Assembly (NCBI RefSeq): GCF_900142135.1
Contig: NZ_FQZU01000029.1
Location: forward strand, 1 to 64,000
Direction: 5' to 3'
Length of the DNA: 64,000 bases
From: Desulfatibacillum alkenivorans DSM 16219
Lineage (GTDB): Bacteria > Desulfobacterota > Desulfobacteria > Desulfobacterales > Desulfatibacillaceae
Under the pieces are notes generated by a model, which saw only the letters and a list, made by a program, of their open reading frames with translations, made no database searches and was not told the origin of the DNA. The translations under genes and the position numbers were made by a program. Below are positions 1-64,000 of the stretch, one piece after another (position 1 is the first letter of the stretch; each line of letters opens with the position of its first letter).

Positions 1-230
1 AACGAGACTTTGCCATAGTCCTGCCTCAATCGCTTCTTCCAGTAGTAAAATTGGTGGAGTTTGAGACCGTGATTTTGGCAATAGGCTTTTTGTGTGAGAC
101 CGCTCTGGCGGCATTGGGCGAGGTGATGCTCCCAAAACCGGCGTTTGTCTTTGGGATCGGACAGGTCTTGGCTTGGTGCGGAAAAACGATCTTCTCGGCT
201 CTTCGTCGGATAAATGGCTTCTTGTGACAT
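1..230 (-). CDS. IS66-type accessory protein TnpA, N-terminal part (runs off the left edge)
   Basis: Reading leftward from an ATG at 230, preceded by GGAG (agGAGattcc), the frame stays open to the window edge, giving 76 residues. The stretch RRFWEHHLAQCRQSGLTQKA followed by YCQNHGL and FYYWKKRLR has the spacing of IS66 family TnpA proteins (SGLxxxxYCxxHGLxxxxFxxWRRRL). These are small helix-turn-helix proteins encoded ahead of tnpB and the DDE transposase tnpC. Those two genes would lie outside the window. I could not identify the IS terminal inverted repeat. Family assignment rests on this motif only. Confidence 0.7.
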   Translation of the reverse strand, partial: MSQEAIYPTKSREDRFSAPSQDLSDPKDKRRFWEHHLAQCRQSGLTQKAYCQNHGLKLHQFYYWKKRLRQDYGKVS

Positions 231-274
231 GGAATCTCCTTTCAAAAGATGGAAATTCTTATGCCACATCCCGA

Positions 275-751
275 TTAACCCGTGAAGATGCGGTTGTTTA
301 GACGGTTACGTTGCTGAAAGCGCTGCCAGCTCAGGAAAAAAATGGTTCCTGCATACATAAAAAAGAGCAGATACAGGCCCGACCCTATCACTCCTGCCAG
401 CCTTAACGGAGGGTATTTGAAGGACGCATAGGTGATTTCAAAACGTTGCTCTCCACCGAATGGCGCTACCATTAAAAGTAAAGGAAGACTTAAAATAAAT
501 CCCCAAAACACCATAGGCCATTGGCTGATAAATCCTTCACCAAGAATAGGATATACCCATCCTCCCAATTTAAACAGCAAGCTGCTGAAACATATGCTTA
601 TTGCTGTACCGATGAGAGCCAGCAGAACAATGTCCATCCATCGAACAAAAGTTGGCGAGTCGAAATGGACCTTTATCCGGACGAGTAGACCTTTTATCCA
701 GGCTGGCCAAACCTTTATCTGATCGAACACACCTTTTTTCCAGGCGGGCAC
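275..751 (-). CDS. Small inner-membrane protein of unknown function
   Basis: About 158 residues with three or four hydrophobic segments (near residues 40-60, 75-100 and 118-140), so an integral membrane protein. I recognise no family. The frame extends upstream to a TTG at 769, but a GTG at 751 has a clear Shine-Dalgarno (CAGGAG, six bases upstream) inside that extension, so I prefer GTG. The stop at 275 lies only 44 bases from the IS66-type gene. It is therefore possible that the native C-terminus was replaced by the insertion, although nothing in the sequence proves truncation. Confidence 0.6.
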   Translation of the reverse strand: MPAWKKGVFDQIKVWPAWIKGLLVRIKVHFDSPTFVRWMDIVLLALIGTAISICFSSLLFKLGGWVYPILGEGFISQWPMVFWGFILSLPLLLMVAPFGGEQRFEITYASFKYPPLRLAGVIGSGLYLLFFMYAGTIFFLSWQRFQQRNRLNNRIFTG

Positions 752-1036
752 AATTGACTCCTGACTCAATGAGGTTAAAAATAGCTATGAATTATGTTTT
801 GTTTATCATAAAATTATGTATTTTAAAATGAAAATCATTGTCTATCCAGGGGGGTATATGGTGAAGGCCTTGTTCACAATCATAGCTTTTGTCCTAATGC
901 ACAATTCGTTCACGGCATTTTGGGTGGAATAGTTCAACCCAATATCTCTTTATTGACATTGCATGGCCCGACCATTACTATGTTAAAAACATATGATATT
1001 TCATTGATTTATGATCAGGAATCTCGAGGAAATGTC

Positions 1037-1582
1037 ATGCGCTATCGCCGCGTGAAAATGGATGGCGGGACCTATTTTTTTACGCTTGTCACATACCAGC
1101 GCGCTCCGCTCTTCTCCTCGTTAGAAAACTGCGGCCTATTACGCGAGGCGTTCCGGCAGGTGATGGAAAAGCATCCTTTTTCCATAGACGCTTTTGTCCT
1201 TCTTCCGGATCATCTGCACTGTATTTGGACTCTTCCGGGCGGAGACCGGAACTATTCCATGCGCTGGAGGATGATCAAATCCCAATTTACAAGGGAATGT
1301 AAAAAACAAAAGGTCTTGTCGCAATCCAACGCCGCCAGGGCTCGGAAGCAGGAGCAAACCGTCTGGCAGCGAAGATTTTGGGAGCACACCATTCGAGACG
1401 CCCATGATTATAGGAAGCACGTTGAATACATTCATTTCAATCCGGTAAAGCACGGGCATGCGGAGCGACCGGCGGAATGGAAGTATTCAAGTTTTCATCG
1501 TTTTGTGCGTCAAGGGATATACCCAGAGTCTTGGGGAAGGCATCCGAAAGACTATGCCTTTGAAGAAGATATTCTTGAATGA
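1037..1582 (+). CDS. REP-associated tyrosine transposase (RAYT, Y1_Tnp family)
   Basis: A 181-residue HUH-superfamily nuclease related to IS200/IS605 TnpA. The metal-binding motif is LPDHLHCIW (H59 and H61), and the C-terminal helix motif HVEYIHFNPVKHG carries the candidate catalytic tyrosine. It is followed by the WKYSSF signature usual in RAYTs. Such proteins nick single-stranded DNA at REP palindromes. The start at 1037 follows gagga by six bases; a longer frame from 920 lacks a ribosome site. A perfect 16-bp inverted repeat lies about 100 bases downstream (1685-1778) and is a candidate substrate. A second, divergent RAYT is at 58509. Confidence 0.88.
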   Translation: MRYRRVKMDGGTYFFTLVTYQRAPLFSSLENCGLLREAFRQVMEKHPFSIDAFVLLPDHLHCIWTLPGGDRNYSMRWRMIKSQFTRECKKQKVLSQSNAARARKQEQTVWQRRFWEHTIRDAHDYRKHVEYIHFNPVKHGHAERPAEWKYSSFHRFVRQGIYPESWGRHPKDYAFEEDILE

Positions 1583-1684
1583 GTGTCAACCGGGTTTGGT
1601 TTTGTTGGGTTTCGCAGGGAGGGATTGCCCATAACCGGCGCTTTCATCCGTACAATAATACAGGCGAAACTCACTCTGTTCTAT

Positions 1685-1778
1685 GCTCTACCCAACCTAC
1701 GTATCGTTATTGCTTCAATCCCAATAACTTTAGCATATATTCAATGTTTTATAAGTAGAGGTGTAGGTTGGGTAGAGC
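1685..1778. repeat. 16-bp perfect inverted repeat (REP/BIME-like) downstream of RAYT
   Basis: The arm gctctacccaacctac at 1685-1700 is the exact reverse complement of gtaggttgggtagagc at 1763-1778, with a 62-base spacer. Paired arms next to a RAYT gene are the expected layout of REP/BIME substrates. The 1583-1921 stretch is open in one frame but has no recognisable protein, so I treat it as repeat DNA. Confidence 0.7.
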
Positions 1779-1926
1779 GTTGGAAAGCGCTTCCAAAAGT
1801 ATGCGCGCGGGAGGTGTCAAAGAAGTCGGTCAAAATTGATTTTCTTTTCGCAAAACCCAACATCAGGAGCCCGCTTATCAAGGAGGGGAAAATAAAATCC
1901 GGGGAAGTTTCTCCATTTTAAAACAA

Positions 1927-1962
1927 GCATGCCGCCGGATTAATATAAAACCGGCGGCATGC
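1927..1962 (-). terminator. Intrinsic terminator of the DUF3795 gene
   Basis: A perfect 12-bp stem gcatgccgccgg / ccggcggcatgc with a 12-base AT-rich loop. On the minus strand it is followed by ttgtttt and lies 14 bases after the stop codon at 1977. Confidence 0.7.
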
Positions 1963-1976
1963 CAGACTAATCCGCA

Positions 1977-2432
1977 TTATTGTTCATCCCTCTTCGCCAG
2001 GGTCCAGGGCAAATTGAAATAATCATGCCGGACCTGGGCGGATTTGGTTTCGGCCCATTTGTCCACGCCCAGGCGTTTGATCAGGCACAGGTTGAAAACC
2101 TTGAAATTGTGGGGCAGCTCCGTGGACATATCCGCGTAGGGATGGAGATAGTCGCACGGAAAATCGTCGCAGTCCCCGCAGAATTCAAGCCCTTTCTCTT
2201 TGACGCATTCGTAGGACGCGCATCGGTGGCCCTCTCCGAACGCTTTCCGGTGCACGGGGATCTTTCCGTCGTGGGCCCGGCATCCCATACAAAGCAGGTC
2301 ATCTATGGTCATGTTGTATTGTTCGGAAATTTTCTTCACTTCCTCCATGGCCGCGTCGTCTTCGTGGGCGAGGAAGTAGATGCAGTTAAAGCAATCCAGT
2401 CCGCAGGGGGCTGTCATAAAGGCGTAATCCAT
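1977..2432 (-). CDS. DUF3795-type cysteine-rich protein
   Basis: A 151-residue soluble protein of the DUF3795 type. The N-terminal TAPCGLDCFNC opens the domain and is followed by CMGC, a Cys near YECVKEKG, and CGDCDDFPC. These eight or so cysteines suggest a metal site (zinc or Fe-S). Molecular function is not known for the family. The ATG at 2432 is chosen because AAGGAG lies nine bases upstream; a longer frame to 2513 has no ribosome site. It stands alone with its own terminator. Confidence 0.75.
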   Translation of the reverse strand: MDYAFMTAPCGLDCFNCIYFLAHEDDAAMEEVKKISEQYNMTIDDLLCMGCRAHDGKIPVHRKAFGEGHRCASYECVKEKGLEFCGDCDDFPCDYLHPYADMSTELPHNFKVFNLCLIKRLGVDKWAETKSAQVRHDYFNLPWTLAKRDEQ

Positions 2433-2506
2433 GGCGCTTTCTCCTTGGTTGGGGTGAAAGTTGCATACTGCGCCGTTTTTTAGATCAGGAGGGGAGGTGC
2501 GGGCAT

Positions 2507-2569
2507 CCCCCAATTGGGGGAGCGGGGCTTTTTTTTAATGCGGCGGCCGATTTTTTTTATCAGCCGCCG
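2507..2569. other. Two intergenic hairpins between DUF1499 and DUF3795 genes
   Basis: The stem ccccc/ggggg with loop aatt (2507-2520) is followed on the plus strand by a T8 run at 2529-2536. A second inverted repeat pairs cggcggc (2541-2547) with gccgccg (2563-2569) around an A/T-rich loop, just after the stop of the DUF1499 gene. Together they probably end transcription here. Direction is ambiguous because the T-run suits the plus strand while the genes are on the minus strand. Confidence 0.4.
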
Positions 2570-2579
2570 TCTGAGTAAT

Positions 2580-3011
2580 TCATTGCTTGAACTTTGCGCA
2601 AATCTCTTCCATGCGTTTTTTGTTCACCCCAAAATCCGAGTACCCCGTTCTGGAGGCGGAGCGGAAGTGAATCTGCCTGGCTTCTTCATCCACCAGGATT
2701 TCCACGTCGTCCTTGAACTTGAAAATTTTGGAGGAAAACACGGCGTGGATGTATTTGTCCGTTTGGGCGACGATTTCCGTCCTGGGCATGGCGCTTATAA
2801 TCGCCGCCAGCTTTTCGATGGCCTGGGCGCCATCGCCCGAAAAATCAAGAGGGTCCATATAATGCTTGGCGTCGTCAGGCGCCGCTTTGGTGGAAACGCA
2901 ATTGGGCGAATTAGGGCACGGATTGATATCAGGGTCTCCGGCCGACGCTCCGCCGGGACCGGCCAGCATGAGCATCCCGGCCAGGGGTATGATCCATGCG
3001 TCAAATTTCAT
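2580..3011 (-). CDS. DUF1499 family exported protein
   Basis: A 143-residue protein with a signal peptide (residues 1-24, ending GASAG). The mature part carries the family signature: NPCPNSPNCVST near the N-terminus, SKIFKFKDDVEILVD in the middle, and the closing RTGYSDFGVNKKRMEEI. Members are small periplasmic or envelope proteins of unknown biochemical role. The ATG at 3011 has a GGAGG-type ribosome site (ttaaaGGAGGcccacc). It is the upstream neighbour of the DUF3795 gene, separated by about 150 bases with hairpins, so probably independently transcribed. Confidence 0.8.
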   Translation of the reverse strand: MKFDAWIIPLAGMLMLAGPGGASAGDPDINPCPNSPNCVSTKAAPDDAKHYMDPLDFSGDGAQAIEKLAAIISAMPRTEIVAQTDKYIHAVFSSKIFKFKDDVEILVDEEARQIHFRSASRTGYSDFGVNKKRMEEICAKFKQ

Positions 3012-3285
3012 GGTGGGCCTCCTTTAAATGCAAGATTAAGTGTGGACGGTCTATTATTAAATAATGGCGCCGAAACGGATTGTGTCAAATTTTTGAAGCC
3101 AAATTTCGAACAAAAAAAACGATCGCACGTTCTTTTATCCAAAAGCCGAACCCTAGAGGAATTCATTTTTTTGAATGGAATTTTATTTTCTGAATACTCC
3201 GGGAAGCCGCGCCCTTTCAGGGCTTCCGCCTTCTTACAATCTTGCCGCCGTTTTCAACGGGTTGCGCGGACGTGAAACAATGATC

Positions 3286-3332
3286 GTGAACAATTTCACT
3301 AGTCGTTGACAGAAGGGTATAGTCCATATTAA
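3286..3332 (+). promoter_or_regulatory. Putative promoter and autoregulatory palindrome of the double TetR gene
   Basis: A TTGACA box at 3306-3311 is followed after 15 bases by TATTAA (3327-3332), a shorter than ideal spacing. Just upstream, GTGAA-caat-TTCAC (3286-3299) is a 14-bp palindrome of the size a TetR protein could bind. TetR regulators often sit on such sites in front of their own gene. Binding is inference. Confidence 0.4.
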
Positions 3333-3340
3333 AGGGACGT

Positions 3341-4726
3341 ATGGCAAAAAAGGTTCAAAAGAAAAAAGTCGCCTCTTACACCAAAGGCAAGGCGACCCGG
3401 AGCAAGATTATCGCCGCGGCAAGAAGGGTGTTCGCAAGCCGGCCCTACACCTCCGCCAGCATCCGGGCCATTGCCAAAGAGGGGGGATTCAACCATCCGC
3501 TGATTCATCATTACTTCCCTTCCAAGGCGGACCTGTTCATGACGGTCTCCAAGGAGCTTTATGATGAATACATGGAGCTTAGCTCCACCTGGATGGAAGG
3601 CGTCTGGGACATGGGCATGGACGAGAGCCTCCGGACCTCCGTGGAGCGGATTGTGGAGGACGTGTTCGACCACCCGGACGCTTTGCGCACGGTCATGCAG
3701 AACATGGCCCACGGCCTGAAGGTCGCGGACCTTCCCGGCCTGGATTTTTTCCCGGAGTTCTGGGCGGGCATTCAGGAGGTTTTCCGCAACGGGTTGTCGC
3801 CCTACGCCTGCCGGCGGGACATCGCCATGTGGATTTTGGGTTTTCATATGGTGATTTTCAACTGCGTGGGAGCGCCTCATTATCATGCCAAGGTCCTGGG
3901 CATGTCGCCCAAAAGCCCCGAATACAGGCAATGGGTCAAAGACGCTTTGATGTTCCTTTTTTACCCCTCCCTGAAAAAGCTGGTTTTTTCCCAGCCCGGG
4001 GACGAGCAGCCCATGACCTGGCCGCTTAACCCGCCCCGTCAAGGCAGCCGGGCATACGGCTCGTTGCACGCCCAGCCGATTGAAAGCCTGAAAAAGGGAG
4101 AGCAGACCCGGATAAAAATCCTGGAGGCCGCCCGCAAGGTGTTCACCGCCCATCCCTACAATACGGCGAGCATCCGCATGATCGGCAAGGAAGGCGGCTT
4201 TGACTTCACCCTGATTCACCATTATTTTCCGTCCAAGGCCGAGCTGTTCGAAGCCCTGGCCGCCCAGACCATGGAGGACCTGCTGCCCCAGGCCTATGTG
4301 TGGATGGAAGACCTTGCCCCCCTGAAGGTGGAGGACGGGCTGTCCATCTTCGCTGACCGTGCCATGGATTATTGCTTCCGGAATCCCGCAGCCCTCCACG
4401 GCCTCATGCAGAATATCGCCCAGCTGGATCAGTTGGAGGAGATTCCCGGCTTTGAACGCTTCGCCCAACTCAACTTGGCCACCCAGGAGGCTTTTCGTGA
4501 ATCCACCGGCATCCGCCGGGCCACGGACAAGGAAATCCAGATGTTCTCCTTTGGCGTGTATCTGATTTTATACAATTGCCTGGGCGTCTCCCATTTCCCC
4601 ACCCAGATCATGGGCCAGAACATGGAGGATCAGGAATACAGACAGTGGGTCAAGGATTTCATGATGATCATCCTCCTGCCGGTCCTGGAACGCATGATCA
4701 AGCCAAGAGCCCAAAAAGCAAGCTGA
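3341..4726 (+). CDS. Tandem double TetR-family transcriptional regulator
   Basis: 461 residues containing two full TetR units. Unit 1 starts its helix-turn-helix at residue 16 (GKATRSKIIAAARRVF, then HHYFPSKADLF). Unit 2 repeats it at residue 253 (GEQTRIKILEAARKVF, then HHYFPSKAELF). The ligand/dimerisation halves are also duplicated: YRQWVKD occurs at residues 195 and 433, so the copies are collinear with an offset of about 237 residues. A normal TetR is about 200 residues and acts as a homodimer; this chain could fold as a covalent pseudo-dimer. A linker of roughly 35 residues (about 215-250) joins the units. There is no frameshift, stop or internal ribosome site at the junction. Target genes are unknown; no enzyme gene is adjacent on the same strand. 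Confidence 0.9.
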   Translation: MAKKVQKKKVASYTKGKATRSKIIAAARRVFASRPYTSASIRAIAKEGGFNHPLIHHYFPSKADLFMTVSKELYDEYMELSSTWMEGVWDMGMDESLRTSVERIVEDVFDHPDALRTVMQNMAHGLKVADLPGLDFFPEFWAGIQEVFRNGLSPYACRRDIAMWILGFHMVIFNCVGAPHYHAKVLGMSPKSPEYRQWVKDALMFLFYPSLKKLVFSQPGDEQPMTWPLNPPRQGSRAYGSLHAQPIESLKKGEQTRIKILEAARKVFTAHPYNTASIRMIGKEGGFDFTLIHHYFPSKAELFEALAAQTMEDLLPQAYVWMEDLAPLKVEDGLSIFADRAMDYCFRNPAALHGLMQNIAQLDQLEEIPGFERFAQLNLATQEAFRESTGIRRATDKEIQMFSFGVYLILYNCLGVSHFPTQIMGQNMEDQEYRQWVKDFMMIILLPVLERMIKPRAQKAS

Positions 4727-4749
4727 AAAAATTCCCAGAAATCAAATGC

Positions 4750-5118
4750 CTATTCTGCAATAGGAGAATTCGAATTTTTACAGCCTTTTGCTTCTATAGC
4801 CTTGCGAACGGCTTCCTTTTCCCCTCTGACGTTTGCTAGTTCAGAGGCCTCAACCCCATCTCCCTCTCCAACCCCCCACCAAAATGCTTGAACTTTGCTA
4901 CTTTTAATCCGTTGTTCCTGAGCCGTAACCAATTGATTTTCTCGTCTGGCTAAAGAGGCCTCTTCTGCAGCCAGTTCTTCACACGAAAAATCTTTGTAAT
5001 TAAGTCCAGATGTATAGGAACCGGTAATTTGTGAAGGCGGGGTTGGCATATTGAGGCATCCTATAAGAGAACCCGATAAGGCTATTCCTATAGCAAGGCA
5101 ACGAATTTTGTTGTTCAT
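4750..5118 (-). CDS. Small lipoprotein with helical charged domain
   Basis: 122 residues. The N-terminus MNNKIRCLAIGIALSGSLIGC is a lipoprotein signal with lipobox LIGC, so the mature protein should be membrane-anchored. The rest (FSCEELAAEEASLARREN, then AFWWGVGEGDG and ELANVRGEKEAVRKAIEAKGC) is helical and charged, with a pair of cysteines that could form a disulfide. Similar short lipoproteins exist in proteobacteria but I know no function. The start at 5118 follows AGGAGG by seven bases; a longer frame to 5241 would bury the signal peptide. Confidence 0.65.
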   Translation of the reverse strand: MNNKIRCLAIGIALSGSLIGCLNMPTPPSQITGSYTSGLNYKDFSCEELAAEEASLARRENQLVTAQEQRIKSSKVQAFWWGVGEGDGVEASELANVRGEKEAVRKAIEAKGCKNSNSPIAE

Positions 5119-5327
5119 ACTCTGCCTCCTTGGATTGTGGACCATTAGCATGTGAACACATTTCATATCTGAAAGTGTTTTTTGTTTGATAGTAATTGTA
5201 TCAGATAACATGAAACTCATGCAATATTGGTTGGTATCCAATCATTATTTTCACAGATTGACCTGACTGACCGCTTCCTCTATCCTTAAATGCGTGTATC
5301 TCCACAACTTCATCCAAGGAGCCGGGC

Positions 5328-6053
5328 ATGCCTGACGACTACACTCTCCAAATCAAAGCCAAGGCCGCGCAACTGGGCGCCGATCTGGCCGGAATCGCCG
5401 ATCTCGCCCCATTCAAGGACGAAAAGACCTATCCGGCCTCATTGCTGGCGCCTTTTACCCGCGCCCTTTCCATGGCCGTCCAGATACCGTCCATGGTTTT
5501 CGAAACTATCCACAAAAAGCCCAGCGACTTGTACAATCACGTGTACAAGACGGCCAACATGATGTTGGATCAGATCGCCCTAAAGGCGGCGGGCTCCCTG
5601 GAACAGGACGGATACCGGAGCCTGCCCATTCCCGCTTCCCAGATTATTGACGTGAAGGATTATCGCGGCGCCCTGAGCCATAAGGCGATTGCGCGCATGG
5701 CGGGCTTGGGGTGGCAGGGAAAGAGCCTGCTTTTGGTGACTCCCAAATTCGGCCCCAGAGTCAGATTGGTAACCGTGCTGACCAACGCCCCCCTGGAACC
5801 GGACGGCCCTGTTGCAAACCGATGCGGAAAATGCACCAACTGTAAGGACGCCTGCCCTGCGGGCGCCATCAAAGGGGTGCAAATTAAGGACCGGTATGCA
5901 GACCGGAATCAAGCCCTGGATTTTCAAAAATGCGTGGATAAAACCGCCGAGTTCGCCCGCATGGACAACATTGGCGCCAGGATTTGCGGATTCTGCATCA
6001 AGGCCTGCCCCTTCGGCCGAAAAAATCCCAAAAACCTGCCCTGGCTGCAGTAG
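5328..6053 (+). CDS. QueG-like (epoxyqueuosine reductase-related) double [4Fe-4S] protein
   Basis: 241 residues. The C-terminal third holds two ferredoxin-type cluster motifs: C166-x2-C169-x2-C172-x3-C176-P, and C202 with C220-x2-C223-x3-C227-P. The preceding region (HKAIARMAGLGWQGKSLLLVTP, then GPRVRLVTVLTNAPLEPD) is the conserved part of the QueG/COG1600 family. It is much shorter than true QueG (about 350 residues) and lacks the C-terminal HEAT-like region, so it belongs to the short subgroup common in anaerobes and is unlikely to be the tRNA-modifying enzyme itself. It is probably a cytoplasmic electron-transfer protein. The ATG follows aaGGAGccgggc. Confidence 0.75.
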   Translation: MPDDYTLQIKAKAAQLGADLAGIADLAPFKDEKTYPASLLAPFTRALSMAVQIPSMVFETIHKKPSDLYNHVYKTANMMLDQIALKAAGSLEQDGYRSLPIPASQIIDVKDYRGALSHKAIARMAGLGWQGKSLLLVTPKFGPRVRLVTVLTNAPLEPDGPVANRCGKCTNCKDACPAGAIKGVQIKDRYADRNQALDFQKCVDKTAEFARMDNIGARICGFCIKACPFGRKNPKNLPWLQ

Positions 6054-6135
6054 CGGCCGGCGGCCATGCATCATACTGGTTGCATACGCGTCGCAACGGG
6101 GATGACGGAGAACGCCGGCGGCCTGTATAGGGTGG

Positions 6136-6358
6136 CCCAGGCAAGGCTTTTTTTGCCTGGGTTCGAGGAACAAAAGGTGCGCCCGGGAAAGAATGCAGAA
6201 AGAGGGTATGGTCGGCGGACGAATGGATTTGGTTGAATCCGTGCTTTTGTCTGGTTGTGGGTAGGGCTTTCGTCCGCAGGGAGCGATGGTTTCTATCACC
6301 CCCAAAGGCCGCTCCTGCTGCGCTGGCGCGCCCAGGCAGGATACTGCTCTGCCTGGGC
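6136..6358. other. 420-bp intergenic region with GC-rich hairpins
   Basis: The gap 6054-6473 holds no convincing gene. It contains cccaggcaa/ttgcctggg (6136-6144/6153-6161) and gcccaggcag/ctgcctgggc (6330-6339/6349-6358), which share the same core, plus shorter gatcc/ggatc pairs near 6404-6424. They lie between convergent genes and may act as terminators or be small dispersed repeats. Confidence 0.5.
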
Positions 6359-6473
6359 CATCCATTATCGTCGCCGGAGGCGTAGGTCGACATCCCGCAA
6401 GGGCGATCCATTTTTCAGGATCGTCCGCAAGCGGAGACCCACGATCCTTTTTGCCTATCCGCTTACAGGACCT

Positions 6474-7277
6474 TTATTTCCCCTCAAACTTGGGCTCGCG
6501 CTTTTCCTTAAAAGCCTTGGGGCCTTCCTGGGCGTCCTTGCTCATGAACACGGGCAGGGCCAGCTCCAATTCCCTCTGCAGGCCTTCGGACAACGGCTTG
6601 CCGCGGTTTTCTATGACGGATTTCTTGATGGCTTCCACGGCCAGGGGGCCGTTCTTGCAGATGATACCGGCGTACCGTTCCGCCTCCTCCATCACTTTTT
6701 CCCGGGGAACGATCTTGTTGATAAAGCCAAGACGCAAGGCTTCCTCCGCCTCCATCAACTCTCCGGTCAGCAGGATTTCCATGGCCCGGGCGTAAGGCAG
6801 CTGCCTGGGCAGGCGGATGCTCGACCCTCCGGCCGGAAAAATGGCCCATTTGACTTCCTGCAGCCCGAACTTGACCCCTTCAGCGGCGATGCGGATGTCC
6901 GTGGCGTACAGGGCCTCCATGCCGCCTGCGATGGCGTGGCCGTTGATGGCGGCGATGACCGGCTTGTACAAGGGATATTCCCGCAGGATGGCTTTGTTCA
7001 CGATCATGGGATCGCTCTGGCAGGCTTTTTCCGCGTCCGTTTCGGCCGGCTTGGCGCCCGTGAACAAGGGGATCAGCTTGCCCAGGTCCGCGCCCGAGCA
7101 AAACACCTTGTCCCCGGTCCCGGTCAGAATGGCGCAGCGCATTTCCTTGTCTTCGGCGTAATCCTTCCATGCGTCGATCAATTGCAGGATGGTTTCCGGG
7201 TCCATGGCGTTTCGGGCCTCGGGCCGGTTAAAAGTCAGGTACGCGATATTGTTTCTTTTTTCGTAGATCAAACCCAT
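6474..7277 (-). CDS. Enoyl-CoA hydratase/isomerase family protein (crotonase)
   Basis: 267 residues, the usual crotonase length. The oxyanion-hole region CSGADLG (60-66) and the AIAGGMEALYATD helix (115-127) are present. Both acid/base glutamates of true enoyl-CoA hydratases appear to be kept: E121 in GGME and E141 in LQEVKW, 20 residues apart as in the characterised enzymes. It should hydrate trans-2-enoyl-CoA in beta-oxidation, in the cytoplasm. The exact chain length preference cannot be read. The ATG has GGAGG six bases upstream. It lies 94 bases after the AOR gene with its own candidate promoter. Confidence 0.88.
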   Translation of the reverse strand: MGLIYEKRNNIAYLTFNRPEARNAMDPETILQLIDAWKDYAEDKEMRCAILTGTGDKVFCSGADLGKLIPLFTGAKPAETDAEKACQSDPMIVNKAILREYPLYKPVIAAINGHAIAGGMEALYATDIRIAAEGVKFGLQEVKWAIFPAGGSSIRLPRQLPYARAMEILLTGELMEAEEALRLGFINKIVPREKVMEEAERYAGIICKNGPLAVEAIKKSVIENRGKPLSEGLQRELELALPVFMSKDAQEGPKAFKEKREPKFEGK

Positions 7278-7331
7278 GGAATTCCTCCTTGTTGATTGGA
7301 TAAAGGCCGTGAAGAGGGGGAGCTAATTTGA

Positions 7332-7360
7332 ATATTAATATAAAATATTCATTTTTGCAA
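7332..7360 (-). promoter_or_regulatory. Candidate sigma70-type promoter of the enoyl-CoA hydratase gene
   Basis: Reading on the minus strand, TTGCAA (7360-7355) is followed after 17 bases by TAATAT (7337-7332). The spacer and surroundings are very AT-rich compared with the flanking genes. This would let the hydratase gene be transcribed separately from the AOR gene upstream. Confidence 0.35.
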
Positions 7361-7371
7361 GGGGGAATCCG

Positions 7372-9141
7372 TCAGAAGGGGGAATCCCGTAACAATCCCA
7401 AATCGGTCCAGCCGCGCAGGCGGTAATACTCCGTGAGCATCTCCCGGAAAAAGTCCCGGGAGAGGACCTGGCCGGATTCAAGAGCCCGGGAGAAAAAGGC
7501 CTTGGGCAGGGTTTCGTGAATCGCGGGGTCCATGCCTTCCCGGAGGTTGAAGCGGCGGACGATGTTTGCGATGTTTTGGGCGATTTGCTGCAGGTTGGTT
7601 TTTTCCGGACTCAGGCCGCAGGTCATGGAGACGATGTCGCCCAGGGCGTCCCAGGGGTAAAGATCCCGGTAGAACCGGCACAGGATCAGGGCGTCAAACA
7701 GGGTGAGCCTGTCTTCAAAGTCGACGTACAACTCTACCTTGCCCTCCAATTCATCCGGTCGGGACATGCCGGAGAGCTCGGCCTTGTAAAAGGTGGACCG
7801 CAAATGGCAAGCGCCTCTTGGCGAAGTGGCGTAAGCCAACCCCATGCCTTTGAGCACGCGGGGATCGTACCCGGCGGGCTCCAGGCCTTTGACGTGGACG
7901 GCCTGGTCCTCCATGCCCCATTCCTTGGCGGCGTGAACGATTCCCTTGGCCAGGAAGTCGCCCGCTCCCTCACGCCGTGCAATTTTCCGCAGAAGGTCGG
8001 CCGCGCCCTGGGCGTCGCCGTAGCGGACGGGCAGTTTGGCGCGGCCTTGCTCCACGGCTTCCATGGTGAAGGCGCACAGGTTGCCGCTGGTGATGGTGTC
8101 CATGCCAAGGGAGTCGCACAAATGGTTCAAAAATGCGATTTCCTCAATGGAGTCGATGGCGCACAAGCCGCCGAAGGCGTAAATGGTTTCGTATTCCGGG
8201 CCTTCTACGGTCAGACCTTTATGGGGGCCGTCCAGCAAGGTTCCGCGCCGGCCGCAGGCCATGAAGCATTTGGCGCAGGCCGCGGGAGTCACCCGGCATT
8301 TTTCGTGCAAGGCTTCGGCGGAAATTTTCTCCCAGTTTTCAAAATAACCTTGCTTCCAGTATCGGGTGGGAAAGGCGCCGGCCTTGTTCAAGACCTGCAC
8401 CATCATGGGCGTGCCTTTGGATTTATAGGCCTGGACCGAGGGGTTTTCCTTGGATTCCGCCGCGTAATCCCTGGAGAAATCCCGAAGCCGGGCCGGGTCC
8501 GCCATGGGCCTCTTGGCGCCGCCCCAAAAGACCATGGCCTTGACTTTCTTGGACCCCATGACCGCTCCGGGGCCTGTCCGGCCAGCGCTGCGCCACTTGT
8601 CGTTTTCAATGACCGCAAACGAAACCAGGTTTTCTCCGGCCGGGCCGATGGCGAGAGCGCCTTTTTTTCCGGCCTTGCCCGCGGCGATTTCAAGGGCTTT
8701 TTCCTCCGTTGAGATGGCGTCCAGGCCCCAGAGGTTCGAAGCATCGTGAAAATGTACGCCGCCCGGCTCGATTTCCAAAACCGTGGGCGCCGCGCACTGG
8801 CCTTGCAGAATGACGGCGTCGTATCCGGCGGCGTCCATGGCCTCGGGAGCGCGGCCGCCGGCATAGGATTCGCTGTAAAATCCGGTCTGGGGGCTTTTGG
8901 TGAAGACTCCGTACCGGCATCCTCCCCAGATCAGGGAGCCGGTCGCGGGTCCGCATGTGAAAATCAGGTTGTTTTCCGGCCCAAGCGGGTCGCAATGAGG
9001 CGGGTTATGCTCGTATAAGAGGTAAGAGCCCAGGCCCTTGCCGCCCAGGCAGGCGGCCAGGACGTCAGGATCGGGCTTTTCAATCCGGAAAGATCGGCTT
9101 TTCAGATCGATAAACAGAATTTTTCCGTGAAAACCGAACAT
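7372..9141 (-). CDS. aor: Aldehyde:ferredoxin oxidoreductase (tungsten/molybdopterin)
   Basis: 589 residues, the normal size. The N-terminal AOR domain starts with GKILFIDL and GGKGLGSYLLYE, then FTCGPATGS and GCRYGVFTKSPQTGF, which contact the bis-pterin cofactor. The [4Fe-4S] ligands are C289-x2-C292-x3-C296 and C488 (DALILC). The family oxidises aldehydes to acids with ferredoxin, or reduces acids in reverse, in the cytoplasm. Its ATG lies two bases after the stop of the MoeA-PBP gene, so translation is probably coupled. Adjacent cofactor-insertion genes suggest dedicated maturation. Substrate is not predictable; the nearby iron-dependent alcohol dehydrogenase could share an aldehyde pool, but that is speculation. 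Confidence 0.92.
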   Translation of the reverse strand: MFGFHGKILFIDLKSRSFRIEKPDPDVLAACLGGKGLGSYLLYEHNPPHCDPLGPENNLIFTCGPATGSLIWGGCRYGVFTKSPQTGFYSESYAGGRAPEAMDAAGYDAVILQGQCAAPTVLEIEPGGVHFHDASNLWGLDAISTEEKALEIAAGKAGKKGALAIGPAGENLVSFAVIENDKWRSAGRTGPGAVMGSKKVKAMVFWGGAKRPMADPARLRDFSRDYAAESKENPSVQAYKSKGTPMMVQVLNKAGAFPTRYWKQGYFENWEKISAEALHEKCRVTPAACAKCFMACGRRGTLLDGPHKGLTVEGPEYETIYAFGGLCAIDSIEEIAFLNHLCDSLGMDTITSGNLCAFTMEAVEQGRAKLPVRYGDAQGAADLLRKIARREGAGDFLAKGIVHAAKEWGMEDQAVHVKGLEPAGYDPRVLKGMGLAYATSPRGACHLRSTFYKAELSGMSRPDELEGKVELYVDFEDRLTLFDALILCRFYRDLYPWDALGDIVSMTCGLSPEKTNLQQIAQNIANIVRRFNLREGMDPAIHETLPKAFFSRALESGQVLSRDFFREMLTEYYRLRGWTDLGLLRDSPF

Positions 9142-9143
9142 GG

Positions 9144-11069
9144 CTACATCAGCACTTCTCCGGTGCGCTCGGTGTGGTAGCCTCCCAGGGCGTCCACCCG
9201 CTTTTTAAACGCATCGGAGCGAATGGTTTCCAGAAGAATGGTGATTTTTTCAGATTCAAAAATGCCTTCGGGAATGATCAAATCGTACTGCTCGGTGATA
9301 ACCGGCACAAAATCCAGCTCCAGGGCTTTGGCGGCGGCGTAAATGCCCATGCCGGCGTCGGCCACTTGGTTCTGAACGGCGGCGGCCACGGCCATGTGGG
9401 TGAACTCGTCGTCTCCGTAGCCGTTAATGCTGGAGGGTTGGACGCCTAATTTGCTCAAGTAGTGGTCCAGAAGCACCCTTGTGCCGGAACCGGCTTGCCG
9501 GTTGATAAACCGCACCCCGTCCCGGCCGAGGTCTTCCACGGATTGGATGTTCTTGGGATTGCCTTTGGCCACCATCAGGCCTTGCTCCCGCATGACCAGG
9601 TGCACCAGCTTGACCGGAATGCCCGCCAGATAGGTTTTAATGTAGCTGATGTTGTATTCCCCGGTTTCCGTGTCCAACAGGTGGGAGCCTGCTATGTGGC
9701 ACATGCCTTTTTTCATGGCCATGAGGCCGCCCATGCTTCCCACATGGCTGGAGGACAGGGACAAATACCCGCCCCGGCTGCGCAGGGCGTCGGCCAGGAG
9801 ATCCAGGGTGTTGTCATGGCTGCCCACGGCCACCAGGGTGTTGTCTATGGTCCGGTTGAACCGGAGAAGTTCGGCCTCCACCGGCTGTCCGGGATGCAGG
9901 CCCTCGTTTTCGTTGGGGATGCGGATGATGCCGTCCGCCTCGGTAAAGCTGGTGATGGACCCGGCGCCCCGGGGCAGGGGGGTGGCGGCCACTCTGTCGC
10001 CCACGCGGCCCAGCTTCACCCGAACCATTTCCTCCAGGCCCAGCTTGGACGGAATCTTCCGGGTGGGCTCCACCATGATTTTTTTGCGTAAAGGTTCAGG
10101 CTGGCCGAGCATATGGCACAGCATGGGGCGGATGAACTCGTCGAACACCACAATGGCGGAAACCGGATACCCAGGCACTCCGACCACGGGCACGTTGTTG
10201 ACGTCGCCCAGAACCACGGGCTTGCCCGGCATGATGGTCACGCCGTGAACCAGCACGTCGCCCAGGTTGTCCACAATATTGGCCGTATGGTCTTCGGACC
10301 CGGCCGAGGAACCCGCCAGCACCAGGACCATGTCGTAATCCTCGGTGGCGCCCCGCTCCACGGCCTGTCGAATGACGAAAAAGTCGTCGTCCAGGCTGGT
10401 GTTTCTAACCCACTTTCCTCCGGCCTGCTCGATCAGCTTGCCGATCACCCAGGAGTTGGTTTCCAGAACCCGGCCGGGCTGCAACTCTTCGGGATAGATT
10501 TTGCGCCAGTCAACCAACTCCGTGCCCGTGGGAATAACCAGCACCTTGGGCTGCTTTTTGACCTTGACTTCAAACACCCCGCCCGTGAGCAAAGCGCCCA
10601 GACAGGTGGGCGTCACCAGATGATTGGTGGGAAAAAGCATTTCCGTGGCTACAATATCCTCACCCACCTTGCGGACGTAATTCCAGGGAACGGCCGCCGC
10701 TTCGATGCGCACCGTGTCATCGTCGATAACCTGGACCTGCTCGATCATGATGACCGCATTGGTCTGGGGCGGAAGCTGATGGCCCGTGTTCACGTAAAAG
10801 GCCTGCTCCCCGACCTTGAGATCCATGGGATTGGTCTCGCTGGCGCCGAATGTGTCCTGGGCCAGAACCGCTATGCCGTCCATGGCCGCCAAATGCGCGT
10901 TGGGCGTGGAAATGCGGGCGAAGGCCGGCTCCGCCAAAACTCTCCCCACGGCGTCTACGGAGGAGATCGTCTCATGCGCCAGTTCGACTTTTTCTGCAAA
11001 ATGGCTTAACCAGATGTTGCGAGCTTCTTCACGGGTTTTCATGTTCAGGTAAACATGGCGTTTGTTCAT
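9144..11069 (-). CDS. MoeA-type molybdenum/tungsten insertase fused to a PBP-like domain
   Basis: 641 residues. Residues 1-410 are a MoeA: MDGIAV, VGED, the MPT-binding core LVLAGSSAGSEDHT and IMPGKPVVLG, VVGVPGYPVSA. Residues about 415-641 are a type-2 periplasmic-binding-protein-like domain without signal peptide (VAVGSHDNTLDLLADAL, then LVMREQGLMVAKGNP, RFINRQAGSGTRVLLDHYL, ADAGMGIYAAAKAL). Such C-terminal domains resemble the ModE/LysR-type sensor-like domain found in some archaeal and anaerobe MoeA proteins, and may sense oxyanion or cofactor. The strong ribosome site cGGAGGcgctc supports the start at 11069. It forms an operon with the second MoeA (55 bases upstream) and AOR (2 bases downstream). 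Confidence 0.9.
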   Translation of the reverse strand: MNKRHVYLNMKTREEARNIWLSHFAEKVELAHETISSVDAVGRVLAEPAFARISTPNAHLAAMDGIAVLAQDTFGASETNPMDLKVGEQAFYVNTGHQLPPQTNAVIMIEQVQVIDDDTVRIEAAAVPWNYVRKVGEDIVATEMLFPTNHLVTPTCLGALLTGGVFEVKVKKQPKVLVIPTGTELVDWRKIYPEELQPGRVLETNSWVIGKLIEQAGGKWVRNTSLDDDFFVIRQAVERGATEDYDMVLVLAGSSAGSEDHTANIVDNLGDVLVHGVTIMPGKPVVLGDVNNVPVVGVPGYPVSAIVVFDEFIRPMLCHMLGQPEPLRKKIMVEPTRKIPSKLGLEEMVRVKLGRVGDRVAATPLPRGAGSITSFTEADGIIRIPNENEGLHPGQPVEAELLRFNRTIDNTLVAVGSHDNTLDLLADALRSRGGYLSLSSSHVGSMGGLMAMKKGMCHIAGSHLLDTETGEYNISYIKTYLAGIPVKLVHLVMREQGLMVAKGNPKNIQSVEDLGRDGVRFINRQAGSGTRVLLDHYLSKLGVQPSSINGYGDDEFTHMAVAAAVQNQVADAGMGIYAAAKALELDFVPVITEQYDLIIPEGIFESEKITILLETIRSDAFKKRVDALGGYHTERTGEVLM

Positions 11070-11124
11070 GAGCGCCTCCGGCCTTTGGGGCCAAAAAAAT
11101 GATAGTGATTAAAAAGCCTTAATC

Positions 11125-12357
11125 TTATTTGTCGAACAGGTCCACGCGAACCATGGATCCCGGGTCCAGCCCTTCTTCGTTCAAATCCACCTGGATGAAT
11201 CCGTCGGCCTCCACCATAGTGCGGATGACTCCGGATTTTCCGAAGATGGGCTCGGCGGTCAGTTCGCCGTCCTTCTCAACCAGGCGAACCCGCACATAAT
11301 CGGTCCTGCCTTGCACGGACGGCACGTTCCGGGCGAGTTTGGCCAGAACGGACCTAACTCCGTCCTCGCCTTCATATCCGGCGATATGATGAATGAAAGG
11401 ACGCACCATGGCGTGAAAAACCACCATGGCCGAGGTCACGTGCCCCGGCAGGCCCCAAACCTGTTTGTCTCCGACTTTCGCCAGAATAGTGGGTTTGCCC
11501 GGGCTGATGGACACCCCGTGCACCAGAATATCCGACTTTTCAAAACCTTCGATCACTTCGATGGTATGATCCCTGGCGCCCACGCTGCTGCCGCCCGAAA
11601 CCAGCAGCATATCGCACTCGTTCAGGGCCTTTTCGCAGGCCTGACGCAAGGCCTGGGGGTCGTCCCCCACAATGCCGTAAGACCGGTATTCGGCCCCGGC
11701 CTGATGGCACAAGCCCCCCAGGGCGTAAGTGTTCATGTCGCGAATTTGCCCCGGCCCGGGCTCTTGATCCGCGGAAACCACCTCGTCTCCCGTGGAGACG
11801 ATTCCCACCACAGGCTTTTTGTATACGGACAGGATCGGCTCCCCGACGGAGGCCGCAACAGCCAGGTCCTGGGGTCTCAAACGAACGCCTTTTTTCAGGA
11901 CGACTTCGTCCTTTTTCACATCGTCGCCCACGTCCAGCACATTGCCCAGGGGGGCCACGCTTTTGTATACCTCGATGGTTTTGTCATCCAGAATTTCCGT
12001 GTGCTCCACCATAACCACGGAGTCCGTCCCTGCAGGGAGCATCCCTCCCGTGGGCATGAGAGCCGCCTGGCCCGGGCCCACGGAAAATTCCGGGGTCGTT
12101 CCCATTTCCACCCGGCCCGCCACTTCCAGCATGGCGGGAATGCCTTCCGAAGCCCCGAATGTGGAGGAGGCGGCCACCGCGTATCCGTCCATGGTGGAAC
12201 GGGCGAAAGCCGGGACGTTATCCTTGCTGACAATGTCTTCGGCCAGAATTCTGCCGCAGGCTTGAAAGACTTCCACCTCTTCCGTCCCGGCCGGGGGGAA
12301 ACTCCCCGCCATGTCCAGGACCTTCCGGATGGAAATTACCTGAAAAAACTCTTTCAT
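11125..12357 (-). CDS. moeA: Molybdopterin molybdenumtransferase MoeA
   Basis: 410 residues, matching stand-alone MoeA. Characteristic segments are ARSTMDGYAV, VGDDVKKDEVVLKKG, STGDEV, LLVSGGSSVGARDHT, SISPGKPTILA and VWGLPGHVTSAMV. MoeA inserts molybdate or tungstate into adenylylated molybdopterin. It differs from the next gene in lacking the PBP-like extension, so the two are paralogues with likely different metal or target roles. The ATG at 12357 has only a weak, distant GGA ribosome site. The gene is first of the moeA, moeA-PBP, aor run. Confidence 0.93.
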   Translation of the reverse strand: MKEFFQVISIRKVLDMAGSFPPAGTEEVEVFQACGRILAEDIVSKDNVPAFARSTMDGYAVAASSTFGASEGIPAMLEVAGRVEMGTTPEFSVGPGQAALMPTGGMLPAGTDSVVMVEHTEILDDKTIEVYKSVAPLGNVLDVGDDVKKDEVVLKKGVRLRPQDLAVAASVGEPILSVYKKPVVGIVSTGDEVVSADQEPGPGQIRDMNTYALGGLCHQAGAEYRSYGIVGDDPQALRQACEKALNECDMLLVSGGSSVGARDHTIEVIEGFEKSDILVHGVSISPGKPTILAKVGDKQVWGLPGHVTSAMVVFHAMVRPFIHHIAGYEGEDGVRSVLAKLARNVPSVQGRTDYVRVRLVEKDGELTAEPIFGKSGVIRTMVEADGFIQVDLNEEGLDPGSMVRVDLFDK

Positions 12358-12425
12358 AAGTGATTTGGGTCATCCTGTCTTAAGCGGATTAGCCGGGCAT
12401 TAAACTCCAATGGCCGGAAATTCGC

Positions 12426-13238
12426 CTATTTTTTGTAATACCTTCGGGCCTCGGGCAAGATCTGTTTTATCTTGGCGATACGCGTGGCGTCCGAAGGGTG
12501 CGTGCTTAAAAACTCCAGGTTGTTGCTGTTTTTGCTGGAAGCGGACATGCGCTGCCAAAAGCCCACGGCCTGCGCGGGATCGTATCCGGCCATGGCCATG
12601 AAAATCAAGCCAAGGCGGTCCGCTTCGGACTCGTGCAGCCGGGAGTAGGGCAGGATCACGCCCACCTGGGATCCCAAGCCGTAGGCCTGCAGCCACAAAG
12701 CCCGGGTTTGAGCGGGTCTGTCATGCAGGGCAAGGTCCAGGGCCATGCCGCCCATCTGGGCCATGAGGGACTGGCTCATGCGCTCGGCGCCGTGATTCGC
12801 CACAACATGGGCGATTTCATGCCCCATGACCACGGCCAGCCCGGTTTCATTCTGCGCCACATCCAGGATGCCCTCATAAACCACCACCTTGCCGCCGGGC
12901 ATGGCCCAGGCGTTCACCTGATCATCGGCGATGAGATTGAATTCCCACTGGAACCCGTTCAGCTGGCTGCTCATGTTCGCCGCCGCAAAATATCTTTCCA
13001 CGGCCCTTTGGATCCGATAGCCGACCCTTTGGACCATTTCGGTTTTTTGCCTGTCCGTGCTGACTTTGTGTTCTTTCAAAAACGCATCGTACTGGGAATA
13101 GCTCATGGACTGCATTTGAGCCGGCGACACAAGGGAAAGCTGGGACCTGCCCGTAATGGGAACCGTGGAGCAGGCGGCCAAGGCCAAACTAAGGCAAAGG
13201 AGCAGGAAGTAGATCACCGATTTTTTCAGAGCTGGCAT
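12426..13238 (-). CDS. M48-family zinc metalloprotease lipoprotein
   Basis: 270 residues. The signal peptide ends in lipobox LAAC (Cys23), so the enzyme is lipid-anchored in the envelope. The zinc motif is H140-E141-IA-H144, and the third ligand lies in ESEADRLG at about 203-210. This is the BepA/LoiP-like M48 peptidase type that degrades or refolds outer-membrane proteins; there is no TPR domain, so it is the short LoiP-like form. The ATG at 13238 follows AAGGAG. It lies 68 bases upstream of moeA on the same strand but is functionally unrelated as far as I can see. Confidence 0.88.
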   Translation of the reverse strand: MPALKKSVIYFLLLCLSLALAACSTVPITGRSQLSLVSPAQMQSMSYSQYDAFLKEHKVSTDRQKTEMVQRVGYRIQRAVERYFAAANMSSQLNGFQWEFNLIADDQVNAWAMPGGKVVVYEGILDVAQNETGLAVVMGHEIAHVVANHGAERMSQSLMAQMGGMALDLALHDRPAQTRALWLQAYGLGSQVGVILPYSRLHESEADRLGLIFMAMAGYDPAQAVGFWQRMSASSKNSNNLEFLSTHPSDATRIAKIKQILPEARRYYKK

Positions 13239-13414
13239 GAAATTTCTCCTTATTTTGCATTGATGCACAAATTATGCAAAAATCATATCACTGTAACCCG
13301 TTAGCATCAAATAATTTTAGGGGTGCAATTGACAAGCCGGAGCTGATCTGCAATTGAGAATTCTTGTCACAATTTAAGCCTTATGTCCACACATAGCAAA
13401 CACGGAGTCCGACC

Positions 13415-14572
13415 ATGAGAAATTTCGACTATCACAATCCCACCAAAGTGGTTTTCGGCAAAGGAACCATCAGCCGCTTGAAAAACCTGGTTCCGCCCCG
13501 GGGAAAGATCATGCTGGTCACCGGCGGAGAATCCATCCGCAAAAACGGGGTGCACGATCAGGTGATGGACGCGTTGAAAAAACGCGAGGTGGTGGAATTT
13601 TCGGGAATCTCCCCCAATCCGGAGTACGACGTCCTGATGCAAGCCGTGGACATGGTTAAAAAGGAAGAGCCTTCCTTTTTGCTGGCAGTGGGCGGAGGCT
13701 CCATCATGGACGGAACCAAGTTCATCGCCGCGGCCAGCAAATACACCGCCGGCGATCCCTGGGAGATTTGCTCCAAGCTGGCCAAGGTGACGGACGCACT
13801 GCCGCTGGGCGTGGTCGTGACCCTGCCCGCCACCGGCTCCGAAACCAATAATATCGGCGTGGTTTCCCGCAAGACCGAAGAAAAAAAGATCGTGTTTCAC
13901 GCGGACAAGCTCTTTCCCAAATTTGCGGTCATGGACCCGGAGGTCACTTTTTCCCTGCCGGACAAGCAGGTGCGCAACGGCGTGGTGGACGCTTTCATCC
14001 ACGTTTTGGAGCAATACCTCACCTATCCGGTCCAGGCCCCGCTCCAGGACAGGCAGGCCGAGGCCGTGCTCCTGACTCTTCTGGAAGTAGGCCCCAAAAC
14101 CCTGGCCCAAAAGCAGGATTACAACGCCCGCGCCGGTTTTATGTGGTGCGCCAACCAAGCGTTGAACGGGCTCTTGAAGTGCGGCGTGCCCACGGATTTC
14201 GCCACGCATCGGATCGGGCACGAGTTGACCGTGCATTACGGCCTGGCCCATGGAGAGGCCATTGCGGTGGTCTTGTGCTGGCTTTTGCGGCATCAAAGGC
14301 AGAACAAGCAGGAAAAGCTCCTCCAATACGCCCGGAGAATATGGATGATAGAGGATAAGGACGAGGAATTGGCCGTAAACCGGGCTATTGCAGAAACCGA
14401 ATGCTTTTTCAACGAAATGGGCATGCCCACCCGACTAACGGATTATGACATCGACCCCGCCGAGGCTGCGGAAACGGTCCGCAAAGGCCTGGAAAGGGAT
14501 CAGGCGAAGCTGGGGGAGCGCGGGTTGATCGGTCCCGTTGAAGCTGCGGACATCGTGCGGGCCAGTGTTTGA
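13415..14572 (+). CDS. Iron-containing alcohol dehydrogenase (YqhD/butanol dehydrogenase type)
   Basis: 385 residues, group III metal-dependent dehydrogenase. GGGSIMDGTK (about residues 93-102) binds the dinucleotide. The metal ligands are the Asp and His of VVDAFIHVLEQ (near 190-200), plus the two histidines in HRIGHELTVHYGLAHGEA (about 267-284). The TGSETNN motif and YqhD-like N-terminus MRNFDYHNPTKVVFGKGT suggest an NADPH-dependent aldehyde reductase/alcohol dehydrogenase. It is cytoplasmic. It is divergent from the M48 gene with a 176-bp shared upstream region. ATG preceded by GGAG. Confidence 0.9.
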   Translation: MRNFDYHNPTKVVFGKGTISRLKNLVPPRGKIMLVTGGESIRKNGVHDQVMDALKKREVVEFSGISPNPEYDVLMQAVDMVKKEEPSFLLAVGGGSIMDGTKFIAAASKYTAGDPWEICSKLAKVTDALPLGVVVTLPATGSETNNIGVVSRKTEEKKIVFHADKLFPKFAVMDPEVTFSLPDKQVRNGVVDAFIHVLEQYLTYPVQAPLQDRQAEAVLLTLLEVGPKTLAQKQDYNARAGFMWCANQALNGLLKCGVPTDFATHRIGHELTVHYGLAHGEAIAVVLCWLLRHQRQNKQEKLLQYARRIWMIEDKDEELAVNRAIAETECFFNEMGMPTRLTDYDIDPAEAAETVRKGLERDQAKLGERGLIGPVEAADIVRASV

Positions 14573-14687
14573 CTTTCATATTGATTTTGTTCAAAATTTC
14601 GCCGCCGACCGAAAAGGGTGGCTTTGTTCCGTCTGGTGATGGTATTCTAATAGGGAAATTAATCTAAAATCAGGAGGGAGATCCATT

Positions 14688-14912
14688 ATGAATTGTATAC
14701 GGGTTCTTGCGGCTTTGTTGCTGATTGGCGCGGCGGCCGGCTGTTCCGGGAACGATGATGAAAAAACGCCTCCTCCCGCCCCGGCGAAAGAGGTGAAAGC
14801 AGCACAGGACATGAAAACAGGCGCCATGAACAAGGCGAACTCCATTTCAAAAAGTTTTGGAGAGCACCAGCAAGCGCAAAAAGACAATATGGATATAATT
14901 CTTGAAGATTAG
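14688..14912 (+). CDS. Small lipoprotein of unknown function
   Basis: 74 residues. The signal peptide MNCIRVLAALLLIGAAAGC has a lipobox (AAGC, Cys19). The mature part is a short proline-rich linker (PPPAPA) followed by a charged helix. No family recognised. It has a strong ribosome site (AGGAGGgagatcc). Short lipoproteins of this shape are often missed; the clean signal and ribosome site make this one credible. Confidence 0.7.
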   Translation: MNCIRVLAALLLIGAAAGCSGNDDEKTPPPAPAKEVKAAQDMKTGAMNKANSISKSFGEHQQAQKDNMDIILED

Positions 14913-15009
14913 CCGGGTTCCGGAAGGCTTCGATCTTTTGCAAAATCGGTTCAATGCCTTCGTTTCTCATAAATATAAGGAGTTTTCAGGCTGTTAAGCC
15001 GAACTAAGC

Positions 15010-15432
15010 ATGATAATAGTAAACGACCGAGTAAGCCTTAACGAAGAGGAGATTGACTACGAGTTCGTCAGGTCTTCAGGCCCCGGCGGACAAAACGTGA
15101 ACAAGGTCAGCACCGCCGTCCAGTTGCGGTTTGACGTCGCCAACAGCCCGTCCCTTCCCGAGGACGTCAGGGCCAGGTTGGAAAAGATTGCATATAACAG
15201 GATTTCGGCGTCAGGCGTCTTGTTGATTGACTCCCGGGGAACCAGGAGCCAGCTGAAAAACAAGGAAGAAGCCCTGGAAAGGCTGGTCCGGCTCATTGAT
15301 CTGGCCTGCCGCAAACCCAAGGTCCGGAAGAAAACCAGGCCGACCCTGGCCTCCAGGCAGCGCCGGCTGGACTCGAAAAAGAAGAGGTCCCGCAAAAAGC
15401 AGTTCCGGGGAAAGGTATCTTCCTGGGATTGA
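15010..15432 (+). CDS. arfB: Alternative ribosome-rescue factor ArfB (peptidyl-tRNA hydrolase)
   Basis: 140 residues, the usual size. The catalytic GGQ lies at 26-28 in RSSGPGGQNVNKVSTAVQLRF, and the C-terminal tail (from about 105, KVRKKTRPTLASRQRRLDSKKKRS in part) is strongly basic, as needed to enter the empty mRNA channel. It releases nascent chains from ribosomes stalled on truncated mRNA. It lacks the decoding domain of RF1/RF2. Start ATG at 15010; the ribosome site is weak. It lies between two lipoprotein genes and is probably not co-functional with them. Confidence 0.93.
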   Translation: MIIVNDRVSLNEEEIDYEFVRSSGPGGQNVNKVSTAVQLRFDVANSPSLPEDVRARLEKIAYNRISASGVLLIDSRGTRSQLKNKEEALERLVRLIDLACRKPKVRKKTRPTLASRQRRLDSKKKRSRKKQFRGKVSSWD

Positions 15433-15460
15433 TCCTTAATATTAACAGGAGTGTGTTGGA

Positions 15461-15904
15461 ATGAAACGTTACATCATTATTCTGGTTCTCGCCGCATTGG
15501 CGGGCCTGGCCGCCTGTTCCGATCAGAAGTCCGCCGAGCAGGCCCCCCCGGCGCCCTTGGCGATTGACTTTGTTCACAATTATAAACAAGGGATGGCCAT
15601 GGCCAAGGAACAGGGCAAGCCCATCATGCTTGTGTTCGAGGCGGATTGGTGCGGCGCATGCCAGGAGTTGAAAAAAAACGTGTTCGCGGACAAAAGCGTG
15701 GGCGAGGCATCCAAAAGGCTCGTCAATATTTCCGTTAACGTGGACAAGGACAAGGAAAGCCCCGGCGAGTATAAGGTGCGCTACATCCCCGCCGTTTTTT
15801 TTCTTAACCCGTCAGGCTCCAGCGCCATGCCCTATCAGGGGCCCCAGACTCCCGAGCATTTCATCAAAATGATGAACGCCTTCGGAGACCGCTTTTCCTC
15901 CTGA
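15461..15904 (+). CDS. Thioredoxin-fold lipoprotein
   Basis: 147 residues. The lipoprotein signal ends LAAC (Cys19); a proline/alanine linker leads into a thioredoxin fold with the redox motif W63-C64-G-A-C67 and the cis-proline region YIPAVFFLNPSG. It probably acts as an envelope disulfide reductase. MsrAB, which needs periplasmic reducing power, is encoded 260 bases downstream and could be a partner; that link is inference. Ribosome site ACAGGAG; a strong terminator follows at 15952. Confidence 0.85.
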   Translation: MKRYIIILVLAALAGLAACSDQKSAEQAPPAPLAIDFVHNYKQGMAMAKEQGKPIMLVFEADWCGACQELKKNVFADKSVGEASKRLVNISVNVDKDKESPGEYKVRYIPAVFFLNPSGSSAMPYQGPQTPEHFIKMMNAFGDRFSS

Positions 15905-15951
15905 CGGATTTTTATCCCATAACCCCTTTCCAACCTTCATGATTTCGCCAA

Positions 15952-15983
15952 GGGCTTTCCCCCAAACCGGGAAAGCCCTTTTT
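15952..15983 (+). terminator. Intrinsic terminator
   Basis: A perfect 10-bp stem gggctttccc (15952-15961) / gggaaagccc (15969-15978) with a seven-base loop and T5. It ends transcription of the thioredoxin-like lipoprotein. Confidence 0.9.
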
Positions 15984-16082
15984 CATTCTCCAGGCTTGCA
16001 AGGTTTATTTCTACAAAACTTAAAAACGCGCTGGTTCCCCCAAGCTCTTTTCCGCCGCCGCTCTTTATTCGTGACAAATAAA

Positions 16083-16097
16083 TGATAATGATTATTT
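16083..16097. promoter_or_regulatory. PerR/Fur-family box upstream of msrAB
   Basis: TGATAATGATTATTT contains the perfect 5-1-5 palindrome ATAATgATTAT (16085-16095). It matches the published PerR consensus TTATAATNATTATAA at 11 of 14 defined positions and also resembles a Fur box (GATAATGAT at 16084-16092). It lies about 67 bases upstream of the msrAB start, a natural place for a peroxide- or iron-responsive repressor. The regulator gene itself is not in the window. Confidence 0.5.
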
Positions 16098-16163
16098 TTA
16101 CCTTGTACGACGGAGCAACATATAAGAAAACTCAGGCAGCCAAACAAAAAAAAGGAGCGGCCC

Positions 16164-17243
16164 ATGAATACTTTAATGACCATCATATTAGCAGGGGCGA
16201 TGCTCCTGGCGTTCGGCCCCGGCCCTACAGCGGCTAAGGGGCGCCTCCAAAAGGCCGCTTTCGCCGGGGGATGCTTTTGGTGCATGGAGAAGCCTTTCGA
16301 GCAAATAGAGGGCGTGGAAGCCGTCATCTCCGGCTACACCGGCGGAGACGTGACAAACCCCACGTATGAACAGGTGTCATCCGGAGTCACCGGGCATCTG
16401 GAGTCCGTGGAGATCCTTTTCGACCCGGACAAGGTGAGCTACGAGCAGTTGCTGGAGGTGTTCTGGCGGCAGGTCAACCCTACGGACGGAGGGGGCCAGT
16501 TTGTGGATCGGGGCCAACAATACGGCACGGCTATATTCTACCATTCGGAAGAACAGCGCCTTGCCGCGGAAAGATCCAGGAAAGCCCTGGATGAGTCCGG
16601 CCGCTACGACAAGCCTGTGATCACCCCAATCCGGGAGGCGGGCGTGTTTTACCCGGCCGAGGATTACCATCAGGACTATTTTAAAAAGAACCCCTTTCGC
16701 TACAAGATTTACCGTTCCAACTCAGGCCGGGACAAGTACCTGGAAAAGGTTTGGGATAAGGATGCAGCTCCCCCTGAAAACAAAACCTCCGGCAAGTATT
16801 CCAAACCCGGAGACGGCGTTTTGAAAAAGCGCCTGACTCCCCTGCAATACAAGGTCACCCAAAAGGAAGGCACCGAGCCGCCCTTTAAAAATGAATACTG
16901 GGACAACAAAAAGCCGGGAATTTACGTGGACATAGTATCCGGCGAGCCTTTGTTCAGCTCCGCGGAAAAATACGATTCGGGAACGGGCTGGCCCAGCTAT
17001 TACAAGCCCCTGGAGCCGGATAATATTGTGGAGGTGGAAGACAAAAGCCTGTTCATGACCCGCACGGAGGTGCGGTCCAAACACGGGGACTCCCATTTGG
17101 GCCACGTGTTCGATGACGGCCCTCCGCCCACCGGACTGCGTTATTGCATCAACTCGGCGGCTTTGCGCTTCATCCCCGTCACGGACCTGAAAAAAGAGGG
17201 GTACGGAGAATACCTCAAGCATTTCGGAATTTCGGAGGAATAG
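16164..17243 (+). CDS. msrAB: Exported bifunctional methionine sulfoxide reductase MsrAB
   Basis: 359 residues: signal peptide (1-24), MsrA domain (about 28-185) with GCFWC (catalytic Cys37), linker, then MsrB domain (about 210-350) ending [11 protein letters not shown] with catalytic Cys328. It reduces both S- and R-methionine sulfoxide in envelope proteins. The MsrB part lacks the two CxxC zinc motifs of zinc-type MsrB and so is of the metal-free form usual in MsrAB fusions. ATG preceded by AAGGAG. Reductant may be the thioredoxin-like lipoprotein upstream. A PerR/Fur-like box sits in the promoter region. Confidence 0.93.
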
Positions 17244-17273
17244 AACTTCCTCGTTTTTTCAGCTCCTTACGCC

Positions 17274-17321
17274 TCCTTTTGACGCCCGGCTCCCCTAAGG
17301 GGCCGGGCGGAACCAAAAGGA
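17274..17321. terminator. Large imperfect hairpin after msrAB
   Basis: Outer arms tccttttg (17274-17281) and caaaagga (17314-17321) enclose the core gcccggc...gccgggc (17284-17290/17302-17308) and cccc-taa-gggg. It lacks a T-run, so it may be a factor-assisted or attenuating structure. The rest of 17322-17580 has another A/T-rich aagggaaaa...ttttccctt pairing at about 17380-17416 but no gene. Confidence 0.45.
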
Positions 17322-17580
17322 CCCGCAGCAGCCTCTGGGACAATTTGTCTCAACATTTCCGCCATATCTCCGCCTTTTTGAAGGGAAAAGCAATCTTGCT
17401 ACTTGTTTTTCCCTTTTCTTTTGGATAAAATCCTGAAAAACTAAATGGAAGATCATGAGCCGCCGGTGAACGCCTGATAAATCGCAGGGAAAAAATCGGG
17501 AAGCATGGCGGCCAAAACATTATTTCCACCGTTTTTCAGGTCATTCGGCTCTAAGGCTGATTGGCGCCAGGAGGTAGGCA

Positions 17581-18396
17581 GTGAAAAATCTGAAGGGACA
17601 GTTGGTACTGATCACCGGAGCGGGAAGAGGAATCGGCCGGAAAATGGCCCACAGTTTCGCCAGGGAGGGCAGCCGCCTGGCCCTGTTGGCCACCACCAGG
17701 GAGGGGATAGAAAGAACCGCGGCCGAGGCCAGGGAGATGGGCGCCGAGGCCAAGGCCTACACCGTGGACGTGGCGGATCGGGATCAGGTTTACGAATTGG
17801 CGGAAACCGTGAAAAAGGAAATGGGAAAAGTGGACGTCCTGGTGAATAACGCGGGGGTCGTCTCGGGCAAGCCCTTCCTGGATTGCGAAGACGAGCAGTT
17901 GGAAAGAACCTTGTCCGTGAATGTCCTGGGGCATTTCTGGACCGTCAAAGCCTTTCTGCCCGACATGATAGAAGCCGACCACGGACACATCGTCACCATG
18001 TCCTCCTCGGCGGGCTGGATCGGCGTGAACTCCCTGGTGGATTACAGCGCCTCCAAGTTCGCCAACGTGGGCTTTGACGAGGCCATTCGCCTGGAATTGC
18101 GTAAAAACGGCGTCAAGGGCGTGGGAACCACCTGCGTATGCCCCTTTTTCACGGATACCGGCATGTTTGACGGCGTAAAAACCCGGTACAGCTTCCTGCT
18201 GCCCATCCTCAAGGAGGACGAGGTGGCCCAACGGGTCGTAACAGCCGTGAAAAAAGGCAAGACCATGCTTAAAATGCCTCCTTTCACCCATACCATTCCT
18301 CTTTTGCGCGTTCTCCCCACCGCCGTGATCGATTTTCTGGCGGTTCATCTGGGAGTCACCAGCTCCATGGACGAGTTTCGAGGCCGGGTCCATTAA
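17581..18396 (+). CDS. Short-chain dehydrogenase/reductase (SDR)
   Basis: 271 residues, classical SDR. Cofactor motif TGAGRGIG (12-19), NNAG, catalytic Tyr155 and Lys159 in YSASK. The C-terminal hydrophobic segment (HTIPLLRVLPTAVIDFLAVHLGV) resembles the membrane-associated retinol/17-beta-HSD-like subgroup, so the enzyme may bind a lipid substrate. The start is GTG at 17581, chosen for AGGAGG six bases upstream. Single gene followed by a strong terminator. Confidence 0.87.
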   Translation: MKNLKGQLVLITGAGRGIGRKMAHSFAREGSRLALLATTREGIERTAAEAREMGAEAKAYTVDVADRDQVYELAETVKKEMGKVDVLVNNAGVVSGKPFLDCEDEQLERTLSVNVLGHFWTVKAFLPDMIEADHGHIVTMSSSAGWIGVNSLVDYSASKFANVGFDEAIRLELRKNGVKGVGTTCVCPFFTDTGMFDGVKTRYSFLLPILKEDEVAQRVVTAVKKGKTMLKMPPFTHTIPLLRVLPTAVIDFLAVHLGVTSSMDEFRGRVH

Positions 18397-18416
18397 GGTC
18401 CGGCGGACTAGAATAC

Positions 18417-18458
18417 AAAAAGCCCGTTTCGCAAGAAAAAGCGAAACGGGCTTTTTGT
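18417..18458 (+). terminator. Intrinsic terminator of the SDR gene
   Basis: Stem aaaaagcccgtttcgc (18417-18432) pairs with gcgaaacgggcttttt (18441-18456) around an eight-base loop, with T-run on either strand, so probably bidirectional. Confidence 0.92.
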
Positions 18459-18521
18459 CTTTATAGGCCGGCGCCATGTCCGGCATTTCCCAGCGTTTCT
18501 GTCGGAAAACCTGGAGCCTCC

Positions 18522-18597
18522 CGCCCGTCACTCCTGAACATTTCTATCAGGAATCCAGCATCGTAATTTTTTCTTTTTTTAACCACGGAACACACGG
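18522..18597. repeat. Left flanking REP-like repeat of the tandem array
   Basis: This ~75-bp stretch (cgcccgtca ... taaccacggaac) recurs at 19680-19753 on the other side of the array. Its hairpin tcctga/tcagga here corresponds to tcccg/cggga in the right copy, a compensating base-pair change. The motif class (gtcattcccg...cgggaatcca) is a widespread proteobacterial REP type. Confidence 0.65.
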
Positions 18598-18935
18598 AAA
18601 ACACGGATGGAATATTTCCGCAATATCCGTGCTTTCCATGCTTTGATGACTTCCAGCCCTGCGGATCAAATATAGCCGTCAATGAATAATGAGCAATGTA
18701 GCTCCAGGGCTTGCCCTGCTTTTTTAGGCGTCCCAGGCAGCGTTGTTAGCTGTTTATTCGGGGGTGGTTATGGGATGTCTGGGTCGTCCTGCAGTTCATA
18801 AACAAATGGCGCTTGATGCCCAATAAAGAAATTTTTTGCAGAAAATCGCCCAATAACAGCTTTAGGTACTGATTAAATTTTACGCTATTTCAGGTAGATA
18901 ATGAGTTATTGAGTTAATGAGAGACGTCCCCAAAA
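18592..18935. repeat. Tandem repeat unit 1 (344 bp, diverged)
   Basis: First of three direct copies. It begins with cacggaaaacacgga, which folds with tccgtgctttcc about 30 bases later, and later holds agggcttgccctg and twice cccaataa. It differs from units 2 and 3 at scattered positions, including a G5 instead of G6 run near 18756, which breaks the short frame seen in the other units. Confidence 0.85.
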
Positions 18936-19281
18936 ACACGGAAAACAGGGAATGGAATATTTCCGCGCCTTCCGTGCTTTCCGTGATTTGATGTCTTTCA
19001 TCCCTATGGATCAAATTTAGCCGTCCATGAATAATAAACAATGTAGCTCCAGGGCTTGCCCTGCTTTTTTAGGCGTCCCAGGCAGCGTTGTTAGCTGTTT
19101 ATTCGGGGGGTGGTTATGGGATGTCTGGGTCGTCCTGCAGTTCATAAACAAATAGCGCTTGATGCCCAATAAAGAAATTTTTTGCAGAAAATCGCCCAAT
19201 AACAGCTTTGGGTACTGATTAAATTTTACGCTATTTCAGGTAGATAATGAGTTATTGAGTTAATGAGAGATGTCCCCAAAA
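18936..19281. repeat. Tandem repeat unit 2 (346 bp)
   Basis: Nearly identical to unit 3. Starts at acacggaaaacaggg with its partner ttccgtgctttccgtg forming a long stem. On the minus strand 19017-19199 is an open frame of 60 codons, but it has no ribosome site, no recognised family and is broken in unit 1, so I do not call a gene. Confidence 0.9.
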
Positions 19282-19625
19282 ACACGGAAAACAGGGAATG
19301 GAATATTTCCGCGCCTTCCGTGCTTTCCGTGATTTGATGTCTTTCATCCCTATGGATCAAATTTAGCCGTCCATGAATAATAAACAATGTAGCTCCAGGG
19401 CTTGCCCTGCTTTTTTAGGCGTCCCAGGCAGCGTTGTTAGCTGTTTATTCGGGGGGTGGTTATGGGATGTCTGGGTCGTCCTGCAGTTCATAAACAAATA
19501 GCGCTTGATGCCCAATAAAGAAATTTTTTGCAGAAAATCGCCCAATAACAGCTTTGGGTAATGATTAAATTTTACGCTATTTCAGGTAGATAATGAGTTA
19601 TTGAGTTAATGAGAGATGTCCCCTG
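19282..19625. repeat. Tandem repeat unit 3
   Basis: Third copy, offset 346 bp from unit 2. It runs into a short degenerate array of cgtcccctgaaat (four or five copies, 19617-19679), which is the unit's own terminal motif gacgtcccc repeated. No coding potential beyond the same 60-codon frame. Confidence 0.9.
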
Positions 19626-19679
19626 AAATCAGAGACGTCCCCTAAAATCGTCCGTCCCCTGAAATCGTCCCCTGAAATG

Positions 19680-19753
19680 CGCCCGTCATTCCCGAATGTC
19701 TCTGCCGGGAATCCAGCGTCTCAATTTCTTTTAACCACGGAACCCACGGAATG
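19680..19753. repeat. Right flanking REP-like repeat of the tandem array
   Basis: Direct repeat of 18522-18597, including cgcccgtca, the gggaatccagc arm and the ttaaccacgg tail. Together they bracket the three-unit array. Confidence 0.65.
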
Positions 19754-19779
19754 GAATGTCATTCCAATTTTTTCAAATT

Positions 19780-20901
19780 TTATTCAAACTTAGCCTTCCA
19801 CTCTGCGCGTTTTTCCTTGGACCATTGGGTGCAATAGGCCGGCTTGAAGCTCATGACAAGCTGCATGCAGGTGTCTCCGCAGGAGGGGCTGCATGGGATG
19901 ATTTCGTCCTCCCTGTCTTCCCGGACCTTTTTCAGCCAGTCGGGATCCGCCCACAAGGGCCTGGCAAGGCCTATGAGGTCGGCCTTGCCTTCCAGCAAAA
20001 TGCGTTCCGCGGCTGCGCCTTCCTGGATGCGGCCCGCCGCGATCACCGGGATCTCCACTTCCTTTTTCACGGCTGCGGCCAGATCCACCATAAAGCAGGG
20101 CTGGATGGATTTGATCAGCACATCGGGAACCATGAAGGATTCCCAGGAGCCTCCCGAAACCGACAGATAAGCTGCGCCCGCCTTTTCCAAAGCCCGGGCG
20201 TAGGGCAGGGAGTCCACCAGCTCCAGGCCTTCGGGCAGCCATTCGTGCGCCATAAAGCGAAAGCCCACGGGCATGTCGTCCACGGCGTCCTTGACCTTTT
20301 TCAGAACCTCCAGGCCGAAGCGCATGCGGTTATCCAGGGAGCCGCCGTATTCGTCGGTTCTCCGGTTGACCCAGGGGGATATGAACTGAGAAAGCAGATA
20401 GCCCGTGGCGCCGTGAAGCTCTACCACGTCGAATCCCGCTTTTTTCGCCCTGAGGGCCGCTTCGGCGAACTTGTCGCCCACGCGGGCGATGTCGTCCTTG
20501 TCCATTTCCTTGTAAATGCGGCCCAGGCCGAAGGTGTCTATATTGGTGGGCGACAAGGGATTGGTCGCCGCTGCAAACCGGCCCGCATGATTAAGCTGGA
20601 TGGCGGCGACGGCGCCTTGGGATTTGATGGCCTCGGCCAGCTTTTCCAGGCCGTCCAGAAAGCAGTCGTCATCGGCCCGGAGGGTTCTGGCGCCTCCTCC
20701 GGCCATGGGGTGGTCTATGGAGGTGCTTTCCACCACGATCATAGCGGCCCCGCTTTGGGCCATGAGGGAGTAGTGGTCCAGGACCATCTGGGAAACCTCG
20801 CCGGTTTCCTTGGCGTATCCCACGTACATGGGGGGCATGACAACGCGGTTGTCCAGCTCCAGGCTTCCTATTTTTAATCCGGAGAACAAACGGGAGTGCA
20901 T
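19780..20901 (-). CDS. Old-yellow-enzyme family NADH:flavin oxidoreductase with Fe-S motif
   Basis: 373 residues forming only the TIM-barrel half of the 2,4-dienoyl-CoA reductase family. Seen are the FMN-binding start (LFSGLKIGSLELDNRVVMPPM), AAIQLNHAGR, and ELHGATGYLLSQFISP followed by NRRTDEYGG. The C-terminal CSPSCGDTCMQLV plus a later Cys (PAYC) matches the [4Fe-4S] ligand pattern. The second, NAD(P)H/FAD-binding half of the full enzyme is missing, so it would need a separate electron donor. Possibly reduces enoates or dienoyl-CoA. Start at 20901 chosen for AAAGGAG; the frame extends to 20943. Confidence 0.85.
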   Translation of the reverse strand: MHSRLFSGLKIGSLELDNRVVMPPMYVGYAKETGEVSQMVLDHYSLMAQSGAAMIVVESTSIDHPMAGGGARTLRADDDCFLDGLEKLAEAIKSQGAVAAIQLNHAGRFAAATNPLSPTNIDTFGLGRIYKEMDKDDIARVGDKFAEAALRAKKAGFDVVELHGATGYLLSQFISPWVNRRTDEYGGSLDNRMRFGLEVLKKVKDAVDDMPVGFRFMAHEWLPEGLELVDSLPYARALEKAGAAYLSVSGGSWESFMVPDVLIKSIQPCFMVDLAAAVKKEVEIPVIAAGRIQEGAAAERILLEGKADLIGLARPLWADPDWLKKVREDREDEIIPCSPSCGDTCMQLVMSFKPAYCTQWSKEKRAEWKAKFE

Positions 20902-21074
20902 GGCTGCTCCTTTCGTTTTGTAGGCGTGATTTATCAGGTCCATGATAGCACGGGAATCGATTCGCCAACAAGTTTAAGCTCAATTGACCGCCGGGAATAA
21001 AATTTTTTCTTGTACACAAAAATGCATGATGTATAGTTTGAAAAAAATCACCCAACTGCATGCAGGAGGAGTCC

Positions 21075-21728
21075 GTGAAAGAAATAGTCCGGTTTGTCAG
21101 CTTATGCCTTATGTCAGCGGTTCTGGCGGCCTTGTGGGGCTGCGCAACGGTCCAGCAAACGGAATCCAACGCCGGGGCCCGGCTTGAAGAGCCCCAGGAG
21201 CAGGTCCAGGCGCCGGCGCCCAAGCCGGCTGAGCAAGCCCAAAAGCAGGCGGTCCAGCCCACGAAAAAGGCGGCTGCGTCCGCCGGCGCAGCCGATGCCA
21301 AGAAGCAAAAGACCCTGGCGGCGATCCGGTCCATGTCAACATTGGGCGATATGGCCATACAGCACCTGACCGAAATGAGCACCATGCGCGATCGGGACGT
21401 GCGGCTGGCGGCCATTGACGCTCTGGGCGGCATTGACAGCCCTTGCGCCCTGGACCCCATCATCACCGCCCTGTCCGACGACGAACGCATGGTCCGGGAA
21501 AAGGCCGTCACCTTCCTGATTTATCGCGGCCCGGAGTTGACCCGCGTCCACGTGGACAGGCTGACCAATATTATGCGCAACGCCCACAAATGCTGGCCCG
21601 ACCCGGCCATGGAGGGCGGAACCATTTACGCCTCCCACTTTGCGGGCAAGGTTTTGTCCAAGGCCGAATCACCGTTCATCAGCCCGGAACTGGCCCGGGA
21701 AGGCTACGAGGCCATGGTGCATTATTAA
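21075..21728 (+). CDS. Lipoprotein with HEAT-like repeats
   Basis: 217 residues starting at GTG 21075 with AGGAGG close upstream (an ATG at 21060 lies before the ribosome site). Signal peptide with lipobox LWGC, then a glutamine/proline/alanine-rich linker (about residues 25-75) that could span part of the envelope, then helical pairs such as RDVRLAAIDALGGIDSPCALDPI and DDERMVREKAVTFLI typical of HEAT repeats. It probably serves as a protein-binding scaffold. No specific partner is suggested by the neighbours. Confidence 0.75.
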   Translation: MKEIVRFVSLCLMSAVLAALWGCATVQQTESNAGARLEEPQEQVQAPAPKPAEQAQKQAVQPTKKAAASAGAADAKKQKTLAAIRSMSTLGDMAIQHLTEMSTMRDRDVRLAAIDALGGIDSPCALDPIITALSDDERMVREKAVTFLIYRGPELTRVHVDRLTNIMRNAHKCWPDPAMEGGTIYASHFAGKVLSKAESPFISPELAREGYEAMVHY

Positions 21729-21740
21729 CCGGAACGGCCG

Positions 21741-22511
21741 CTATTTTTGGCTCGACTCCCACTTGTACAGTTTTTGGGCCTCGAACCAGGCAATGAACGG
21801 ATACAAAAAGGGCAGGTATCCGTTGGCTATCCGTATGCTGTTGAACAAGGTCGATGGAAAAATCGAGTCCTTGTCTTTTTGAATGCCCCGGATGATGGCT
21901 GCTGAAACCTTTTCCGGCTCCTGGCTCGGCCAGGGCACGGGCGTGCCCGACCCCGCCTCCTTGAAAAAGCTGGTCCTGGTGGCAATGGGGAATACCAGCT
22001 GGAGCTTTTGATCCTTTGCAAGCTCAAACCGGTAGGCCGTTGCAAAGCCCCGGATAGCGGCCTTGGTGGAGGAGTACAAGGAATAGCCGGGCAGCGACAA
22101 AAAGCTCATGGCGCTGGCCGTCACCACCACCCTGAATGGGCGGTTCTTGTTGATTTCCTTCATCTTTTCCGCCGCGTAAAAGCTGGAAAACACATTGGTC
22201 TGGTATATTTTTTCTATGTGCTTCCAGTCGGGGTTGTTGATCCGTTCATAATAGGCGAAGCCGGCATTGGCTATGTAAATGTCAATGTCGCCCCATTGCG
22301 CGAGGGCGAAGTCAAACAGCTCGTCCATTTTTTTCGGATCGGAAATATCGCACGGAAATTTTACGACGTTGGGGTGGTCGAAATCCACGTTTTCGATGGT
22401 TCTCGCCACGGCTATGATTTTGCAGTCAAAGCGGGTGAGACGTTGAAGAAGATCCAGGCCAATGCCCGAGGAAGCCCCGGTCAAAATGATTTTTTTCCCA
22501 TTGATGTCCAC
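21741..22511 (-). CDS. Short-chain dehydrogenase/reductase (SDR)
   Basis: 256 residues. TGASSGIG cofactor motif near the N-terminus, NAGFAYYE, catalytic tyrosine and lysine in YSSTKAA. The C-terminus (YLPFLYPFIAWFEAQKLYKW) is hydrophobic, as in SDRs acting on lipids. The start is a GTG at 22511 with AGAGG six bases upstream. It is convergent with the HEAT lipoprotein gene (12 bases apart) and only 35-40% similar by eye to the SDR at 17581. Substrate unknown. Confidence 0.85.
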   Translation of the reverse strand: MDINGKKIILTGASSGIGLDLLQRLTRFDCKIIAVARTIENVDFDHPNVVKFPCDISDPKKMDELFDFALAQWGDIDIYIANAGFAYYERINNPDWKHIEKIYQTNVFSSFYAAEKMKEINKNRPFRVVVTASAMSFLSLPGYSLYSSTKAAIRGFATAYRFELAKDQKLQLVFPIATRTSFFKEAGSGTPVPWPSQEPEKVSAAIIRGIQKDKDSIFPSTLFNSIRIANGYLPFLYPFIAWFEAQKLYKWESSQK

Positions 22512-22819
22512 AGCGCACCTCTTCCTTTTTCTTTAATCCCGGACCGGCGGCGCCGGCCCCATGCACCCGGGCGAACCTGGCCCGGCGCAATGGAAATTAC
22601 GTTGTGGGGGGTAAAGAATTGTCTGTTCAAACCCGAAAAAAACAAGGGATGGTTGAAGGCGGGCGCTGGCGCGGCTCCCCCAAGGCGGGGTTTTCGCCGG
22701 CGATCCTTCAGCGTTTAATGAAAAACTTACGAGCTATACCCCCTCCATACCTTGCAGTTTTTAGGATTCTATGATCTAACCCCCCAATCGGCGAAAAATC
22801 AAGGAAAAAGGAAGAAAAA
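22512..22819. other. Intergenic region between divergent SDR and DHH genes
   Basis: About 308 bases, GC-rich near the SDR with ccggcggcgccgg-like palindromic stretches and AT-rich near the DHH gene. It must hold both promoters, but I see no convincing boxes and no gene. Confidence 0.4.
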
Positions 22820-23851
22820 ATGGACGGGTTGCAGGATTTTACAGCCAGGGTTGAGGCCTTTAAGCAGCATATTCTGCCTGCCAGGTCTGTTCTTATTGCG
22901 GTGCATGACTATCCTGATCCGGATTGTCTGGCCTCCGGGTTCGGCCTGGGAAATCTCCTGACTTATTGGGGGGTTGACCGATGGGAAATCACCCATGGCG
23001 GCTTTGTAGGCAGGGCCGAAAACCGGATGATGATGCAGCTGCTGGACATCAAGACCACCCCCTTCGCCCTGATCGACCTGCAAGGCTTTGACAAGATCAT
23101 TATGGTGGACTCCCTTCCGGGCGGGGGAAACATGTCGCTTCCGGAGGACGTCAAGGTCCACGCCGTGTTCGACCACCACGGCGAGGCGGATTTTTTGCCC
23201 GAATCCTGCTTCAAGGAAGTGCACACCCGGATAGGCGCCACCTCCACCCTGATCGCCCACTATCTCTTCGCCGCCAAATGCCCCCTTTCCCTTAAATTGG
23301 CCACCGCCCTGTTTTACGGCATTAAAACCGACACCCAGGACATGGCCATGGACGTCCTGCCCGAAGACCTGGTGGCCTACCGCAGGCTCTTTGAACTCAT
23401 AGAGCACCGCTTATTGGCCCAGATCGAGCATCCTCCCAGGAACATCGACTTCTTCAAAACGCTTTACCGGGCTTCTGCGTCTTTTTCCGAAAGCGCCAAA
23501 GTGGGCCTGGTCTATCTGGGCAGGGTAAACACCCCGGACCACGTGGCGGAAATGGCGGACCTGTTTCACAGCCTGGAGGAATCGGAGTATACCGTTAGCT
23601 GCGCGTTTTACGAGGACGGCCTGTTTTTTTCCATCAGGTGCAAAAAAAACCGCAATGCGGGAACTCTGGCCAAAAAGATTGCAGGCGCTTTCGGTTGCAG
23701 CGGCGGCGGGCACGAAAGAGCAGGCGCGGGCCGCATTTCCGTGCCCAAGGAGCAGGAGGAGGAAAGGCTCGAGGCTTTTCGCAAGGTGGTGAGAAAAAAC
23801 CTGGGCATTGAGGGTTCGCAGATAGTCCCTTTGGTGGATCGTAAATTGTAG
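22820..23851 (+). CDS. DHH/DHHA1 family phosphoesterase (NrnA/RecJ-like)
   Basis: 343 residues. N-terminal DHH domain: HDYPDPDCLASG (29-40), VDSLPGG, and the name-giving D118-H119-H120. C-terminal DHHA1 domain with the substrate-binding CSGGGHERAGAGR near residue 293-305. Family members are Mn-dependent exonucleases or phosphatases acting on oligoribonucleotides, pAp or cyclic dinucleotides. The first motif reads D-P-D rather than D-A-D. Ribosome site aAAGGAAG. Cytoplasmic, single gene. Confidence 0.87.
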   Translation: MDGLQDFTARVEAFKQHILPARSVLIAVHDYPDPDCLASGFGLGNLLTYWGVDRWEITHGGFVGRAENRMMMQLLDIKTTPFALIDLQGFDKIIMVDSLPGGGNMSLPEDVKVHAVFDHHGEADFLPESCFKEVHTRIGATSTLIAHYLFAAKCPLSLKLATALFYGIKTDTQDMAMDVLPEDLVAYRRLFELIEHRLLAQIEHPPRNIDFFKTLYRASASFSESAKVGLVYLGRVNTPDHVAEMADLFHSLEESEYTVSCAFYEDGLFFSIRCKKNRNAGTLAKKIAGAFGCSGGGHERAGAGRISVPKEQEEERLEAFRKVVRKNLGIEGSQIVPLVDRKL

Positions 23852-23860
23852 GTGACGCGG

Positions 23861-24238
23861 TTATTCGGCCATAAGGCTTCTTATGGCTTGGGACAGGACA
23901 TCCAGGTTGCGCAAGGGCTTGTAAAAAACATGCTCCGGCTTCATGCCTATGTCGATCAGGATGTTTTGGGGGTAATAATCGTCGGAGCCCGTGTAAATGA
24001 TAAACTTCAAATGGCTTTGAATTTTCTTCGCCTCCAGCACCACCGTGTCCCCGTCTATCCCGGGCAAACGCATATCCACGATGGCCACGTCAAAATGTTC
24101 TTTGGCGGCAAGGTCCAACGCCTGCTCCCCGCTTTCGGCGGAAACCGGCTCAAAACCCTCGTCCTCCAAAAAATTGACAAGGCTGTTTCTTACTGGTTCA
24201 TCATCGTCGACAACCAGCACCTTGATATCTATGGTCAT
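23861..24238 (-). CDS. Single-domain response regulator (CheY-like)
   Basis: 125 residues comprising only a receiver domain: acidic pocket DDDE (11-14), phosphoacceptor D55 in VDMRLPG, Thr/Ser switch YTGSDDYY, and the invariant lysine in FYKPLRN. No output domain. Its stop is nine bases from the convergent DHH gene. The kinase is unknown; the hybrid kinase at 26217 is a candidate only by proximity. Ribosome site AAAGGATG. Confidence 0.88.
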   Translation of the reverse strand: MTIDIKVLVVDDDEPVRNSLVNFLEDEGFEPVSAESGEQALDLAAKEHFDVAIVDMRLPGIDGDTVVLEAKKIQSHLKFIIYTGSDDYYPQNILIDIGMKPEHVFYKPLRNLDVLSQAIRSLMAE

Positions 24239-24561
24239 CGTACATCCTTTCCGAAGAGAGTGGCTTGACAGGGCGGATCAAAAAAATTGCCGAAGCCGAT
24301 TTTCGAATACATGCGGAAGCGCTGTTTCATTACATGTCCACGCTTGTAATCAGACTACGGCGCCGTTAGGGCTTTTGTCAACAAATCGGCGGCGCAGGGG
24401 CTCTCAAGAGGAAACTGGCGGCGCCGCCTTGCACGGGCCTGTAAGCGCGCCTTCGGACAGACCATGGATGGAGCCGCTTAAAAGCGTTAAAGAATAATGA
24501 AGATCGTTCCATCTCCGGTGTAATGCTTGTACTAAGGACGCCGATAAGGTACATTACAGCC
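24239..24561. other. Intergenic region between divergent response regulator and cupin genes
   Basis: About 320 bases. No convincing gene or clear hairpin. A TTGACA at 24266-24271 has no good partner box. Confidence 0.4.
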
Positions 24562-24921
24562 ATGATAAAAACCGAATACGATCACATAGCGCCTTATGTC
24601 ACAAAGGACCAAACTTTGATCCGCGAACTGCTGCATCCGGCCGTTCACGGGGGGGGAAGGACCAGTCTGGCTGAGGCCGTTCTGGCGCCGGGGCTGGTAA
24701 GCGAGCTCCACCTGCATGAGGCGGTGGAAGAGATATATCATGTCACCCAGGGAAGCGGAGTCATGACCCTGGGCGCCGAAAAGCTGGAAGTTCGCAGGGG
24801 AAGCACGGCGCTCATTCCGCCCGGAACCCCTCATCAAGTGGAAAATACGGGAGACGGGGACATGCGCATTCTTTGCATATGCTCGCCGCCTTACTCCCAT
24901 GAAGATACAAAATTGCTGTAG
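24562..24921 (+). CDS. Cupin-domain protein
   Basis: 119 residues, one cupin barrel. Motif 1 fits the classical pattern exactly: G44-x5-H50-x-H52-x4-E57-x6-G64. Motif 2 is PPGTPHQVENTGDGDM with the fourth metal ligand His. Likely a mononuclear metal enzyme or a small-molecule binding protein. Substrate unknown. I prefer the ATG at 24562; the frame also opens at 24523 without improving the ribosome site. It is 60 bases ahead of the TRAP binding protein gene and could be co-transcribed. Confidence 0.8.
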   Translation: MIKTEYDHIAPYVTKDQTLIRELLHPAVHGGGRTSLAEAVLAPGLVSELHLHEAVEEIYHVTQGSGVMTLGAEKLEVRRGSTALIPPGTPHQVENTGDGDMRILCICSPPYSHEDTKLL

Positions 24922-24981
24922 CGCTTTCCATGAAAGAGTTATCAGGAGGCGCGCCCCGCATGCCGGCTGTTTGAGGAACCT

Positions 24982-26022
24982 ATGCAACAAATCAAGTCTG
25001 TTTTAGTCGTCTTTCTTCTGTCCATAACCTGGATTTTCCCGGCCGCATCGCAGGCGGCCAGCATGCCTAACGGCGCTGACGCCTCCTATAAATGGAAATT
25101 CGCCACCCTCGCCCCCAGAGGCGTAGGATGGGCGCGCCAAGTGGAGGAGATCCTTTTTCCCGTTATCCTGAAGGAATGCGAAGGCGAACTGTTCGTCAAA
25201 GTATACTGGGGCGGGGTGCTGGGGGAGGACGCGGACGTGGTCGCCATGATCAAGAGCGGGCGATTGTCCGGGGGAGGCTTCGCCGGTCAGGGCGCAACCC
25301 TGCTGTGCAAGGAGTTCGGCCTGTTTGAACTGCCGTTTTTGTTTAACGACTACGCCGAGGTGGATTTCATCAAGGAAAAAATGCAGCCCGTCCTGGATGA
25401 GGCTGCGGCCCGCAACGGGCTGAAGCTGTTTTTATGGAACGATCAGGATTTTGATCAGATATACTCCACCCGGCATCCCATTGCTTCTCTCGAAGATACG
25501 AGAAAGGCCTCCTTCATAGCCTGGTACGGCCCCATGGAAGAGATTCTTTTGCACCGGCTCGGCGCCAAAGCCGTCAGCGTGGAGGTCTCGCGGGCTGCAT
25601 CCGTTTTGCGGCAAGGCGAGGCCGACGCAGGCATCGCTCCCGCCATATGGGTGGCCGGAACCCAACTTTACTCCATCCTCCGCTACGTCAACCCCATTAA
25701 AATCCGTTACTCTCCCGCCCCCATCGCCGCTTCCATGGAGGCCTGGAACGCCTTGCCCCAAAAGTACCAAAATCGCCTTTTAAGCCGTCAGATGGAATTG
25801 CAGGATAAATTCTGTCAAGGCGTGCGGGAGGACAATGAAAAAAGCATCCAAGCCATGCTGCAATACGGCCTTAAGGAAGTCCGGGCGACTCCCGGGAATC
25901 TGGAAAGCATGCGGCGGCAAGCCCTGCCCGTGTGGAAGGAAATGACCGGCGTCATGTTCTCCCAGGAGCTGTTGGATGAGGTCCAGGCTCACCTGGAGGC
26001 CTATCGGACCCCCACTCCTTAA
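24982..26022 (+). CDS. TRAP-transporter-type solute-binding protein (DctP family), orphan
   Basis: 346 residues with a Sec signal peptide (1-26, SQAAS). The mature part begins YKWKFATLAPRGVGWARQ, typical of DctP, with GGVLGEDADVVAMIKSGRL and the ligand-binding segment DTRKASFIAWYGPMEEILLHRLGAKAVSVEVSRAASVLRQGEADAG. It should bind an organic anion in the periplasm. The membrane genes dctQ and dctM are not adjacent; the next gene is a hybrid sensor kinase, so the protein may feed ligand information to signalling rather than transport. That role is inferred. Confidence 0.85.
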   Translation: MQQIKSVLVVFLLSITWIFPAASQAASMPNGADASYKWKFATLAPRGVGWARQVEEILFPVILKECEGELFVKVYWGGVLGEDADVVAMIKSGRLSGGGFAGQGATLLCKEFGLFELPFLFNDYAEVDFIKEKMQPVLDEAAARNGLKLFLWNDQDFDQIYSTRHPIASLEDTRKASFIAWYGPMEEILLHRLGAKAVSVEVSRAASVLRQGEADAGIAPAIWVAGTQLYSILRYVNPIKIRYSPAPIAASMEAWNALPQKYQNRLLSRQMELQDKFCQGVREDNEKSIQAMLQYGLKEVRATPGNLESMRRQALPVWKEMTGVMFSQELLDEVQAHLEAYRTPTP

Positions 26023-26141
26023 GCAGCCCGCCCCGCGTCCGGGAGTCTTTCCGGTTCTTGGATGTTTTGTCATCTTTATACCCTTAAAAGCTGTTGGGTT
26101 AAGTGGTTTTTTATGGTTTTTTGTGAACTGTGTTAAAAACC

Positions 26142-26170
26142 TTGATTTAATCTATTTCACAGCCTATTAT
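26142..26170 (+). promoter_or_regulatory. Sigma70-type promoter of the hybrid kinase gene
   Basis: TTGATT (26142-26147), 17-base spacer, TATTAT (26165-26170), in an AT-rich island 47 bases ahead of the start codon. Confidence 0.55.
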
Positions 26171-26216
26171 ACTAGCCAATCAATAGAATATTTGGTATTT
26201 AATTCCAGAGGGCGGC

Positions 26217-29021
26217 ATGCTAAGGACGGGCCAGGAAACAGCCGGGGCGTCATCCCGGACAATGGACTTCAACCCCGTTACCTTGCGCTTTACAGGCAAG
26301 GATAAAGCACTGGAGTCGCTTTTCCTGGACGAGTATTTTGAAAAGTCCCTGAGCCAGGCCCGGGGATCGCTCTACCTGATTTTATTTTATTACCTCTTTT
26401 TCGGCTTGCTGGATTCCCGGCTTCTGGCCGATTCAACGGTCAATGCCGTATTCACCATCCGTTTTCTGATCGTCGGCCCTATCATCACCCTGGCTCTTTT
26501 CCTCACCTATGCAAGGTTTTTTAAGGTGGTGATGCAGCCGGTGCTGGCCGCCGTCATGTTCATCACCGGGGCGGGCATTGTCATGGTTTTGATCATCGCT
26601 CCGCCGCCTCTTAACTTCGCCTATTATGTGGGGCTGATCCTTGTTTTCATCCATGCCTATACCTTCACGAAAATCCGTTTCATCTGGGCCTCCCTGGCCG
26701 GATGGGGGCTTGTCATCCTTTACGAAGTAGTGACCGTGTGGGTGATTTACACGCCTGCTGCGATTCTAATCGGCAACAATTTTCTTTTGATCTGCGCCAG
26801 CGTGGTGGGCATGCTCACCTGCTATTCCATGGAATATTTTGAGCGCAAGAGCTTCTGGCTGAATCATCAACTGCTTACGGAGCACGAAAAGGTTAACCGG
26901 GCCAATCAGGAGTTGGAGCAGGAAGTGGCCCGGCGCACCCGGGAAATCACCCGCGCCAATCAGGATTTAAGCCTGAAGATCGAGCAGAATCTCCGCATCA
27001 TGGAGAAATTGAAGGAGTCCAGGGATTTCGCCGAAAGCCTCATCAAGTCCCTTCAGGACGGATTGGCCGTATTCAGCCCCGAGGGAAGGCATTTGGAAGT
27101 GAATCCGGCCTTTTGTCATATGACCGGGTTTTCCCGGGAGGAAATCCTGGACATGTCTCCCCCCCATGCATACTGGGCGCCTGAGGATAAGGCCATGCTG
27201 ACCCGGGCTTTCGCCAATTCGTCGGCCGTCAGCAGGCCTTCGGGAATGGAAACCGCCCTGGTGCGCAGGGATGGAACCCGGATTCAGATTCTCATAAGCC
27301 TGTCCCCCATCCGCCATGAGGGCGAAGACCTGACCGGTTACGTGGTCACCTTCAAGGACATTAACGCCAGAAAAATGGCCGAGCAGGCTTTGGCTCACAG
27401 CGAGGCCCGGTATCGGGCCATTCTGGCCAGCATGGAAGAGCTTTATTTTGAGCTGGACTTGTTCGGGCGCTTCACCTTCGTGAATGACGCGGTCATGCGC
27501 TTTACCGGATATTCCAGGGAGGAATTGCTGGACCTGGAAAAAGGATGGTACAACCTGACCATGGATGGGGACCGCATGTTCGGGGCATTTTCCACCATTT
27601 ACGCTTCCGGCCAGGCGGCGCTGCTGGAGGATTTTCCCGTCCTGGCCAAGGGCGGAGCCGAAAAAATCGCCCAAATCTCCGCGTATCTTATGCGGGACAA
27701 GGAGGGCAACCCTATCGGCTTCAAAGGCCTGGGCCGGGACATCACCGAATCCATGGCCGTGGCCCGGGAGAAAAAGCTCCTGGAATCCCAATTGCGCCAA
27801 TCCCAGAAAATGGAGGCCGTGGGCACGCTGGCCGGCGGCATCGCCCACGATTTCAACAATATCCTGTCAGCCATCATGGCCTACACCGAGGCCATGCTCA
27901 TGGAGCCCGACGACCGGACAAAAAACGTGACCCGCCTGGAAAACGTAAAAAAGGCCAGCCTGCGGGCCCGGGAGCTGATTCGCCAGATTCTGACCTTCTC
28001 CCGCAATACGGAGCACAAAAAAACGCCCGTCTCCCTGCCTTTTATCACCCGGGAAGCCCTTAAGCTGCTTCGCGCCTCCCTCCCTTCCACCATCAAGATT
28101 CAATACCGCGCCGAAGAGAACATGGGCCGCGTCATGGCGGACCCCACCCAGATTCATCAGGTGCTCATGAACCTTTGCGGCAATGCGGAGCACGCCATGC
28201 GGAAAAACGGCGGCGTTCTGGATATTTCGCTGGATACGGTTTATCTGCCGCCGGGGGAGGCCGCGCCCCATATGAACCTGTCGCCCGGGAGATATATCCG
28301 GCTCTCCGTGGCCGACACGGGCCAGGGCATGTCTCCTGACGTCATAAAACGCATTTTCGACCCTTACTACACCACCAAGGAAAAAGGAGAGGGCACCGGC
28401 CTGGGGCTGGCTGTAGTCCACGGCATTGTGGAGGCAGGGCAGGGCGCCGTCACCGTGGAAAGCGAAGCGGGAAAAGGGGCGTGCTTCAGAGTCTATCTGC
28501 CCGAAACCCTGGAAAAAGAGGAAATTCAGGAGTCCGCGGCAGGAGATGTGGCCGGCGACGAAACCATCTTGCTGGTGGACGACGAATCCGATCTCCTGGA
28601 GTCTTACACGGCCTTGTTTCGCCATTACGGGTACCATGTCTCGGCCCATCAAAGCAGCGCCCAGGCCTTTGCCCGGTTTATGAGCGGCCCGGAACAATTT
28701 GACCTGGTGGTCACCGATCAGACCATGCCGGAATTGACCGGCCTGGAGCTGGCAACCAAGATCATGAAGGTGCGCCCCGGCCTGCCCGTAATCTTATGCA
28801 CCGGGTACAGCAGCGACGCCGGAGACGAACGGTCCTTTGAAAACGCCGGCATTCGCAAAATGATCATGAAGCCTTTCGCCTTTGACGAATTCATAAAGGA
28901 CGTCCGCAAGATCCTGGACGGGGAAAAAACGGCGTCCGCCTCAAAATTCAAAAAGCCGTCCTCCGCCTCGAAGCTTCAGGGGGCACGAGTTTCAGGCGGT
29001 AAAGATCCCCGGCCTTCCTGA
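26217..29021 (+). CDS. Membrane-bound hybrid sensor histidine kinase (PAS-PAS-HisKA-HATPase-REC)
   Basis: 934 residues. N-terminal membrane domain with about six hydrophobic segments (55-205), coiled coil (about 220-270, REITRANQDLSLKIEQN), two PAS domains (about 275-390 and 395-510), dimerisation/phosphoacceptor box with His544 in GGIAHDFNN, ATPase domain (NLCGNAEHAM; DTGQGMSPDV; GTGLGLAVVHGIVE), then a receiver domain with Asp834 in VTDQTMP and lysine in MKPFAFDEF. It autophosphorylates and relays to its own receiver. Output partner unknown; free receivers are encoded at 23861, 37706 and 47586. Start ATG follows gaggg; an ATG at 26262 lacks a ribosome site. Confidence 0.93.
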   Translation: MLRTGQETAGASSRTMDFNPVTLRFTGKDKALESLFLDEYFEKSLSQARGSLYLILFYYLFFGLLDSRLLADSTVNAVFTIRFLIVGPIITLALFLTYARFFKVVMQPVLAAVMFITGAGIVMVLIIAPPPLNFAYYVGLILVFIHAYTFTKIRFIWASLAGWGLVILYEVVTVWVIYTPAAILIGNNFLLICASVVGMLTCYSMEYFERKSFWLNHQLLTEHEKVNRANQELEQEVARRTREITRANQDLSLKIEQNLRIMEKLKESRDFAESLIKSLQDGLAVFSPEGRHLEVNPAFCHMTGFSREEILDMSPPHAYWAPEDKAMLTRAFANSSAVSRPSGMETALVRRDGTRIQILISLSPIRHEGEDLTGYVVTFKDINARKMAEQALAHSEARYRAILASMEELYFELDLFGRFTFVNDAVMRFTGYSREELLDLEKGWYNLTMDGDRMFGAFSTIYASGQAALLEDFPVLAKGGAEKIAQISAYLMRDKEGNPIGFKGLGRDITESMAVAREKKLLESQLRQSQKMEAVGTLAGGIAHDFNNILSAIMAYTEAMLMEPDDRTKNVTRLENVKKASLRARELIRQILTFSRNTEHKKTPVSLPFITREALKLLRASLPSTIKIQYRAEENMGRVMADPTQIHQVLMNLCGNAEHAMRKNGGVLDISLDTVYLPPGEAAPHMNLSPGRYIRLSVADTGQGMSPDVIKRIFDPYYTTKEKGEGTGLGLAVVHGIVEAGQGAVTVESEAGKGACFRVYLPETLEKEEIQESAAGDVAGDETILLVDDESDLLESYTALFRHYGYHVSAHQSSAQAFARFMSGPEQFDLVVTDQTMPELTGLELATKIMKVRPGLPVILCTGYSSDAGDERSFENAGIRKMIMKPFAFDEFIKDVRKILDGEKTASASKFKKPSSASKLQGARVSGGKDPRPS

Positions 29022-29114
29022 TCCTGCGCGCATCTCAGTTTGGCATCCGTTCGTTTGTTTTTTTTGGGGAGGGGTAAGAAAAAAAACTTGACGGCATGGG
29101 GCTGCATGCATTAA

Positions 29115-29130
29115 GTCACCGTTTAGTGAC
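29115..29130. promoter_or_regulatory. Operator copy 1, GTCAC-N6-GTGAC, before the TetR gene
   Basis: GTCACcgtttaGTGAC lies 33 bases before the TetR start, just downstream of TTGACG (29088-29093). The same palindrome precedes the next gene (29843-29858), which makes autorepression by this TetR very likely. Confidence 0.7.
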
Positions 29131-29162
29131 TTGATGGCGGATGCGAAAGAAAAAGGATCACC

Positions 29163-29789
29163 ATGAAAAACCCCACCCGAAATAGAGAAGCCACCAGGCT
29201 CAAGCTCATCAACGCCGTGGGCCAGGTGCTGGCGGAAAAAGGCTTCACCCATTTGGGCGTCAACGCCGTCGCCAGGCAGGCAGGCGTGGATAAGGTGTTG
29301 ATTTACCGCTATTTCGGCGGGATGCCCGGGCTCATCAAAGCCTTTGGGCAGGAGGGGGACTTCTGGCCGTCCATGGAGGAGCTGGCCGGGGGGAACATAG
29401 ACGCCTACCGGGTTCTTCCGTTGGAGGAAAAGCTCAAAATCATGGGCCGGAACTATCTGAAGGGCATCCGCAAGCGGCCTTTGACCCAGGAGATCATGGC
29501 CTGGGAGATGGTGGAGCGCAACAACCTCACGGAAGAGCTGGAGATCATCCGGGAAACCCGGATGCTGCGCTTCGCCGAGCTGTTTCTCCAAGTGGGCGAG
29601 GAGACCGTGGACGTCATGGCGGTGGTGGGGCTGATGGGCGCCGGTCTAAGCTATCTGATCTGCCGGAGCCGCAGGATTCGCTGGTATAACGGGATTGATC
29701 TGGAAAACCAGGAAGGCTGGAAGCGCTTGGAAAACGGGATCGATCTTGTGGTGGAGGGGGTTGCAAGGCTGATGCAGGCGCGGGACTAG
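29163..29789 (+). CDS. TetR-family transcriptional regulator
   Basis: 208 residues. Helix-turn-helix at about 10-57 (ATRLKLINAVGQVLAEKGF, then VARQAGVDKVLIYRYFGG). The C-terminal ligand domain is not assignable to a known inducer. Two copies of a 16-bp palindrome, GTCAC-N6-GTGAC, lie before this gene and before the nitroreductase-like gene 84 bases downstream, so it most likely represses both. Ribosome site aaaGGAtcacc. It shares no special similarity with the double TetR at 3341. Confidence 0.9.
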   Translation: MKNPTRNREATRLKLINAVGQVLAEKGFTHLGVNAVARQAGVDKVLIYRYFGGMPGLIKAFGQEGDFWPSMEELAGGNIDAYRVLPLEEKLKIMGRNYLKGIRKRPLTQEIMAWEMVERNNLTEELEIIRETRMLRFAELFLQVGEETVDVMAVVGLMGAGLSYLICRSRRIRWYNGIDLENQEGWKRLENGIDLVVEGVARLMQARD

Positions 29790-29836
29790 TCAGGAGCTTG
29801 TAAAATCCGGGCTAGGGAGCGCGCGTTTTTTTTATC

Positions 29837-29858
29837 TATAATGTCACCAAATAGTGAC
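29837..29858 (+). promoter_or_regulatory. -10 box and operator copy 2 before the nitroreductase-like gene
   Basis: A perfect TATAAT (29837-29842) is directly abutted by GTCACcaaataGTGAC (29843-29858), placing the operator across the expected transcription start. The 16-bp palindrome equals the one before the TetR gene in both arms. Confidence 0.7.
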
Positions 29859-29872
29859 AAAAGGAGAGAACG

Positions 29873-31003
29873 ATGAACAGTCGACGAAACTTCATGAAAG
29901 GCGCCATGGCCGCTGGCCTGGCTTTCGCCGCCGGGCCTTTGCTTGCCGCCTGCGCCTCCCATCCCCAGGCCTTACGCCGGGAGGCGCTTCCGGACAATTC
30001 CCTGTCTTTTCTCGAGGGCCCTGAACAGGAAATGCTTCATCTGGCCAGCCTGGCGCCCAGCGGCCATAACAGCCAGCCATGGAAAGTGCGGGTTGCAGGC
30101 CCGGGGCGTTGGATGGTGGAGGCTGATTCCGCCCGCCGGCTGCCTGCGGTGGATCCCGAAAACCGGGAACTGCTTTTGTCTTTGGGCGCTTTTGTGGAGA
30201 ATTTATCCCTGGCGGCCGGCTCTTTGGGCTTCCGGGCGGAAGCGGAAACCATGGCGGAAGGCCGGGGGGACGGGGATATTGTGCGGATTTCCCTATTCCC
30301 AGACAGGCGCCGGCCCTTTCCGGTGGAGTTGATGCGCCTGCGCCGCACCGTCAAAAAGGGGCAGGCGTCCAGGGAAATCTCTTCTAAGGACTTAAAGGCC
30401 CTTTTTCGGCATATGGAAGGGTTCGCCCATTATTTTCCCCGCGGTTCCCGGCACGCCTCCTGCATTCGGGATGCGACTGCGGAGGCGTTTCGCACCCAAT
30501 CCTTTCGGGACGACGCTCAAAAGGAGTTGGTCAGGTGGCTGCGTTTGTCCAACCGCTCCGTAATAGAACACAGGGATGGATTAACCGTCGCAGGCATGGA
30601 AATCAGCGGCGCGCCGGGCTGGTATTTACGGAACTTCGGAAAGCCGGAGGATTTTTTAAAGCACTCTTTCAGGGAGCAGGGCGCGGACCTCGCGGCCAAA
30701 ACGGCCGCCGAAGGCGGAGGCTGGATCGTCGTCACAAGCCGCGGGGATTCGGTCAGCGACCTCATAGAAACGGGACGGCGCTTCGAGCGCATGGCCCTGG
30801 AGGCCAGGGCTCTCGGCATTGGAATTCATCCCATGACCCAGGTTCTGGAAGAGGCGACCGGCCAGGATGTTATCGCCGCCAGCCACGGCCGGCCCATGCA
30901 TCTGCAGTTTGTGCTGCGGGCGGGGTATGTGGAAAAATATCCCAAGCCGGTTAGTCCACGCCGTCCATTGCCGAGTTTTGTGCGCGGCCCCGCGGCGGTC
31001 TAA
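29873..31003 (+). CDS. Tat-exported nitroreductase-like lipoprotein
   Basis: 376 residues. The N-terminus has a twin-arginine motif (SRRNFMKG) followed by a hydrophobic stretch ending LLAAC, so it is probably Tat-exported and lipid-anchored, with cofactor already bound. The mature protein carries the nitroreductase-family flavin-binding start LASLAPSGHNSQPWKV and the closing segment ERMALEARALGIGIHPMTQVLEE, as in the long Acg-like subgroup. Flavin binding is expected; the substrate is unknown. Regulated with the upstream TetR through a shared operator. Ribosome site AAAGGAGag. Confidence 0.85.
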   Translation: MNSRRNFMKGAMAAGLAFAAGPLLAACASHPQALRREALPDNSLSFLEGPEQEMLHLASLAPSGHNSQPWKVRVAGPGRWMVEADSARRLPAVDPENRELLLSLGAFVENLSLAAGSLGFRAEAETMAEGRGDGDIVRISLFPDRRRPFPVELMRLRRTVKKGQASREISSKDLKALFRHMEGFAHYFPRGSRHASCIRDATAEAFRTQSFRDDAQKELVRWLRLSNRSVIEHRDGLTVAGMEISGAPGWYLRNFGKPEDFLKHSFREQGADLAAKTAAEGGGWIVVTSRGDSVSDLIETGRRFERMALEARALGIGIHPMTQVLEEATGQDVIAASHGRPMHLQFVLRAGYVEKYPKPVSPRRPLPSFVRGPAAV

Positions 31004-31024
31004 TCCGTCAGGAAAGGGGCGTTT

Positions 31025-32755
31025 TCAGTCGGCGGCTGCGCCGGGGGCGTCTTCTCCGTACACGACAGCGAACACCTCTGCATCTTCCGTCTCAAACGAG
31101 GGTGTCGGGTTTGGACCTAGCTTGTTTTCGGGAAAAAAACCCTTTTTGGTTACGTAAAAAATAGTCGCCCCTTTTTTTAGATCGTGCTCATTTTCGACGT
31201 TGGGGAGCCCCGCCCTATACATATAGTATTCGGTGGTTGCATCCGAATTGTGGCCGTGAGGGACCATCATGTCTCCCTTTTTCATGTGGGTCGACAGGTA
31301 GTTCACGACTTTCTGCGCATCCGGGAAATACCCCGTCGCCGGATTAATGGTTACGGGATCCTGGACGGCGGTCACAAAGGCGGCCGCCAGGGAAAGGGCC
31401 AGCAAAACGCCTTTCCCTTTTTCTTTGAATTTGGCAGCCAACAGGCAATAGCCCGCGTCCATGGCAACAAGGGCGAAGAGCGGCAGGTATATCCATGTTC
31501 TAGGGAAAGGTATGGACCGTTTGGCCAACAGAATAATAAAGCTGCATACAAAAATGATGGGCGCCAGCCAGAATCCCTGTTGGTTTTTTAGGCGGGATAA
31601 ATGAAGCAGGCCCAAAGCCAGTATAATAAAAAGCAGAATCAGGACGACCGGCGGCAGCCCCAGGGCCATCTGATTTCCCGTTTGGGCGAAATGCTCCGGC
31701 AGTTTTTCCAGAAAGAATCCCCAGGGTTTGGCCTTGACGAACTTGTTGCTGATTATGTGGCTCACCCCGTCGCTTGCGATGATCACGGGAGTGTATAAGA
31801 ACAGGGCGCCTGCAAGACTAAAGGCGGCGCAGGGCGCAACAAAACCGGCTGCGATGTCTTTCAGACGGACCCCGTTAATTTGCATGCAGGCCGCCGTCCA
31901 GAGGGTTATTCCCGCGGCCGGAAAAAGAAATGTGGGGACGTCGAACATGCCCAGGCTGATAATCAGAGAATATAGAAAGCATGAGGGGAGGTTGGGCTTT
32001 TCCGCCAGCCTGAGCCCTGCAATAGCAAGGCAAATGCTTAGCAGGCAAAGGATGGTGTATCCCCGGGCCATGGAACTGTACAATATGAAATACGGAAGGA
32101 CGGCCGTCAAGGCCGCAGCAAAAAAGCCGGATTCTTTGGATTTGAGGATTAGCCGCGTCAGCAGAAAAACGGCTGGAATGCACAATACTCCGGCGGCGAT
32201 GGACGGCAGCCGGATGGCGAAAGGACCGGTTCCAAACAGCGTCACGGATAGTTTGACGAACAAAGTATGAAGAACATGATTGTTCGGCGCGGGATAGGAG
32301 AACAGATATAGAGCGCCGTTATTGACAAATTGGAGGAATGTGTGGGCCTCGTCAAATCGCATGGGCTGAAAAGCAAAATACACCCTGATGCCCGCGCCGA
32401 TCAGCATAAAAGCGCCGATCCAGGCCCATTCCCGCCGGAATTGGGTCCGGCTGTCCGTCCATTTCAGCAAGTCCACGGCTTCCGAAAAAAGCAGCCTGCT
32501 CCAATCCGTAATTTTTGCCGCCAGGGTTCCTGATTTTCTCCTATGAGAAAAAAAAGCCGACAAGGCCAATGCGATGAAAATCGTCCCCCAGACCGAGAAA
32601 AAAAGATCGCACATCGGGCCGCGCGCCGTCCAGAGGGGATGGGGGGCTATTTTTCCAAAAAACGCGGCTGAGAAGTGAAGGCGTCCAAAAATATAAAGAA
32701 TGCAGCCGATTACGGCAAGGCCGCTGATTTCGATCAGAGGGTAGTGTTTTTTCAT
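31025..32755 (-). CDS. Glycosyltransferase family 39-like membrane protein (PMT_2)
   Basis: 576 residues with roughly a dozen hydrophobic segments. The first periplasmic loop holds the acidic motif MRFDEAHTF (about 130-138) followed by NNHVLHTLFVKL, typical of PMT/ArnT-like enzymes that move a sugar from polyprenyl phosphate to lipid or protein. A C-terminal soluble domain of about 100 residues follows the last membrane span. Acceptor and donor are unknown. It is convergent with the nitroreductase gene (21 bases apart). Confidence 0.82.
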   Translation of the reverse strand: MKKHYPLIEISGLAVIGCILYIFGRLHFSAAFFGKIAPHPLWTARGPMCDLFFSVWGTIFIALALSAFFSHRRKSGTLAAKITDWSRLLFSEAVDLLKWTDSRTQFRREWAWIGAFMLIGAGIRVYFAFQPMRFDEAHTFLQFVNNGALYLFSYPAPNNHVLHTLFVKLSVTLFGTGPFAIRLPSIAAGVLCIPAVFLLTRLILKSKESGFFAAALTAVLPYFILYSSMARGYTILCLLSICLAIAGLRLAEKPNLPSCFLYSLIISLGMFDVPTFLFPAAGITLWTAACMQINGVRLKDIAAGFVAPCAAFSLAGALFLYTPVIIASDGVSHIISNKFVKAKPWGFFLEKLPEHFAQTGNQMALGLPPVVLILLFIILALGLLHLSRLKNQQGFWLAPIIFVCSFIILLAKRSIPFPRTWIYLPLFALVAMDAGYCLLAAKFKEKGKGVLLALSLAAAFVTAVQDPVTINPATGYFPDAQKVVNYLSTHMKKGDMMVPHGHNSDATTEYYMYRAGLPNVENEHDLKKGATIFYVTKKGFFPENKLGPNPTPSFETEDAEVFAVVYGEDAPGAAAD

Positions 32756-32915
32756 CCCAGTAAAACGTCCAATTCCGGCAAAGCTGTTATCAGAGAGAGT
32801 GGGAAACGGAGCATGATAATTCTGTGGGCTTACTTAATGCACCGGAGCCCTATACACAACCCAAAATAACAAGCTGTCCGCCAAAATGGAGTAACGAGAA
32901 TACAACAGGGGCCGT

Positions 32916-34184
32916 TTATCCTTCCCTGCTTTGGAATGCGCCCCAGTTGCGCAAATCCCTGCCCGTGGGGTTTTGAAAGACTCCCAGGTCGAATTCCGGC
33001 AGAATCGCCAGCAGATGGTCGAATATATCGGATTGGGCGGCTTCGTAATTGGCCCAAGCCTTGTCTTTGCAAAACACGTAGATTTCAAGCGGCAGGCCGT
33101 TTTCTCCGGGCGGAAGCTGCCGAACGAGAAAAGTCATGTCCGGATGAACCAGGGGGTGGTTTTTCAGGTAAGCGATGACGTAGGCCCGGAAGGTGCCGAT
33201 GTTGGTCAACCGGCGGCAATTGATCTTGTTTTCTCCGTCCGATCCCAGGGCGGCGTTGTGTTCGGCCAGTTCAACGCCTTTGTCTTCCATGTACTTGGCG
33301 ATGTAGCGGATGCGGGAGAACCGCTGCAGCATTTCGTCCGTGCAGAATTTGATGGTGTTCATGTCAATGTGTATGGCCCGTTTGATCCGTCTGCCGCCGG
33401 ACTCCTGCATGCCTCGCCAGTTCTTGAAGGAATCGCTGATGAGCGCGTAAGTGGGCACCGTGCTGATGGTCTTGTCGAAATTGCGCACCTTGACCGTGGT
33501 CAGGGTGATTTCCTCCACGTCTCCGTCGGCCCCGTATTTGGGCATTTCAATCCAGTCTCCGTGCTTGAGCATTTTGTTGTAGATCAACTGAATGCCCGCC
33601 ACAAAGCCCAAAAGGGGATCTTTAAACACCAAGAGGAGAACCGCGGTCATGGCGCCAAGACCGCTGATGAAGTATACCGGGGTTTTGTTGAAGACCACGG
33701 AAATGCCCAAAATAAGGGCGATGAAGTAAACCGCAATCTTGACGACCTGGACGATGCTGGTCAGGGGGATTTCCCTGGAAACGGCCAGGTTTTGATACAT
33801 GGCGTGCAAAGCGTTGACCAGCGCCGTGATCACCAGCATGCCCGCAATGATGAAATACAGCCTGAGCCCGCCTTGCAGGGCCAGCCGGGCCTGGGGGTAT
33901 CCCGCGGCCAGCAGGGGCAGGGCGAAATGCACCACCAGGGCGGGCGCCAATAGGGAAAGCCGGCTGAACACCTTATGCTCAACCAGAAGGTCGTCCAAGG
34001 TGGTTTTGGTGGCCGCCTTCAATTTGGGGATGACGGTGTCGGCCACCCGGCGGGCCGCGTAAAGGGCGGCGGCGCTGAGAATGACCGTCGCCAGGACAAC
34101 GATGATCCTGGCCAGGAATTCGGCGGCCGCCTGCGATAACTCCGCCTTCATCAGCATTTGTTCCATCCATTGAAGCTGGGCCAT
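32916..34184 (-). CDS. MscS-family mechanosensitive channel (YbdG-like)
   Basis: 422 residues. Five hydrophobic segments precede the pore-lining helix (VYFISGLGAMTAVLLLVFKDPLLGFVAGIQL, quoted here in part as GLGAMTAVLLLVFKDPLLGF), followed by the beta domain GDWIEMPKYGADGDVEEITLT. This GDWIEMP..GADG pattern is typical of the YbdG miniconductance group rather than MscS proper. It releases solutes under membrane tension. ATG at 34184 is chosen (GAGG eight bases upstream) over a TTG at 34208. It lies downstream of acs behind a strong terminator. Confidence 0.88.
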   Translation of the reverse strand: MAQLQWMEQMLMKAELSQAAAEFLARIIVVLATVILSAAALYAARRVADTVIPKLKAATKTTLDDLLVEHKVFSRLSLLAPALVVHFALPLLAAGYPQARLALQGGLRLYFIIAGMLVITALVNALHAMYQNLAVSREIPLTSIVQVVKIAVYFIALILGISVVFNKTPVYFISGLGAMTAVLLLVFKDPLLGFVAGIQLIYNKMLKHGDWIEMPKYGADGDVEEITLTTVKVRNFDKTISTVPTYALISDSFKNWRGMQESGGRRIKRAIHIDMNTIKFCTDEMLQRFSRIRYIAKYMEDKGVELAEHNAALGSDGENKINCRRLTNIGTFRAYVIAYLKNHPLVHPDMTFLVRQLPPGENGLPLEIYVFCKDKAWANYEAAQSDIFDHLLAILPEFDLGVFQNPTGRDLRNWGAFQSREG

Positions 34185-34205
34185 CAAGCAATCCTCGCAA
34201 AAAAG

Positions 34206-34241
34206 CAAAGCGCGGCCGTAATTGGGAACGGCCGCGCTTTG
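34206..34241 (-). terminator. Intrinsic terminator of acs
   Basis: A perfect 14-bp stem caaagcgcggccgt / acggccgcgctttg with an eight-base loop, followed on the minus strand by gcTTTTTTgc. It separates acs from the MscS gene. Confidence 0.9.
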
Positions 34242-34292
34242 GTATCAGTTGTTATTGAGTTTTAGATCCATAATGGCGGATCTTACAAATTA

Positions 34293-36233
34293 TCACCCGC
34301 AGGCGTCAATCCTGTTTTTAATCAGGGCCTCCACCACCGCCGGGTCCGCCAGGGTGGAGGTGTCGCCCAGATTGTCCAGTTCGTTGCACGCCACCTTACG
34401 CAAGATGCGCCGCATGATCTTGCCCGACCGGGTTTTGGGCAGACTGTCGGTGAACTGCAGCACCTCGGGCGTGGCGATGGGGCCGATGTCTTTCCGGACG
34501 AACAGGGAAAGCTCCTTTCTGAGTTCTTCCGACGGCTCAAAACCGGAGGACAGGGTTACGTAGGCGTATATGGCCTGGCCCTTGATGTCGTGGGGAAAGC
34601 CCACCACGGCCGCTTCAGACACCGCCGGGTGCGCCACCAGGGAGCTTTCGATCTCCGCAGTCCCCAAACGGTGGCCTGACACGTTGATGACGTCGTCGAT
34701 GCGCCCGGTGATCCAGTAATACCCGTCCTCGTCCCTGCGTGCGCCGTCGCCGCTGAAATAGGTTCCGGGACACTGGATGAAATAGGTGGACTTGAACCGC
34801 CGATGGTCGCCGTATACGGTTCTGGCCAGGGCCGGCCACGAGTCCAGCATGACCAGATATCCTTCCCCCGGTCCATCCAGTTGATTGCCCTCCTTATCTA
34901 TCAGGGCCGGTTGAATCCCGAAAAAAGGCCGTGTGGCCGAACCTGGCTTTAAGTCCGTTGCGCCGGGTAAAGGGGTAATCATAATGCCGCCCGTCTCGGT
35001 TTGCCACCAGGTGTCCACAATGGGGCAGCGCTCTTCGCCCACCACCCTGTAATACCACAGCCAGGCTTCCGGGTTGATGGGCTCGCCCACCGTGCCCAGC
35101 AGCCTCACGGATTTGCGGGAAGTCGCCTTGACCGGCTCGTCCCCCTGCTGCATGAGCGCCCGGACCACCGTAGGCGCGGTGTAGAAAATGTTCACCTGAT
35201 GCTTGTCGCAGATTTGCCAGAACCTGGAAAAATCCGGATAATTGGGAATGCCTTCAAACATGATGGTGACGGCCCCGTTGGCCAGGGGGCCGTATATGAT
35301 GTAGCTATGGCCCGTCACCCAGCCGATATCGGCCGTGCACCAGTATATGTCGCCGTCGTGATAATCGAAAACGTACTGGTGGGTGAGGGATGTATACACA
35401 ATATAACCGCCGGTGGTGTGCAGCACCCCCTTAGGCGTGCCCGTGGACCCGGAAGTGTACAGGATGAACAAAGGGTCCTCCGAATCCATATGCTCAGGCG
35501 GGCACTCCGTGCTTTCCTTGGCAGTCAAATCATGCCACCAGACGTCCCGCCCCGCCTTCATGGGAACGTCCGCGCCGGTGTGCTTGACCACAATGCATTT
35601 TTTGACCATGCCGGCTTTGTCCATGGCCTCGTCCGCGGCTTCTTTCAGGCCAATCGCCTTGGGGCCGCGCAGGCCCTCATCCGCGGTAATGAGAATGGTG
35701 CACTCCGCGTCCGTGATTCGGTTCGCCAAAGCGTCGGGCGAAAATCCCGCAAACACGATGGAGTGGATGGCGCCGATGCGGGCGCAGGCCAGCATGGCGA
35801 CCGCCAGCTGGGGAATCATGGGAAGGTAGATGGAAACCCGGTCCCCCTTTTTGACCCCGCAGGATTTCAAGACGTTGGAGAAACGGCACACCCTCTCGTA
35901 AAGCTGGCGATAGGTGATTTTCTCCTCCACCCCGGGCTCGTTGCCCTCAAAAATAATAGCTGTCTGATCCCCCCGATTCTCCAGATGCCTGTCCAAACAA
36001 TTGTAGGCCACGTTCAGTTTGCCGTCCAAAAACCATTTGATGTCTACGTCCCCGTTAAAACTGGAATTCTTGACTTTGCTAAAGGGCTCGAACCAGTCAA
36101 TGCGCTGCGCTTCCCGAGTCCAGAATGCATCGGGATCGTTGACGGACTCTTCATACATTTTTTGGTAGCGCGCGTCGTCGCACCATGCGTTCTTTCGCCA
36201 ATCTTCAGGGACGGTGAAAAGGTCGTTTGACAT
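34293..36233 (-). CDS. acs: Acetyl-CoA synthetase (AMP-forming)
   Basis: 646 residues, normal length. Adenylation motifs [48 protein letters not shown] and the C-terminal [11 protein letters not shown] with the lysine that is acetylated for control in this family. The acetate-pocket tryptophan is present in the TWWQTE region as in true Acs. It activates acetate to acetyl-CoA, fitting acetate assimilation or oxidation in this anaerobe. ATG preceded by AAAGGAG. Confidence 0.95.
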
Positions 36234-36703
36234 ACTTGCTTCTCCTTTGCTGAAACGTTTCCTGTTACAAACAGCGAACAGCTTCCAAACACGAAACCCA
36301 CTACAGGCGGGGGCTTGATTTTAAAAGAGACGAAATAAAACGTCGAAAAAGGATATTTACTAGCCAGAGGCAACTTGGAGATTACGGCTGAACTGCTTGG
36401 ATAAAGCCGGGGAACATCCCGCCGGCCGACAGGATGATTTCCGGTAAGGTTGAGTCAAAGGTATCACATCCAAAGGTTTTATGACCACAAAAAAATTGGC
36501 TGAAAATTTCACTCGAAAACACTTTTCTTGTGTGAGCGGCGTTCAGGCCCGTAAGAAGGGAGAGTTGCTGGATAAAACCCGTTCCCCCCTGGAACTGCGC
36601 TTCGACCGGGAGTCAAATTGCACTATGGTTTGACTAAACCTTGGGGCGCGGGCTTAAGTCCTGGAAATGGCGCCGCTCTCCCCATTATGCGCCGCCGCCG
36701 TCC
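36234..36703. other. 470-bp intergenic region upstream of acs
   Basis: No gene found. Near acs there is a 10-bp palindrome gaaacgtttc (36252-36261) 19 bases from the start codon and ctgttacaaacag close by; either could bind a regulator. The rest shows nothing I can name. Confidence 0.4.
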
Positions 36704-37498
36704 TTATGCATTGCGGCTGAAATACTCCCGGACCTTTTCAGGATGGTTGGTCGTGATGGAATGCAGCCCCATGCCCCGGTACCACCACGCCTGCTGGGGA
36801 GCGTCCACGGTCCACACATGAACCTCCAGGCCCTGGTTGTTCAAATACTGCACCAGGGTTTTGTCCAGGGACTCCTGCTGCTCGATGCTGATGCCGTCCG
36901 CGTTGGCCGCCCGGGCCTTTTTCAATAGGCCGGAAGGCGTGTTGGCCTGGTAGGGCAGGTAGGTTTCCCTTAAATAGCTGGAAATCCAAAAGCCCTTCAC
37001 CTCCGGGACGGCCTCCTTCCAATCGCGGACGACCTCCGGGTTAAAGCAGATGACGGCGACGTCCTCCAGGGGCGCGGGAGACTCTTCCAGAGTCTGTTTC
37101 AAAACCGGAACGATTTCAGGGCCGCATTTGACTTCTATGAACAAACGCTTTCCTTCAGGCAAAGTCTCCAAAACCTCAGAGAGCAAAGGCAGGTGCTCCC
37201 CTTCCCGGATTCCCTTGCCAAAGGCGCGTTTGGCCTTTTTGTAGGACGCCTTGGCGATTTCAAGATCGCCGAACAAAGTGCGGGATATCACCGGGTCGTG
37301 GTGGCAGACGATCCGGCCGTCGCGGGTAAGGTGCACGTCGGTTTCTATCCCGTCCGCATTCTGGCTCCACGCTTCCTCAAAGGACGCCAGGGTGTTTTCC
37401 CTGGCCGCTTCAGGGACGCCGCGGTGGGCGATGATCAGAGACTGATAGGTAGGTTGCGAATCCAAATGATTGGTCCTGACGGGCGCTGAATTTGGCAT
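36704..37498 (-). CDS. Glycerophosphodiester phosphodiesterase (GDPD family)
   Basis: 264 residues, a single GDPD TIM barrel without signal peptide. Active-site HRGVPEAARENTLASF, then the metal-binding ETDVHLTRDGRIVCHHDP, later FIEVK, and the closing VWTVD. It hydrolyses glycerophosphodiesters to glycerol-3-phosphate and alcohol in the cytoplasm. Start ATG at 37498 has no clear Shine-Dalgarno, so the true start could be a little inside (the family usually starts near SLIIAHRG). Confidence 0.9.
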   Translation of the reverse strand: MPNSAPVRTNHLDSQPTYQSLIIAHRGVPEAARENTLASFEEAWSQNADGIETDVHLTRDGRIVCHHDPVISRTLFGDLEIAKASYKKAKRAFGKGIREGEHLPLLSEVLETLPEGKRLFIEVKCGPEIVPVLKQTLEESPAPLEDVAVICFNPEVVRDWKEAVPEVKGFWISSYLRETYLPYQANTPSGLLKKARAANADGISIEQQESLDKTLVQYLNNQGLEVHVWTVDAPQQAWWYRGMGLHSITTNHPEKVREYFSRNA

Positions 37499-37688
37499 AT
37501 AATTTGGAAGCCTTGGTAAATAGTTAAAGAGCGCGAATAAATTCTATTATACTAATATAAACACACGGGAAGATTTAATAAAGTCCATAATGGAAAAAAA
37601 TTGGAAAGAAAAAGTCCGGTGGAGAAGCGTAAAGGCCCTACAGCCCCGCCCTCCGCGGGTTCCGGCGCCATAATCGCCCATGGGGGAA

Positions 37689-37706
37689 GCCCCGGAATCC
37701 CGGGGC
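37689..37706 (-). terminator. Hairpin overlapping the stop codon of the response regulator
   Basis: Stem gccccgg/ccggggc with a four-base loop; its first minus-strand base is the last base of the stop codon at 37706-37708. No T-run follows, so its strength as a terminator is uncertain. Confidence 0.5.
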
Positions 37707-38083
37707 TAGGCCAGCAAGGCCTTGACCGCGCTTTTCAGGTCCCCCATTCCAAAAGGCTTGGGAAAGGTCCTGTGCGCCCCCTTGTTCCGGGCCGAGGCCA
37801 GATCCACCCCGCAGCCCCCGGAGGCATTGGCTGACATGGCGATGATTTTGACGTTGGGAAAGCTCCTGGTCACTTCATCGATCACTTCCAGGCCGTTTCG
37901 CTCCGGCATGGAAAGATCCGTGATGATCATGTCCATGGGCTCTTCTCTGTAAATGCTTTGGGCCGCCATTCCATCCGAGGCCTCATAGACCTCATACCCG
38001 TCCGATTCAAGAACCTGGCGCAGCATGTCGCGAATCATGGATTCATCGTCAACAACAAGAATACGGGATTTCATGGCTTTCAT
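37706..38083 (-). CDS. Single-domain response regulator (CheY-like)
   Basis: 125 residues from the ATG at 38083 (a second ATG at 38074 is equally possible; a frame to 38218 has no support). Acidic pocket VDDE (11-14), phosphoacceptor D56 in ITDLSMPE, switch residue in MSANASGG, lysine in FPKPFG. Output is absent, so it works by protein contact or phosphorelay. It stands alone between GDPD and Nudix genes. Confidence 0.87.
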   Translation of the reverse strand: MKAMKSRILVVDDESMIRDMLRQVLESDGYEVYEASDGMAAQSIYREEPMDMIITDLSMPERNGLEVIDEVTRSFPNVKIIAMSANASGGCGVDLASARNKGAHRTFPKPFGMGDLKSAVKALLA

Positions 38084-38469
38084 GTCCTGTGTCCGGGTTA
38101 TCCGGCCGGGCCGGAAAAGGGGCGGGCCATGAGCCCCGCCCGATGTTTTGTATGTAGACACTGATAAACAGCATACCATGCATTGAATGGAAGCAATTAG
38201 TATGCCATAGTAATCCATAACTCCCTTTAAATGCGGGATTTACTAACTTTGTACGAATAAAATACCTTTTATTAAGGCTTTTAAATGATGTATTTTTGCG
38301 GATTTCAAGGCCTGGACGGAAAATGAAAAATCAGTTCACATATTTTCAGCGTCAAAAATCCTGGGTAACAATTTGAAAAAACGTCAATTTTCCTGCATGG
38401 CGGGAATAAATGATCCAAGGCCGGTCAAATACATTCCCATTCTAGAAGTGAGCCGCAATGCGCTTACGG
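38084..38469. other. Intergenic region, no gene seen
   Basis: About 385 bases between the response regulator and the Nudix gene, AT-rich around 38225-38390 (promoter of the response regulator expected there). No clear palindrome or gene. Confidence 0.4.
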
Positions 38470-38880
38470 CTACAGACCCGGCAAGGGAAAGCCCGCCTTT
38501 ATGAGATTTTGCAGGGACAAAAAACGAGGTTCTGGCAAAGCGTCCGGGGAGAACCATTTCCATTGGGAGCACTTGTGGGGCTCCCGCAGGGTCAAGTCCC
38601 CGGAAGCATACTCGCAGACCATGAACAGGGTGATGTAATGCTTGCCCTCGTTTTCAAACAGGTCGTTGGTGTAGGGGCCGGGCCGCGCGTTTTTCACGGC
38701 CATGCCGGTTTCCTCCATGACTTCGCGGACGGCGCACTGCTCCGGGCTTTCCCCAAACTCCAGGTGGCCGCCGGGCAAGGCCCAGGTTCCCTCTCCGTGG
38801 GCGTTTTTCCTTAAGCCCAGCAAAATCTCGCCCTCTTTATAGACAATTACCGCCACCCCAATGCGGGGGATTTTTTCCAT
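38470..38880 (-). CDS. Nudix hydrolase (MTH2/NUDT15-like)
   Basis: 136 residues. Complete Nudix box G-x5-E-x7-REVMEETGM beginning at GGHLEFGES (about 37-60), preceded by GTWALPGGHLE as in the nucleotide-sanitising NUDT15/MTH2 group. C-terminal HKCSQWKWFSPDALPEP fits that group too. It cleaves a nucleoside diphosphate derivative, probably a modified nucleotide. ATG with AAGGAG nine bases upstream. Cytoplasmic, single gene. Confidence 0.9.
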   Translation of the reverse strand: MEKIPRIGVAVIVYKEGEILLGLRKNAHGEGTWALPGGHLEFGESPEQCAVREVMEETGMAVKNARPGPYTNDLFENEGKHYITLFMVCEYASGDLTLREPHKCSQWKWFSPDALPEPRFLSLQNLIKAGFPLPGL

Positions 38881-38989
38881 GGCCTCGGCTCCTTCTTAAA
38901 AATCCGGACTTCTCAATGTCAACTCCTATGCTCTTTTTTGATTGTATGCTATTTTACAAATAATTTCATCCAAGGAGAGAAAACGCACC

Positions 38990-39625
38990 ATGATTCCCAA
39001 TGACTTGGAAAAGACCGTAAAAGAATACAAAAGGGTCTGGCCCATATTGACCCAACTGCAAATGGAAATTATTGGGCTGGCGAAAAAGGACGCATTTTTG
39101 GCCTGCGCCAAACGCCTGGGAATGTTAGCCAGGCAGGACGGCAAAAAGGTCGTGGTTTTTGAACATGAGTTGGAAAGCGATGTTTATCATGATTATCTGA
39201 TTTACATGCACCGCCCCCGGGGAATAAGCCTTGTCCGGCAAATGCTGAATCGCAACCGCCATTCCCAGGGGAGTGACGAAAGACGCCTGCTGGAGGCCAT
39301 GGTCCAGGCCCGGTTCTCCATGTTTTGGGTCAAGGAGCTTGTCCGCCCTGCCGGTTTTGTCGGCCGGGATCTCCTAAACGGCGGAGAGCATTTTATCCTT
39401 GACCGTTCCATCGCGAAACAAAAAGCCCAGGGACTGGTGATTGGGCTGAGGACCTTTCCCTACCTGGACGTTCGAATGCACACAGGGGCGAATCTTGTTG
39501 TCGGGCGGCTTGAAGAACCAAGCGATTTTGGGCCGGAAGAAAAAAACATCGGCGAAAAGCAGGAGCGAGCATATAATGAGGAGGTAATTTTCAAATGGCG
39601 GGAAGTGCTCCGTTCGTCCTTTTAG
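38990..39625 (+). CDS. Conserved-looking protein of unknown function, first gene of a DUF3781 cassette
   Basis: 211 residues, soluble, no signal peptide. I do not recognise a family. The N-terminal half is helical (KTVKEYKRVWPILTQLQMEI; ACAKRLGMLARQ), then a mixed region FEHELESDVYHDYLIYMHRP and EAMVQARFSMFWVKELVRPA. The start at 38990 follows AAGGAG (an ATG at 38942 does not). It lies 24 bases ahead of the DUF3781 gene, so the two form a probable bicistronic unit. Its function may be read from that pairing once homologues are compared. Confidence 0.65.
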   Translation: MIPNDLEKTVKEYKRVWPILTQLQMEIIGLAKKDAFLACAKRLGMLARQDGKKVVVFEHELESDVYHDYLIYMHRPRGISLVRQMLNRNRHSQGSDERRLLEAMVQARFSMFWVKELVRPAGFVGRDLLNGGEHFILDRSIAKQKAQGLVIGLRTFPYLDVRMHTGANLVVGRLEEPSDFGPEEKNIGEKQERAYNEEVIFKWREVLRSSF

Positions 39626-39649
39626 TCAGGCGGAGGAAGGGCAAAGGGA

Positions 39650-39919
39650 ATGGACGAAGGTCTGAGAACAACCATAGCGGAGCAATTCAAGAACACCCAA
39701 TTGGGGTTTATGAGGATCAGGAAAAATCTTGGGATAACGCATTTTACCGATATGGAAACGGAAACACTTTTACGAAGGATAATTTTGGCAACGCCCATTG
39801 CTGCAATAGACCGCAAGGGTAAAAATCACTATTTCGCGTGTCCGGAGTTTAACGCCGTCTTAACCATTAATGCCAATTCGCTCACCATTATTACAGCGAA
39901 AAAAATAACAAATGATTAA
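39650..39919 (+). CDS. DUF3781 family small protein
   Basis: 89 residues. It carries the features I associate with DUF3781: an N-terminal TQLGFMRIRKNLGI, a central region ending IDRKGKNHYF, and the closing FNAVLTINANSLTIITAKK. These are short cytoplasmic proteins of unknown role. Ribosome site aaAGGGa directly upstream. Second gene of the cassette with the 38990 gene. Some genomes keep such small proteins near defence or toxin genes, but nothing here proves that role. Confidence 0.7.
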   Translation: MDEGLRTTIAEQFKNTQLGFMRIRKNLGITHFTDMETETLLRRIILATPIAAIDRKGKNHYFACPEFNAVLTINANSLTIITAKKITND

Positions 39920-40225
39920 AAGATGTTGGGGACGGCGAGCGCAGCCCGAAGCCGGACGTCTCTAATGGAGGCGGCAGCCAAAGCCCCTCAAATCGTTCGG
40001 CGGCAGGCGCCCCTGGCGTCATCCATGGGCGCCCATGGAAAACATCCGTTCAGTATTGGAACTTCAATTTTACTAGTTCAGTCAATTATTACTAAATAAT
40101 ATCGCGTTTATTCAATTATATATCCAAAACTAATTAGCTCCTTGATTTTTTGTTAAATCAAAAAAAGCACTAGTTTTCCTTTTAGTTTTACTTGCAAAAA
40201 AAGTGACCATATGTTCAAAAAAAGA

Positions 40226-40278
40226 TTGACTAAGCGAAAAAAATCTTTATGATGGCCGAAAGACTGACACGTCAGTCT
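40226..40278 (+). promoter_or_regulatory. Promoter and 18-bp palindromic operator of the acyl-CoA dehydrogenase operon
   Basis: TTGACT (40226-40231), 16-base spacer, TATGAT (40248-40253) forms a good sigma70-type promoter. Immediately downstream, AGACTGACacGTCAGTCT (40261-40278) is a near-perfect palindrome sitting on the expected start site. Its size and symmetry suit a TetR-family fatty-acid regulator, likely released by an acyl-CoA. About 140 bases of leader separate it from the first gene. The rest of 39920-40225 shows no gene. Confidence 0.7.
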
Positions 40279-40417
40279 AAATAAAGCGCCTGCTCAGACC
40301 GGGCCGTCCCAAAAACAGGCCGGATCGCTCTTCCAAACCGGCCCCCTTAAGGACGCACGATGCGCCAGCCCGGTATTTTCCCAATCGATAGCAAAACGAA
40401 CACAGATGGAGGGTACT

Positions 40418-41512
40418 ATGTTTGATTTGTCGTTGTCCAAAGAACAAAAAATGGTGAAGGACTCCTTTTCCAAATTGGTGAAGGATCTCATCGCCGACAA
40501 CGCACACGAAATGGACGAAGCCGGGGAGATTCCCGTGAGCGCCGTCCAAAAGGCCTGGGAGTTGGGATGCTCCGTGTCCGGAGTGCCCGAGGAGTTCGGG
40601 GGGTACGGCATGGAGGATTCCCCCATTTTATCCGCCCTGGTTTTGGAGGAGCTGGCCTACGGAGACATGGCCTATGCGGTGGCCGTGACTGCGCCCTCCC
40701 TGTTCATCACGCCCATCAACGACATGGGAACGGAAGATCAGAAAAAAGCTCTTTTGCCCAATGCCTGCACCGACGACTACCACGTCTACACCATGGCCAT
40801 GTGCGAGCCCCATTTCGGAGCGGACGCGGTGAGCCTCAAGACCACGGCCGAAAAGAAAAACGGCTCCTATATTTTGAACGGCGTCAAATGCTTTGCGCCT
40901 TGCGCTTCTCAGGCGGAAAAGATGCTGGTCTCCGCCAGCCTGGACGGCGAGAACAACCTCTTTGTGGTGGAAAAGGGCGCCGCAGGTCTGACCATAAGCG
41001 AAAAGGAAAAAAACCTGGGCCTTTACAGCCTGGAAACCAATACCGTCACTCTGGAAAACTGCGAGGTTCCCGCAGACGCCCGCATCGGCGGCGACAAAGG
41101 CGTGGATTACGACCGCGTCCTGGCCCGCTCCCGGGTCGCCATGGCCTCCATGGCCGCCGGCATGTGCCGTTGCTCGTTGGACATCGTCAAGCAATACGCC
41201 GTGGAAAGGGAGCAGTTCGGCGAGCCCATCGCCCACAGGCAGTCCATCGCCTTTATGATCGCGGAAATGGCCTACGAGACCGACGCCATCCGGCTCATGG
41301 CCTGGCAGGCCGCCTCCCGCCTGGAAGCCGGCAAGAGCGCCAAGCGGGAAGCCTACCTGGCCAAGCTGTACGCCGGTGAAATGGCCATGAAAATTTGCGA
41401 CTACGGCGTCCAGATTCTCGGCGGACACGGGTACATCCGGGAAATGAACGTGGAGCGCCTGTACCGGAACGCCCGGAGCATCGCCTGCGTGGAAGCCTTG
41501 TCCATGGCCTAA
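40418..41512 (+). CDS. Acyl-CoA dehydrogenase family protein (short C-terminus)
   Basis: 364 residues. The ATG at 40418 follows GGAGG; one at 40406 lies before it. Domain order is normal: N-terminal helices, central beta domain (MCEPHFGADAVSLKTTA; GSYILNGVKC), C-terminal helices with the FAD-contact motif REQFGEPIAHRQ and ILGGHGYIREM. The chain stops right after the catalytic-glutamate position (E359 in CVEALSMA), so the usual GTxQIQ tail is absent. It should oxidise acyl-CoA to enoyl-CoA, possibly as a hetero-oligomer with the next gene 101 bases downstream. Confidence 0.88.
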   Translation: MFDLSLSKEQKMVKDSFSKLVKDLIADNAHEMDEAGEIPVSAVQKAWELGCSVSGVPEEFGGYGMEDSPILSALVLEELAYGDMAYAVAVTAPSLFITPINDMGTEDQKKALLPNACTDDYHVYTMAMCEPHFGADAVSLKTTAEKKNGSYILNGVKCFAPCASQAEKMLVSASLDGENNLFVVEKGAAGLTISEKEKNLGLYSLETNTVTLENCEVPADARIGGDKGVDYDRVLARSRVAMASMAAGMCRCSLDIVKQYAVEREQFGEPIAHRQSIAFMIAEMAYETDAIRLMAWQAASRLEAGKSAKREAYLAKLYAGEMAMKICDYGVQILGGHGYIREMNVERLYRNARSIACVEALSMA

Positions 41513-41613
41513 GCGCCGTTAAGCCGTCGCTGCAAGCGGAGGCGTGTTTACTAAATCCGCCGCCGCGTTTCAAATATGCAATGAATCATCCCTAAGATGA
41601 ACAGGAGGATGTG

Positions 41614-42804
41614 ATGATAAATCTGGAACTGCCTGATTACCTGGATAACCTGAAAACCCAGATGAAGGGTTTCGCCGAAGGGCTTTTGCGCCCCATCGCC
41701 CGGAAATACGACGAAGCGGAGCACACCTACCCCGTGGAGCTGGACGTGCTCAAGGGCATGCCCGTCATGAGCCGCCCCAAGAAAAAAGCAGGGGAGGAGA
41801 AACCCAAAAAGGGTGCGGAAAGAAAAAACGGCTCCAATATGAGCCAGGCCGTCACCGTGGAATCCATATGCTGGGGCGACGTGGGCCTCATGCTCAGCAT
41901 CCCCGGCGCCGGCCTTGGCAATGCAGCCATCGTCGCCGTGGCCACGGACGAGCAAATGGAGCGCTTCGGCTCCAAATGGGCCGCCATGGCCATCACCGAA
42001 CCCGGCTCCGGCTCCGACGCCGGCTCCATCCAGACAACGGCCGTTCTGGACGGGGACGAATGGGTGCTGAACGGCGAAAAGATCTTCGTCACCTGCGCGG
42101 ACCGCTGCGACGCCGTGGTTGTCTGGGCCAACGTGGACCCCAGCGCCGGCAAGGCGGGCATCAAGTCCTTTATCGTGGAAAAAGGGACCCCCGGCTTCAC
42201 CCTGGAAAAGCTGGAGCACAAACTGGGCATCCGGGCTTCCGACACCGGCACCTTCTTCCTCAAAGACTGCCGCATTCCCAAGGACAACATCCTGGGCAGC
42301 GCCGAAGTCAAGAAATCCACCGAGGGCTTCAAGGGCGTCATGAAGACTTTTGACAACACCCGCCCCATGGTGGCCTCCATGTCCAACGGCGTGGCCGGCG
42401 CCTCCCTGGAGTTCCTCAAGCAAAAAATGGAAGAAGCAGGCATAGCCCTGGACTATAACGAAAACACCAACAACGTCAGCGCCATGCAAAAAGAATATTA
42501 CATGATGGAAGCCAACCTGGAAGCCATGCGCCTCCTGACCTACAAGGCCTCCTGGATGGCTGACGAAAAGATTTTCAACAACGTGGAAGCCTCCATGTCC
42601 AAAGCCAAGGCCGGCCGCGCAGGAACCCTCATCACCCAAAAGGTGTGCGAGCTCCTGGGCTCCATGGGCTTCACCCGCGAGCACCTGGCCGAAAAATGGA
42701 TGCGCGACAGCAAGATCCTGGACATCTTCGAGGGCACCGGCCAGATCCAGCACCTGATCGTGGCCCGGAACATCCTGAAACTCTCCAGGAACGAGTTGAA
42801 GTAA
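41614..42804 (+). CDS. Acyl-CoA dehydrogenase family protein
   Basis: 396 residues. Central motif AITEPGSGSDAGSIQTTA and EWVLNGEKIFVTCADR, and the full C-terminal catalytic segment DIFEGTGQIQHL with E373. In contrast to the previous gene, the RxxFGxxIxxxQ FAD-contact motif is not recognisable (LDYNENTNNVSAMQKEYYMM stands there). The two proteins thus look complementary. A lysine-rich insert (SRPKKKAGEEKPKKGAERK) around residue 50-68 is unusual. ATG at 41614 chosen over GTG at 41611 because AGGAGG would be too close to the latter. Confidence 0.9.
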   Translation: MINLELPDYLDNLKTQMKGFAEGLLRPIARKYDEAEHTYPVELDVLKGMPVMSRPKKKAGEEKPKKGAERKNGSNMSQAVTVESICWGDVGLMLSIPGAGLGNAAIVAVATDEQMERFGSKWAAMAITEPGSGSDAGSIQTTAVLDGDEWVLNGEKIFVTCADRCDAVVVWANVDPSAGKAGIKSFIVEKGTPGFTLEKLEHKLGIRASDTGTFFLKDCRIPKDNILGSAEVKKSTEGFKGVMKTFDNTRPMVASMSNGVAGASLEFLKQKMEEAGIALDYNENTNNVSAMQKEYYMMEANLEAMRLLTYKASWMADEKIFNNVEASMSKAKAGRAGTLITQKVCELLGSMGFTREHLAEKWMRDSKILDIFEGTGQIQHLIVARNILKLSRNELK

Positions 42805-42832
42805 CCATGTAGAACTTTGCGTTTGAGGGACC

Positions 42833-43357
42833 ATGTTCGAAGATTTTACAAAAAAGCAGACCGCCCGCGCAGGGCGTTTGAGAAAAGGCCTGTTAAAAAC
42901 GCCGGTGGCCGGCTCCGCTTATAAAAAGGCCGAAAGCCTGGGCCTGCAAATGGGCTTTGCCAATCTCATGTACAGTTACACCTGGCTGTTCAGGATGACG
43001 GCCTTCCGCCACGATTCCTTTAAGGAGCGTCTGGCGGAAAAGGAGTTCACCCTGCTTATGAAGGACAAGGAGGGGGCCTCCCAAAGGTGGTTTTGCTTTT
43101 CCGGCGGAAAAATCAGGACCATGGCCCAAAAGGGCCCGGACCCGGATTTCTCCCTGATCTGGAAAACCATTCCGGCCGGATGCAAAATCATGGCCGACAT
43201 GGCCATGGGCAAGCCAAAGGTTCTTAAAAATGCAATCATAGACGGAAACTTACTCTTAGCAGGGGATGCGGCCATGGTGGCTTGGTTTTTGGAAACAAAC
43301 AACCAAATGGCCAAGCTGAATCGAAAGAGGGCGAAACTAAAAAGCCGCATGGTGTAG
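42833..43357 (+). CDS. SCP2-like sterol/lipid-carrier domain protein
   Basis: 174 residues, third gene of the acyl-CoA dehydrogenase operon (28 bases downstream). The C-terminal 110 residues (FTLLMKDKEGASQRWFCFSG, DPDFSLIWKTI, and VLKNAIIDGNLLLAGDAAMVAWFLE) follow the SCP2 fold pattern of strand, strand, helix and G-x-L-x-x-x-G-D. SCP2 domains bind acyl-CoA or lipids, a fitting accessory for the dehydrogenases. The similarity is moderate, so the call is tentative. Confidence 0.6.
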   Translation: MFEDFTKKQTARAGRLRKGLLKTPVAGSAYKKAESLGLQMGFANLMYSYTWLFRMTAFRHDSFKERLAEKEFTLLMKDKEGASQRWFCFSGGKIRTMAQKGPDPDFSLIWKTIPAGCKIMADMAMGKPKVLKNAIIDGNLLLAGDAAMVAWFLETNNQMAKLNRKRAKLKSRMV

Positions 43358-43367
43358 GGGGGTGGGG

Positions 43368-43394
43368 CGCCGGCCGGAAGCCTGCCGGCCGGCG
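43368..43394. terminator. GC-rich hairpin after the acyl-CoA dehydrogenase operon
   Basis: Stem cgccggccgg...ccggccggcg with a seven-base loop, ten bases after the stop codon. No T-run follows. Confidence 0.5.
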
Positions 43395-43742
43395 TCCCCG
43401 ACTATCTCACATCCTCTGGATGCACCTCTTTTGACTATTGCCGGGGATGCTTGACTCCCATGATCCCGCCCCCCGGCGCCCAACCCGCCGCAAGACTCCG
43501 ATTGCCTGTCCTCCCAAAAGATATAGCCATCCGGAAAGGCCATTACGGGCGCCGCCTTTTTTAGAAGGACGCCGCATGCGCCGACGGCCCTGCTTGGCAG
43601 GGCGATCCCTTCGCTCCCTTTTTGCCGTGACGTCTGTTGGTTAATTCTGGTATGACCTCCGTGTGAGGTACATTCATTTTCCCCAAAGACGCACGCCATT
43701 TCCGGATCCGATTTGGGAATCGCCAACGAGGAAGGTCGCTTA
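43395..43742. other. Intergenic region, no gene seen
   Basis: About 350 bases between the operon terminator and the arylsulfotransferase-like gene. No convincing frame or strong palindrome. Confidence 0.4.
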
Positions 43743-45056
43743 ATGAAATCCAGATTCGCGTTGATTTATATTGTGGCAGTTCTGTTTTTTATCTGGGGCG
43801 TGCTCTTCGCAAGGTATGAGTGCTTCCCATGGAATCTGGCGGGGGATTATCTTGTCCAGCTTGAAGACTTTGTAAAAGGGGATCCTTTTGACGACACCCC
43901 GTTTTTAAAAAGACTTCAAGGGGTGTTTTCCCAGAGCACCATCCAGTTTGAGGGGGGGAAATATAACGTCATAGGGGCGGATCAATCGCTTGCGCCCGAT
44001 TTCTTTTATGCCGGCCAGAAGAATCTGCCGATTTTGCTCACGGCGAAAGAAGACGGGGCCTATCTTGTTTACGGCGTTTTTCACGACGCCTCGGGCGACA
44101 TTTCCCCTTACGCCCTGCTGATGGGCGTGGATGGCCGCACCGTCAAACGATCATGGAAAATCCCCTTCCTGGAGCAAAGCAAGCACGTAAGGCGCATGCT
44201 CATAACCGCAGAGGGCGACCTAATCACGAACAATTCGGACGCCCTCAGGTGCTATTCCTGGTGCGGCGATTTGAAATGGGAAATCCCGCCCAGCGGCTTC
44301 CACCACGAAATGGACGAGTACGAAGGCAAGGTGTACCTCTGGAGGGGTGACGCTGTGGCGGCCGTGGATCTGCATGATCAAAGCGTGAAAACCGTTTTGA
44401 AAATGAGCGATCTTATCCTGAACAATCCGGACATTAGCCTTTTAAGGGTTCCCTTGAATGACGCCTTCCGTTATTCCGATGACTATAGGGAAAATACGGC
44501 TTATGACGAGAAGGATCCGGATTTGGAAAACAAGACAAAGGCCTACCGATGCGATGACCCGTATCATCAGAATTCGGTGATGCTGAATAAAGGCGTCTGT
44601 TCCAGGTTTCCCAAAGACGCCCTGCTGCTCAGCTTCAGGCATCTGGACGCCGTCATGGTGGTGGATCCCCGCACCGCCAAGATTTTGTGGATGGAGCGCT
44701 TTGACCGTCAACACTCTCCAAGATGGCACGCCGACGGCATATCCGTATTCAACAACCGCACCCATTTTGACGCCACCCTCATAGAATATGTGGGCTTTGA
44801 CGGCGGCCGGGAAACGATTGTTGACGGGGAACAGTATAATATCCACCGCAGGATAACGGGAAACCATCGTTTTTTAAAGGACGGGTCCATGATGTTTCTC
44901 GCCAATCCGCCTGAGTTTTATCATTTGGACGCCCAAGGAAGAAAAATCACCCATTTCATCAATCTCTATGACGACAGGTCGCTCATCGTCACCAATGCCT
45001 ATTATGTCGAGCAAGCAGACCTGGATCGGTACGAATCCCGTTGCAAGGGCGAGTAA
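43743..45056 (+). CDS. Arylsulfotransferase (ASST)-like beta-propeller protein
   Basis: 437 residues with an N-terminal signal anchor (MKSRFALIYIVAVLFFIWGVLF in part). The repeated strands resemble the ASST propeller: GDLKWEIPPSGFHHEMDEYEGKVY, DPYHQNSVMLN, LLLSFRHLDAVMVVDPRTAKILW, and FDRQHSPRWHADGISVFNN. The H-x-N/H-x-D style positions of active ASST are partly kept (DPYHQNSV; DRQHSP). It may be a periplasmic sulfotransferase or just a structural relative. ATG at 43743 has gaggaagg upstream; a longer frame to 43713 is unsupported. Confidence 0.7.
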   Translation: MKSRFALIYIVAVLFFIWGVLFARYECFPWNLAGDYLVQLEDFVKGDPFDDTPFLKRLQGVFSQSTIQFEGGKYNVIGADQSLAPDFFYAGQKNLPILLTAKEDGAYLVYGVFHDASGDISPYALLMGVDGRTVKRSWKIPFLEQSKHVRRMLITAEGDLITNNSDALRCYSWCGDLKWEIPPSGFHHEMDEYEGKVYLWRGDAVAAVDLHDQSVKTVLKMSDLILNNPDISLLRVPLNDAFRYSDDYRENTAYDEKDPDLENKTKAYRCDDPYHQNSVMLNKGVCSRFPKDALLLSFRHLDAVMVVDPRTAKILWMERFDRQHSPRWHADGISVFNNRTHFDATLIEYVGFDGGRETIVDGEQYNIHRRITGNHRFLKDGSMMFLANPPEFYHLDAQGRKITHFINLYDDRSLIVTNAYYVEQADLDRYESRCKGE

Positions 45057-45368
45057 TCTTAGGCATAGCAAGAACGGCGTCTAACCTGGGCGCCGCGTTA
45101 GGTCGCGCGTAAACAGCAGGAATTATTCGCCTGCCCCAAAACAAAATTGCAAGTTTTCCAGTTTAATGGTAATCATATACGAATCGGCGTGAGATTTTTT
45201 CATGCCAAACGGCCTTGGAACCCCCTGAAAACCACTATGGCGCCCCCAACGCCTCTGAGCGTTAAGGCGGAGTTCGCGTTGCAGGCGCCGGACAAGGCAG
45301 GGGCTCGCCTTTCTTTTTAAAATCGCCCGCGGGCGTCTCATCCAGATATCATTTTACAAAAGAGTCTT
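45057..45368. other. Intergenic region, no gene seen
   Basis: About 310 bases before the acyltransferase gene. A small inverted repeat (ctaacctgggcgccgcgttag) near 45079-45099 could be a terminator; otherwise nothing recognised. Confidence 0.4.
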
Positions 45369-46415
45369 ATGAACGGCAATGCTTTGACCCGGGAACGGAA
45401 CGCAGGCTACGACTTTTTAAGGTTTATCGGAATTTCCGCCATCATTGGAGCGCACGTCAATCTTCCTCCGCTCTTTTTCCAGCTTAGAAATTTTGACGTC
45501 CCCTTGATGGTTTTTCTGGCGGGCATATCCTTTTCTGAGTTTTCATCCGCACGCTATACTTCGTATTTTAAATACGCCTTATCCCGCTTCAATAGAATCA
45601 TCCTTCCCACCTGGATATTCCTGGCGCTGCATAATTTCGTCTATTACTTGCTTTACGACAAAGCGCCGGACTTAAATATTATAATATCGCAAATCACCCT
45701 CATTGGCGGGACCAAAGTCGGTATTTGGATAATCAGGACCCTGGCGATTGTCGCGCTCATTGCGCCGCTTTTGAATTATTTCAATAAGATCTCCAAGAAG
45801 GATATCGTCTTTTATATCGTAATCTTTCTGATATACTTCTCCTACGAGATTTTAATCAGAGTTTGCTTTCTGAACCGGGAGAAAATCAACATAACCCTGA
45901 TTTTTAGCGTAATGGCCCCGGCAATGGCTTACGGCAGCATTTTTCTGTACGGGCTGCGGGCTCGGTTTTTCGGGAAAATATCCTTGCTAGTTCATATGGT
46001 AATCGCCCTATCCATTTACATTATATATACTTGGCTGATCTATCAATACGCAGGCAAATTCGTTCAAACGCAACTGTTTAAAAATCCTCCCCAGATATAT
46101 TATTTTTCCTACGCAATGCTCATGACGATTATTCTTTATTACATAGTGCGTTTCCGAAATCCAAAAATCATGAATTTTCGCCTGTTCCGCTTCATAGGCC
46201 GGTCAACGCTTTGGATTTATTTATGGCATTGGATGTTTATTTTGATATTTCAGTACATCAAGCTGTATTCAAGCATCATAACCAGATACTTTTTGGTTTA
46301 CGCCTTGGCGGTTGTAACCGTTTACATGCAAACCATGATTGTCGAATGGGCCGTCAAAAAGATTCCCATGAAAAAGGGCCGCCAAAAATTCATTAGAACG
46401 GTTTTTACAGGATGA
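45369..46415 (+). CDS. Acyltransferase family 3 membrane protein
   Basis: 348 residues with about ten hydrophobic segments. The N-terminal RNAGYDFLRFIGISAIIGAH matches the AT3 (OafA/NodX-like) signature R-x-x-x-x-D-x-L-R-x-x-A plus the catalytic-type histidine. Such proteins move O-acetyl groups onto surface polysaccharide or lipids. The gene is visibly more AT-rich than its neighbours, which may mark horizontal gain of a surface-modification gene. Ribosome site aAGAG is weak. Confidence 0.85.
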   Translation: MNGNALTRERNAGYDFLRFIGISAIIGAHVNLPPLFFQLRNFDVPLMVFLAGISFSEFSSARYTSYFKYALSRFNRIILPTWIFLALHNFVYYLLYDKAPDLNIIISQITLIGGTKVGIWIIRTLAIVALIAPLLNYFNKISKKDIVFYIVIFLIYFSYEILIRVCFLNREKINITLIFSVMAPAMAYGSIFLYGLRARFFGKISLLVHMVIALSIYIIYTWLIYQYAGKFVQTQLFKNPPQIYYFSYAMLMTIILYYIVRFRNPKIMNFRLFRFIGRSTLWIYLWHWMFILIFQYIKLYSSIITRYFLVYALAVVTVYMQTMIVEWAVKKIPMKKGRQKFIRTVFTG

Positions 46416-46508
46416 TCAGTGCGGACTGGCGAGGAAAAAATCTTCGCCGCGGAAGGATTGATCCCGGATTTCCACGGGAGTTCCTTTGAGATAAGGAAAA
46501 GGCCCGTT

Positions 46509-47171
46509 TTACTTCAACCCTTCGTATTCCGCTAAAAAGCGGGCGAAAAAAGCCGTCATAAAGGCATGGCGCCTGCCGGCGATGCGCTTCCCTTCCCGGG
46601 TTTGCATGCGATCCTTCACCTTTTTCAACTTCACCTCAAATTCCCGAAAACCCGTGTCGTCCTCCGTATAAGGCTTGGACTTAAAAGGATCCTTGCCCGG
46701 ACTGTGCAGCCTTGCTCCAACTTCTCCGGCAAAGGCGAAGGCCCTGGCCACTCCGATTGCGCCGATGGAATCCAGCTTATCGGCGTCGAACAAAACCTTG
46801 GCTTCCAGGGTTTCGGGCGCCTCTCCTATGCGAAATCGGTGGGCGCGGATGCAATGGAGAACGTTTTCCGCCTTGTTGGCCGGCAATCCCAGTTCCTGAA
46901 GCAAAGGCGCAGCCATCTCCGCCCCTTTTTGCGCGTGGCAGATGGATCCGTTGGAAGCGTCCTGCCTGGCCCTGCCTATGTCGTGCAGACAGGCGGCCAT
47001 GACAACCACCTCCTGGTCAGCGCCTTCCGCTTCTCCGATTCGGCGCGCCAAAGCAATGACTCGCTGGGTGTGGTCCCAATCGTGACTGGTGCGCGCCTGG
47101 GCGAAAAGGGCGCGGGCCGCCGCCTCCACCTGACCGGCTAATGGCTCCCCTTGATTTTTATCTTTTTCCAT
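46509..47171 (-). CDS. HD-domain phosphohydrolase
   Basis: 220 residues. HD motif: SHDWDHTQRVIALARRI (first His) and ACLHDIGR (His-Asp), later HCIRAHRF and LFDADKLDSIGAIGVAR. This is the stand-alone HD family of metal-dependent phosphohydrolases acting on nucleotides. The ATG at 47171 is preceded by GGAG at 11 bases; the frame continues to a TTG at 47243 with weak support. It is convergent with the acyltransferase gene. Confidence 0.85.
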   Translation of the reverse strand: MEKDKNQGEPLAGQVEAAARALFAQARTSHDWDHTQRVIALARRIGEAEGADQEVVVMAACLHDIGRARQDASNGSICHAQKGAEMAAPLLQELGLPANKAENVLHCIRAHRFRIGEAPETLEAKVLFDADKLDSIGAIGVARAFAFAGEVGARLHSPGKDPFKSKPYTEDDTGFREFEVKLKKVKDRMQTREGKRIAGRRHAFMTAFFARFLAEYEGLK

Positions 47172-47585
47172 GCTTATGTACTCCGGCGGGTCCACAATGC
47201 CTATCTTTTTGGAAAAGTTCAATAATATGAATTCCTTTCCCAATTTGCGAATATTTACAAAATTTTGGATTAAAAAACAACATGTAAGGGTGTATTTTTA
47301 TGGCGAATTAAGGTGTGAATGACATCACATTTTTATTGTGAAACCCTTCATTGAGAACTGCCGCTAATACAGATACTAATAACACACTAAAAATTTGGGC
47401 GGTACGCTTTTTTAAAAAAGGCGGCCGCTTTTTTTTGTCATCGGATTCCCCATTCTCTCCTCTGCGAGTCCGCCGGCTTCCATCCATCAGGCCGATGAAC
47501 CCTGTAAAGTCATGTTCAAGAAATTTCCCTTTGCTTCCGATAAAGGCTTAAAAGAACGTTTTTGCCATAAGAAAGGGACTTCGAA
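47172..47585. other. Intergenic region between HD-domain and response regulator genes
   Basis: About 410 bases, AT-rich from 47245 to 47400. A palindromic aaaaaaggcggccgcttttt element at 47414-47434 could act as a bidirectional terminator. No gene seen. Confidence 0.4.
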
Positions 47586-48017
47586 ATGGGATGCAACACA
47601 GAAAAAGGCTTTACCCGCAACAACCGCATATTATTTGTCGATGACGAGGAAAACGTAACATCCATAATGAACATGATGCTGGAAGGCCTGGGTTATGAGG
47701 TGACCAGCCATGCGGACGGCGCCAAGGCATACGATGATTTCACCCAACGCCCTGACGGGTACAGCCTGGTTATTTGCGATCAGGTTATGCCAGGCATGTC
47801 GGGCATGGATTTGCTGGAAAAAGTGAAAGGCGTCAGCCCGGAGACGCCGGTGATTTTATGTACAGGCTATACAAACGATGAGTTGCAGGAGCAAATTAAG
47901 AAGAAATCCGTTTCCGCCGTACTCACCAAGCCGTTCGCCATGCAGAAGCTGGCCCGCGTAATCAGCACCGTTTTGGACAACGCCTACGAAAAACAGGAGT
48001 ATGACCGCGCGTCTTAG
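47586..48017 (+). CDS. Single-domain response regulator (CheY-like)
   Basis: 143 residues. Acidic pocket VDDEE (18-22), phosphoacceptor D65 in ICDQVMPGMSG, switch LCTGYTND, lysine in LTKPFAM. The receiver resembles the C-terminal receiver of the hybrid kinase at 26217 (VTDQTMPELTG; LCTGYSSD; MKPFAF) more than the other two free receivers, so it may derive from a similar hybrid kinase or share its phosphorelay. Ribosome site AAAGGGA. Confidence 0.88.
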   Translation: MGCNTEKGFTRNNRILFVDDEENVTSIMNMMLEGLGYEVTSHADGAKAYDDFTQRPDGYSLVICDQVMPGMSGMDLLEKVKGVSPETPVILCTGYTNDELQEQIKKKSVSAVLTKPFAMQKLARVISTVLDNAYEKQEYDRAS

Positions 48018-48264
48018 CGCCGAACTCGGCTCTTTTATCAAAATGCAACGGGAGCCAACCCCTCGCAAAAATGCATTGCAAGCCCCTTCGCTTCCCAATC
48101 GGCAGGCATATCCTGCAGGCGGAAAACGGCGGGGCTTTGTCATTTAATTCCAGAATATTAAAGACCTTTCTTGCCAATTGATTCAAACATGCTATAGTAA
48201 ACGGGTTATGAAATATCAATCAACCGGGCTCGGAGGCCTGCCTAAACCCTATGCTTGGCGTAAA

Positions 48265-48360
48265 AGCCGCCCGTCCGGCGCTTATTGATGAGATATTGGT
48301 TGGAAGCCAGCCGCCCGTCCGGCGCTTATTGATGAGATATTGGTTGGAAGCCAGCCGCCG
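48265..48360. repeat. 44-bp exact tandem repeat, 2.2 copies
   Basis: Units at 48265-48308 and 48309-48352 are identical (starting agccgcccgtccggcgctta), with seven bases of a third copy following. It lies about 85 bases ahead of the DEAD-box gene, inside its probable leader. A short frame across it (48251-48442) reads the repeat in two frames and has no family, so I do not call it. Confidence 0.85.
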
Positions 48361-48443
48361 GGCCGCCCTGATTAGGGCGTACACCTGCTTCCGGCTGGCC
48401 GAATATACGAAAGTCCCGGAGCAGCCGGGCGGGAAAGGATAGA

Positions 48444-49913
48444 ATGACCCAGGATTCTGAAATCGATCAGACTGAAGAAAGGGCGGCGGGACCGCGCTTC
48501 CTCACAAACACCAAATTTGCGGACTTTGACCTTCCGGAAACATTGCTGGAAGGCCTGAAGGACGCCGGCTTTGAGCGTTGTACGCCTATCCAGGCCCAGG
48601 TCCTGCCTGTGGCTCTCACCGGCAAAGACATCGCCGGACAGGCGCAGACCGGCACAGGAAAGACGGCCGCTTTTCTCGTGCCCATGTTTTCCAAACTGTT
48701 AAGGCTGGAAAAACGGAGTAAAACCCTGCCCTCCGCCCTGATTGTGGCCCCAACCCGGGAGTTGGCCCTGCAGATATATGAAGAGGCCGTTGTTTTAGGC
48801 GGGCACACGGATTTCACCATCGCCCAGGCCATCGGCGGCATGGATTACCGCAAGCAAATGGACATCCTCAAGCAGGGCGCCGACGTTCTCATTGGCACGC
48901 CGGGCCGCATTATCGACTATTACAAACAAGGCATTTTCAAGACCCACGCCATTAAATCCGTGGTGATCGACGAGGCGGACAGGCTTTTGGATTTGGGCTT
49001 TGCCAAGGACATGCGCTACATCCTGCGCAAAATGCCCCATTACGAAAAACGCCAGTCCATGCTTTTTTCCGCCACCCTGTCCTACAGGGTTTTGGAGCTC
49101 ACCTACGACTACATGAACCTTCCTGAGTTCATATCGGTCACGCCGGAAGAAGTGACGGTCAAGGGGATCGACCAGGTTTTATACCATGTGGGCCAGGATC
49201 AGAAGCTCCCCTTGCTTCTTGGCGTTTTTAAAAACGAGGATTGGACCCGGGCCCTGGTTTTTGTGAACACCAAATCCGGCGTGGAGTTTGTGGCCCATAA
49301 ATTGAGGGGAAACGGGTTCCCGGCCGGCGGCATTACCGGAGACCTCCCCCAGCGCAAACGATTGCAATTGATGGAGCGCTTCAAAAACGGAGAGCTTTCC
49401 ATTCTGGTGGCCACGGACGTGGCGTCCCGGGGCATCCACGTGGAGGACGTCAGCCATGTCATTAATTACGACCTGCCCCAGGACCCGGAAAACTACGTCC
49501 ACAGAATAGGCCGTACGGCCAGGGCGGGCAAGACGGGAAAGGCAATCTCCCTGGCATGCGAGCATTACGTGTTTCACCTGGAGCCCATGGAGGAATTGAT
49601 CGGCTTCTCCCTGCCCGTGGAATGGCCGGAGGAAGAGTACTTTCAGGAAGACAAAGCCGGACCCATGCCGGCCAGAAAACGCGGCCCCAAGGCGGATCAA
49701 GGCCGAGGCAGGGGCAAAGGCCGGGGAGGTAAGCGCGGGGGAAAGCCAGGGGGAGGACCCCGGCGGCGGAAGCCCCGCAAGGAAGGCGGAGACCCAAGCC
49801 CGGAAAAAAGCGCCGCCCAGGCCGATGGAGAAGCTCCGAAAAAGAAACGCAGGAGAAGGCGCCGCAAGAAAAAAAAGCCCGCCGCCTCCAGTCCGCCTGA
49901 AAACCAGTCCTGA
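48444..49913 (+). CDS. DEAD-box ATP-dependent RNA helicase with basic tail
   Basis: 489 residues. Q motif (CTPIQAQVLP), Walker A AQTGTGKT (Lys73), APTRELALQ, TPGR, DEAD at 176-179, SAT, and HRIGRTARAGKTG. It unwinds structured RNA, for example in ribosome assembly or decay. The C-terminal 85 residues are very basic and glycine-rich (RGRGKGRGGKRGG, later a run of arginines and lysines KKKRRRRRRKKKK), a nonspecific RNA-binding tail as in RhlE/RhlB relatives. ATG follows AAAGGA closely. The 44-bp tandem repeat lies in its leader. Confidence 0.93.
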   Translation: MTQDSEIDQTEERAAGPRFLTNTKFADFDLPETLLEGLKDAGFERCTPIQAQVLPVALTGKDIAGQAQTGTGKTAAFLVPMFSKLLRLEKRSKTLPSALIVAPTRELALQIYEEAVVLGGHTDFTIAQAIGGMDYRKQMDILKQGADVLIGTPGRIIDYYKQGIFKTHAIKSVVIDEADRLLDLGFAKDMRYILRKMPHYEKRQSMLFSATLSYRVLELTYDYMNLPEFISVTPEEVTVKGIDQVLYHVGQDQKLPLLLGVFKNEDWTRALVFVNTKSGVEFVAHKLRGNGFPAGGITGDLPQRKRLQLMERFKNGELSILVATDVASRGIHVEDVSHVINYDLPQDPENYVHRIGRTARAGKTGKAISLACEHYVFHLEPMEELIGFSLPVEWPEEEYFQEDKAGPMPARKRGPKADQGRGRGKGRGGKRGGKPGGGPRRRKPRKEGGDPSPEKSAAQADGEAPKKKRRRRRRKKKKPAASSPPENQS

Positions 49914-49961
49914 ATCCATCCGCCCGGCCGCAAAACCGGGCGGTAAACCCAACAACAATCC

Positions 49962-51461
49962 ATGACCAAACCCGTCCACCCAGCCTGTTACCCCATCCTG
50001 CTCCTGGCCGCTCTGGGCTGCCGGCTTATTTTTTTTTACAATCACGGGACGGCCGAAGTCTTTGGAAAATACCCCTATTTCGCCCAACAATTGCTTCTGG
50101 GCCGCGACCTGGGAGAGCGCCTCCTGGACCTGAGCCCCCTGTACCTTTACTCCATGGCTTTTTGCATGGGCCGCCTGGGCCTTTCCATCCACGCCCTGGA
50201 GGCCGTGCAGCTTATTCTGGGCGCCCTGAACGTCCTGCTGATATTCGCCGCAGGCCGGCGCCTCATGGGACCCCTTGCAGGGTTCTCCGGCGCCTTGCTG
50301 TACGCCCTTCACGGCAATATCATGGCCTTGGAATCCACCTTCGAACCCCTGGTCCTGCTTCTTTTCCTAAGCCTTTTATGCATTCTTTATTTGGTCAGGG
50401 CGCAGGACGAAACGGAAAATTTTTCAAAGCGCCTGGGATTCCTCGGTACGGCCGGCCTTTTCGCCGGATTGGCCTTGATAACCAAGCCCAACTTTGGGCT
50501 GTTCTGCCTGGGGACGGCGTTCTGGCTTTTTGCGGCTTTCGACCCAAGCCTCAGCTTAAAAAGGCGCACAGCCCTGGCAGCCGTCTTTTGCGTTCTGGCC
50601 GGCCTGATCGTTCTGCCCATATCGGTTCGGAATTACATTAAGTTCGACGATTTTATCGCAGTGTCGGACTCGTACGGCAGGCTTTTCTATAACGGAAACG
50701 GGGGCGCGGCCACGGCGTTCTTCCCGCAAAACCTGGAAGGCCAGGACAAAGTTCCGGACGGAGAGACGGACCCGGATCACAGCCACGTGTTTTTCCGGGA
50801 AAGGGCTTCCGCCATGGCCGGGCGGGATTTAAAGCCGTCGGAAAGCGCCCGATTCTGGTTTCTGACGGGTTTGCGGGATTTGAAAGCAGACCCCAAAAGG
50901 GCGGCGGCGCTCTGGAGCCAAAAGACGGCGCTTTTTTTTCACGGATACGAAAATCACCTGATCGACGGCGCTTATTTTAAATGGCAATGGACCCGGAACA
51001 AGCCGTTCATCCCCTATATTCTGATTTCGGCCCTGGCTTTGGTCGGCATGATTTTGAACCAAAAGCATTGGCGGCGGCTTTTCCCCTTGTATTGCCTGGT
51101 TTTCACTTTTTTGTTTTCCTGCACAATCTTTTTGGCGGGCTCCAGATACAGGGCCCCGGCCCTTCCTGCTTTATGCCTGTTCGCCGGGTCCGTCATGGCT
51201 TATATGCAGGATTGGGTTGGCCAACGGGATTGGAAAAAGGCGGCGGCGACGGCTTTGGCTGTTGCGCTTTTAATCGCAGGGGATTCTTTGCTCTTTAAAG
51301 AGCCCGCCGCGGCCCATGACCGGGCGTTCCGGCCGGAGCTGCGCAGGCAATATGAAAAAGAGCATCCGGAATCCTATTCCCCGGAAACCGCTCCTTTGCC
51401 CCGGAGCGCTGCAAGCACGGCGCCCGCCAAAGCTGCAATTCCGCCGCACATCATGGCTTGA
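49962..51461 (+). CDS. GT39-like polytopic membrane protein
   Basis: 499 residues with about ten membrane segments and a large periplasmic loop (about 225-300, YGRLFYNGNGG). The layout resembles PMT_2/ArnT-like glycosyltransferases, but the acidic DE motif of the first loop is not obvious (NHGTAEVFGKYPYF stands there), so catalytic activity is uncertain. The last 30 residues are alanine/proline rich and are encoded antisense to the end of the MFS gene; the two coding regions overlap by 88 bases tail to tail. Starts 48 bases after the helicase gene. Confidence 0.72.
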   Translation: MTKPVHPACYPILLLAALGCRLIFFYNHGTAEVFGKYPYFAQQLLLGRDLGERLLDLSPLYLYSMAFCMGRLGLSIHALEAVQLILGALNVLLIFAAGRRLMGPLAGFSGALLYALHGNIMALESTFEPLVLLLFLSLLCILYLVRAQDETENFSKRLGFLGTAGLFAGLALITKPNFGLFCLGTAFWLFAAFDPSLSLKRRTALAAVFCVLAGLIVLPISVRNYIKFDDFIAVSDSYGRLFYNGNGGAATAFFPQNLEGQDKVPDGETDPDHSHVFFRERASAMAGRDLKPSESARFWFLTGLRDLKADPKRAAALWSQKTALFFHGYENHLIDGAYFKWQWTRNKPFIPYILISALALVGMILNQKHWRRLFPLYCLVFTFLFSCTIFLAGSRYRAPALPALCLFAGSVMAYMQDWVGQRDWKKAAATALAVALLIAGDSLLFKEPAAAHDRAFRPELRRQYEKEHPESYSPETAPLPRSAASTAPAKAAIPPHIMA

Positions 51462-52795
51462 TGGAACGCCGCCATAAATCCTTCCACATGTTCCGCGCTG
51501 TACGCGTCCAGAGTCGCCCCCGGATATATGGAGACGTACACGGCTGTAAAAACCGTACTGGCCATGGCGATGCCCATGACCATGCCCATGTTTCTCGCCG
51601 TTGCAATAAGGGCGGAAGCAATGCCTCTGCGATTGACCGGCACGGCGGTTATGGCGGCGGCGTTATTGGGGGATGTGAACAAAGACGTTCCCAAGCCCGC
51701 CAGGGCCAGCCTCCAGAAGATGGGAAAAACCTTTGTGGTGGGCTCCATAAACATGAACGAGAAAAACGAAGCCGAAAGCATGAGCATGCCTAATGTGCAT
51801 AAAAGCCTGGATCCCAGCCGGTCGGACATGGCGCCGAAAATGGGCGCGCCAACCAGCATGAATAAAAAGGGAACCACCAGCATTCCGCCGGCCCCGGCGT
51901 CGGAAAAGCCTCCGGGATATTTGAGATAAAAGGGCATGAGAAAAATCAGGCAAAACAGGCTGATAAACAGGGTGACTGCAGCGCAGAGCGCGCAAGCAAA
52001 CAGCCTGATTCTAAAAAGCTCCAGATCCACCAATGGGTGGGACGCTTTCACCTCCACAAAAATAAACAAGGCCGCGCCTCCGGCAAAGACCGCTATCAGG
52101 CTGATTATGGGAACGGACGTCCAGCCCATTTCCTTGCCCATGGATATGGCCAGGGTGAACGATCCGAACACCAGGGCCAAAAGCAACGCGCCCGTCCAGT
52201 CGAAACTTTCCCTGGGTCCTGAAGCCTGGCTTTCCTTTAAAACGCGGTTGGCGGCGATTATGGCGCCCAATCCCACCGGGAGGTTGATGAAAAAGATCCA
52301 GTGCCACGAAAAATGCTCCAGAATCAGCCCGCCCAGAGCAGGACCTACGGTCAGGCCAGAGGCCACCACGGCCCCGATCATGCCCATGGCCATGCCCCGT
52401 TCTTCCGGCGGAAAGTTGTCCGCAATCAAAGCCGGAGTGCACGACATGATCATGGCAGCCCCCATGCCCTGGAGAGAACGGGCCGCAATCAATACGCCCG
52501 CCGACCCCGCCAGGCCGCAAAAAAGGGACCCCAGGGAAAACACGAACAGCCCCCGGGTGTACACGCGCCTTCTGCCAATCATGTCCGAAAATCGGCCGAA
52601 GGATAGAAGCATGCACGATATGGTTAAAAGGTAAATAAGAGGCACCCAGCGAATGGTTGACAGGTTTACGCCGTAGCTTTTGAGAATGGAGGGCAGGGCG
52701 ATGTTCACGATGCTGCCGTCCAGGGTGGACATGAAAATCCCAACGCCTACAATGCCGAATACAAACCATTTTCCTATTGCAGAATCCGTTTTCAT
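51374..52795 (-). CDS. MFS drug/proton antiporter, DHA2 (14-TM) family
   Basis: 473 residues with 14 hydrophobic segments. Motif A GRFSDMIGRRRVYTRG in loop 2-3, motif D1 near the start (FMSTLDGSIVNIALPSI), and the motif C helix GLTVGPALGGLILEHFSW typical of drug:H+ antiporters such as EmrB. It should export hydrophobic compounds across the inner membrane; no EmrA-like partner is adjacent. Start ATG at 52795 preferred; a GTG at 52813 is possible, neither has a clear ribosome site. It diverges from the acyl-CoA ligase gene. Confidence 0.88.
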   Translation of the reverse strand: MKTDSAIGKWFVFGIVGVGIFMSTLDGSIVNIALPSILKSYGVNLSTIRWVPLIYLLTISCMLLSFGRFSDMIGRRRVYTRGLFVFSLGSLFCGLAGSAGVLIAARSLQGMGAAMIMSCTPALIADNFPPEERGMAMGMIGAVVASGLTVGPALGGLILEHFSWHWIFFINLPVGLGAIIAANRVLKESQASGPRESFDWTGALLLALVFGSFTLAISMGKEMGWTSVPIISLIAVFAGGAALFIFVEVKASHPLVDLELFRIRLFACALCAAVTLFISLFCLIFLMPFYLKYPGGFSDAGAGGMLVVPFLFMLVGAPIFGAMSDRLGSRLLCTLGMLMLSASFFSFMFMEPTTKVFPIFWRLALAGLGTSLFTSPNNAAAITAVPVNRRGIASALIATARNMGMVMGIAMASTVFTAVYVSIYPGATLDAYSAEHVEGFMAAFHQAMMCGGIAALAGAVLAALRGKGAVSGE

Positions 52796-52984
52796 GGAGA
52801 AACACTTGTGCACAATTTCTATTAAAAGGCAAATCTTCGCGCTTGCAAAATAAAAAAAATCCGGGTATTCTAAGTTAAATTGTCCGAACGTTCAAATCTC
52901 GCACTCTGCACTTCAGCCTTAATTTCATTTTCAAACCGATCTACCATAACTAGCCACACCAATTTATTGAAAAGGAGTAGCCCC

Positions 52985-54694
52985 ATGGCAAAAAATTTCA
53001 AGTATTGGCCGGATGGTTGGCCCCAGTCCCTCAATTATCCCAATGTCCCTGTTTTTAAACTTTTGGACCAGACGGCGGAAAGATCCCCCAACAGGCTCGC
53101 CATGATTTTCGGCGGCATGGAACTGACCTTTTCCGAGTTGAAAAATCTGACGGAGCGCTTTGCGAACGCATTGAAATCATTAGGCGTGGGCAAAGGCGAT
53201 AAAGTGGCCATTCACCTGCCCAACTGCCCCCAGTTCGCCATTGCCTATTATGGCGCATTAAGGACCGGCGCCGCGTTTACGCCGGTTTCTCCATTACTGT
53301 CTCCTAAGGAGATCGAGCATCAACTTAACGACTCCCAGTCAAAGGCGCTTGTGTCTTTAGACCTCTTGTATCCCGGGGCGGCCGAGGCCGTGGCCAGGAC
53401 CACGGTTTCCAAGGTCATCACAACCAGCATCGCAGACTGCTTCAGCGCGGTCATCCAGCCCCTCAAGCCATTGGGCAAGTTTCCCGTGGAAGGAACCCTG
53501 GACATGGCCCAGCTTCTGGCCGAACATCAGCCGGATCCCCTGGACGTGGAAATCGACGTGGAAAAGGACCTGGCGCATTTGGCGTACACCGGCGGCACCA
53601 CCGGGGTTTCCAAAGGAGTCATGCTGACGCACAAGAACGTGATTTGCAACGTGCTGCAGTACTCCTGCTGGTTTGCAGGCGCCCAACTCGAACTCCGGGA
53701 GGACGGAACCTTTGGCCCTGACTATCCCCCGGATGTGGATCCCCACGTGGACCGCATGGCCGTTACGGACGAGGAAACCGCCCTGGTGGTCGTGCCCTGG
53801 TTCCACGCTATGGGAACCATCGCCTACCTCAATAACCCGGTTTACGCAGGCTCCACCATGGTGGTCTTTCCCAGGTTCGATCCCGTGGAGTACATCACCG
53901 CCATCGGGAAATACGGCGCAACCACCCTGGGCGGCGCGCCCCAGCTTTTCGTGCCTCTGGTCAACCTGCCCAATTTCAAGGATTACGACCTCTCAAGCAT
54001 TAAAATGGCCGGGTCCGGCGCAGCGCCCCTTCCGGTATCCGTGCTCAAGCAACTGGAGGAGTCCTTCACCGGCATCGTCCTGGAAGCCTACGGACTCACC
54101 GAGGTCTCCATGGGCGCCACCTGCAACCCGCCCATCAAAGGCCAGACCCGGGCCGGCTCCGTGGGGCTGCCCATTTTCGACACGGAAATCATCATCACAG
54201 ATCCCGCCTCCGGCGATGAACTTCCCATCGGCGAGGAAGGCGAGATTTGCATCAAAGGCCCCCAGGTCATGCAAGGGTATTGGGGCCGCCCGGAAGCCAC
54301 AGCCGAAGTGCTTAAAGACGGCTGGCTCCGCACCGGCGACATCGGCCGCATGGACGACGACGGATTCCTGTTCATCACGGACCGCATCAAAGACCTCATT
54401 CTATATAAAGGATATAACGTCTATCCCCGCCAGCTGGAGGAAGTCCTGTACGACCACCCCGCCGTGGAAAACGCGGCAGTGGTGGGAAAAAAGGATCCGG
54501 ACGCGGGCGAAAAGCCCATCGCCTTTGTGCAGCTCAGGTCCGGCATGGACGCTACGGAAGAGGACGTCATGGAGTTCGTCAATTCCAGGGTGGCGGCCTA
54601 TAAAAAAATCCGCGGCGTGATTTTCGTCAGCGAAATCCCCGTCAGCGGCGCCGGCAAAATCCTCAAACGCGAGCTGAGAAAGCAACTGGAATAG
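52985..54694 (+). CDS. Long-chain acyl-CoA ligase (AMP-forming)
   Basis: 569 residues. Adenylation motif YTGGTTGVSKGVMLTHKN from Tyr201, later EAYGLTEVS, GYWGRPEAT, GWLRTGDIG and ITDRIKDLILYKGYNVYP, and the C-terminal SGAGKILKRELR with the catalytic lysine. It activates a fatty or aromatic acid with ATP and CoA; the sequence best fits the FadD-like medium/long-chain group. ATG at 52985 follows AAAAGGAG; the frame upstream is unsupported. Supplies acyl-CoA to the beta-oxidation enzymes also encoded in the window. Followed by a strong terminator. Confidence 0.9.
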   Translation: MAKNFKYWPDGWPQSLNYPNVPVFKLLDQTAERSPNRLAMIFGGMELTFSELKNLTERFANALKSLGVGKGDKVAIHLPNCPQFAIAYYGALRTGAAFTPVSPLLSPKEIEHQLNDSQSKALVSLDLLYPGAAEAVARTTVSKVITTSIADCFSAVIQPLKPLGKFPVEGTLDMAQLLAEHQPDPLDVEIDVEKDLAHLAYTGGTTGVSKGVMLTHKNVICNVLQYSCWFAGAQLELREDGTFGPDYPPDVDPHVDRMAVTDEETALVVVPWFHAMGTIAYLNNPVYAGSTMVVFPRFDPVEYITAIGKYGATTLGGAPQLFVPLVNLPNFKDYDLSSIKMAGSGAAPLPVSVLKQLEESFTGIVLEAYGLTEVSMGATCNPPIKGQTRAGSVGLPIFDTEIIITDPASGDELPIGEEGEICIKGPQVMQGYWGRPEATAEVLKDGWLRTGDIGRMDDDGFLFITDRIKDLILYKGYNVYPRQLEEVLYDHPAVENAAVVGKKDPDAGEKPIAFVQLRSGMDATEEDVMEFVNSRVAAYKKIRGVIFVSEIPVSGAGKILKRELRKQLE

Positions 54695-54720
54695 AAGGCG
54701 GAATCCACAAGATATTGTAG

Positions 54721-54763
54721 AGGGCGTTGGAGGCCGCCACAAGCTTCAACGCCCTTTTCTTTT
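54721..54763 (+). terminator. Intrinsic terminator of the acyl-CoA ligase gene
   Basis: Stem agggcgttg (54721-54729) / caacgccct (54747-54755), then ttttctttt. Confidence 0.85.
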
Positions 54764-54939
54764 GCCGCCCCTTTACCTTTTTAAAATTTTTTTTCCCCGA
54801 TTCCACTATTATCCAAGCCTGATTTTAACGCTCTGCGTCATCAAACCAGCCCCCTTTAAAACGGCCTTCATCAGCAAAATTTCCCCCGTTCTTCATGACG
54901 CAAACAAAGGGCGCTAAAAACCCGCGATCCCGCCTTGGA

Positions 54940-54986
54940 CCCCAATATGTCTGAAAAATAATCTTGACAGGCACAATATGTAGTGG
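54940..54986 (+). promoter_or_regulatory. Tandem NrdR-like boxes upstream of nrdD
   Basis: Box 2, GCACAATATGTAGTGG (54971-54986), matches the published NrdR consensus acaCwAtATaTwGtgt at all strongly conserved positions. Box 1, CCCCAATATGTCTGAA (54940-54955), is weaker in its right half. The shared core CAATATGT is repeated at a distance of exactly 31 bp, the three-turn spacing typical of NrdR operators. A TTGACA at 54964-54969 places box 2 inside the promoter spacer. The nrdR gene is not in this window. The remaining bases from 54764 to 55205 show no gene. Confidence 0.75.
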
Positions 54987-55205
54987 TAATCATGTTCCCA
55001 CACAGCGGGAAAAAATCGCAGTAATTACAAACCTTCAACACTATTCCAGTTCCGTGGGAATTCCGGATTTTTTTCTTTTATCGGGTAGGACGTGACACAA
55101 ATCTCAAGGAAAAAACGAGGGCGGAGCTGGCGCCTGATCAATGACTTCAAATGGCTTAACTGCTGAGAGAATCCAAAATACTGCCCTGTAGCGAGCGAGG
55201 TGCCC

Positions 55206-57299
55206 ATGTTTGAACAGATAAAAAAGCGCGACGGCCGGATTGTTCCGTTTGATGCCGCCAAGATTACCAACGCCATAGCCCAGGCCGGCAAGGCAACCGA
55301 CGAGTTTACGGAGCGGGAGGCGAGAAAGCTCACCCTGCGGGTGGTCACCCTGGCTCATGATATGCGGCTCGGGGCCATTCCCGAAGTGGAGGAAGTGCAG
55401 GACATCGTAGAGCATGTTCTGCTGGATTCTCCCTATTTTATGAGCGCCAAGGCCTACATTCTGTATCGGGAGCAGCACGCCCAGATTCGCCGGATCACCC
55501 GGGAGGACCGGATCGACCTGGTGGACCATTACATCAACCGCCTGGACTGGAAGGTGAAGGAAAACAGCAATATGTGCTATTCCCTCCAGGGGTTGAACAA
55601 TTACATCTCCTCGGACATCACCTCAGAGTACTGGCTGGGAAAAATATATCCGCCTGAAATCCGCCGCGCCCATAAGTCCGGCGACATTCACGTGCACGAC
55701 CTCAGCCTGTTGTCCGTATACTGCGTGGGATGGGACTTGCAGGACTTGCTTTTGGAGGGATTCAAGGGCGTGGCCGGCAAGGTGGAAAGCGGCCCCCCGC
55801 GCCACTTGCGCTCCGCTCTGGGCCAGATCGTCAACTTTTTCTACACCCTGCAAGGCGAGGCCGCCGGCGCCCAGGCCCTGTCCAATTTCGACACCTTGCT
55901 GGCGCCCTTCGTCCGTTTTGACGAACTGGATCAAAAAGAGGTCAAACAGGCCCTTCAGGAATTTGTATTCAACATCAACATCCCCACCCGCGTGGGATTC
56001 CAGACGCCATTCACCAATATCACCATGGATCTCCAACCCGCCGCAACCCTGAAGAACGACCGGGTGATCGTGGGCGGAGAGTACCTGGACGAAACCTACG
56101 GCGAGTTCCAGCATGAAATGGACATGATCAACAAGGCCTTCGCCGAGGTCATGATGGAAGGCGACGCCAAGGGCCGGGTTTTTACGTTCCCCATCCCGAC
56201 GTACAACATTACGCCGGATTTCGACTGGGACAACCCCAATCTGGAGCCCGTGTGGAAGATGACCGGAAAATACGGCATTCCTTATTTTTCCAACTTCGTG
56301 AACTCCGACATGTCTCCCGAAGACGCCCGCTCCATGTGCTGCCGCTTGCGCCTGGACAACCGCGAGCTGCAAAAGCGGGGCGGCGGCCTTTTCGGCGCTA
56401 ATCCGCTCACCGGCTCCATTGGCGTGGTGACCATCAACCTGCCCAGACTGGGCTTTCTGGCTGCGGACGAAAAGGATTTTATGGAGCTCTTGGACGGCCG
56501 CATCGAGCTGGCCCGCCAAAGCCTGGAAATCAAGCGCAAGGTGCTGGAAAAGTTTACGGAAAGGGATCTGTATCCCTATTCCCAGTTCTATCTGCGCAAG
56601 GTCAAGGAAGGCACGGAAAAATTCTGGACCAATCATTTTTCCACCGTGGGCGTCATCGGCATGAACGAAGCCTGCCTGAACCTCCTGGGTAAAGACATCG
56701 GTACGCCCGAAGGCCAGGAATTCTCAGGCAGGGTTATGGACCATATCCGCGGCGTCCTTTCCGCCATCCAGGAGGAAACCGGCGAGATGTTCAACCTGGA
56801 AGCCACTCCGGGCGAGGGCACCTCTTATCGCCTGGCCATGGCCGACAAGAAGATGTATCCGGAAATCATTTGCGCCAATGAACCCCAGGTGCAGTCCGGG
56901 GCCTCTCCGTTCTATACCAACTCCACCCAGCTGCCCGTGGATTACACGGACGACCTGTTCCAGACCCTCAAGCTGCAGGACGACCTTCAGGCCAGGTACA
57001 CCGGCGGAACCGTGCTGCACATCTTCCTGGGAGAACAGGTGACCGACTGCGATTCGGTCAAGAACGTTTTGCGGAAAATCACGTCGGGCTATAAACTGCC
57101 CTACATGACCCTCACCCCCACCTTTTCCGTGTGCCCCTCCCACGGATACCTGGCCGGCGAATTGCACGAATGCCCCCGCTGCCAGTCGCCCACGGAGGTG
57201 TACTCCCGGGTGGTGGGTTACCTCCGTCCCGTCCGTCAGTGGAACGACGGCAAACAGGCGGAGTTTTCGTTGAGAAAAACCTTTAGCGTTGCTTCCTGA
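55206..57299 (+). CDS. nrdD: Anaerobic (class III) ribonucleoside-triphosphate reductase
   Basis: 697 residues. N-terminal ATP-cone (MFEQIKKRDGRIVPFDAAKI) senses dATP/ATP. The C-terminal zinc site reads CPSHGY...CPRC, and the glycyl-radical loop SRVVGYLRPVRQWNDGK places the radical at Gly671. It reduces ribonucleotides to deoxyribonucleotides without oxygen and is the only RNR seen here. ATG at 55206 is preferred over a GTG at 55200. The activase gene nrdG is on the same strand but 2 kb further on, behind a repeat-rich insertion. Confidence 0.96.
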   Translation: MFEQIKKRDGRIVPFDAAKITNAIAQAGKATDEFTEREARKLTLRVVTLAHDMRLGAIPEVEEVQDIVEHVLLDSPYFMSAKAYILYREQHAQIRRITREDRIDLVDHYINRLDWKVKENSNMCYSLQGLNNYISSDITSEYWLGKIYPPEIRRAHKSGDIHVHDLSLLSVYCVGWDLQDLLLEGFKGVAGKVESGPPRHLRSALGQIVNFFYTLQGEAAGAQALSNFDTLLAPFVRFDELDQKEVKQALQEFVFNINIPTRVGFQTPFTNITMDLQPAATLKNDRVIVGGEYLDETYGEFQHEMDMINKAFAEVMMEGDAKGRVFTFPIPTYNITPDFDWDNPNLEPVWKMTGKYGIPYFSNFVNSDMSPEDARSMCCRLRLDNRELQKRGGGLFGANPLTGSIGVVTINLPRLGFLAADEKDFMELLDGRIELARQSLEIKRKVLEKFTERDLYPYSQFYLRKVKEGTEKFWTNHFSTVGVIGMNEACLNLLGKDIGTPEGQEFSGRVMDHIRGVLSAIQEETGEMFNLEATPGEGTSYRLAMADKKMYPEIICANEPQVQSGASPFYTNSTQLPVDYTDDLFQTLKLQDDLQARYTGGTVLHIFLGEQVTDCDSVKNVLRKITSGYKLPYMTLTPTFSVCPSHGYLAGELHECPRCQSPTEVYSRVVGYLRPVRQWNDGKQAEFSLRKTFSVAS

Positions 57300-57483
57300 T
57301 CGGAGCGCCCGGCCCGGCCGGGAGTTTCGATGTTTATAAGAGGGAAGAGAGGAGGACGGCCCGGGGGGAGCCGCGCATGTTGATCTCCTAAGGAATTCGT
57401 GCACGACTCCAACAGTTGACAGGCTCTGACGCGGCTTTGCACCCCATCTCCACCTTTGCTCCCCCCGGCGCTTCTTTCCACTC

Positions 57484-57517
57484 CCTCAATCCGGGCGCTC
57501 AAGCGCCCGGATTGAGG
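57484..57517. terminator. Long perfect hairpin 185 bases after nrdD
   Basis: The 16-base arm cctcaatccgggcgct (57484-57499) pairs perfectly with agcgcccggattgagg (57502-57517). It has no T-run but is stable enough to end or protect the nrdD transcript. It also marks the left side of the inserted island. Confidence 0.55.
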
Positions 57518-57594
57518 ACCGCCGCCGAGCCGTGTAAGCCCGAACATGCAGCGTCCGGCTGAATCAAGGCCTCCTCAACCTGAAAGGCCAATAA

Positions 57595-57622
57595 GCATTC
57601 CCACGCACACCATGGGAACGAG
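57595..57622. repeat. REP element copy 1 of the RAYT island
   Basis: A 28-bp imperfect palindrome (gcattcccacgc ... catgggaacgag). Further copies are at 58466-58493 (inverted), 59049-59076, 59220-59247 and, degenerate, 59253-59280. Confidence 0.8.
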
Positions 57623-57680
57623 AAATAAACAACTTGTTCAGGTTATGCATTCTTCCAGCAAACAGCATGGAGAAAACATC

Positions 57681-58448
57681 ATGTCGGGTATAAAGCATCC
57701 TGACAAAGTCACTAATTCAACCCCGCACCTTGGATTCGTTTTTGGAATCATTTTAATTCTTGTAGTGGGAATGATACATTTTTGCCCGACAAAAAATGAA
57801 TACTCTCTAGGTATCGATTGGAATAACGGTACTATTGGAACCAATGTGAAGCCTCTTCCACCGTCATCCCCTTTAGAGAGGGATCAAGTGTCGGCAGAAA
57901 ATGACATGTTGACATACGCAACGGAAAACGGAGAGAAGAATATTGCTCTATATAGACCTGTCAGCTATTGGGAGAACTCATTATATGTTCAGGGCGAAAA
58001 AATTGAGCAAAAGGAAAATTACTTAGCCTATTGTATTCGTTCAGGAAAGACGCCCAATAATTTAACTGATGGAGATCTGTCAACGCAGGCTTTTCCTGCC
58101 TCATACAGCTATAGCTATATTGTTGATCTTGGGAAAAATTATGATATCGAAAGAATAAGAATTTTTTGGGGAAAATATGGAACCGATTCCAGATATATAA
58201 CACATTGGAAGGTTATGTGTTTTGACGAGCCTTCGGTTCCCTCCAAATCGGGGGAATACTTTCTGGATCCTGAGCGTTGGTTAATTATTGATAAAGGGCA
58301 TTTTCCTGGATCTGCATCAACTACTATCGAAGCAAGCGCAAAATGTCGATTTCTTTGGCTTTTTGCTGCCAGTCTTAACGAAAAGGAAAGCAGGTTCCAG
58401 GATTGGATAGGAATATACGAGTTGGAGGTTTTTGGGGAAGAAATATAG
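57681..58448 (+). CDS. Membrane-anchored protein with discoidin (F5/8 type C)-like domain
   Basis: 255 residues. One N-terminal membrane segment (LGFVFGIILILVVGMIHF) anchors a periplasmic part. The C-terminal 140 residues resemble a discoidin jelly roll: NLTDGDLSTQAFPAS, YIVDLGKNYDIERIRIFWG, THWKV and the closing DWIGIYELEVFGEE. Such domains often bind carbohydrate. The gene is AT-rich compared with nrdD and nrdG and lies inside the RAYT/REP island, so it may be imported cargo. Start chosen at 57681 (tGGAGaaaacatc); the frame extends to 57546. Confidence 0.65.
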   Translation: MSGIKHPDKVTNSTPHLGFVFGIILILVVGMIHFCPTKNEYSLGIDWNNGTIGTNVKPLPPSSPLERDQVSAENDMLTYATENGEKNIALYRPVSYWENSLYVQGEKIEQKENYLAYCIRSGKTPNNLTDGDLSTQAFPASYSYSYIVDLGKNYDIERIRIFWGKYGTDSRYITHWKVMCFDEPSVPSKSGEYFLDPERWLIIDKGHFPGSASTTIEASAKCRFLWLFAASLNEKESRFQDWIGIYELEVFGEEI

Positions 58449-58465
58449 CGGAAACGATGAAACTT

Positions 58466-58493
58466 CTCGTTCCCATGCTTTGCGTGGGAATGC
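58466..58493. repeat. REP element copy 2 (inverted), directly before the RAYT gene
   Basis: Reads ctcgttcccatg...gtgggaatgc, the reverse orientation of the other copies, 15 bases before the RAYT start codon. Confidence 0.85.
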
Positions 58494-58508
58494 ATACAGG
58501 AGCAACTC

Positions 58509-59039
58509 GTGGGCAGAAGCCGTTACAAGTTCAGGCAGCGGAATGCGCCTTATTTTGTAACCTGCACCGTCCTTAATTGGCTTCCTGTATTCACCCGCCC
58601 CGAACCGGTGGGTATAGTTATCGATTCCCTGGACTTCCTGATAAAGGATGGAATGAAGGTATACGCCTACGTCATCCTGGAAAACCACATGCACTTAATC
58701 GCCCAAAGCGATGATATAGGCAGAGACATGGGGCGCTTCAAGGCCCATACGGCAAAGCAGCTGATCGCCTTGCTAAAGGATTTTAAAGCAAAGACAATAC
58801 TGGATCAGTTGAGGTTCTATAAAGAGGCCCACAAGCAGGACCGGACCTATCAGTTCTGGCAGGAAGGCGTCCATCCTGAGCTGATTCACAATCTTAATAT
58901 GATGCGGGATAAGGTGGAGTACATACACCAGAATCCGGTGAAGCGCGGCTATGTGGATGAGCCGGAGCACTGGAGGTACTCCAGTGCACGGGACTACATG
59001 GGGCGGCAAGGAATGATTGAAATTTGTCAGCAGAGGTAA
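58509..59039 (+). CDS. REP-associated tyrosine transposase (RAYT)
   Basis: 176 residues, HUH nuclease of the Y1_Tnp family. Metal motif ENHMHLIAQ (His60, His62) and C-terminal helix VEYIHQNPVKRGYVDEPEHWRYSSARDY (quoted as two parts: YIHQNPVKRGY and WRYSSARDY) with the candidate catalytic tyrosine. Start is GTG at 58509 with AGGAG at 58498-58502. REP copies flank it immediately on both sides in opposite orientation (58466-58493 and 59049-59076), the standard RAYT/REP arrangement. It is clearly divergent from the RAYT at 1037, whose repeats are also different. Confidence 0.92.
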   Translation: MGRSRYKFRQRNAPYFVTCTVLNWLPVFTRPEPVGIVIDSLDFLIKDGMKVYAYVILENHMHLIAQSDDIGRDMGRFKAHTAKQLIALLKDFKAKTILDQLRFYKEAHKQDRTYQFWQEGVHPELIHNLNMMRDKVEYIHQNPVKRGYVDEPEHWRYSSARDYMGRQGMIEICQQR

Positions 59040-59048
59040 GTCCCGTAT

Positions 59049-59280
59049 GCATTCCCACGCGAAGCATGGGAACGAGAAGACGGAGGCGATCCGGTTGAGT
59101 TGGGCAGCGTCTCCATGGCTTGATAGGCCGGCGTGCATTTTCAGGCGTGGCACAGGAACGAGAAGGCGGGGCGATCCATTTGAGTTGGGCAGCGTCTCCA
59201 TGGCTTGATAGGCCGGTATGCATTCCCACGCACACCATGGGAATGAGTTGATGCACTCCCGCGCAAAGCATGGGACCAAG
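59049..59280. repeat. REP cluster (BIME-like) between RAYT and nrdG
   Basis: Three REP copies (59049-59076, 59220-59247, and degenerate 59253-59280) plus an 86-bp tandem repeat: gaacgagaag at 59070 recurs at 59156, and gttgggcagcgtctccatgg recurs within each unit. The cluster ends 24 bases before nrdG, so nrdG's ribosome site lies directly beside it. Confidence 0.85.
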
Positions 59281-59303
59281 TTGATATAAGAAGGTGTTGT
59301 AAA

Positions 59304-59996
59304 ATGGTTTTCGGCGGCATTCAAAAAACTTCGCTCATAGACTTTCCGGGCAGGGTGGGGTGCGTCCTTTTTACGGCGGGCTGCAACTTCAAATGCCCTT
59401 ACTGCCACAACCCGGAACTGCTTTCCTTTTCCACGGCTCAGGTTATCAGGAAAAACTGGGTCATGAACTTCCTGGAGGAGCGCGCAGGCTTCCTGGACGG
59501 CGTGGTCATAACGGGCGGAGAGCCCACGCTTCATAAGGACCTCATGGATTTCATGGCCGCCGTCAAAGACATGGGCTTTGAAGTCAAGCTGGACACCAAC
59601 GGAAGCAGGCCGGGCGTACTGGGGGAAATCCTGGAGAACGGCCTGGCCGACTACGTGGCCATGGACCTGAAGACCGATCCTGCTTTGTACGCTGAAATGG
59701 TGGCATCGCCTGTGGCCCCGGAAAAAATCCGGACGAGCATTCAAACCATTCTGGATTCCGGAACGCCCCACGAGTTCCGGACCACCTGCGCCCATCCCAT
59801 GATCAACGCGGACATACTGGCCGGTCTGGCGGACCAGTTGTCCGGGGCGGACCTATGGGTCTTTCAGGAATGCCGGGGCGCGAGAATGCTGGAGCCCGAC
59901 TTTTTGGAAAAGGCGGAAATGGTTTACACCCGCGAAGACGTGGAAGCCTTCGCCGCCCAGGCCTCTTCCTGCGTCAAAGAGGTTCGGGTGCGATAA
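59304..59996 (+). CDS. nrdG: Anaerobic ribonucleotide reductase activating protein (radical SAM)
   Basis: 230 residues. Radical-SAM cluster motif C27-x3-C31-x2-C34 in TAGCNFKCPYCHN, preceded by KTSLIDFPGRVGCVLFT; SAM-binding VITGGEPTL and LDTNG. It generates the glycyl radical on NrdD. The length and the DFPG start match the longer NrdG2-like subgroup. Ribosome site AAGGTG. It is separated from nrdD by the 2-kb RAYT/REP island, so it needs its own promoter or read-through. Confidence 0.93.
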   Translation: MVFGGIQKTSLIDFPGRVGCVLFTAGCNFKCPYCHNPELLSFSTAQVIRKNWVMNFLEERAGFLDGVVITGGEPTLHKDLMDFMAAVKDMGFEVKLDTNGSRPGVLGEILENGLADYVAMDLKTDPALYAEMVASPVAPEKIRTSIQTILDSGTPHEFRTTCAHPMINADILAGLADQLSGADLWVFQECRGARMLEPDFLEKAEMVYTREDVEAFAAQASSCVKEVRVR

Positions 59997-60148
59997 ATCC
60001 CCGCCGCTGTAAGTTTCATATAACCCTTTCCCTTGCCCGGAATCCTTGCTTTTTCCCGGCAATCTCTCTATGATTCCCTTCCGAAGCGCCTTGGATCATC
60101 ACCCCCTCTTGCCGCATTTCGCCTCAATTCAAATGGAAAGGACTTTGT

Positions 60149-62581
60149 ATGAAAGCCCAGACCCGGAGGAACGGCCTGGTAGACTGGTTAAGCGCCCTGT
60201 TTGAACGAATCGCCGGCTGGTCCTACGACCATAGGCTGATTGTGCTTTTCCTGTGCCTCGCCGTTTTGGGAGGGAGCCTTTTTTTCGCCGCGCAGGTCCG
60301 GCAGGACAACAGCTTCGAGGCTTATTTCGACCGGAGCGATCCCGCCTACGGCGCCTTTCTCCAGTTCCGGGAGGATTTCGGCTCCGATGAAATATCCTAT
60401 ATTCTATACGAAGCCCCCGGGATTGAGCACGGCGTCTGGAACCTGGAGGTGATGAAGAAAATTCGCGACCTGACCGAAGCGCTGGAGGACCAGGTTCCGT
60501 TTGTGGATAAAGTCACGTCCCTGGCCAACGCCGAGTTTATTGAGGGGGACGAGGATGAGCTTCTGGTTTACGACGCGTTAGAGGATTTTCCGGAAACCCA
60601 GGAGGATTTGCTCGCCTTCAGCGACCGGGTGATGTCCAAGCCTTTTTTTGTGGACGCCCTGGTCAGCGAGGACAGGAAGTACGCCGCCATCATCATTGAT
60701 ATGGAGAAATCCAGCGTGGACCCCCTGGACGAGATTATCCTCGACCCCGGGAAAAGCTCCAGCGACCTGGACAACCTCTATCCCCAGGCCGCAAACAACA
60801 AAATTGAGGAGATTCTGGCCCGGCCGGAATACTCCGCAATTACGTTCCACCACACCGGCGACGTGCCCCTTAACGCCTTCTACAACAAGACCACCATCAA
60901 AGAGAGCCTCAATCTGGGCCTGCTCTCCTTTGGCATGATAGCCCTGGTTCTGGGCCTGTTTTTTCGAAGGTTCATGGGGGTGATCGGCCCTCTGTCCATT
61001 GTGGCTTTGTCCGTCGTCCTGGTCCAGGGATTCATGGGAGTCATGGGGTGGCGCCAGGACCTCATGTTCATCATGCTGCCCGCCATTCTCACGGCCGTGG
61101 GCGTGGCCGACGCGGTCCACGTGTTCGCCGAGTTCCGCACCTTTTTCGCCGAGTACAACGACCGGCGGCAAGCCGTGGTCCGCACCCTGTATCTTGTGGG
61201 GACGCCCTGCCTGTTCACGTCCCTGACCACCGTAGTGGGCTTCGCCTCCATGAGCATATCGCCCATCAAGGCCATCCGGCATTTCGCCTTGTACAGCGCC
61301 GTGGGCGTGGGAAGCGCCTTTTTGCTGAGCGTCACCCTGTTTGTGGTTTTGCTCTCTTTCGGCAAAAGGCGTCCGGTCAAGGAATTGACCCGGGCCCAAA
61401 AGGCGTCCGCCAAAGGCGGGGCCGTCTTCAGGGCGGGATTGGACGCCGTCAGCAGTTTCAACATTCGTTGGAAATACCTTGTCGTAGCGGCTTCCGTCAT
61501 CATTTTGGCCATTTCCGCCATGGGAGCGGCCCGGCTTACGGTGGACTCCAGCTTTTTGAACGAGTTCGGCAAGAATGTAAAAATCCGGCGGGTGACCGAA
61601 TTTGCGGATAACGTCATGGGGGGGAGCGCCAGCTTTTCCTATATATTCGAGTCGGAAGACTACAACGGCATCCTGGAGCCGGAAGCCCTGGCGGAAATAG
61701 AGGCTTTCCAAAGGAAGGCCGAGTCCCACGACGTGGTGATTAAAAGCAACTCCATTGCGGACATTTTAAAGGATTTGAACCGGGCCTTCCATGAAAACCG
61801 GGAGGAGTATTATATTTTGCCGGACTCCATGGAACTGGGCTCCCAGTACATGCTCTTGTACGAAAGCTCCGGCGGGGACGAGTCCCACGATTACATTTCC
61901 TCGGACTACCAGCGCGCCAATGTGGAGCTGCGCTGCAAAATGGTGGAAACCAGCAGGTATCAGGCTTTGGTGAACGACCTGGAGGAATATTCCCTGGCGC
62001 GCACCGGCTCCCCGGTTCCGCCCCCGGTATACACGGGCATGGGCTCCCTGTGGGTGAAGCTGCTGGATTACATCGTCCAGAGCCAGATTCAGGGATTCGC
62101 CCTGGCCTTCACCATGATCGCCGTTATGATGTGCCTGGTTTTCGGGTCCGTGCGCACGGGGTTGCTTGCCATGATTCCCAACCTGACGCCGGTTCTGGTC
62201 ACCCTGGGATACATGGGCTGGGCGGGAATTCATCTGGATTACGTCAAGCTGCTTATCGCCTGCGTGGCCATAGGGATCGCCGTGGACGACACCGTGCATC
62301 TCATCACCCGGTACCGTCACGAGTTTTTCACCCATGGATGCTACGAAAAAGCCCTGCTCCCCTCCATGCGGGAGGTGGGCAGGGCCTTGTTCATTACCAC
62401 CGTGGTGCTGGTGTGCGGCTTTATGGTTATGGCTTTTTCCGAAATGGCCAGCCTGGCCGCCTTCGGCATCCTGGTGGCCGCCACCGTGTTAACGGCCCTG
62501 CTGGCGGATTTTTTTCTGTTGCCGGCCCTGGTGCTTTTGTTCAAGCCCTTCGGCCCGGAGTTTGATCCGGAACAGGATTAG
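60149..62581 (+). CDS. RND superfamily (MMPL-type) exporter
   Basis: 810 residues with the duplicated RND layout: a first membrane helix at about 30-48, a large periplasmic loop (50-250), a membrane block (about 255-410), a second helix and loop (about 440-645) and a final membrane block (about 650-800). Paired motifs GVADAVHVFAEF and AVDDTVHLITRYRHE carry the charged residues for proton coupling. COG1033-type exporters carry lipids or hydrophobic compounds. No membrane fusion protein is adjacent. Ribosome site GGAAAGGA. The 3' end lies three bases from the convergent Cache-domain gene. Confidence 0.9.
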   Translation: MKAQTRRNGLVDWLSALFERIAGWSYDHRLIVLFLCLAVLGGSLFFAAQVRQDNSFEAYFDRSDPAYGAFLQFREDFGSDEISYILYEAPGIEHGVWNLEVMKKIRDLTEALEDQVPFVDKVTSLANAEFIEGDEDELLVYDALEDFPETQEDLLAFSDRVMSKPFFVDALVSEDRKYAAIIIDMEKSSVDPLDEIILDPGKSSSDLDNLYPQAANNKIEEILARPEYSAITFHHTGDVPLNAFYNKTTIKESLNLGLLSFGMIALVLGLFFRRFMGVIGPLSIVALSVVLVQGFMGVMGWRQDLMFIMLPAILTAVGVADAVHVFAEFRTFFAEYNDRRQAVVRTLYLVGTPCLFTSLTTVVGFASMSISPIKAIRHFALYSAVGVGSAFLLSVTLFVVLLSFGKRRPVKELTRAQKASAKGGAVFRAGLDAVSSFNIRWKYLVVAASVIILAISAMGAARLTVDSSFLNEFGKNVKIRRVTEFADNVMGGSASFSYIFESEDYNGILEPEALAEIEAFQRKAESHDVVIKSNSIADILKDLNRAFHENREEYYILPDSMELGSQYMLLYESSGGDESHDYISSDYQRANVELRCKMVETSRYQALVNDLEEYSLARTGSPVPPPVYTGMGSLWVKLLDYIVQSQIQGFALAFTMIAVMMCLVFGSVRTGLLAMIPNLTPVLVTLGYMGWAGIHLDYVKLLIACVAIGIAVDDTVHLITRYRHEFFTHGCYEKALLPSMREVGRALFITTVVLVCGFMVMAFSEMASLAAFGILVAATVLTALLADFFLLPALVLLFKPFGPEFDPEQD

Positions 62582-62584
62582 CGC

Positions 62585-63100
62585 CTATTTGGTTGCCGCG
62601 TTCAATTCGTCCAGGGAAATATCTTCGTTCCAGATTCCCGCACTGACGATCCAGGGGGTTCCGGCGACGGGCAGGGTGAAGGAGACCTTTCTGGCCACTT
62701 CCTCCGTGCCGGGCTTGTTCCACCAGTACTCGCCCCAGTAGCCGTTGGTCTTGACGTCGTCTTTTTCCGTTTCCTCACAACTCATTGTGAGGATGGGGCG
62801 GCCGGTTTTTTTGCACTTGATCACGCTGGCGTCCATCTGGCGCACCTGGGGGACGGGATGCCCCGCCACTTTTTTCTGGGCGCAGTCCGTCACAATGACG
62901 TAGGTGTCCTTCCAGGCGAACTCTCCATTGGGCTCATTAAAGGCCGCCAGGCCCTCTTCTCCCAGTTCTCCCATCAGATAAGCGGCCTTGGCCACCATGT
63001 CGTATACTTCCTGGGGCGTGGCCGACTCTTGGGCCCATGCCGAAAAACCAAAAGAAAAAATCATAAGGGATGCCAGCAAGGCAACGGTCAACTTCTTCAT
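62585..63100 (-). CDS. Exported Cache-domain protein
   Basis: 171 residues with a cleavable Sec signal (MKKLTV...SAWAQ). The mature protein matches the single Cache (sCache_2-like) fold seen in stand-alone sensors: VYDMVAKAAYLMGELGEEGL, FAWKDTYVIVTDCAQ, AGHPVP, GYWGEYWWNKPG and VSAGIW. It probably binds a small molecule in the periplasm. No kinase or chemoreceptor is fused. ATG at 63100 follows GGAGG. A close paralogue is encoded directly upstream (63293-63808). Confidence 0.83.
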   Translation of the reverse strand: MKKLTVALLASLMIFSFGFSAWAQESATPQEVYDMVAKAAYLMGELGEEGLAAFNEPNGEFAWKDTYVIVTDCAQKKVAGHPVPQVRQMDASVIKCKKTGRPILTMSCEETEKDDVKTNGYWGEYWWNKPGTEEVARKVSFTLPVAGTPWIVSAGIWNEDISLDELNAATK

Positions 63101-63238
63101 CAAAAAAACCTCCATTGTTGGTTGAAAACAATCCCGGGAAAGGACCCGGGGCGTGCATCATGTCCGGAGGATGAAGAAGCAAAACTCGTACCAAAAGGAT
63201 ATGCAGGGCGGGTGGATGAATAGCGGGAGAAAAGCTCC

Positions 63239-63277
63239 GCTTCCGCTTTTCGCGGGCTGAAAACGAAAAGCGGAAGC
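63239..63277 (-). terminator. Hairpin between the two Cache-domain genes
   Basis: Perfect 14-bp stem gcttccgcttttcg / cgaaaagcggaagc with an 11-base loop, 16 bases after the stop of the upstream Cache gene. Only a short cTTTTct follows on the minus strand, so read-through to the second gene is possible. Confidence 0.65.
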
Positions 63278-63292
63278 AGAGGGCTTATAATC

Positions 63293-63808
63293 TTATCGCG
63301 TCATGGAGTTGAGCTCTTCCAGAGTCGTTTTGTCGTTGTAAATCCCGGAGCCCACCTGGTAGGTGGAGTTGGGGACCGGAATAAAAAAGGACAGCTTTCT
63401 TTGAGGTTCGTCAAAACCGGCCCTGTCCCACCAGTACTCCCGCCAGACGCCGTGGGTCTTGACCTTGTTGGCGGCGGCCAGTTCGCACGCGTCCTGCAGG
63501 ATCAGAGCGCCGGTTTTCTTGCATCGGGTTATATCGGTGGTCAGGCCGATGGCTTGGGGGTTGGGGTGGGCCGCAACAATTCCTTGGGAACAGTCGGTGA
63601 CGAAAACGTAGGAGTCTTTCCAGGCGAACTCGCCCTGGGGGTCGTTGAACGCAGGCAGGCCGTCCTCGCCCAACTGCTCCAGCAGATAGGCCGCCTTAAG
63701 CACCATGTCATACACTTCCTGGGGGGTGGCTGACTCCTGGGCGGCGGCGGGGCCGGCCAGGCAGAAAAGCATCAAACAAACCAAAACGATCGTAAAAACT
63801 TTTTTCAT
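63293..63808 (-). CDS. Exported Cache-domain protein (paralogue)
   Basis: 171 residues; same architecture as 62585-63100: signal peptide ending AAAQ, then the shared ESATPQEVYDMV, AYLLEQLGEDGLPAFNDP, FAWKDSYVFVTDC, GVWREYWWDRAG and VGSGIYNDKTTLEELN. About half the mature residues agree between the two, so they arose by tandem duplication. The ligand-facing residues differ (HPNPQAIGLTTDI vs HPVPQVRQMDASV), suggesting different ligands. Ribosome site GGAGGaagtag. Confidence 0.83.
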   Translation of the reverse strand: MKKVFTIVLVCLMLFCLAGPAAAQESATPQEVYDMVLKAAYLLEQLGEDGLPAFNDPQGEFAWKDSYVFVTDCSQGIVAAHPNPQAIGLTTDITRCKKTGALILQDACELAAANKVKTHGVWREYWWDRAGFDEPQRKLSFFIPVPNSTYQVGSGIYNDKTTLEELNSMTR

Positions 63809-63891
63809 CTACTTCCTCCACAGTCTTTGAAAAATTCGGCTTACGCCGGGTACAAAACAAGGCCTTATGCAGGTTGGCCGCAGTATGCCCA

Positions 63892-64000
63892 TCACGAACT
63901 CGCCAGGTCAAGAAAAGTCCTTCTCTTGAAGTGCTCCAAAACCTCCCGCCAGTGCCTTTCCACAAGCTGATCGCGCTCCTCCTGGAGCAGGGTTCTCCAG
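63892..64000 (-). CDS. C-terminal end of a protein that starts outside the window
   Basis: Reading from the right edge, one minus-strand frame is open for 35 codons (WRTLLQEERDQLVERHWREV, then LEHFKRRTFLDLASS) and stops at 63892. The composition (charged, amphipathic helix) looks like a real C-terminus, while the other two frames read poorly. Too short to assign a family. Confidence 0.5.
   Translation of the reverse strand, partial: WRTLLQEERDQLVERHWREVLEHFKRRTFLDLASS

Follow-up and report, generated by a model that had tools for sequence, protein, structure and literature searches.

TetR units act as homodimers as a rule, and in the engineered single-chain Tet repressor (scTetR) two such units, joined by a linker, act as one dimer. 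A natural double TetR repressor is Mce3R of M. tuberculosis (Rv1963c, PDB 9b7y), whose single chain is described as forming an omega-shaped TetR in which both units contribute to a four-helix bundle; its authors stated in 2024 that no structure of a double TetR had been solved before it (PMC11667970). The Mce3R operator is non-palindromic, the operator region holding two 25-bp sites with 53 bp between them, and the same report cites 204 predicted double TFRs in Actinomycetes (PMC11667970). The double-TetR kind of protein is already known through Mce3R, and the Desulfobacterales family considered here is a separate lineage. In the published literature (top matches among open-licence PMC articles, by titles and openings of abstracts) we found no double TetR in Desulfobacterales and no TetR regulator of MasD, which initiates the anaerobic degradation of alkanes.

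The gene studied, P0001, lies in a 64,000-nucleotide stretch of the Desulfatibacillum alkenivorans DSM 16219 genome (G000; contig NZ_FQZU01000029.1, positions 1 to 64,000), referred to below as the window. It occupies positions 3341-4726 of the plus strand, stop codon included, and its frame starts with ATG and runs through 461 amino acids with no internal stop. The Pfam family TetR_N (PF00440) is matched in two stretches (E 3.1e-27, 94.5 bits against a cut-off of 24), at 3407-3538 within the N-terminal unit (residues 13-215; 3377-3985, plus strand) and at 4118-4258 within the C-terminal unit (residues 251-453; 4091-4699, plus strand), the units being connected by an interdomain linker of residues 216-250 (3986-4090, plus strand). 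The HTH-to-HTH spacing is 237 residues and the two recognition helices are almost identical (HPLIHHYF in the N half, FTLIHHYF in the C half). The self-alignment that had been proposed as a check gave 76 identities in 207 positions (37%, E 3e-57) with a score of 411, far above the 500 shuffles, which reached no more than 49. The preliminary description of two complete TetR units in one polypeptide is upheld by this resemblance of the halves and by the doubled TetR_N match, and the offset of about 237 residues and the peptides that it listed (GKATR/GEQTR, HHYFPSKADLF/HHYFPSKAELF and YRQWVKD twice) are all present.

It had also been claimed that no frameshift or stop lies between the halves, and this agrees with the repetition of the in-frame fusion in an independent assembly, that of the sister genome G001, whose fused orthologue is 82% identical to P0001 and free of stops. 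Between these two genes the dN/dS (Nei-Gojobori) was 0.09 over the whole length, with 0.065 in the N unit, 0.093 in the C unit and 0.16 in the linker, values that are approximate with synonymous sites close to saturation; by this measure both units are under purifying selection. Separate TetR genes do sit near each other in the genome (TetR_N matches at C43:12409 and 13141), as would be needed for an assembly or annotation artefact merging two adjacent genes; the in-frame, stop-free fusion is, however, found in other assemblies too, which for practical purposes refutes this explanation. The possibility of an artefact or a pseudogene was likewise ruled out by the stop-free fusion in G001 and the low dN/dS.

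For each unit of P0001 an all-helical TetR fold is predicted, with ten helices in the N-terminal unit (residues 2 to 215) and ten in the C-terminal one (residues 252 to 453), and single TetR chains align to each half; the linker is modelled mainly as coil (216 to about 246). The AlphaFold2 model of the full chain has a pTM of 0.84 and a mean pLDDT of 83.7, and the model with a protein of branch D of the family (L024) placed first has 0.81 and 81.8, the input being 16 family members and AlphaFold2 being a program that may dock any linked TetR pair. Mce3R was the only PDB chain at a Foldseek E of 0.001 or less for the P0001 model (436 columns), and also the only one below E 0.001 for the L024 model. 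The Foldseek match is loose, with TM scores of 0.51/0.58 for the P0001 model (0.50-0.59 over both models) and an rmsd of 7.8 for P0001 and 10.5 for L024. In VIA-align the P0001 model matched Mce3R with Z 20.2 and rmsd 6.1 over 364 aligned residues from both halves (model 12-451), the next chain listed being a single TetR with Z 12.6. Because of the pTM of the whole chain and this Z score over both halves, P0001 is likely to be a covalent, Mce3R-type pseudo-dimer; the pseudo-dimer idea of the preliminary description, and the structure prediction of the single chain that it suggested, are supported by the placement of the halves as in Mce3R, that is, by prediction.

In another possible arrangement, that of beads on a string or of a domain-swapped dimer, each half would pair with its counterpart in a second chain, giving two homodimeric TetRs side by side on two separate palindromic operators. 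This would accord with the usual homodimerisation of TetR units, with the full TetR length kept in each half and with the low confidence of the linker (pLDDT 56 in block 231-240 and 61 in block 241-250), but the relative placement of the halves is confident in both models, and the match is to Mce3R, whose halves pair within one chain. We consider such an arrangement unlikely, and the candidate operators discussed below also bear on it.

P0001 is not isolated. Its own genome contains two more double relatives of full length, at C34:164491-165810 and at C94:9782-11230, and the search for other double TetR proteins, which had been proposed earlier, revealed by a profile of 12 doubles at least 16 doubles in 9 of the 291 genomes of the order Desulfobacterales; this number is a lower bound, as the best five candidates per genome were scored. 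There are four doubles in G001, three in G000, two each in G005 and G117 and one each in G006, G007, G008, G077 and G085. The profile was matched in 37 of the 291 genomes, and those without doubles have single-unit relatives. In a contig scan beyond the order, among at least 80 loci, L045 and L046 match nearly the full query in one long segment and are read as loci already counted in G007 and G006, and in a plasmid search none of nine records spans 80% of the P0001 query. Three more double-TetR genes of G000 (C19:37673-38398, C34:202586-203317 and C73:991-1713; L165, L179 and L180) encode proteins of 395-422 aa with 195-198 residues between the HTHs; these align with each other over the full length (30-56%) and with P0001 weakly, which points to a second double lineage. 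The six open frames of doubles in G000 supply 12 of its 78 TetR_N matches.

In the tree of 48 units (16 N, 16 C and 16 single; the distant rows L011, L012, L036 and L042, present in a first tree, were left out) the branching of the N and C subtrees is largely the same. All 16 C halves cluster with the singles L006 and L160b (support 81/89), and 14 of the 16 N halves form one clade (support 99/97), outside of which lie those of P0001 and its G001 orthologue; the AU test did not reject a single clade for the N halves or for the C halves (p 0.39 each). Since the two subtrees largely mirror each other, one ancient fusion followed by co-divergence of the halves would be the simplest reading of the sequences, and L006 and L160b are most simply taken to be close single relatives or split products. 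The branches of most N halves are longer, and lie farther from the singles, than those of the C halves, and this might be expected if one half were functional and the other were a leftover merely filling the dimer interface. Such a loss of function in one half appears quite improbable to us in view of the low dN/dS of both units, of the intactness of both recognition helices and of the two conserved, different half-sites in the candidate operators of branch D.

These operators were sought at the eight branch-D doubles with readable upstream DNA (L037/L168, L023/L169, L032/L170, L161, L162, L022, L024 and L025). All eight promoters contain two asymmetric WTCYACNNNCGGTAAA-like sites in the same orientation, 54-56 bp apart, matching 11-13 of the 13 fixed positions; in the shuffled regions such site matches averaged 0.23 over all eight together, with no more than four. 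A test that presupposes no pattern, applied to pairs 52-58 bp apart, yielded in each of the eight promoters a direct pair (15-19 of 19 positions identical) that none of its 60 shuffles equalled; the inverted pairs were not significant in any of them (9-13/19). The sites seem to flank a promoter, since the sequence TGTCAA between the two copies reads as TTGACA toward the neighbouring operon. When the exact pattern was searched in 18 genomes, 25 matches were obtained, 16 of them in the seven branch-D genomes and 13 of these at branch-D promoters; the reversed control had 12 matches in the same seven genomes, so that the total is hardly enriched and the location alone is, and even this enrichment is partly circular, the pattern having been derived from those promoters. 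A site in G003 (L206, contig end), which belongs to the same genus as G006, was found blind, with a second copy 56 bp away and before a MasD-like gene. In P0001's own genome, where the searches showed no branch-D double, a single site of the branch-D type (G000:C10:74361-74376, L201), with no second copy beside it, lies 113 bp before a gene whose sequence resembles a 2-hydroxyacyl-CoA dehydratase activase. If each half paired with its like in a second chain, two sites at the spacing observed in branch D could suit the two heads of one complex, but asymmetric sites in direct repeat would be unnecessary for a homodimer, and the covalent pseudo-dimer is preferred for these proteins also.

The right half of the site, CGGTAAA, is nearly constant across the 16 branch-D copies. 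The N half is probably its reader, because the recognition helix of this half is nearly constant as well (HPLV, HPLI or HPLL). As left half-site L161, L162 and L170 have TCCAC, the remaining five doubles mostly TCTAC, and the C-half helix starts with FDFS or FDHS in the former and with FDFT or FDHT in the latter; the C/T choice in the half-site tracks the Ser/Thr change in the recognition helix, and the C half probably reads TCYAC. L161, L162 and L170 form one clade, so this covariation amounts to a single event and may be taken as a lead, not as a proof.

Among the single-TetR relatives, the same pattern-free test (60 shuffles each, a pass being both modes at 3% or less) was passed by 4 of the 15 tested. 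The pairs at L034, L038, L039 and L044, 54-58 bp apart, match both directly (14-16/19) and as inverted copies (14-18/19) and would be near-palindromic, as expected for homodimers. One-sided hits at 2% or less, direct-only at L007 and L033 and inverted-only at L005 and L043, with none at the other singles, were treated as noise in view of the 60 shuffles each and the many regions; at L160 the DNA upstream of the frame neighbouring the single gave an inverted pair only. No significant pair was found by this test at the doubles of groups A and C or at the L160 double, and the group B doubles, whose upstream DNA is coding, were left out; the best branch-D model score of the G085 double (L171) was 5.2. 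The best-axis palindromicity was 0.55 for doubles, 0.73 for singles and 0.65 for random DNA, a comparison biased by the selection of the singles' sites with a palindromic pattern, and the pair test was relied on instead. A universal palindrome for the single-TetR relatives was considered and dropped, with one site only in 18 genomes. At L160 (G117:C25:30783-30800) the palindrome TTTCYACGNNCGTRGAAA, which equals two left-type branch-D half-sites and is the sole site of this form in 18 genomes, stands upstream of a reading frame that is followed by a single-TetR relative. In the divergent promoter of the group C doubles (L164:11282-11648, L172:7396-7688) there is a conserved near-palindrome, AATTTCATC-TATCG-GATGAAATT, complete in L164 and one base off in L172, with a 5-bp spacer of the NNNCG form, as in the branch-D sites.

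Seven of the eight branch-D doubles, all except L022, face an operon of a MasD-like glycyl radical enzyme or of an acyl-CoA dehydrogenase. The MasD-like gene is faced by four of them (in G001, G005 C15, G006 and G008) and by the G003 site, where no double is visible; these proteins are 67-100% identical to the L168 protein over the stretches present, and the L168 protein matches MasD (PDB 9o8u) with 1254 bits. The acyl-CoA dehydrogenase is faced by L161, L162 and L170 (73-100% identity); downstream of it, L161 has genes for two dehydratase-type subunits (HGD-D) and then for a thiolase, and from their sequences L162 can be read as having this gene order too and L170 as having the dehydratase-type pair. 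Group C doubles adjoin thiolase and SDR genes. In the window, the gene divergent from P0001 (2580-3011, minus strand) encodes a DUF1499 protein (PF07386, E 1.2e-41) and a similar gene is read in the same place in G001. Conserved neighbours, with similar genes in G001 and as read at locus L167, are those of a 4Fe-4S double-cluster protein (5328-6053, plus strand; Pfam Fer4_16), an enoyl-CoA hydratase (6474-7277, minus strand; PF00378, E 6.9e-60) and an aldehyde ferredoxin oxidoreductase (AOR; 7372-9141, minus strand; PF01314/PF02730), the latter cut by the contig end in G001. Two MasD-like genes are present in G000 (C40:432855-435347 and C44:43892-46390, 71% and 67% identical to the G001 protein), which suggests that this organism degrades alkanes anaerobically; neither of them adjoins any of the six doubles found in G000.

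We give about even odds to the view that the fusion in branch D turned a palindrome-reading homodimer into a covalent heterodimer which recognises an asymmetric word made of CGGTAAA and TCYAC halves, acts as a repressor responsive to alkanes and acyl-CoA and faces MasD, while related single-TetR genes keep the ancestral palindromic state. The branch-D genes also make a concrete candidate for the switch of anaerobic alkane activation (MasD) in sulfate reducers.

At the P0001 promoter no asymmetric direct-repeat pair was found by the pattern-free test, and a branch-D site was rejected there, the best score being 0.6 versus 14-30 for the 16 training copies. The asymmetric operator recognition suggested in the preliminary description has support in branch D, with direct asymmetric candidate pairs at all eight promoters, and is not borne out at the promoter of the gene for which it was suggested. 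The operator of P0001 may be close to symmetric, as its nearly alike recognition helices would allow. The upstream region contains the palindrome GTGAA-CAAT-TTCAC at 3286-3299, with an expected count in 64 kb of 0.01, and, at 3306-3311 on the plus strand, a TTGACA that is likely to be a -35 hexamer and is conserved in G001 according to the two-genome alignment; promoter consensus matches give TTCACT at 3295 and TATAGT at 3323 instead, TTGACA at 3306 not being among them. The element GTCC-N9-GGAC at 3322-3338, fully conserved in G001 and with 6 of 8 pairs, is the sole match in the window allowing up to three mismatches (expected 0.14); it could serve as an operator for autoregulation, or simply comprise the -10 element and the ribosome-binding site.

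The palindrome, which is present as described earlier, had been proposed as the operator of P0001. In favour of this are its position directly ahead of P0001, the conservation of its arms in G001, its rarity in the window and the frequent autoregulation of TetR genes. Some of its copies are also unlike Rex targets: that at C49:3934 lies within a 554-aa reading frame, and the second of the two occurrences of the exact word GTGAACAATTTCAC in G000 (C40:144465-144478) falls in a long gap, some 570 bp ahead of a reading frame whose beginning is radical-SAM-like. A perfect palindrome as the operator would argue against asymmetric recognition. Nevertheless, the palindrome has the whole GTGAA-N4-TTCAC core in common with the operator of Rex (consensus TTGTGAAW4TTCACAA, PMC2883068) and fits 12 of the 14 fixed positions, both in the window and in G001; the flank positions nearest the core are C and T, not T and A, and the window spacer, beginning with C, is not all A/T. 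This spacer, partly kept, differs between the two genomes (CAAT in the window, TTAT in G001). GTGAA-N4-TTCAC sites number 10 in G000 versus 0 for the reversed control and 8 versus 1 in G001. The surroundings were viewed for 8 of the 10 G000 sites (C56:3934 and C76:84264 being left out); one site precedes a gene passing the NCBIfam Rex cut-off and one a gene named, by sequence reading, as adenylate-kinase-like. None of the five other family doubles in G000 and G001 has such a site nearby. Because of the Rex core and the copy before the rex gene, the palindrome is best read as a Rex-type operator; the earlier proposal is probably wrong, and we allow only a small chance for this palindrome being P0001's own operator. 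Rex was also preferred to a CRP reading (GTGA-N6-TCAC spacing), because both arms, GTGAA and TTCAC, are complete and one copy precedes rex. The P0001 promoter would then probably be under the redox repressor Rex as well.

Taken as a whole, P0001 can be regarded, with a probability of roughly 0.7, as an intact double-TetR repressor that belongs to an old family of such proteins in Desulfobacterales, an Mce3R-type pseudo-dimer with acyl-CoA-type release, engaged in the control of acyl-CoA or hydrocarbon genes and subject to Rex control. A TetR gene would have been duplicated and its copies fused in frame, and the units would pack within one chain as subunits do in an ordinary TetR dimer, yielding a pseudo-dimer whose two reading heads differ and whose two pockets have diverged. 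P0001 would repress by binding promoter DNA and be released by an acyl-CoA-type metabolite, which is suggested by the gene context and by the acyl-CoA-binding TetRs DesT and FasR among the fold matches of the model; anaerobic acyl-CoA or hydrocarbon breakdown genes are its probable targets. What has been demonstrated, at the level of sequence comparison, is that the fusion exists and is conserved and constrained, how the family branches, and that branch D has sites in direct repeat. The loose Mce3R match, the lack of an asymmetric pair at the P0001 promoter, the near-palindrome of group C and the position of the N halves of P0001 and its orthologue outside the main clade speak against the overall explanation. 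A second lineage outside Actinomycetes, with singles in the same genomes and candidate operators on both sides, may show how a symmetric dimer becomes asymmetric and how residues read bases.

Compared with P0001, scTetR is man-made, from copies of one TetR. Mce3R resembles P0001 in having two TetR units per chain, over both halves of which the predicted P0001 fold aligns, and both Mce3R and the P0001 family are tied to lipid-type metabolism. The Mce3R operator region has two asymmetric sites (PMC11667970), as has, in the form of candidate sites, each branch-D promoter. However, Mce3R and P0001 share 12% identity in the structural alignment, and by sequence Mce3R is no closer to the P0001 family than single TetRs are (profile rank 51 of 292 PDB matches, E 2.7e-8), C-terminal domains being known to diverge fast. 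The HTHs are 237 residues apart in P0001 and about 204 in Mce3R, going by the HTH positions in PMC11667970, and the sites, from start to start, are 54-56 bp apart in branch D and about 78 bp in Mce3R, as reckoned from the 25-bp sites and the 53 bp between them. The P0001 family also belongs to another phylum and has another candidate operator sequence and other probable targets, and it sits in Desulfobacterales, whereas the double TFRs that share its architecture were predicted in Actinomycetes. What is new is a separate double-TetR lineage with a series of candidate sites from palindromic to asymmetric and with a link, read from gene neighbourhoods, to MasD.
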